Positions 1 through 22,432 of a stretch of DNA of 22,432 bases are shown piece after piece. Numbering within the stretch: the first letter of the stretch is position 1; each line of letters begins with the position of its first letter. A program made the translations under genes and the position numbers. The notes below the pieces were generated by a model, which was given only the letters and a program-made list of their open reading frames with translations, was not told the DNA's origin and ran no database searches. Origin of the DNA: a virus; the IMG/VR virus record IMGVR_UViG_3300048554_000355, positions 1 through 22,432 of that record, one strand, 5' to 3'.

Positions 1-33
1 TAATCTGCAATCCAAAGCAAGTTTACCTAGCTA

Positions 34-62
34 TTGACAAACTCTAAAATAGAGCATACAAT
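34..62 (+). promoter_or_regulatory. sigma70-type promoter of uvsW (leaderless)
   Basis: TTGACA at 34-39 and TACAAT at 57-62 are separated by exactly 17 bases, a near-consensus sigma70 promoter. Six bases separate the -10 from the uvsW ATG at 69, so initiation 7 bases after the -10 falls on the A of the start codon. No Shine-Dalgarno sequence lies between. The same arrangement occurs at 6013 and 17477. Inferred: early transcription by host RNA polymerase giving a leaderless message. Confidence 0.8.
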
Positions 63-68
63 TAAAAT

Positions 69-1523
69 ATGAAAACAAAACTGATTCTTAAAGATGAAGT
101 CAACTGTAAGTTTGAAGGCTTGGCTTTAACTACTCGCCGTAAACTTGAAAAGAAACTCAAGTTTTTCTTACCTTATGCATTTCATGTGCCAGCATACAAA
201 CTGGGCAGATGGGATGGATGTGTAGGATATTTTACCATGGGTGGCATGACATTTGTAAATTGTTTGCCTTTTATCCTCCCCGTACTCGAAGAAGAAGGAT
301 ATTCAATTGATATAGAGGACGAGAGAGAACCACATAATTTTCAATTTGATTTAGTAACTGAAGAGTTGTTCCGAGACAGGGTTTGGCCCGAAAAACATCC
401 AGCCGCTGGTGAACCAATAGTATTGCGTGACTATCAAGTAGCAGTTATAAATCAATTCTTGCAAACGCCACATTGTTTGCAGGAGATAGCAACTGGTGCC
501 GGTAAAACACTAATTACCGCGGCATTGAGTTACAAGTGTGAACCCTATGGTCGAACGATAGTCATAGTACCCAATAAGGATTTGGTAACGCAAACCGAAG
601 CTGATTATATAAACTTGGGACTTGATGTAGGAGTCTATTTCGGTGACAGAAAAGAGTTGGGGCGAACTCATACCATATGTACTTGGCAGAGTTTAAATGT
701 TTTGGAGAAAAGATTCAGAGACGGACTGAGCGAAAGTGGGTTACACGAATTTGCGGAGGGTGTTGTATGTGTTATGGTAGACGAAGTTCATCAGGCTAAA
801 GCAGACGTATTAAAGAAACTGCTAACTGGTGCATTCTCTAATATTCCAATTCGTTGGGGACTAACAGGTACAATACCCAAAGCAGACCACGAACGATTAA
901 GTTTAGAAGTTAGTTTAGGGGAAGTAGTAAACAGTCTAAGTGCTTATGAACTACAAGACATGGGTGTACTAGCTAACTGTGATGTTAATGTGCTACAACT
1001 GCAAGACAGCGTTAGTTACGGAGATTATCAAAGTGAACTAACGTATCTTACAACTAATAAAGACAGACTGGACTATATGGCTGAGATGATACAAACAATG
1101 GCACAAGCGGGCAATACACTTGTACTAGTAGACCGTATCAAAGCAGGAGAAGGCTTAGTAGAACGTTTAGGTGAAGACACTGTATTTGTAAGTGGTAGTA
1201 TGAAAAGTAAAAACAGAAAAGAAGAGTATGATGAAGTTAGCGATACAAATAATAAAATTATTGTAGCAACCTACGGAGTTGCTAGTGTGGGAATTAATAT
1301 TCCCCGTATCTTTAACTTGGTCCTTGTGGAGCCTGGCAAAAGTTTTGTTAGAGTTATACAAAGTATAGGAAGAGGCATAAGAAAAGCACAGGATAAAGAC
1401 CATGTACAAATATGGGATATAACCAGTAGTGCAAAATTTAGCAAGAGACATTTGACTGAGCGAAAGAAATTTTATCGAGAAGCCAAGTATCCCTTTCATA
1501 TTGAAAAGGTGAATTATAAATGA
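69..1523 (+). CDS. uvsW: UvsW-like ATP-dependent RNA-DNA/DNA helicase
   Basis: Superfamily 2 helicase of the T4 UvsW type. In T4 it unwinds R-loops and branched DNA, regresses stalled forks and shifts replication from origin-dependent to recombination-dependent initiation. Seen: an N-terminal UvsW-like domain (about 1-100) with the K-x-G-x-W-D-G segment near residues 44-50; Walker A ATGAGKT at 141-147 (K146); DEVH box at 238-241; motif III GLTGT at 264-268; motif VI QSIGRGIRK near 434-442. Length 484 aa, against about 500 in T4. The N-terminus lines up with T4 UvsW from the first residues, which supports the ATG at 69 despite the missing ribosome binding site. It overlaps the next gene by 4 bases (ATGA). 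In T4 uvsW is a late gene, whereas the promoter here looks sigma70-like. Confidence 0.95.
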   Translation: MKTKLILKDEVNCKFEGLALTTRRKLEKKLKFFLPYAFHVPAYKLGRWDGCVGYFTMGGMTFVNCLPFILPVLEEEGYSIDIEDEREPHNFQFDLVTEELFRDRVWPEKHPAAGEPIVLRDYQVAVINQFLQTPHCLQEIATGAGKTLITAALSYKCEPYGRTIVIVPNKDLVTQTEADYINLGLDVGVYFGDRKELGRTHTICTWQSLNVLEKRFRDGLSESGLHEFAEGVVCVMVDEVHQAKADVLKKLLTGAFSNIPIRWGLTGTIPKADHERLSLEVSLGEVVNSLSAYELQDMGVLANCDVNVLQLQDSVSYGDYQSELTYLTTNKDRLDYMAEMIQTMAQAGNTLVLVDRIKAGEGLVERLGEDTVFVSGSMKSKNRKEEYDEVSDTNNKIIVATYGVASVGINIPRIFNLVLVEPGKSFVRVIQSIGRGIRKAQDKDHVQIWDITSSAKFSKRHLTERKKFYREAKYPFHIEKVNYK

Positions 1524-2023
1524 CAAAAATATTAACAGTAGAGAACCAATCGTATGATTTGGATATGGTACCCGAAGAAATAGAAGATATACGTTACTGT
1601 GTATTAGACTACAGTAACCCTAAGGAAGCGGATTATATTTTTGTACCTTTGGTGTTTTTAGAAAGTTTTAGTAGTCCTGCGGCTGTATTGCAAGTAGGAA
1701 AGTATCAGGTAAAAGTTCCACTGGATTGGAGTTTAATAGTTTGTGATCCAATGGTAGGAGATCCAGAAGTATTGCCTGTTACAAGTTTAAATGACAGAGG
1801 GTTTAAAGCATTTGTGTTTAACCCACTTACTGGTTTTCTACCCAGTTTCACTGAAATAGAAATTGTAAACATATACCAAGAAGTAAAATGGTATTTTCCA
1901 AAACTAAAGTTTGGACACATACTAGCAGTTCCATTAACAGATAATGATAACAGCGATTGTATATATTTTGTTAAGGAAACAAATAAAATTCCAGATGTAC
2001 TGAGTACAGATGATTTATGGTAA
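1520..2023 (+). CDS. conserved phage protein of unknown function
   Basis: A 167-aa protein of mixed, beta-rich look, without signal peptide, membrane segment or catalytic motif that I can name. It reads like a protein that follows uvsW in marine T4-like phages (from memory, not searched). Its ATG sits inside the uvsW stop (ATGA overlap), so translation is probably coupled and it belongs to the same early/middle operon. Location among replication and recombination genes suggests, but does not prove, a role in DNA metabolism. Aromatic-rich central strands and an acidic C-terminus (ending DDLW) could mediate a protein contact, by analogy with clamp-binding tails; this is speculation. Confidence 0.8.
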   Translation: MTKILTVENQSYDLDMVPEEIEDIRYCVLDYSNPKEADYIFVPLVFLESFSSPAAVLQVGKYQVKVPLDWSLIVCDPMVGDPEVLPVTSLNDRGFKAFVFNPLTGFLPSFTEIEIVNIYQEVKWYFPKLKFGHILAVPLTDNDNSDCIYFVKETNKIPDVLSTDDLW

Positions 2024-2037
2024 TAAAGGAGAATAAT

Positions 2038-2214
2038 ATGACACTACACGAACAAATCGTACAAGCATACGAAACATATCTTAAAGAGCATGAAGTATGG
2101 GAAGGCAAAAGTACTAAAACTGCCGCAACCCGTGCTCGTGGAGCACTTGGAGATTTAGGCAAGTTGACAAAAAGTCGTCGTGCTGAAATCCAAGAACGTA
2201 AGAACGCAATGTAA
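2038..2214 (+). CDS. small basic conserved protein (58 aa)
   Basis: I place the start at ATG 2038, not at the in-frame ATG at 2017, because an AAAGGAG ribosome binding site lies at about 2025-2031 directly before 2038, and the upstream ATG would overlap the previous gene. The 58-aa product is helical. Its first half is acidic/neutral (start MTLHEQIVQAYETYLKEHE) and its second half rich in Lys, Arg and Ala (KTAATRARGALGDLGKL, then KSRRAEIQERK). The Lys/Ala/Arg helix recalls histone-H1-like or nucleoid-type proteins and could bind nucleic acid, but there is no defining motif. Ends in a TAATG overlap with the next gene, so it is co-translated within the uvsW-gp62 operon. Confidence 0.8.
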   Translation: MTLHEQIVQAYETYLKEHEVWEGKSTKTAATRARGALGDLGKLTKSRRAEIQERKNAM

Positions 2215-2423
2215 TGAGAGGGCAAAGACGATGGCTTAAATTGTGGGCGAGAACAGTGGGCATGCCTGTTGGACTTAATGATGATGATAAGCCAGAGTTT
2301 TTGCCTATTACACAAAGTGATGTACATAAAGCATTATTATTCAGAACCTTCTGGATTGTCTTGCATATTTTAACATGTGGCTTTATAATAGTAGGTAACG
2401 GAAGGGTATTAGGACTTTGGTAG
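2214..2423 (+). CDS. small membrane protein, unknown function
   Basis: A 69-aa protein starting in a TAATG overlap. It has a basic N-terminus (MRGQRRWLKLWAR), a short acidic DDDK segment, and one hydrophobic stretch at about 42-61 that looks like a single membrane span, with a short tail. By the positive-inside rule the N-terminus probably faces the cytoplasm. Its last codons overlap the gp62 start by 7 bases. No family recognised. A tiny membrane protein inside a replication operon may be one of the host-takeover or membrane-contact proteins common in T4-like early regions, but nothing in the sequence says which. Confidence 0.65.
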   Translation: MRGQRRWLKLWARTVGMPVGLNDDDKPEFLPITQSDVHKALLFRTFWIVLHILTCGFIIVGNGRVLGLW

Positions 2424-2887
2424 ACAAACTAAGCATAAAAGAAGAGATGCGAGCAATCGATCAACGTGATAGAGGTTGGTGGGATAGTTTGACTGAAGAA
2501 GAACAGAAAAAGGTTAGTATCTTTATATTAATGCGTTATACTAGTTCAGTACAAACAAAGAATCCAGATATAGAACATCACTATCTGGCACTTACTAATG
2601 AGCTTGTAAACAAGCACTATAACATCTTAAGACGTGAAGTTCAACTACAACACAAGTTGTTACAGTGTGTTGGGTTGGGTACTAATCAGTTCCATAATTG
2701 GATACCGCCAAGCAAACAACGAAAAGGTAAAGCAGGCAAACTAATGAAATGGTTGCAAGAACTTTATCCAATATATAATGATGATGAATTAGAATTGTTA
2801 ATAGCAAACAACGATAAAAAAGACTTTGTAAACATAGCTGAAGAAATGGGTATGGATAAAAAGCAAATCAAAGAGTTATTTAAGTAA
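2417..2887 (+). CDS. 62: clamp-loader small subunit, gp62-like
   Basis: Probable gp62, which with a gp44 tetramer forms the T4 clamp loader that places the gp45 ring on primer ends. The 156-aa product is shorter than T4 gp62 (187). The match is to the marine T4-like form: start SIKEEMRAID, the RYTSSV segment near 35-40, and a central segment with VGLGTNQFHNW about 86-96 that parallels the IGSGLSDEAHFNY region of T4 gp62, followed by a basic GKAGKLMKWL segment. TTG at 2417 is taken as start because it extends the conserved N-terminus and has AAGGG/AGGA upstream; ATG 2444 is the alternative. gp44 and gp45 are not in the window. Overlaps the genes on both sides. Confidence 0.72.
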   Translation: MVDKLSIKEEMRAIDQRDRGWWDSLTEEEQKKVSIFILMRYTSSVQTKNPDIEHHYLALTNELVNKHYNILRREVQLQHKLLQCVGLGTNQFHNWIPPSKQRKGKAGKLMKWLQELYPIYNDDELELLIANNDKKDFVNIAEEMGMDKKQIKELFK

Positions 2888-3057
2888 TGGAAGAAACAAC
2901 ATGTGAAGATTGTCGTATAGCAGTAGGCAAAGACGGTATTGAAATTGATGCTAGTCAAGGAGACCTAGCTATGGAATCATTGGTACTAACTGTTATAGTA
3001 TTTGTAATAGCAATTTTGTATGTGGGTAAAAAAGCTGTGGATAAAAAGTTCAAATGA
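2887..3057 (+). CDS. 56-aa membrane protein with CxxC motif
   Basis: Short gene, found by reading the sequence between its neighbours. The ATG overlaps the gp62 stop by one base (TAATG) and its TGA overlaps the next start (ATGA), which is strong positional support. The product starts MEETTCEDCRIAVGKDG: a C6-x2-C9 pair, an acidic middle, one membrane span at about 31-46 (LVLTVIVFVIAILYVG) and a basic tail KKAVDKKFK. The charge pattern suggests N-terminus outside, basic C-terminus in the cytoplasm. The Cys pair may bind a metal or be redox-active. No family recognised. No ribosome binding site of its own, so translation is probably coupled. Confidence 0.7.
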   Translation: MEETTCEDCRIAVGKDGIEIDASQGDLAMESLVLTVIVFVIAILYVGKKAVDKKFK

Positions 3058-3758
3058 CAACAGTACAGCAAGTGCTAAGTGCAGTAGGAAACGTTCAGTT
3101 GAAACAAAACACTTTTAAATGTGAATATTGCAAGAAGAGTTTTCAAAAAGAAAGCACTCTGTTGGCACACAGTTGTGAAAAGAAAAGACGTTGGCAAAAC
3201 AAAGATAATCAAGACGTCTTGGTAGGCTTTAGTAGCTATGATTTATTTTATAGAATTGAAATGCAAAGCAAACCTAAAGAATATAAAGACTTTGTAGACA
3301 GTCAATACTATACTGCTTTTGTAAAGTTTGGTGCATACTGCATCAATACTAGAGTAATTGATCAAGAACAGTTTACACGTTGGTTAATAAAAAACAAAGC
3401 CAAACTTAAAGATTGGCCCACTGACAAAATGTATTTGTTGTTTGTACAAGATCATGTTAAGCGTGAAAGTGTAGAACGTGCATTGGAACGTTTCGTAGAA
3501 CATGCGGCAGAGACAGATTACTTTGATACCTTTTGGGAAAGTGCAAGCGGATATGTAATCGCTGATTGGGTTGAAATGGGAAAGATTAGTCCATGGCTAC
3601 TTATTAGTAGTAACAGGGCACAAACTGCATTAGAAACGATGCCAGCTGAATGCATGACTAGAATTGCAAATTGTATTGATGCTGACTATTGGGGTAAGAA
3701 AAGACAGCTAAATCCACATGATGCAAATTTTGTAGAGGAAATGATAGATGGAAAGTAA
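3054..3758 (+). CDS. zinc-finger-containing conserved phage protein
   Basis: A 234-aa protein with an N-terminal C2H2-like finger: C-x2-C at residues 23 and 26, 12 residues, His39, then Cys41 one residue later. The C-x2-C-x12-H half is classical, but the fourth ligand is an unusually close Cys. A basic KKRRWQ stretch follows. The rest is helical and Trp/Tyr-rich, with ISPWLL near 178-183 and a DADYWGKK segment near the end. From memory it is widespread in marine T4-like phages without a function. A zinc finger in a replication/recombination operon suggests DNA or RNA binding. It overlaps both neighbours (4 and 11 bases). Confidence 0.85.
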   Translation: MTTVQQVLSAVGNVQLKQNTFKCEYCKKSFQKESTLLAHSCEKKRRWQNKDNQDVLVGFSSYDLFYRIEMQSKPKEYKDFVDSQYYTAFVKFGAYCINTRVIDQEQFTRWLIKNKAKLKDWPTDKMYLLFVQDHVKRESVERALERFVEHAAETDYFDTFWESASGYVIADWVEMGKISPWLLISSNRAQTALETMPAECMTRIANCIDADYWGKKRQLNPHDANFVEEMIDGK

Positions 3759-4284
3759 TGTAAATTTATATGACAATTTTTTACCACAAGAAGATTTTAG
3801 AGAATTAGTACAAAATTGTAAAGACATAGAATGGAAGCTCGTTGATAATGTAGTTGACGAAGAGGATGGCAAAGAGCAAAAAATCAACAAACATGATTGG
3901 CAGTTTGAACACCATTTTTATGAATTGCCTTTCCACAGTAGTAATACAGTTAGCAAAATAGGTAAACTTATAAACAAAGTTAATCCTTTTATACTATTTA
4001 GAGCAAAGATGAATTTAAATCCAAACACCGAAACAATCATCGAACATGGATTTCATAAAGATCATTGGAGTGATGTAGAAGCAGAAAAACTAATGAGTGC
4101 AGTATACTATATAAATTCAAATGATGGCTATACAAAGTTCCAAGATGATAGTATAGTAGAAAGTGTTGCCAATAGACTAGTAACATTCCCAACGTCTATA
4201 ATGCACACTGGATCTACTTGCACAGATGTTAGGTATAGACAAGTGTTAAACTTAATGTACATACCATATGGAGAACAAAATTGA
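3748..4284 (+). CDS. 2OG-Fe(II) oxygenase-like protein
   Basis: A 178-aa protein with the iron-binding triad of 2-oxoglutarate/Fe(II) dioxygenases: H103-K-D105 (in HKDHW), distal His153 (in SIMHTGS) and Arg162 or Arg164 in position to hold the 2OG carboxylate (DVRYRQVLNLMY). The spacing and the beta-strand pattern between the triad members fit the double-stranded beta-helix fold. Such enzymes hydroxylate or demethylate proteins, nucleic acids or small molecules; the substrate cannot be read from sequence. They are frequent in marine T4-like phages. The start at 3748 overlaps the previous gene by 11 bases; the ATG at 3758 is followed at once by a stop, so it is excluded. Confidence 0.8.
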   Translation: MESNVNLYDNFLPQEDFRELVQNCKDIEWKLVDNVVDEEDGKEQKINKHDWQFEHHFYELPFHSSNTVSKIGKLINKVNPFILFRAKMNLNPNTETIIEHGFHKDHWSDVEAEKLMSAVYYINSNDGYTKFQDDSIVESVANRLVTFPTSIMHTGSTCTDVRYRQVLNLMYIPYGEQN

Positions 4285-4856
4285 GTTTACCAGATATTGA
4301 CATAGATTTTGCAGATAGAGCACAAGCATTAGAATTGTTCAAACATACGCCAGCTAGGTTAAAACAACGCAAGCATAATACAGGTGTATATTTTCACAGG
4401 GTACCAAGCAACCCCTTTACCAACATTTGTACTGTTGAACATACAGAAGCTGACGAACACGAATTCTTTAAACTAGATTTGCTAAACGTTAGCGTATACA
4501 AAGATATTAGAGATGACGATCATCTCAAAGAATTAATGGAAAGGGAACCAATATGGGAGTTATTAGCTCACGAAGACTTCGTAGAAAAAGTCTTTCATGT
4601 GTCAGGACACGACAATCTGTTGAAACAATTGAAGCCGCAGTCGGTAGAACAATTAGCGGCGACACTAGCGATCATCAGACCAGCCAAACGTCATCTACAA
4701 GACAAAGGGTGGCCAACGATAATGAAAGAAGTTTGGGTAAAACCAATAAGAGACAATAAGGCTTATTACTTTAAGAAAGCCCACGCAGTTAGTTACGCAA
4801 TGGTTGTAGTTGTACACATGAATTTGTTATGTGAACAATTACATTCTGCGAACTAA
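4281..4856 (+). CDS. mini DnaE-like (C-family polymerase palm) protein
   Basis: Unusual 191-aa protein whose motifs follow bacterial DNA polymerase III alpha (DnaE) in order but very compressed. Residues 4-10 PDIDIDF match the DnaE motif carrying the first two catalytic aspartates. KHNTGVYFHRVP (about 31-42) parallels KHAGGVVIAP. FFKLDLLN (about 62-69) parallels KFDFLG with the third catalytic aspartate. GHDNLLKQLKPQSVEQLAATLAIIRP (about 109-134) parallels the segment that ends IALVALFRPG. FKKAHAVSYAMV (about 163-174) parallels FNKSHSAAYALV. PHP, tau-binding and OB domains are absent. Whether it polymerises, binds nucleotides or is a relic is unknown. The TTG start overlaps the previous stop (TTGA). 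Ends convergent with the minus-strand gene, overlapping by 18 bases. Confidence 0.75.
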   Translation: MSLPDIDIDFADRAQALELFKHTPARLKQRKHNTGVYFHRVPSNPFTNICTVEHTEADEHEFFKLDLLNVSVYKDIRDDDHLKELMEREPIWELLAHEDFVEKVFHVSGHDNLLKQLKPQSVEQLAATLAIIRPAKRHLQDKGWPTIMKEVWVKPIRDNKAYYFKKAHAVSYAMVVVVHMNLLCEQLHSAN

Positions 4857-5222
4857 TTGTATATTTCTACGTTTTACTCTCTTTTGAATAATATTATTTA
4901 AACTGATTGTAGGACCATGTAGCACTTCAAAATCTTTGATGCTAAACGTAAGTAGACAACTTTTAAATTTTTCAAAATTTGTTTTAAAGATAATGTTAAT
5001 GGGTATCATTCTATTGGTACCCCACCACCATTCTTCTCCAATTTCTAAAAACTCTTTTTTATCAACTACATCTTTAATATTCTCAAAGTTGTACATGCTA
5101 GCAAGGGTATTATCCATATTTTGTATAATTCCTACATATTCTTTGCCACCATATGCTACAAGTGTTAGAAACGGAAATTTATCTAATAAGTCCTGGTATT
5201 TTTGTGGAATGTTGTTCATCAT
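4839..5222 (-). CDS. conserved phage protein of unknown function
   Basis: The only convincing minus-strand gene. The + strand of this stretch is T-rich, unlike the purine-rich + strand of the neighbours, as expected for minus-strand coding. The 127-aa product starts MMNNIPQKYQDLLDKFPFLT. It carries an EYVGIIQN segment near 28-35, a striking GEEWWWGTNR motif (about 62-71), and ends in a basic RVKRRNIQLVRRM tail. It looks like a protein found alone on the minus strand in other marine T4-like phages (memory, not searched). The compact, beta-rich front with a basic tail could be a small RNA- or protein-binding module. The start could equally be the second ATG (5219). It converges on the DnaE-like gene and diverges from the late gene at 5262. 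Confidence 0.85.
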   Translation of the reverse strand: MMNNIPQKYQDLLDKFPFLTLVAYGGKEYVGIIQNMDNTLASMYNFENIKDVVDKKEFLEIGEEWWWGTNRMIPINIIFKTNFEKFKSCLLTFSIKDFEVLHGPTISLNNIIQKRVKRRNIQLVRRM

Positions 5223-5235
5223 ATATACTTAGTCA

Positions 5236-5243
5236 AATAAATA
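5236..5243 (+). promoter_or_regulatory. late promoter (AATAAATA)
   Basis: AATAAATA, 7 of 8 with the T4 late consensus TATAAATA, lies 18 bases before the ATG at 5262. The predicted start is near 5249, at the ribosome binding site TAAGGA at 5248-5253. The gene downstream looks structural, which fits late expression. Confidence 0.6.
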
Positions 5244-5261
5244 GTAGTAAGGATTAGACAC

Positions 5262-6038
5262 ATGTATCAAGCAACTGTATATCAATATAACCAAAGAGCT
5301 GAGGCTCTTGTACCCACAAGAAAGGGTACTAGCTATTATGGACCTGACAATCATAAACCATTGATTGCCTATAGAGGACTCAATATAGAATTTGATTTGT
5401 TTGTTAAAGATACTGATCGAAAACCTCAGTCATTACATAATAAAAATTATACTGCTACAATACTTGATAGAGATACTAAAACTAGTGTCCTTACCAAACC
5501 ATTGGTCCCTGTCGATTATGATCAAGGACAACTTGTACTCAAGTTAGACCACGAAGAAACTATGCTATTAGATGCTAAGTTATATGATCTCATAGTTACT
5601 TATAAGATTACAGATGTGGTCGGAAGCTACGGCGGATCAAGTGATCAAAATTCAAGAGTTACTTTTGTATTAGAAATTAAAGATGGTGCAGTACCTGAAT
5701 TAAGACCTAGTGAAGTAGACACTACTTTTACTCCAATTGGTGATGATCGTTTTAGTGGTAGATTTGAAGGCCCTGTACTTCACAACAGTAAAACTGGACT
5801 GAATACTATGCAAGTACATTACACAAATTATACAGGTGTGTACAAGTTTCAAGCCACACTAAGCATACAGCCAACCGATGCTGACTTTTTTGATGTTACT
5901 GCACAAACTCATACTATTGCATCTGCTACGGCAGTGGATTATCATACATTTATAGGTAACTACACCTATGTTAGATTAGTACATACACCTGATCCAGCTA
6001 ATACAGGAACACTTGACAAAGTCGTTTATAGAAGTTAA
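5262..6038 (+). CDS. probable virion structural protein
   Basis: A 258-aa, Thr/Tyr/Asp-rich, beta-strand-rich protein with no signal peptide or membrane span. The composition, the repeated short strands ending in Gly/Asn turns, and a late promoter plus TAAGGA ribosome binding site just upstream point to a virion component, perhaps a tail or baseplate accessory. The first 140 residues (starting MYQATVYQYNQRAEALV) form one domain built around an FVLEIKDG strand. After a Pro-rich linker (PELRPSE about 144-150) a second beta domain follows. Its place between the DnaE-like gene and the gp61 primase is odd for a structural gene. No specific T4 counterpart recognised. Confidence 0.65.
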   Translation: MYQATVYQYNQRAEALVPTRKGTSYYGPDNHKPLIAYRGLNIEFDLFVKDTDRKPQSLHNKNYTATILDRDTKTSVLTKPLVPVDYDQGQLVLKLDHEETMLLDAKLYDLIVTYKITDVVGSYGGSSDQNSRVTFVLEIKDGAVPELRPSEVDTTFTPIGDDRFSGRFEGPVLHNSKTGLNTMQVHYTNYTGVYKFQATLSIQPTDADFFDVTAQTHTIASATAVDYHTFIGNYTYVRLVHTPDPANTGTLDKVVYRS

Positions 6039-6041
6039 TAT
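6013..6041 (+). promoter_or_regulatory. sigma70-type promoter of primase gene (leaderless)
   Basis: TTGACA at 6013-6018 and TAATAT at 6036-6041 with a 17-base spacer lie over the end of the previous gene. Six bases separate the -10 from ATG 6048, exactly as before uvsW, so the start point falls on the ATG. There is no Shine-Dalgarno sequence. The -10 matches the consensus in 4 of 6 positions. Confidence 0.65.
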
Positions 6042-6047
6042 TAAAAC

Positions 6048-7067
6048 ATGATAGTACTGGACTTTATTCGTCAGCAAATGCCTGGTGGTTGGAAGCAAAC
6101 TCCTAGCGGTTGGGTTAGTGGTAACTGTCCAATGTGCCATACTCGTGGACATAGTCCAGATAAACGCAAACGTGGAGGCATAATGTTCCACGATGACAGC
6201 TTCCAATACAACTGCTTTAACTGTGGATTTAAAACAGGATGGAGTGATGGTAGGCGTATTGCAGGCAAGTTAAGCGATTTGCTTAAAGTATTCGGAACAG
6301 ACGAAAGTGACATACAGCGTATTAACTTTGAAATACTACGAGAGCAAGAAGCAAATGATATCGCTGGACAATATATACCCAAAGAGCGTGTTGAAAAATT
6401 TAAAATAGATTGGGAAGAAAAACAACTACCACAAGACAGTTATCCAATTGGCAGTTATCCATTAGACAAGTTAGATAAAAAACAACTGGACAAACTGAGT
6501 CTTGCATGTACATATCTAATGAAGCGTGGATTGGATTTTTATGAAGATTGGTATTGGTCGCCACATATGCATTTTGCTAGTAGAGTAATACTACCATTTA
6601 GATACAACAACAAGATAGTAGGTTACACAGCAAGATGGGTACCAGAACATAGACCTGAAGCAATGCCCAAATACTATTTGCAACAACAGAAAGATTTTGT
6701 GTTTAATTTAGATGCACAAAAAACACATGATACTATAATTGTTACAGAAGGACAATTGGATGCAATACAGGTAGGTGGTGTTGCACTAGCTGGTAATAGT
6801 CCCAGTGATGCACAGTGTAATATAATTGAAGAACTAGAAAAAGATGTGATACTATTACCTGACTTTGATAAAGCAGGATTGGATACAATCGATAAAGCTA
6901 TTAAACGTGGTTGGAGTGTGGCATTCCCTGAATGGGAAGATGATATTAAGGATGCAAATGATGCTGTAATGCGTTATGGTAGATTGTTTACTGTGCAAAG
7001 TATACTCAACAGCGTAGAAACTAGTGGTACTAAAATAAAAATACTTGCAAAAACTAGATGCAGGTAG
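6048..7067 (+). CDS. 61: DNA primase subunit gp61
   Basis: Primase that works with the gp41 helicase to make short RNA primers for lagging-strand synthesis. Seen: an N-terminal zinc-ribbon with C27-x2-C30 and C56-x2-C59, and a TOPRIM-type catalytic part with the acidic residue E234 in VTEGQLDA and the D272-F-D274 pair in LLPDFDKAG, which bind catalytic metal ions. Length 339 aa, close to T4 gp61 (342). The FRYNNKIVGYTARW segment (about 185-198) is the usual strand region before TOPRIM in this family. It is followed by a small membrane protein gene and gp41, so primase and helicase share one unit, as they function together. Confidence 0.93.
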   Translation: MIVLDFIRQQMPGGWKQTPSGWVSGNCPMCHTRGHSPDKRKRGGIMFHDDSFQYNCFNCGFKTGWSDGRRIAGKLSDLLKVFGTDESDIQRINFEILREQEANDIAGQYIPKERVEKFKIDWEEKQLPQDSYPIGSYPLDKLDKKQLDKLSLACTYLMKRGLDFYEDWYWSPHMHFASRVILPFRYNNKIVGYTARWVPEHRPEAMPKYYLQQQKDFVFNLDAQKTHDTIIVTEGQLDAIQVGGVALAGNSPSDAQCNIIEELEKDVILLPDFDKAGLDTIDKAIKRGWSVAFPEWEDDIKDANDAVMRYGRLFTVQSILNSVETSGTKIKILAKTRCR

Positions 7068-7073
7068 TATAAT
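7045..7073 (+). promoter_or_regulatory. possible sigma70-type promoter
   Basis: TTGCAA at 7045-7050 and a perfect TATAAT at 7068-7073 with a 17-base spacer, at the end of the primase gene. It would drive the small membrane protein and gp41 helicase genes, with a start near 7080, only about 5 bases before ATG 7085. An AAGGG sequence (7074-7078) would then serve only read-through transcripts. The -35 is a 4 of 6 match. Confidence 0.5.
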
Positions 7074-7084
7074 AAGGGAATATA

Positions 7085-7282
7085 ATGATAAAACTAACAC
7101 ATAAATTGGCAGGATTAATATTTGCAGGATTTGGCATATACTTTTTACAGTTGGATTTGCACAGTGATATGATGCACCACGGAAACATGTTGCTAGGACT
7201 AAGTGAGATGACATGGATGTGGTTCGCAATGGCGGCGGTGCATTGGTTGTTACCAGAGTGTAGATGTAAAGGAAACACATGA
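7085..7282 (+). CDS. small two-span membrane protein
   Basis: A 65-aa hydrophobic protein with two likely membrane spans (about 7-22 and 42-57). Between them lies a short loop rich in His and Met (HSDMMHHGNM about 26-35), and the tail has two cysteines (ECRCKGNT). The His/Met loop could bind copper or another soft metal; this is inference from composition. It overlaps the gp41 start by 4 bases (ATGA) and so is tied to helicase expression. AAGGG lies 6 bases upstream of its ATG. No family recognised; membrane anchoring of the replication complex or host-envelope effects are possible but not shown. Confidence 0.7.
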   Translation: MIKLTHKLAGLIFAGFGIYFLQLDLHSDMMHHGNMLLGLSEMTWMWFAMAAVHWLLPECRCKGNT

Positions 7283-8670
7283 GCGAAGATTACACACCAG
7301 ACTTACAAAAGTTATATTTAGAATTCTTGTTGGCAGACAAGGATCTATTTGTACGTTGTAATGCTATCTTAGAAAGCAGTTACTTTGACAGGCAGTTTAG
7401 AGACACTGTGGACTTTGTAAAAAAACATGCAGATGAATACAATGATGTTCCTATGCTAGAGCAGGTCAAAGGTGTTGCTGGCATTGAAATATCTGATGTG
7501 CGTGACAAGCTGACTACAGAACATAAAAATTGGTTTATGGATAACTTTGAACAGTTTTGTAGACACAAAGCACTAGAAGCGGCAATATTACAAAGTGCTG
7601 ATAAACTTGAGAACAAAGAGTATGGCACAGTAGAAGGTATTATCAAAGCGGCAACAGAGATTGGACTTGCTAAGAACTTTGGCACAAACTATTGGGATGA
7701 TCCCGCAGGACGTATACAAAGTATCAAAGATAACAGAGGACAGAACAGTAGTGGCTGGGAGACATTTGATAGAGTATTGTATGGTGGATTTAATCCAGGA
7801 GAATTAAACATCTTTGCAGGTGGTAGTGGTAGTGGTAAGAGTTTGTTTATGCAGAACTTGGCACTGAACTGGGCATTGCAAGGTAAGAACGTAGTGTACA
7901 TTAGTTTGGAACTTAGTGAAGAATTATGTGCTATGAGACTGGATGCTATGCTCACAGGTATGAGTACTAAAGATGTAATGAAGAATAGCAGTGATGTAGA
8001 ATTGCGTGTTAAGATGGCTAGTAAGAAAGCAGGTAAATTGCAAGTAATACAAATGAAGAATGGTACTACTGTTAATGACATCAAAGCATACATGAGAGAA
8101 TATCAAATACAACACAACTTGCATGTTGATGCACTACTAGTTGACTACTTGGATCTTATGATGCCAGTTACAGTAAAAGTTAATCCAAGCGATCAATTTA
8201 TTAAGGACAAGTTTGTTAGTGAAGAATTGCGTAACTTGGCAACTGAACTAGGAATACTATTTGTTACAGCTTCGCAGTTGAATCGTAGTGCAGTTGATGA
8301 GATTGAATTTGACCACAGCCATATTGCAGGTGGGATAAGTAAAATTAATACAGCAGATAACTTGATTGGTATCTTCAGCAGTAGAGCTATGCGAGAGCGT
8401 GGTAGAGTGCAAATACAATTTATGAAAACTAGAAGTAGTAGTGGAGTAGGCAGTAAGCTGGACTTAGCATTTAACATGGACAGTTTAAAGATCGAAGACT
8501 TAGATGAAGATGAACAAGATGATACTAGTACAACTAGCATATATCAAAAACTTAAAACAAAGAGTAGTGTTGCACCAGCAGGTGAAAATATTACAGAAAA
8601 TAATATGGATGCAAGTCCACAAGTCGATGCAACAGATAGACTTAAAAGTTTATTGAGAAAGAGCGAATAG
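7279..8670 (+). CDS. 41: replicative DNA helicase gp41 (DnaB family)
   Basis: Hexameric 5'-3' helicase that unwinds the fork and pairs with gp61 primase. Seen: a helical N-terminal domain (1 to about 150), then a RecA-like core with Walker A G181-S188 (GGSGSGKS, K187), the H1a glutamate in ISLELSEE just after it, Walker B ALLVDYLDLM with D289, and the DnaB-type segment TASQLNRS near 330-337. Length 463 aa, against 475 in T4. The C-terminal tail is acidic and low-complexity (DLDEDEQDD near 412-420), a plausible contact for primase, loader or single-strand-binding protein. Serines are almost all AGT/AGC, typical of this genome. The next gene starts with a GTG on the last base of its stop. Confidence 0.95.
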   Translation: MSEDYTPDLQKLYLEFLLADKDLFVRCNAILESSYFDRQFRDTVDFVKKHADEYNDVPMLEQVKGVAGIEISDVRDKLTTEHKNWFMDNFEQFCRHKALEAAILQSADKLENKEYGTVEGIIKAATEIGLAKNFGTNYWDDPAGRIQSIKDNRGQNSSGWETFDRVLYGGFNPGELNIFAGGSGSGKSLFMQNLALNWALQGKNVVYISLELSEELCAMRLDAMLTGMSTKDVMKNSSDVELRVKMASKKAGKLQVIQMKNGTTVNDIKAYMREYQIQHNLHVDALLVDYLDLMMPVTVKVNPSDQFIKDKFVSEELRNLATELGILFVTASQLNRSAVDEIEFDHSHIAGGISKINTADNLIGIFSSRAMRERGRVQIQFMKTRSSSGVGSKLDLAFNMDSLKIEDLDEDEQDDTSTTSIYQKLKTKSSVAPAGENITENNMDASPQVDATDRLKSLLRKSE

Positions 8671-9107
8671 TGATTAGATTAATTAGTAAAGATGAGCTAG
8701 ATATATTAAGCAATGATCCAGTACGTCCACACATTAATAAAATAGATACTGGAAAACAAGTGCTGGTATTGGATGACCTGTCGGCAGTCATCTGTATTTG
8801 TTATTGTACACAAGTACCAACAACAGAAGAAGAATTAGAAAAGTTTCGAGACGACACAGGCTCCGTTGCAGTAGCATATACTGTATGGAGTAGCAAAAAA
8901 GGTGCAGGGAGAGCCATAGTAAATGAATTGCTAGAATTAATGACAAACAAAATTGGAGTGCGAAGGTTAGTAACACTGAGTCCGTTGACAGAAATGGCAA
9001 GTAAGTTTCATATTAGAAATGGAGCAACAAAGATAGGTCAATCAAACACATGCCAAAACTTTGAATATACAATAGATGACAATGAAATATTTGGTGTACC
9101 TGTATGA
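8670..9107 (+). CDS. GNAT-like N-acetyltransferase
   Basis: A 145-aa protein resembling the GNAT fold. A strand (AVAYTVWS) leads into a K-K-G-A-G-R pyrophosphate-binding turn (about 73-78), where GNAT enzymes bind acetyl-CoA, followed by a helix. Then VRRLVTLSPLTEMASKFHIRNGATKIG gives the typical second strand, helix and F-x-x-x-N-G-A ending. The substrate is unknown; phage GNATs may modify host proteins or small molecules. The start is GTG 8670, overlapping the gp41 stop by one base; no better start is visible, and translation is probably coupled. It ends the gp61-gp41 operon: after it comes a 250-base stretch without a secure gene. Confidence 0.65.
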   Translation: MIRLISKDELDILSNDPVRPHINKIDTGKQVLVLDDLSAVICICYCTQVPTTEEELEKFRDDTGSVAVAYTVWSSKKGAGRAIVNELLELMTNKIGVRRLVTLSPLTEMASKFHIRNGATKIGQSNTCQNFEYTIDDNEIFGVPV

Positions 9108-9357
9108 AGAAATGTGCTGAAGTAAAGGTGTCGTGTACCTTATCTCTTTATATTTCTGATGTTGAACAACAAACACTGTGTATTAAAATGAGTCATTATG
9201 TATGAGCCTAAGTTATGCCTGTAATTTGTGTTTGCTTGCCATTGATGATTTTGCTCTTATTGTTAACGGATCCTATGTTCATTATCTTAATTCCTGCTAC
9301 TGCCATAAGTGCTGATCACCAATACTCCAGCAAAGATATTTACTAAATACTATTGAT
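9108..9357. other. gap without a confident gene; micro-ORFs only
   Basis: A 250-base stretch between the GNAT-like gene and the late gene at 9358. On + there are two chained micro-ORFs, 9104-9205 (33 aa, ATGA overlap with the previous stop) and 9202-9315 (37 aa, start MSLSYACNLC, ending CYCHKC). On - there is 9208-9306 (32 aa, start MAVAGIKIMNIGSVNN). The + strand at 9205-9320 is T-rich, as in the known minus-strand gene, which mildly favours the minus reading. None has a ribosome binding site. TGTTGAACAACA near 9157-9168 is a short inverted repeat. The right end holds a late promoter. Confidence 0.4.
9342..9349 (+). promoter_or_regulatory. late promoter (ACTAAATA)
   Basis: ACTAAATA followed by CTATTG; 6 of 8 with TATAAATA and nearly identical to the element at 12033. 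The gene starts 8 bases after it (ATG 9358), so the message would have a leader of only about three bases. It opens the late block 9358-12030. Confidence 0.6.
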
Positions 9358-9597
9358 ATGAAGCGTAAAACAAGATCAATTTTGGAAGAAATTAATGCAA
9401 TGGCACCTAAGCGTGACAAAAAGCATATTGTTGAGTCCAATGGACAGCAAGTTATTCAAACTGCTATAAATTTGATAAATTTAATTAACGAAAGTTTTGA
9501 TGTAGAAACAGCAAGTGATTTGAACAAGAGATTAATTAATGCTATTAGAACAAAAGATCCTAAAAAGTTCGCTAGAGGCATTGGTAAAGTAGAATGA
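9358..9597 (+). CDS. small conserved phage protein, unknown function
   Basis: A 79-aa helical protein with a basic start (MKRKTRSILEEINAM), a central amphipathic helix (QTAINLINLINESF about 36-49), and a basic end (KDPKKFARGIGKV). From memory, similar proteins stand at this place in marine T4-like phages. It directly follows a late promoter and overlaps the next gene by 4 bases (ATGA), so it is probably a virion-associated or assembly protein. The first residues contain I-L-E and L-E-E, which fit the (I/L)-x-E cleavage rule of the T4 prohead protease gp21, so N-terminal processing is conceivable. Confidence 0.75.
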   Translation: MKRKTRSILEEINAMAPKRDKKHIVESNGQQVIQTAINLINLINESFDVETASDLNKRLINAIRTKDPKKFARGIGKVE

Positions 9598-10379
9598 AAA
9601 TTAAAGAAATCCTAAGTGGACCTAAGAAACGTAAAAGACGTGGAAGTCGCTTAACTAGAGTCAAAGGTTCTAGCTTAATTAAAAAACTTAAAGAAGGCGG
9701 CAACATCTTTCCGGATAGTGTGAGCTTTGACCACGCTAAGATTCCAGCACTAATGAAACAAATCAACAGTGTACTTGCTAAGACAGGAAGCAAGGCTATT
9801 CCAATTGGCAGTGGTGCAACACCCACACCAGGTAACGTAAGTGGTGACTTAGATATGATAGTTGATATGGATCAACTAAAGCAACACTTCAATATGGAAG
9901 ATCAAAAAGATCCAGTTATTAGAAAAAAACTAAGACAGGTTTTTGACCTAGCAGGATTTAATACAGGACAAAGCGGTACTAGTGTACATGTCGAAGTACC
10001 TGATGGTGGACAAACACACCAGATAGATATTATGGTTGTACCTAATGCAGAGAATGCGGCAAAGTTTCATACGCATACTATTCCACAAGGTAGCAAATTC
10101 AAAGGTGTAAACAAAATGATTACACTTGCTAAATTAGCAAAGGACCAAAACATGTTATGGTCACCTTACCAAGGATTGTTTAGCAGAGATGCAAATGGTA
10201 AGAAAGCTGATTTAATATCTAGTAATATCGACGAGATAGCAAGAACATTATTAGGCCCTAATGCCTCAGGAAAAGATATAGGCAGTGTCGAAGCTATTGT
10301 AGCGGCATTGGGTAAAGAAAAAGGTGATGCATTGCTAGCAGACTTGCGTAGTGATCCAAATTGGAAAGAGCTTGAATAA
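9594..10379 (+). CDS. Pol-beta-type nucleotidyltransferase-like protein
   Basis: A 261-aa protein with the signature of the DNA polymerase beta nucleotidyltransferase superfamily: G72-S73 (in IPIGSGATPTPG), then D85-L-D87 (SGDLDMIVD) and a third carboxylate D145 in THQIDIMVV. Together these make the two-metal site that transfers a nucleotide. The N-terminus is strongly basic (PKKRKRRGSR about 10-19), suited to nucleic-acid binding. The C-terminal part (about 165-261) is helical, and an LWSPYQGLF segment follows the catalytic domain. The substrate could be an RNA or DNA end, a protein or a small molecule. It is followed with one base of overlap by a ligase-fold protein, so the two probably act together. 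Late-expressed by position. Confidence 0.7.
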   Translation: MKIKEILSGPKKRKRRGSRLTRVKGSSLIKKLKEGGNIFPDSVSFDHAKIPALMKQINSVLAKTGSKAIPIGSGATPTPGNVSGDLDMIVDMDQLKQHFNMEDQKDPVIRKKLRQVFDLAGFNTGQSGTSVHVEVPDGGQTHQIDIMVVPNAENAAKFHTHTIPQGSKFKGVNKMITLAKLAKDQNMLWSPYQGLFSRDANGKKADLISSNIDEIARTLLGPNASGKDIGSVEAIVAALGKEKGDALLADLRSDPNWKELE

Positions 10380-11455
10380 TGAGAGCCAATCAATTTCTAA
10401 CTGAAGCTACTACCAGTAAAGGTAGAGAGTACAATCATTTAGAAGACCTAGTTACATTTGAAGGTAGCAAAGGTGCGTTGAAAGCCGCAGAGATACTAAC
10501 ACGACTAGGACAAGATTCCAAAGATGTTAGCATCAAGTGGGACGGTAATCCAACTATATTTTGGGGAAGAGAACCAGACGGTCAATTTGTAATGACTGGT
10601 AAAAATGGTTGGGGCAAAAACAAAACAACCAGTAGTGGTGAACTACAAGACTTTATTATGAATACAGGTAAAGGCGAAGACTGGCGTAAAGACTTTGCTG
10701 GAGAAATGGCAGGAGTGTTTGAAATACTAGAAGCTAACACACCCGCCGACATGAAGGGATATGTATACGGTGATCTACTGTATACTCCACGCAAGCCAGT
10801 AACAAGTTCACAAGCGGGCTTACAATTTACACCTAACAAAGTTACATACACTGTTGACCCTAACAGTGAGTTAGGAAAGCGTATAGCGGGCAGTACAATG
10901 GGTGTAGTAGTACACACATACCATGATGCATTTGGAGATAAGACAGGTACTCCGATCAAAGACACTAAGAGTATCAACAGTAATGCAGTAGTTGTACTAG
11001 GACAAACGTATGTAACACATCAACCTAAGGTTGATACAAGTGCAGTTCAGGATATAGTTAGTACGGCAAATGCGAACGCACAAATAATAGACACATGGTT
11101 AACGCCGGAACAGGGACTGAGTAGAAAAGATGCAATACTCTATAACTATGTTAACCAAATGACCAAAGCAGGTAAGTTAGACCAACTCAGGACAGGATTT
11201 TATGATTGGCTAAAAACCAGCAAGGTCAGTGCAGGACAGCAAGCAAAACTTATGGCGGGTGATACAAAAGGTCTCGACGCTATATTAGAGCTTGTTGTAA
11301 AAATACAAAATATGAAGAATGATCTTATTGACCAACTAGATAACTCAGGCGCTGATGTTACTGCTAGTACAGGCGGCGAACGTGGCGGTGAAGGCTATGT
11401 TGCAACCAGAGATAAAATTAAACTAGTACCACGTCACCGATGGACACCTAATTAA
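10379..11455 (+). CDS. ligase-fold nucleotidyltransferase-like protein
   Basis: A 358-aa protein with motifs of the covalent nucleotidyltransferase (DNA/RNA ligase, capping enzyme) fold: motif I K53-W-D-G56 (K53 would carry AMP), a motif III-like YVYGDLLY (about 128-135) and near the end EGYVATR (338-344) with K346/K348 like motifs IV and V. The order and spacing are right up to motif III; the long stretch before motif IV is atypical. From memory, similar proteins of marine T4-like phages are annotated only as a family of unknown function (DUF6267). The N-terminus MRANQFLTEA resembles the capsid-targeting sequence of T4 internal proteins, with a gp21-like L-T-E cleavage site. Starts in a TAATG overlap with the nucleotidyltransferase gene. 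Confidence 0.7.
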   Translation: MRANQFLTEATTSKGREYNHLEDLVTFEGSKGALKAAEILTRLGQDSKDVSIKWDGNPTIFWGREPDGQFVMTGKNGWGKNKTTSSGELQDFIMNTGKGEDWRKDFAGEMAGVFEILEANTPADMKGYVYGDLLYTPRKPVTSSQAGLQFTPNKVTYTVDPNSELGKRIAGSTMGVVVHTYHDAFGDKTGTPIKDTKSINSNAVVVLGQTYVTHQPKVDTSAVQDIVSTANANAQIIDTWLTPEQGLSRKDAILYNYVNQMTKAGKLDQLRTGFYDWLKTSKVSAGQQAKLMAGDTKGLDAILELVVKIQNMKNDLIDQLDNSGADVTASTGGERGGEGYVATRDKIKLVPRHRWTPN

Positions 11456-11460
11456 TATAA

Positions 11461-12030
11461 ATGGCAATACCTAAAAATGCAACATTCATGAGAGAGAAGG
11501 GTGGTATTTCGATATACTACGACGACAAGTATTTCTATAAACATCTTAATAAAAGCAATGGTCCTTTTGATTTTGAAGCGTATAATAATCTTAGAGATCG
11601 CGGCAATCAAGACTGGATGGTAAAAGTACTTGAATGGGATTATTACGATCATATTATAGTAATGGAAAGAGTATATGGACATGAATTTTTCAAAATAGGA
11701 AGTGATCGTCGTTCCGCTTGGAGGATGACTGCAAGTTCCGACCAGTTGTGGAAAGTGTGTATGGAATGGAGAGCTAGAACAGTAAAGGCTTATTTTGATT
11801 TTGCAGTATGGAAAAGTCAGAACGATGGTCCACTACATGTTACAAATCAATTTTTCTATCATCAGGACGGAAGACCTCATAATGTTATAATGCGTGATAA
11901 TAAACCAGTGTTTGTAGATCCAGATGGATTTAGATGGCACGAATTGTCTGATTTTTTAATGAAGCAACAAGAACATTATCATATATGGTGGCAGACTTAT
12001 GTTGCTTGTGCTCACCGAGGCGGCTTTTAG
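11461..12030 (+). CDS. protein-kinase-like fold protein
   Basis: A 189-aa protein with a catalytic-loop signature of protein/aminoglycoside-kinase-like enzymes: H134-x-D136-x4-N141 (YHQDGRPHNVIM) followed by D153-P-D155-G-F, the counterpart of DFG. Before these, YYDDKYFYKHLNK (19-31) offers a strand with Lys27 as the ATP-lysine candidate, and IIVMERVYGHEF (65-76) looks like the hinge between lobes. At 189 aa it is a very small kinase; the N-lobe is minimal and a glycine-rich loop is not obvious (REKGGIS is the only candidate). It may phosphorylate a protein or small molecule or be a pseudokinase. It starts 5 bases after the ligase-like gene and ends before a late promoter. Confidence 0.6.
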   Translation: MAIPKNATFMREKGGISIYYDDKYFYKHLNKSNGPFDFEAYNNLRDRGNQDWMVKVLEWDYYDHIIVMERVYGHEFFKIGSDRRSAWRMTASSDQLWKVCMEWRARTVKAYFDFAVWKSQNDGPLHVTNQFFYHQDGRPHNVIMRDNKPVFVDPDGFRWHELSDFLMKQQEHYHIWWQTYVACAHRGGF

Positions 12031-12032
12031 GA

Positions 12033-12040
12033 ACTAAATA
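12033..12040 (+). promoter_or_regulatory. late promoter (ACTAAATA)
   Basis: ACTAAATAC, 6 of 8 with TATAAATA and the same 8-mer as at 9342. Five bases separate it from ATG 12046, putting the predicted transcript start on that ATG, while a much better ribosome binding site serves ATG 12103, which would then have a leader of 57 bases. Confidence 0.6.
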
Positions 12041-12102
12041 CTAGTATGGAACAGAAACAATACACAGCAAAACAGTGGTCAGAGATCGAAGGAGGACACA
12101 CA

Positions 12103-12897
12103 ATGTCTGAAACTCCTAAAAAACAATATGCTTTCATAGGTGATATGCTAGAAAGCAAAATGTTTAGAAGCAAAGGCAAAGTTGAAGGTAGTAATGCCAG
12201 AGACATGGGAGACTTTGCAATGATGAATATGTTGGCACTTTATGTATTGTATAATGAATATGATTATGCAGTAGTTGCAAGAGACTATGCTAAAAGAACT
12301 ATGCAGTATCAAAACTTTAAAAACTTTAGAGCTGGAGGCACTGATCTTAATATTTCTCTCACCGCAGTTAGAAACGGTATGGCTGATTCGGGTGAAAAAA
12401 ATGAATTACAAAGTTCAAAATTTAACTTTAATGATATGAAGATAAAAACATTTTTAAATATGATAGCACAAGGAAAAAGTCCTACGTCTGTTAGTAGTTT
12501 CTTTATGAGATTAGAAAGAGATTTAGACATACAAAATAGTAACTATCGTAGTATTAGAAGATTGGTACAGGATTGGCCAAGATTAAACAAAATGCAAAAG
12601 CAATTGGTTATTACAAGAATGTTACAATATTTTAGATCAAAAGCATTGCGTAGTGAATTGTATAGTTACATTAGAGATTTAGCTAGAACACAAGGACTAG
12701 AAGCAAAGAATGCACACAATGCAGAAGGCTCACCTAGATCCTTTGGGTCAGACACACTTGCTAAGATAGCTACAGCAACAGCGGCAGTAGCTGGAGGATA
12801 TGCATTAGGAAAAAGTATAGGTGCAAATGCAACTGGAATGCGAGGTGCTGAAAAACTTAATCAAAAGTTAGGATCTTTTAGTAATCGTAAAAGATGA
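12103..12897 (+). CDS. conserved phage protein of unknown function
   Basis: I choose ATG 12103 (264 aa, start MSETPKKQYAFIG) because a perfect AAGGAGG lies at 12089-12095. The in-frame ATG at 12046 would add 19 residues (start MEQKQYTAKQWSEIEGG) and coincides with the predicted start of the late transcript, so a second, leaderless product is possible. The body is helical and basic, with a YVLYNEYDYAVVARDYAKR segment (about 48-66 from 12103) and SFFMRLERDLD. The C-terminus has a small Ala/Gly-rich hydrophobic stretch (IATATAAVAGGYALG) that could be a weak membrane segment. No family recognised. Overlaps the next gene by 4 bases. Confidence 0.75.
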   Translation: MSETPKKQYAFIGDMLESKMFRSKGKVEGSNARDMGDFAMMNMLALYVLYNEYDYAVVARDYAKRTMQYQNFKNFRAGGTDLNISLTAVRNGMADSGEKNELQSSKFNFNDMKIKTFLNMIAQGKSPTSVSSFFMRLERDLDIQNSNYRSIRRLVQDWPRLNKMQKQLVITRMLQYFRSKALRSELYSYIRDLARTQGLEAKNAHNAEGSPRSFGSDTLAKIATATAAVAGGYALGKSIGANATGMRGAEKLNQKLGSFSNRKR

Positions 12898-13304
12898 CAA
12901 GCTACACAGCATATACACTAATAGATATTACCAACACCAATGAAAGTAAACTTGATAGAAACAAAATTAAGTTCTTTCAACAACAAAACTTAAACACACT
13001 AGTACAAACAATAGGGTTAAGAAGCCAGCCCATGCATCCAAGAGTAGAGCTTCAGATGGCACAAGATGTAGCGAATTTAGGCTTCGGAAAACAGTATCAA
13101 GGACTACATACAGTATGGCAAATGAGGTTTAGTATAGAACATGGGGGCGTTTTTAGTTTGAAAGACTTATTAGACGATTGTAACGGAATACCTATATATA
13201 CTGAACTAGAAGAAACAACAGAATTACCTAGTAAATGTTTCGAAACACACGATAGCAATTTAATTAACTTATGCTTTGAACATTACTCCTATTGGCCCGT
13301 ATAG
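12894..13304 (+). CDS. conserved phage protein of unknown function
   Basis: A 136-aa protein, start MTSYTAYTLIDITNT, beta-rich with an aromatic end (FEHYSYWPV). From memory a protein with the same beginning (TAYTLVDIT), a QPMHP-like middle (about 45-49) and an HTVW segment (about 72-75) is shared by many marine T4-like phages and remains unnamed; it is usually in the structural region. ATGA overlap with the previous gene. Its stop leads straight into the inverted repeat GTTAACGTTAAC, so it may end the transcription unit. The small beta-rich fold and late context suggest a minor virion component or assembly factor. Confidence 0.8.
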   Translation: MTSYTAYTLIDITNTNESKLDRNKIKFFQQQNLNTLVQTIGLRSQPMHPRVELQMAQDVANLGFGKQYQGLHTVWQMRFSIEHGGVFSLKDLLDDCNGIPIYTELEETTELPSKCFETHDSNLINLCFEHYSYWPV

Positions 13305-13323
13305 CGTTAACGTTAACATGCTA
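13302..13323 (+). repeat. palindrome at the end of the late unit
   Basis: GTTAACGTTAAC (13306-13317) is a perfect 12-base palindrome, and the flanks TAGC and GCTA (13302-13305, 13320-13323) extend it with a two-base asymmetry. It starts on the stop codon of the preceding gene. It could be a terminator stem or a protein-binding site. Only a short T run follows, so termination is uncertain. Confidence 0.5.
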
Positions 13324-13345
13324 TTTAAAAATTACCCACAGTGTT

Positions 13346-13353
13346 AATAAATA
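13346..13353 (+). promoter_or_regulatory. possible late promoter (AATAAATA)
   Basis: AATAAATA, 7 of 8 with TATAAATA, the same 8-mer as before the gene at 5262. The nearest sizeable gene starts about 250 bases later, so it would transcribe the structured region as a long leader. A 12-codon ORF starts at 13355 but has no ribosome binding site. Confidence 0.45.
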
Positions 13354-13400
13354 TATGCAAGTAAGCAAAAGGCACAACATTAAGGCACATTAAACAGGCT

Positions 13401-13458
13401 CCGTCAAAAATCTAACTATTTTTATCCGTCAAATTGATTCGACCGTCAAAATTTTGAC
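13401..13458 (+). repeat. CCGTCAAA direct repeats with palindrome
   Basis: Three copies of CCGTCAAA at 13401-13408, 13426-13433 and 13443-13450 (steps of 25 and 17 bases); the third runs into an inverted copy TTTTGAC, giving the perfect palindrome GTCAAAATTTTGAC. Iteron-like layout in a non-coding stretch suggests a binding site for a protein, possibly a replication or transcription factor. Confidence 0.5.
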
Positions 13459-13510
13459 CGTATCAAAAGAAAGATAAGTACTAGTAAGAACTACTAAGGC
13501 AGTCTAAGGC

Positions 13511-13541
13511 ATATGCGGAGTTAGTCACTAGCCTCCGATAT
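13511..13541 (+). repeat. imperfect hairpin
   Basis: ATATGCGGAG (13511-13520) pairs with CTCCGATAT (13533-13541) except for one bulged G; inside, TAG and CTA (13522-13524, 13528-13530) can extend the stem. There is no T run after it, so it looks like an RNA structure rather than a terminator. Confidence 0.5.
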
Positions 13542-13570
13542 CAAAAGGCAAAGAAAATACAATCTGAACG

Positions 13571-13584
13571 TCCTATCGATAGGA
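13571..13584 (+). repeat. 14-base palindrome TCCTATCGATAGGA
   Basis: Perfect 14-base palindrome 17 bases before the ATG at 13602. It could be an operator or an RNA stem close to the start codon. The sequence after it, GAAGGTAAAG (13586-13595), includes the only ribosome-binding-like site of that gene. Confidence 0.5.
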
Positions 13585-13601
13585 TGAAGGTAAAGTAAAA
13601 T

Positions 13602-13856
13602 ATGTCAAATGGAACCACTTCGCTAGAGCGAACAAATTTAGAAGCCCACGTTGATCTTTGTGCAGAAAGGTACAAGGGATTGGAAACACGCTTGGACAAA
13701 GTAGAAAAAGCCGTGCTGGATCTCCATGCGGAGATGCGAAAAATGCACGAAGAAAATGTAAAGAATCATACCAACACTAATAAAATAATGCTCGGTGCCG
13801 CCGCTACCGTAACAGCAGGCATACTGTCAACAATTATTGTATTGTTGATGAACTAA
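13602..13856 (+). CDS. coiled-coil/membrane-anchored small protein (holin-like?)
   Basis: An 84-aa protein, start MSNGTTSLERTNLEAHVDLC, with a helical heptad-like middle (about 22-55, RLDKVEKAVLDLHAEMRKM) and one membrane span at the C-terminus (about 62-83, LGAAATVTAGILSTIIVLLM). This layout (coiled coil plus C-terminal anchor) is like XhlA/haemolysin-type accessory proteins of phage lysis cassettes, and a similar protein recurs in marine phages (memory). It may anchor or help a holin; no endolysin gene is adjacent, so lysis is only one option. It follows the structured non-coding region; the ribosome binding site (GAAGG at 13586) is weakly placed, and the palindrome 13571-13584 may control access to it. 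Confidence 0.75.
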   Translation: MSNGTTSLERTNLEAHVDLCAERYKGLETRLDKVEKAVLDLHAEMRKMHEENVKNHTNTNKIMLGAAATVTAGILSTIIVLLMN

Positions 13857-13862
13857 TTTCCG

Positions 13863-13870
13863 TATAAATA
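13863..13870 (+). promoter_or_regulatory. perfect T4-type late promoter (TATAAATA)
   Basis: TATAAATACTATT matches the T4 late consensus in all 8 core positions. In T4 the core spans about -13 to -6, so +1 would be 13876, exactly the A of the next ATG. No Shine-Dalgarno sequence fits between; the message is predicted to be leaderless. Confidence 0.85.
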
Positions 13871-13875
13871 CTATT

Positions 13876-14163
13876 ATGAATTTAGATGAACTAGATAGCA
13901 CTAATGTGGTTGAAGCACAACTGGTATGGGCGAGGAAAGGTAATCAACTTACTCGTAAATATCGTTGTGTAGTAGGTCAACGAGCTGGTAGACTGGTAAG
14001 CAAGCCAGGACAGTGTAGTGCTCCTATTAACCTAAAGGCCCGACTAACATTAAAAAGAACTAAAGCTCGTATGGGCAAACGCATGGCTAAGAAAGCACAA
14101 CGTACTAAAAGGTTTAATCCAGCAAGTAAAGCACTTAAAAGATTAAACAAACGGAGAAAATAA
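13876..14163 (+). CDS. small, very basic conserved phage protein
   Basis: A 95-aa protein with an acidic first dozen residues (MNLDELDSTNVVEA) and an intensely basic remainder: Arg/Lys-rich from about residue 50 on, ending RLNKRRK. Two cysteines (CVVGQ and GQCSAP, about 31 and 47) frame a GRLVSKPG turn and may form a small metal-binding or disulfide-linked knot. From memory, marine T4-like phages share this protein at the start of a late unit. The charge suggests nucleic-acid binding, for example a capsid-internal DNA-condensing protein; this is inference. A start directly at the late-promoter +1 makes it a candidate leaderless gene. Confidence 0.8.
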   Translation: MNLDELDSTNVVEAQLVWARKGNQLTRKYRCVVGQRAGRLVSKPGQCSAPINLKARLTLKRTKARMGKRMAKKAQRTKRFNPASKALKRLNKRRK

Positions 14164-14164
14164 C

Positions 14165-14554
14165 ATGAAGATAATGGATATCATCGATGACAAGTACACA
14201 AAAAAGGACACCTGGATCAAAGACGGTGTGCTGATGTGCAGTAAGGATTGCTGTGGAGTACCAGTAAGTGAATGTTCATGTGATTCTAGTTGTAAACACT
14301 GTAATTGTGCTGAGCTCAATGAAGACGAAGTATCAGAACGTTATGGTGTGCGTGGTATTAATATAGCACAAGGCAGAAAAGATATTAATATGGGAACCAA
14401 TATGTCTAAGAGGGCTAACAATCAAGCGATAGATCAAGGCAGAGAGCAAAACATTCGAACCGCAAGTGCAACCCGTAGACAAAATAGATTAAGTAAAAAA
14501 ATACCAACAGGTATACCTGTTAGAGCAGTACAACAACAAGGGCCAGCACAATGA
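14165..14554 (+). CDS. cysteine-rich conserved phage protein
   Basis: A 129-aa protein. Residues about 25-48 hold nine cysteines in CSKDCCGVPVSECSCD followed by SSCKHCNC, dense enough for one or two zinc sites or a disulfide knot. A long basic, Asn/Gln/Arg-rich and probably disordered tail follows (about 70-129, ending VQQQGPAQ). The N-terminus MKIMDIIDD is of the short amphipathic type seen on several late genes here. GGAG at 14154-14157 is a good ribosome binding site, and the start lies one base after the previous stop. It overlaps the next gene by 4 bases. No function known to me; the late cluster suggests a virion or assembly role. Confidence 0.8.
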   Translation: MKIMDIIDDKYTKKDTWIKDGVLMCSKDCCGVPVSECSCDSSCKHCNCAELNEDEVSERYGVRGINIAQGRKDINMGTNMSKRANNQAIDQGREQNIRTASATRRQNRLSKKIPTGIPVRAVQQQGPAQ

Positions 14555-14775
14555 AAGCAATAGTAACTAAAGGTGGAATTTATACTTGGCTTAATGTCAG
14601 AGAAAACAGGTTCCTCGAAGAGAAATTTACTTCTGATAGTAGTTTGTCGAAAGATGACTTGAATGAAAGAGAACAATATATTGCACAAGGTCTTGTTGGC
14701 AGAGGTATATTAGAGAGAAGAATAAAGAACTCAAAAACATCATATAAACTTAACACTAACAAATATGCGAGGTAA
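14551..14775 (+). CDS. small conserved protein, winged-helix-like
   Basis: A 74-aa protein. Its order (strand-rich start MKAIVTKGGIYTWLNV, helix with LNEREQYIAQGLVGRG, then ILERRIKN leading to a final strand YKLN) resembles a compact winged helix, in which the last two strands make the wing. Such modules bind DNA or serve as protein contacts. The resemblance is by eye only. It is tied to its neighbours by an ATGA overlap and a 2-base gap, and so belongs to the same late unit. From memory it is conserved in marine T4-like phages at this position. Confidence 0.75.
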   Translation: MKAIVTKGGIYTWLNVRENRFLEEKFTSDSSLSKDDLNEREQYIAQGLVGRGILERRIKNSKTSYKLNTNKYAR

Positions 14776-14777
14776 CT

Positions 14778-15239
14778 ATGAAGCCAAGACTCTACGATAT
14801 TATCAATACTTTTGATAAAACTTCTAAACAATTAAATGAACGTGCTAATACTGATGTAGATTTGCGAGTAGCAATGACACAAAAAACACAAGAAAACAGT
14901 GTGAGTGTACAACAGTATCGTATTGATGTGATTCAAGAAGACTTTGCAGATAAAAAGAAAAACTTCTACAACATATACGAACATAACGAATTGTTATATA
15001 AAGACATTGCATTATTTGAGAGTGCAATGGGAATTGTTAAAAATCTTATGCGTGGAAGAACACAAAGCGTAAAAGATATTGAAAAAGCTGATTTAGATTA
15101 TAACAATGCATTGTACGAAGTTTACATGTTTAAAAGTAAATCTAAGAGTTCAAATAACCAAGACGTAATGTTAGCAAAATTAGACCATGCACAGAGCAAG
15201 TTAAGCGAAGCAAAATCAAAAATATTAAAAAGACTATAA
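14778..15239 (+). CDS. coiled-coil protein of the late cluster
   Basis: A 153-aa, nearly all-helical protein (start MKPRLYDIINTFDKTSKQL) with long amphipathic stretches at about 35-70 and 100-150, rich in Lys, Glu, Asp and Asn, and no Cys, Pro or membrane span worth noting. It looks like a coiled-coil rod. GAGG (14767-14770) is a fair ribosome binding site. The last codons overlap a late promoter (TATAAATA 15235-15242) for the next gene. A scaffold, core or connector role in the prohead would fit its shape and position, but there is no recognisable T4 counterpart. Confidence 0.75.
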   Translation: MKPRLYDIINTFDKTSKQLNERANTDVDLRVAMTQKTQENSVSVQQYRIDVIQEDFADKKKNFYNIYEHNELLYKDIALFESAMGIVKNLMRGRTQSVKDIEKADLDYNNALYEVYMFKSKSKSSNNQDVMLAKLDHAQSKLSEAKSKILKRL

Positions 15240-15242
15240 ATA
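15235..15242 (+). promoter_or_regulatory. perfect T4-type late promoter (TATAAATA)
   Basis: TATAAATAC overlaps the stop codon of the preceding gene. Predicted +1 near 15248 gives a leader of about 20 bases with AACGGGAA before ATG 15268, a conventional leader unlike the one at 13863. Confidence 0.85.
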
Positions 15243-15267
15243 CAATATAACGAACGGGAATAGACAC

Positions 15268-16437
15268 ATGTATCTAAATGATTTAAATTCAAGTCAACAT
15301 AACGTAGACAAGTTGAATAAGATACTATCACAAACTTTTAACCACGAGGTTGATTTGTCTGAGATGAGTACTGATTCACTTAACAGAATGTTGACCACAA
15401 CAAATGCCAAAATGACGGCAATTAAAGAAAGCGATCTCACATATTGGGAAAATGCACAGTATAATAAATTAGGATTAATTTCACATCAAATTAAAGAATA
15501 TTTGAATGAAATTGCACCAACAAGAGGCGACGGCAAAAAAATGAAAACCAAAGAAAGCACAGTAATGGAAGCTGATTTGGATCAAGCAGAAGTATTGCTA
15601 GCCGCACAAGAACTAGTTGACGAAATGCAAAAAATGGTAGAAGGCGTTGCAGAGATGCAAGTACAAAAACTTATGCCAATTGTAGATGCAATGAAAGAGC
15701 AAGTAGGATTTGAAGTAGCAGAAGCATACAACAATGCCGCTGATGGTGCATTAGGCGCACTATTAGATGCTATGAAAACTGCTAAAGAAGCAGTTGAAAA
15801 TGCAACACTAGCCGCTAGAGGCGAGCCTGTACCAGGTGGCGAAGCAATGCCAACAGATATGGGAATGGATGATGCTGATATGGATCCAGAAGCACCAATT
15901 GATGATATGGGTGCAGATGAGTTCGGCGGAGATGACTCAGAAGCAGGCGAAGAAAATCCAGTAGGCAGAGAACTTAAAGGCGAGAGTGCTATTGCTGATA
16001 TGGAGCGAGGTGCGTTAGCTGAAAAAAAGTTTTTAGAGAGTAAAGACAAACTCTTCAAAATGGTCGAAAGTGGTGAGATGACACAGGAACACTTTATCAA
16101 CATCATTGGTGAATTCCAAGGTAGATCAGGTGAACTTGATACAAGCACAATTGGCACACCTCAGCAAAAAGGTGTTGACGGAATAGTAGGTGGAGTTGGT
16201 ACAATTTATAAACCACCATCGAAGAAGAAACCACAAGCTCCTAAGAAATTTGTACCTGTACCTCCACAAGACTCCGGAGTTGGAGTTGATACACAGCCGC
16301 CAAAACCAAATGTAGGCGGACTTAGAACTGCGGATCTAAGAAAAGGCGATGTTGGTTTTGATGCTGTACAGAAAAGATTTAACATGTTTAAGAAAGCCAA
16401 GCCACAAGCAGGCATGAACTTGAGTGGAAACAAGTAA
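15268..16437 (+). CDS. acidic structural/scaffold-like protein
   Basis: A 389-aa protein in three parts. Residues 1 to about 90 are helical (start MYLNDLNSSQHNVDKLNK). Residues about 95-180 form a long Ala/Glu/Met-rich helix (DLDQAEVLLAAQELVDEMQK). Then comes a very acidic, Asp/Met/Gly-rich stretch (about 195-235), a short helical domain with SKDKLFKMVESGEMT (about 258-272), and a Pro/Lys/Gly-rich tail. From memory, marine T4-like phages carry a similar structural protein. The helix plus acidic tract recalls prohead core proteins, and several (I/L)-x-E triplets (IKE, LNE) would suit cleavage by a gp21-type protease. Its own late promoter suggests high expression. One-base TAATG overlap with the next gene. 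Confidence 0.75.
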   Translation: MYLNDLNSSQHNVDKLNKILSQTFNHEVDLSEMSTDSLNRMLTTTNAKMTAIKESDLTYWENAQYNKLGLISHQIKEYLNEIAPTRGDGKKMKTKESTVMEADLDQAEVLLAAQELVDEMQKMVEGVAEMQVQKLMPIVDAMKEQVGFEVAEAYNNAADGALGALLDAMKTAKEAVENATLAARGEPVPGGEAMPTDMGMDDADMDPEAPIDDMGADEFGGDDSEAGEENPVGRELKGESAIADMERGALAEKKFLESKDKLFKMVESGEMTQEHFINIIGEFQGRSGELDTSTIGTPQQKGVDGIVGGVGTIYKPPSKKKPQAPKKFVPVPPQDSGVGVDTQPPKPNVGGLRTADLRKGDVGFDAVQKRFNMFKKAKPQAGMNLSGNK

Positions 16438-16751
16438 TGTTAATCAACGAAGTTTTGAATGAAGACCAAAGTGACATATTGAATTACCTAGAAGAATTGC
16501 TTACTAGGGCAAAAGCCAATATGAAAACTAAAATACCAACTAATATGGTATTAGCAAAACTTCGTGCAATGGGCTATAGCATAGATATTACTAGTTTAAT
16601 TGACATGCTGGCAACTATTACAATAGTTGGAAGTGCTAACAAAAAAGACATCACACTGGATACAGCAATACCCCGTTCAGACGCTGATCCAGAAGATCAA
16701 ACTGTTAGCAAAATGGCAAAGAAACAAGTTAGTAAGGACATGAAGAAATGA
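16437..16751 (+). CDS. small conserved late protein
   Basis: A 104-aa protein. It begins MLINEVLNEDQSDIL, a short amphipathic start with L-N-E, like capsid-targeting or protease-processed N-termini of T4 internal proteins. The middle (about 20-75) looks like a compact helical domain ending in a strand pair (ITIVGSANKKDITL). The tail is charged and probably flexible (MAKKQVSKDMKK). TAATG overlap with the gene before and ATGA with the gene after, so it is translationally tied to two probable structural proteins. A similar protein occurs at this place in marine T4-like phages as I remember. Function unknown. Confidence 0.75.
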   Translation: MLINEVLNEDQSDILNYLEELLTRAKANMKTKIPTNMVLAKLRAMGYSIDITSLIDMLATITIVGSANKKDITLDTAIPRSDADPEDQTVSKMAKKQVSKDMKK

Positions 16752-17368
16752 GTTATAGTATTAACAAATCAACAGCAAGAAGTTTAGCAAGAGCAGATCT
16801 TACTATATTTAATGAGACACAGGCCCTTATGAAACAAATCATCACAGACGCAGGAAATGGTCTATATGAAACAACTGTTAGTGATGGAACCGAAATGACA
16901 GAGAGTACACCAACTATTACAATTACAGGAAGTGTTGCGGCACCAACCATTACTGCAACACCGACTGTAATACTTGGTGGTGTTACTGTTACACTAGGAA
17001 CAACTGGTCTAAGTTTAAATGCAGTCATAGCTGATATCAATGATGCGGCTGTACCAGGCGTAGTAGCTAGTAAAAATGCCGCTGATAATCTTGTGTTAAC
17101 ATATACTGCACCAGCGGCAACTGCATGGACATTTACTGTAGGTGCTGGTACTGCTAATACAGACTTGGGTTTAACAGCCGCAACTAGTACAGCAACTAAT
17201 CCAACAAGTGTTGATTATTTTAACTGTTGGCAAGGCAATGTTGATAGTAGACCAAAAACAGATCAAATGAGTCAAGTTATTCTCTACTTCCAGCAACTTG
17301 GATATACCATTGAACGTCTTAAGAATACCACAACAGGTAAGACGCTCAAATGGGTAATAAGCTATTAA
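16748..17368 (+). CDS. probable virion structural protein with beta-rich insert
   Basis: A 206-aa protein. The N-terminal helix (start MSYSINKSTARSLARADL) and the C-terminal part (about 153-206, with QGNVDSRPKTDQMSQVILYF) look like one conserved domain. Between them (about 50-150) lies a Thr/Ala/Val-rich, low-charge beta stretch with repeating short strands (TITITGS, APTITATPTVILGG, LTYTAPAATAWTFTVG), like an Ig-like or surface decoration domain inserted into a small structural protein. From memory this layout recurs in marine T4-like phages. The insert probably displays on the virion. It is the last gene of the late unit; 142 bases without a gene follow. Confidence 0.8.
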   Translation: MSYSINKSTARSLARADLTIFNETQALMKQIITDAGNGLYETTVSDGTEMTESTPTITITGSVAAPTITATPTVILGGVTVTLGTTGLSLNAVIADINDAAVPGVVASKNAADNLVLTYTAPAATAWTFTVGAGTANTDLGLTAATSTATNPTSVDYFNCWQGNVDSRPKTDQMSQVILYFQQLGYTIERLKNTTTGKTLKWVISY

Positions 17369-17512
17369 GCTAGTAAGGATATGGCAGTCACTTGACGGTG
17401 ATAATAAAGCTATATTATTTTGTATCATATTATCTATTTTATTAGCTTATTTTGACCCAAGATGGCAAAGTTTTCATTGACAACATAATAGCTTTTTGTT
17501 ACAATAAGCTAT
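17356..17512. repeat. AATAAGCTA repeats around the nuclease promoter
   Basis: AATAAGCTAT occurs at 17356-17365 and again at 17503-17512, the latter overlapping the -10 element and start codon of the nuclease gene. An inverted copy (TAGCTTATT, 17443-17451) and a copy with one extra A (17403-17413) lie between. The two middle copies can pair to form a long-loop stem followed by TTTT, so a terminator is possible; the copy on the promoter suggests an operator. Confidence 0.45.
17477..17505 (+). promoter_or_regulatory. sigma70-type promoter of nuclease gene (leaderless)
   Basis: TTGACA at 17477-17482, 17 bases, TACAAT at 17500-17505: the same two hexamers and spacer as before uvsW. Five bases separate it from ATG 17511, so transcription should begin at or within a base of the start codon. 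No ribosome binding site is present. Confidence 0.8.
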
Positions 17513-18176
17513 GTTAAATATAAATCACATTTACCCGTATAAAGAATTTAAACGTAAGAGTGTAGGCGGTAAACGTCTATACGAAAACCCGTATGGCGAT
17601 CCTGTGCCTAGTGTGACTACTATCCTCAGTAAAACAAAGGATATGACACACCTTAATGCTTGGAAAAAGCGAGTGGGCGAAAAGAAAGCACAAGAGATTG
17701 TAACTGAAGCCGCAAATGTAGGCACAATTATGCACAACATGTTAGAAGCATGGAGCCTCAATGAGGAATACACAGGTACTAATATGTTACAAGCCAAAAT
17801 GATGGCAGAGACTGTTATTAAAAATATTGAACCTGACATTGATGAAGTTTGGGGTAGCGAAGTAAACTTGTGTTACCCGGGACTATATGCAGGCACCACA
17901 GACCTAGTGGGCATATACAAAGGCAAGCCTACTATTATGGATTTTAAGCAAACCAACAAACCTAAAAAGCGTGAGTGGATTGATGATTACTTTATGCAAG
18001 CCGCCGCTTATGGAATGGCACATAATGAGGTGTTTGAAACTAAAATTGAACATGCGGCAATTTTTATGTGCAGTAGAGATTGTGATTGGCAACTATGGGA
18101 AGTAGGGCCAGAAGATTTTAAAGTTTGGGAAGAAAAATGGGCAAAGAGAGTGGAAGAGTTCTACAACTTGTCATAA
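17511..18176 (+). CDS. PD-(D/E)XK nuclease, RecB/Cas4 type
   Basis: A 221-aa protein with the full RecB/Cas4-type nuclease motif set: H75 (GTIMHNMLEA), E117, D131 (AGTTDLVG), D144-F-K146 (IMDFKQTNK) and Q163-x3-Y167 (MQAAAYG). Catalysis would use two metal ions held by H75, D131 and D144, with K146. It is a single nuclease domain, without helicase parts or the four-cysteine iron-sulfur cluster of Cas4. Likely a DNA exonuclease or flap nuclease for recombination, host-DNA breakdown or DNA maturation. It sits between two late structural units but has its own early-type, leaderless promoter, so its timing probably differs from its neighbours. Ends at a late promoter. Confidence 0.88.
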   Translation: MLNINHIYPYKEFKRKSVGGKRLYENPYGDPVPSVTTILSKTKDMTHLNAWKKRVGEKKAQEIVTEAANVGTIMHNMLEAWSLNEEYTGTNMLQAKMMAETVIKNIEPDIDEVWGSEVNLCYPGLYAGTTDLVGIYKGKPTIMDFKQTNKPKKREWIDDYFMQAAAYGMAHNEVFETKIEHAAIFMCSRDCDWQLWEVGPEDFKVWEEKWAKRVEEFYNLS

Positions 18177-18179
18177 ATA
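18172..18179 (+). promoter_or_regulatory. late promoter (CATAAATA)
   Basis: CATAAATAC overlaps the stop codon of the nuclease gene; 7 of 8 with TATAAATA. Predicted +1 near 18185, with the ribosome binding site AGGAG at 18187-18191 and ATG at 18198. Confidence 0.75.
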
Positions 18180-18197
18180 CTGTATCAGGAGTACAAA

Positions 18198-18857
18198 ATG
18201 GCAACAACTAGATTAAGTAAGATAAGAGTCAGGCAAGGTAATTTTTCTGACTTGCCTGTATTAGATCCGGGTGAACTTGGATATGCAAAAGACCAAAGAC
18301 GTTTGTTTATTGGTAATGATGTAGTAAGTGTAGGAACCGGTAACGGTGTATTGACAGCATTTACAATTCCTTTAGCATTAAGCAAACCTAATATTACAAC
18401 TGTAAGTGTTGCAGGCAGTGCAGTTAATGCTAGTACCTATACAATTAGTGGAACAACATTAACATTTGCTAGTGCTCCGACTGGTGCTATCACTGTTGGC
18501 TTTAATAACGAGATTGATATTGTCAGTGATGTTACAATACCAAGTGAAATTAGTTTAGCCGCAAACGGTAGCTCAGCTGATACAGGATTTCAAATTGATA
18601 CAAGTTTGTATAATGTTGTAGTTATGGACTACACCTTAGAAAGTACAAACGGTGTTAGAATTGGACAACTAAGATTTGGAACTGATACAAGTGCAAGTGC
18701 AAATACTATTGGTGACAATTATACAGAAACAGCCGCCGTAGGAATTACTTTTAGCTTAGATACTGCAACTGCAAATACTCTAAAGCTACAGTATACCGAT
18801 GCAGATAACCTTATAACAAAATTTAAGTATACATATCAACTTTGGAACAGCAATTAA
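18198..18857 (+). CDS. probable tail fibre/decoration protein
   Basis: A 219-aa protein. Its start (IRVRQGNFSDLPVLDPGELGYAKDQRRLFIGN, about 9-40) carries the short G-E-L-G-Y, R-L-F-I-G-N segment found at the N-terminus of many phage tail-fibre and receptor-binding proteins (the Mtd-type N-terminal domain). After it come Thr/Ser/Val-rich beta strands (about 48-110, VSVAGSAVNASTYTISGTTLTF) and a final beta domain (about 125-219) ending QLWNSN. No membrane span or signal. Strong late promoter and AGGAG site, so abundant late expression is expected. Attachment to the tail, fibre network or capsid cannot be told. The last codons overlap the next gene by 16 bases. Confidence 0.7.
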   Translation: MATTRLSKIRVRQGNFSDLPVLDPGELGYAKDQRRLFIGNDVVSVGTGNGVLTAFTIPLALSKPNITTVSVAGSAVNASTYTISGTTLTFASAPTGAITVGFNNEIDIVSDVTIPSEISLAANGSSADTGFQIDTSLYNVVVMDYTLESTNGVRIGQLRFGTDTSASANTIGDNYTETAAVGITFSLDTATANTLKLQYTDADNLITKFKYTYQLWNSN

Positions 18858-19294
18858 TACACACTGCTTGGTTTGAATCTCCAACTGCTAGATTAAGTCA
18901 GTGGCGGGAGTTTCGTAAAGGCTTGGATACAGACAACACACAAGAAGTCTGTAATACAGTAATAGATTGGTGGAAAATGGCACCAATTAGTAAAATGACC
19001 ATTGACCCTGTGAACAGTACTACATGGCCTACGCCGTGGGAGATGTTACACAGTGGAGATTTTTGTGAAAGCAGTTTGGCGCTGGGCATGAGTTATACAA
19101 TTTATTATGCAAATGAAACAATACCCAACGAGCTACTGTACATCACAGATAGAAATAATAGCACACAAAAATTATGTGCGTGGATTGACAATAAGTATCT
19201 GCTTAATTACGAACACGGTGCGATAAGTACACTACCAACCGAAAACATATCGATCAGCTTCCGCAAAAAAATTGCGGATGTGATCAAATGCTGA
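18842..19294 (+). CDS. conserved phage protein of unknown function
   Basis: A 150-aa protein, start at TTG 18842, overlapping the previous gene by 16 bases; the first ATG (18978) would remove the conserved WFESPTARLSQWREF region (about 10-24), so the TTG start is preferred. It is rich in Trp, with WPTPWEMLHSGDFCESSLALGMSYTIYY (about 62-89) as the most distinctive part, and LLNYEHG further on. From memory it is shared by marine T4-like phages close to nrd or structural genes and has no name. Near its end CCGCAA(19261)/TTGCGG(19272) forms a perfect hairpin within the coding sequence. A role beyond late or middle expression cannot be assigned. Confidence 0.8.
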   Translation: MEQQLIHTAWFESPTARLSQWREFRKGLDTDNTQEVCNTVIDWWKMAPISKMTIDPVNSTTWPTPWEMLHSGDFCESSLALGMSYTIYYANETIPNELLYITDRNNSTQKLCAWIDNKYLLNYEHGAISTLPTENISISFRKKIADVIKC

Positions 19295-19357
19295 TACATA
19301 ACTTGGTCCAAGAGAATAATAAGTACAGAGATACACAGATGAGAAGGAAAAACAATA
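19295..19357 (+). promoter_or_regulatory. leader of nrdA with weak promoter and ribosome binding site
   Basis: AAGGA at 19344-19348 is nine bases from the nrdA ATG, a normal ribosome binding site, unlike the leaderless early genes. Upstream, TTGCGG (19272-19277) and an extended -10-like TGATACATA (19292-19300) with a 17-base spacer could be a weak promoter. CTTGGTCCAAG (19302-19312) is an inverted repeat in the leader. Confidence 0.4.
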
Positions 19358-21661
19358 ATGAGTGAAATTCAAGTAGTCAAACGAAATGGTAATAAAGACA
19401 CATTAGATTTAGAAAAGTTGCATAAAGTAGTATTTTCAGCGTGTGAAAATCTTAACGGTGTTAGTGCAAGTGAAGTAGAAATTAAAAGCAGTTTACAATT
19501 TTATAGTGGTATTACCAGTAGTGAGATTCAAGAAACACTCATTAAAAGTGCGGCAGATTTAATTAGCGAAGAACAACCAAACTATCAGTGGGTAGCTGGA
19601 CGACTAATTGTATATCACCTTCGCAAAATGGTTTATGGACAATACGATCCGTGGCATATATCAAAACTAATTAAGACCAACGTAGAAGAAGGATTTTACG
19701 ATAATAGTTTATTAGAAAAGTATACAGACGAAGAATGGGATGAATTAAATTCGCATCTTAAACACGACAGAGATGAAACTATGACATATGCCGCTATGGA
19801 ACAATGGCGTGGCAAGTATCTTGTACAAAATCGTGTTACAAATATAATCAAAGAAACTCCACAAATGGCGTACATGCTAATCTCAGCAACATTGTTTGCT
19901 GAATACCCGAGAGAAACAAGATTGCAATGGGTAAAGGATTATTATGACGCAGTTTCATTATTTTATATTAGCCTTCCTACTCCTGTCATGGCTGGCGTTA
20001 GAACTCCACAACGCCAATTTTCGTCATGCGTCCTTATTGAGACTGACGATAGCCTTGATAGCATCAATGCTACTACTAGTAGCATCGTTAAGTATGTTTC
20101 AGCAAAAGCAGGAATTGGAATCGGCGCCGGCAATATACGGGCTCTCGGAAGTCCCATTCGTAAGGGTGACGCCTATCACACAGGAGTCGTACCATTCTAC
20201 AAAATGTTTCAAAGTGCAACAAGGAGTTGTAGTCAAGGCGGAGTGCGAAACGGAGCGGCAACACTATACTATCCAATCTGGCACTATGAAGTAGAAGACC
20301 TACTTGTACTTAAGAATAACAAAGGTACAGACGATAACCGTGTGCGTCATATGGACTATGGTGTACAGTTTAACAAATTGTTTTATGAAAGATTAATTAG
20401 CAACGGAGAAATTACATTATTCTCACCTAGCGATGTTCCTGGTTTGTACGAAGCATTTTTTGCAGACCAAGACAAGTTTAAAGAACTATACGAACGTGCA
20501 GAACGCAATACAAGACTACGCAAGAAAACAATCGGTGCAACAGAATTGTTTAGTATGTTTATGGAAGAGCGTAAGAACACAGGTAGAATTTATCTACAAA
20601 ATGTAGATAATGCAAATAGTCACAGTAGCTTTATAGAAGAAGTTGCACCAATTAGACAAAGCAACCTATGTGCAGAGATTGATTTGCCAACTAAACCTCT
20701 TAACGACTTCAATGACGAAGAAGGTGAAATTGCATTGTGTACATTGAGTGCTATTAATTGGGGTAAAATTAAAACACCTGAAGAATTTGCAAAGCCTTGT
20801 GAACTAGCTGTTAGAGGACTTGATGCACTATTAACCTATCAAGACTATCCTGTAAAGGCGGCACAAAATGCCACAGAAGGCAGACGTCCGTTGGGTGTTG
20901 GTATTATTAACTTGGCATTTTGGATGGCGAAAAACAATATGTCATATACACAACCAAACTTGGAAATGATTGACGAATTTGCAGAAGCATGGAGTTACTA
21001 TCTAATCAAAGCAAGTGCAGACCTAGCTGAAGAGCAAGGTGCATGTTTGTGGAGTGATCAAACCAAATATCATAATGGACTTACACCTAACCAAACATAC
21101 AAACAAGATGTAGACGAACTAGTCGCACACAAAGAACGTATGCCTTGGAGAGAACTAAGAGATCAACTAAAGCGTACAGGAATTAGAAATTCAACACTAA
21201 TGGCACTAATGCCAGCTGAAACATCAGCACAAATTTCAAATGCTACAAACGGCATTGAACCACCTCGCAGTCTTGTAAGTGTCAAGCAAAGTAAACATGG
21301 TATCCTAAAACAAGTGGTACCAAGTATACACAAGCTAAAAAACAAATATGAATTGTTATGGGATCAACGAAGCCCAGAAGGATACTTACAAATTATGGCA
21401 GTATTACAAAAGTATATTGACCAGGGCATTAGTGTTAATACTAGTTACAATCCGGTATTTTATGAAGATGAAAAGATTAGCATGAGTGAAATGCTAAGAC
21501 ATTTAATGATCTTCTACAAATACGGTGGTAAACAGTTGTATTATTTCAACACCTATGATGGACAAGGTGAATTAGATATTGACAAATTAAATGAATCAAG
21601 TAATATAACTGTAGACGAAGAACAATTTGAAGAAGAAGACTGCGAAAGCTGTGTAATATAA
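19358..21661 (+). CDS. nrdA: ribonucleoside-diphosphate reductase alpha subunit (class Ia)
   Basis: Large subunit of aerobic ribonucleotide reductase, which makes dNDPs from NDPs for phage DNA. Seen: N-terminal ATP-cone (1 to about 90, start MSEIQVVKRNGNKDTL); substrate-radical residues N436, C438, E440 (QSNLCAE); redox cysteines C224 (FSSCVL) and C461 (ALCTLSA); the radical-transfer tyrosine pair in QLYYFNTYDG; C-terminal C762-x2-C765 for re-reduction. Length 767 aa, close to E. coli NrdA (761) and with long stretches nearly identical to it. The ATP-cone implies retained allosteric activity control. A segment around 19950-20290 uses different codons from the rest. nrdB follows after 12 bases. 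Confidence 0.97.
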   Translation: MSEIQVVKRNGNKDTLDLEKLHKVVFSACENLNGVSASEVEIKSSLQFYSGITSSEIQETLIKSAADLISEEQPNYQWVAGRLIVYHLRKMVYGQYDPWHISKLIKTNVEEGFYDNSLLEKYTDEEWDELNSHLKHDRDETMTYAAMEQWRGKYLVQNRVTNIIKETPQMAYMLISATLFAEYPRETRLQWVKDYYDAVSLFYISLPTPVMAGVRTPQRQFSSCVLIETDDSLDSINATTSSIVKYVSAKAGIGIGAGNIRALGSPIRKGDAYHTGVVPFYKMFQSATRSCSQGGVRNGAATLYYPIWHYEVEDLLVLKNNKGTDDNRVRHMDYGVQFNKLFYERLISNGEITLFSPSDVPGLYEAFFADQDKFKELYERAERNTRLRKKTIGATELFSMFMEERKNTGRIYLQNVDNANSHSSFIEEVAPIRQSNLCAEIDLPTKPLNDFNDEEGEIALCTLSAINWGKIKTPEEFAKPCELAVRGLDALLTYQDYPVKAAQNATEGRRPLGVGIINLAFWMAKNNMSYTQPNLEMIDEFAEAWSYYLIKASADLAEEQGACLWSDQTKYHNGLTPNQTYKQDVDELVAHKERMPWRELRDQLKRTGIRNSTLMALMPAETSAQISNATNGIEPPRSLVSVKQSKHGILKQVVPSIHKLKNKYELLWDQRSPEGYLQIMAVLQKYIDQGISVNTSYNPVFYEDEKISMSEMLRHLMIFYKYGGKQLYYFNTYDGQGELDIDKLNESSNITVDEEQFEEEDCESCVI

Positions 21662-21673
21662 GAAAGAGAAGCA

Positions 21674-22432
21674 ATGAGTGTATTAAATGCAAATCAACGG
21701 AACAAGCACCTCGAAAGTTTAATGTTCCTAGATCCGAATGGAGGCGTTGATATTCAACGCTATGATACTTTAAAGTATCGTCAGTTTGATAAACTGACAG
21801 ACAAACAGTTGGGATTCTTTTGGCGTCCCGAAGAAGTAGATGTATTGCGTGATGCAAAAGACTTTAAAGAGTTAACAGAACACGAACAACACATCTTCAC
21901 CAGTAACTTAAAACGCCAGATCTTATTGGACAGTGTTCAAGGTCGAGCTCCTGCAGACAGTTTCAATCCACTAGTAAGTTTACCTGAACTTGAAAATTGG
22001 GTAACAACATGGACGTTTAATGAAACAATCCACAGTCGCAGTTACACACATATTATTAGAAATGTATATTCAAATCCTAGTATTATCTTTGATGGTATGA
22101 TGGATATTAGTGAAATTATGGATTGTGCAGGCGATATCAGCAAGCACTATGATGACCTTATTGAAATGGGCATGTGGTATAATCTACTAGGCGAAGGCAA
22201 ACATACAGTCAACGGTAAGAAGATCGTTGTAGACAAGTATGAGCTTAAGAAACTATTATGGAAAGCTATGATGAGTGTAAACATTCTAGAAGGCGTTCGC
22301 TTTTATGTATCGTTTGCATGTAGCTGGGCATTTGCTGAACTTAAAAAGATGGAAGGCAATGCTAAGATTATTAAACTTATTTGTAGAGATGAGAATGTAC
22401 ATTTGGGTAGTACCCAAACATTACTAAAACTG
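21674..22432 (+). CDS. nrdB: ribonucleoside-diphosphate reductase beta subunit (partial)
   Basis: Radical-generating subunit; its diiron centre and tyrosyl radical start catalysis in NrdA. The first 253 codons are in the window and the 3' end is cut off by its edge; the family is about 375-390 aa. All metal ligands are present: D86, E117, H120, E206, E240, H243, with the radical tyrosine Y124 in HSRSYTHIIRN. This marks it as a true class Ia beta subunit, not an Ox or Ic variant. The segment HTVNGKKIVVDKYELKKLL (about 177-195) also follows the E. coli protein. Twelve bases after nrdA, weak ribosome binding site AGAGAAG; an operon with nrdA. Confidence 0.96.
   Translation, partial: MSVLNANQRNKHLESLMFLDPNGGVDIQRYDTLKYRQFDKLTDKQLGFFWRPEEVDVLRDAKDFKELTEHEQHIFTSNLKRQILLDSVQGRAPADSFNPLVSLPELENWVTTWTFNETIHSRSYTHIIRNVYSNPSIIFDGMMDISEIMDCAGDISKHYDDLIEMGMWYNLLGEGKHTVNGKKIVVDKYELKKLLWKAMMSVNILEGVRFYVSFACSWAFAELKKMEGNAKIIKLICRDENVHLGSTQTLLKL

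Follow-up and report, generated by a model that had tools for sequence, protein, structure and literature searches.

Promoters fused to start codons: a predicted leaderless class of early-type and late-type genes in an uncultured phage lineage

The phage lineage studied here very probably has a conserved, gene-specific class of promoters that are fused to start codons and would give leaderless messages, beside an ordinary leadered class. The window, i.e. the whole stretch of DNA analysed, is 22,432 nt long (positions 1 to 22,432 of the IMG/VR virus record IMGVR_UViG_3300048554_000355). It belongs to an uncultured, mostly marine group, whose UvsW is 51-56% identical to that of the jumbo phages Phosso, PA5oct and Atu_ph07. 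A megablast search of the window against deposited phages gave no match, and there is no close deposited relative. To describe the promoters genome-wide, the window and eight relatives (45-172 kb) were read whole, in total nine contigs and 745 kb.

Three genes in the window are directly preceded by a sigma70-type promoter:

34..62, + strand: sigma70-type promoter of uvsW; TTGACA at 34-39, 17 nt, TACAAT at 57-62, then 6 nt to the ATG at 69
69..1523, + strand: uvsW, UvsW-like DNA helicase, predicted leaderless (phrog_16 DNA helicase, E 9e-78; ResIII, Helicase_C)
6013..6041, + strand: sigma70-type promoter of gp61; TTGACA at 6013-6018, 17 nt, TAATAT at 6036-6041, then 6 nt to the ATG at 6048
6048..7067, + strand: gp61-like DNA primase, predicted leaderless (phrog_47 DNA primase, E 1e-33)
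17477..17505, + strand: sigma70-type promoter of the nuclease; TTGACA at 17477-17482, 17 nt, TACAAT at 17500-17505, then 5 nt to the ATG at 17511
17511..18176, + strand: nuclease, a phage exonuclease-family protein, predicted leaderless (phrog_298 exonuclease, E 5e-56)

The sites match 10-11 of the 12 consensus positions, and their boxes lie 17 nt apart, inside the 16-18 nt expected between TTGACA and a TATAAT-like box. A preliminary description of this DNA had reported just this arrangement of boxes 5-6 nt before the three ATGs, as well as the lack of a Shine-Dalgarno site; the former is exact at all three genes, and no core motif (GGAG, AGGA, GAGG, AGGG or AAGG at Shine-Dalgarno distance) is found at any of the starts. 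It had also suggested a scan with shuffled controls. When both strands of the window were scanned for TTGACA-N17-TANNNT-N4-9-ATG, the three sites compared with a mean of 0.07 expected from dinucleotide shuffles, which never reached three. The start codon is ATG in uvsW, gp61, the nuclease and their close homologues, a point to which the genome-wide scan adds nothing since ATG was built into it.

The primase gene is the first in a run that leads into a gp41-like helicase (7279-8670). Its promoter is embedded in coding DNA: the preceding structural gene contains the -35 box, and its stop codon is overlapped by the -10 box. At the nuclease locus, a reading frame in the gap 5' of the gene (17369-17510) ends in ...WQSFH with its TGA stop inside TTGACA, and in relatives the upstream gene often terminates at this same TGA.

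To follow the promoters through evolution, homologous loci of the three genes were taken from IMG/VR and the sequence 5' of each gene was compared. Both boxes and their spacing are kept at all three genes, as the preliminary description had proposed to examine. The uvsW promoter is present in 14 out of 14 distinct homologues with at least 85% identity and in 8 out of 8 at 75-85%, in every one at exactly 6 nt; at 60-75% identity it is present in 9/49 and missing in 40/49. The gp61 promoter is kept in 51 out of 55 homologues, even where identity falls to about 42% or lower, with 47 at exactly 6 nt, and every one of the 51 nuclease homologues has its promoter, 5 or 6 nt before the ATG. In all three genes conservation reaches or approaches 100% at the strongest box positions, and most spacer positions are far more variable.

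The overlap at gp61 allows the DNA to be compared with the protein that it encodes. In the 41 upstream genes that end in L/V/I-D-K, which share ancestry and like the other homologues do not count as independent events, the codons under the -35 box are xTT in 41/41, GAC in 40/41 and AAA in 41/41, while GAC codon usage in the lineage is 32%. The -35 bases are thus fixed at free codon positions, i.e. it is the DNA and not the protein that is conserved there. Downstream of the promoters, the proteins are conserved across relatives from their first residues (MKTKLILKDEV / MKCKIILKDEV; MLNINHIYPY / MLKITTPYPY), and for uvsW the conservation starts at the ATG at 69.

In the nine contigs, the distance from strong sigma70-type -10 boxes to ATG was anchored on 951 gene starts. 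We find 22 genes at 6 nt, five at 5 nt and two at 7 nt, compared with a nearby background of 0.38 per position. Other promoters form a broad class with the -10 box 18-45 nt before the ATG, in this anchored count mostly at about 20-36 nt. The Shine-Dalgarno core is found in 0/33 of the near class (5-7 nt) versus 51/63 of the leadered class. A spike without Shine-Dalgarno sites together with a broad class that mostly has them points to two designs, one leaderless and one leadered. Counted as early-type gene families, there are 10 leaderless versus 52 leadered, and five of the ten leaderless families are seen in at least two contigs.

Many early promoters also carry a palindrome like CCAAGACGTCTTGG in the spacer (17 of 119 promoters with an ORF; 15 leadered, one leaderless), for instance in relatives G001 (12494, 50131, 55820, 57433), G002 (68056), G003, G005 and G017. 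From their sequence, these palindromes look like a repressor operator. Within the window, the core AAGACGTCTT is present a single time (3211-3220), in a gene and with no promoter.

The same alignment to the start codon is found with a second, unrelated box. The T4-type late promoter is TATAAATA in T4 and NATAAATA in cyanomyoviruses (PMC2984593). The lineage has the same box, likewise 5' of structural genes, which include a head-tail adaptor and virion proteins. In the window the late boxes and the two genes closest to them are:

5238..5243, + strand: late box of the leadered class, 18 nt to the ATG at 5262
9344..9349, + strand: late box TAAATA, 8 nt to the ATG at 9358 of a virion structural protein gene (phrog_11854)
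12035..12040, + strand: late box TAAATA, exactly 5 nt to the ATG at 12046; the 5 nt are kept in 13/14 distinct relatives
12046..12897, + strand: predicted leaderless late gene with the late box 5 nt upstream, no PHROG or Pfam match
13863..13870, + strand: late box TATAAATA, exactly 5 nt to the ATG at 13876
13876..14163, + strand: 95-aa basic protein, predicted leaderless late gene with the late box 5 nt upstream, no PHROG match
15237..15242, + strand: late box of the leadered class, 25 nt to the ATG at 15268 of a virion structural protein gene (phrog_14154)
18174..18179, + strand: late box of the leadered class, 18 nt to the ATG at 18198, with AGGAG at 18187-18191

Anchored on the same 951 starts, 46 genes have TAAATA at exactly 5 nt upstream of the ATG, against a background of 1.1 per position, so that this spike outnumbers the early one at 6 nt (46 versus 22); as the test was prompted by the window itself, its nominal P values are descriptive. 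The spike is seen in each of the eight relatives. Genes with the late box 0-12 nt before ATG carry a Shine-Dalgarno core in 5/103 cases, versus 127/198 of the leadered late sites. Late gene families are leaderless in 35 cases and leadered in 131, and nine of the 35 are seen in at least two contigs. For the gene of the 95-aa protein, the 5 nt are kept in 19 out of 30 distinct relatives, including the whole close clade, and the gene is leaderless by this spacing in all seven contigs that have a late box there. There is also a minor peak at 8 nt before ATG, with 12 sites and almost none at 6 or 7 nt; from the box position, a 3-nt leader would be expected at these sites, including the ATG at 9358.

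Homemade profiles and phrog_12791/phrog_12780 did not detect a gp55 late sigma factor in the contigs of the lineage, which are fragments, and a wider scan returned four contigs, none of them tied to the window's lineage. A gp55-type factor is present in Phosso, Atu_ph07 and PA5oct. The late factor of the lineage is thus inferred from the motif and the genes under it.

A sigma70 -10 box spans -12 to -7, which leaves six bases to +1, and a T4 late box spans -13 to -6, which leaves five. With spikes at 6 nt and at 5 nt, the textbook +1 therefore coincides in both cases with the A of the ATG, and this agreement between two promoter types of different geometry argues for leaderless starts. Leaderless transcription, the reading that the preliminary description had given to this geometry, would best explain both the conserved spacing and the absence of Shine-Dalgarno sites.

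Leaderless messages can be entered by 70S ribosomes. According to our model, the host RNA polymerase, carrying the main sigma factor, would begin transcription from TTGACA-N17-TANNNT at the A of the ATG or at most one base away from it. Later, the polymerase would be redirected to T4-type late boxes (TAAATA) and begin at the same point, with the same tolerance. On the leader-free message, the ribosome would enter at the 5'-terminal AUG, probably as a 70S particle. The leaderless set would be fixed: its early members would be uvsW, gp61, the nuclease and a dNMP-kinase-like gene, and its late members would include virion genes. The remaining genes of the same phages would have a leader, of about 12-40 nt and in most cases with a Shine-Dalgarno site. 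The transcription start, the 70S entry and the timing in this model are predicted from motif, spacing, conservation, the two-class distribution and the missing Shine-Dalgarno sites.

Two wider claims of the preliminary description are not supported. Leaderless starts were proposed to mark the first genes of early units, but sigma70-type promoters are mostly leadered and the leaderless form is commoner at late boxes. Being a minority in both the early and the late class, it neither marks early units nor replaces ordinary initiation. It was also suggested that the fused genes keep being translated when leadered initiation changes after infection. However, leadered genes, mostly with Shine-Dalgarno sites, are the majority in both classes, and a candidate cause of such a change was not found: RegB is the T4 nuclease that cuts Shine-Dalgarno sites, and its Pfam family PF10715 matched T4 only and none of the contigs of the lineage. 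The likeliest reason for the fused design, and this is a guess, is compactness together with a set level of translation.

Cultured phages provide an independent replication. In the Pelagibacter phages HTVC008M and Mosig, a lineage separate from that of the window (about 27% UvsW identity), the late box is likewise in excess exactly 5 nt before ATG, with 12 TAAATA-N5-ATG sites versus 1.0 expected in HTVC008M and six versus 0.9 in Mosig. Melnitz, which has an OM43 host, has three sites versus 0.6 expected, a small count. In HTVC008M, nine out of nine ATAAATA-N5-ATG sites coincide with deposited CDS starts (6280, 7562, 16007(-), 18916(-), 19456, 31132, 49760, 75559 and 142360), and the genes include the tail tube cap, a baseplate wedge, the tape measure and the end-protector; unlike in the window's lineage, the early leaderless signal is weak. 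T4, Syn9, S-PM2 and P-HM2, where the late box is followed by a leader, have no clear excess of boxes at 5 nt, nor do the parts of Atu_ph07, PA5oct and Phosso that were covered. For a DUF6267 protein of the window (10379-11455), the distant relatives (23-26% identity in the best matches) come solely from cyanophages and a single marine single-cell virus.

The shared late geometry of the two Pelagibacter phages makes an alphaproteobacterial host plausible. Such a host alone does not predict the late fusion, since the Sinorhizobium phages phiM12 and phiM9 and the Caulobacter phage Cr30 have zero TAAATA-N5-ATG sites. The attempt to assign a host from bacterial genome contigs was discarded, as it gave three matches, with two MAGs of different classes (Gammaproteobacteria and Rickettsiales).

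Could the promoters be real and their position at the ATG a mere result of compact packing, with translation mainly from read-through RNA by non-Shine-Dalgarno initiation? The genes are indeed packed tightly, with one strand carrying most of them, there is the overlap of the gp61 promoter with the preceding gene, and initiation of this kind must be common anyway, as a Shine-Dalgarno core is found in only about half of the genes of at least 150 aa. However, packing alone does not give spikes one base wide at 6 nt and, with another box, at 5 nt, and the spikes are absent from the equally packed T4 and cyanophages, so that we consider this explanation unlikely. Read-through RNA from upstream genes could still supply leadered copies of the leaderless-class genes. 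Additional downstream ATGs exist in some genes, which would fit an annotation artefact in which the true start codons come later and a short leader of the ordinary kind follows each promoter, but both the conservation of the proteins from their first residues and the match with the deposited HTVC008M starts speak against it, and we regard it as highly improbable.

Fused, leaderless promoters could also be part of a translation switch, an extension of our preferred reading and not exclusive with it, where a phage bS21 or another factor biases ribosomes to leaderless messages. According to one proposal, phage-encoded bS21 would give phage messages an advantage late in infection (PMC9723584). Among the relatives, 14 out of 18 contigs carry a bS21 gene, as do the phages HTVC008M, Mosig and Melnitz. 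T4 and three cyanophages, which show no leaderless class, have none. On the other hand, bS21 is present in Phosso, Atu_ph07 and PA5oct, where the parts covered show no spike, and is thus not sufficient; moreover, most genes of the lineage remain leadered, and the window itself has no bS21. We give the switch a low probability. It is similarly doubtful that there is a dedicated leaderless channel, by which early replication and late virion genes would be translated preferentially by phage-altered ribosomes (e.g. with bS21), apart from the Shine-Dalgarno genes. The bS21 genes of the lineage (G001 18941-19093, G002 62065-62220 and others) themselves have a GAGGAAA-type Shine-Dalgarno site upstream.

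For lambda cI, the promoter PRM is near enough to the ATG for the RNA to start at the AUG; this is a single regulatory gene, whereas the window's lineage has a conserved genome-wide class. Leaderless messages are common in some alphaproteobacteria, and 375 and 171 have been mapped in Caulobacter crescentus and Sinorhizobium meliloti (PMC4117421, PMC3616915). These resemble the fused genes in starting at the A of AUG, in having no Shine-Dalgarno site and in forming a sizeable minority class per genome, but they are cellular and were mapped by RNA 5' ends, whereas those of the lineage are of phage origin, predicted from promoter spacing and under two promoter types. The Thermus phage phiYS40 also has leaderless messages, there a temporal class, middle and late, tied to changes in IF2/IF3 (PMC3594737). 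That programme is class-wide, whereas in the window's lineage the leaderless genes are a gene-specific minority of both early-type (10 versus 52 families) and late-type genes (35 versus 131), with leadered genes alongside.

In the literature covered, which left most subscription journals outside, we found no prior report of this arrangement. Leaderless phage messages were previously known mostly as single cases or from Thermus phages. Here the alignment to the start codon is specific to certain genes, is conserved, and involves two promoter types that are unrelated and differ in their spacing. The phage group with fused promoters has been found in many metagenomes; its late form also occurs in the Pelagibacter phages, but not in T4 or the cyanophages. 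The finding gives a prediction in the cultured phage HTVC008M and would let the exact starts of RNA and protein be called from the sequence itself. A further question that it raises is how leaderless messages are translated in SAR11-type hosts.
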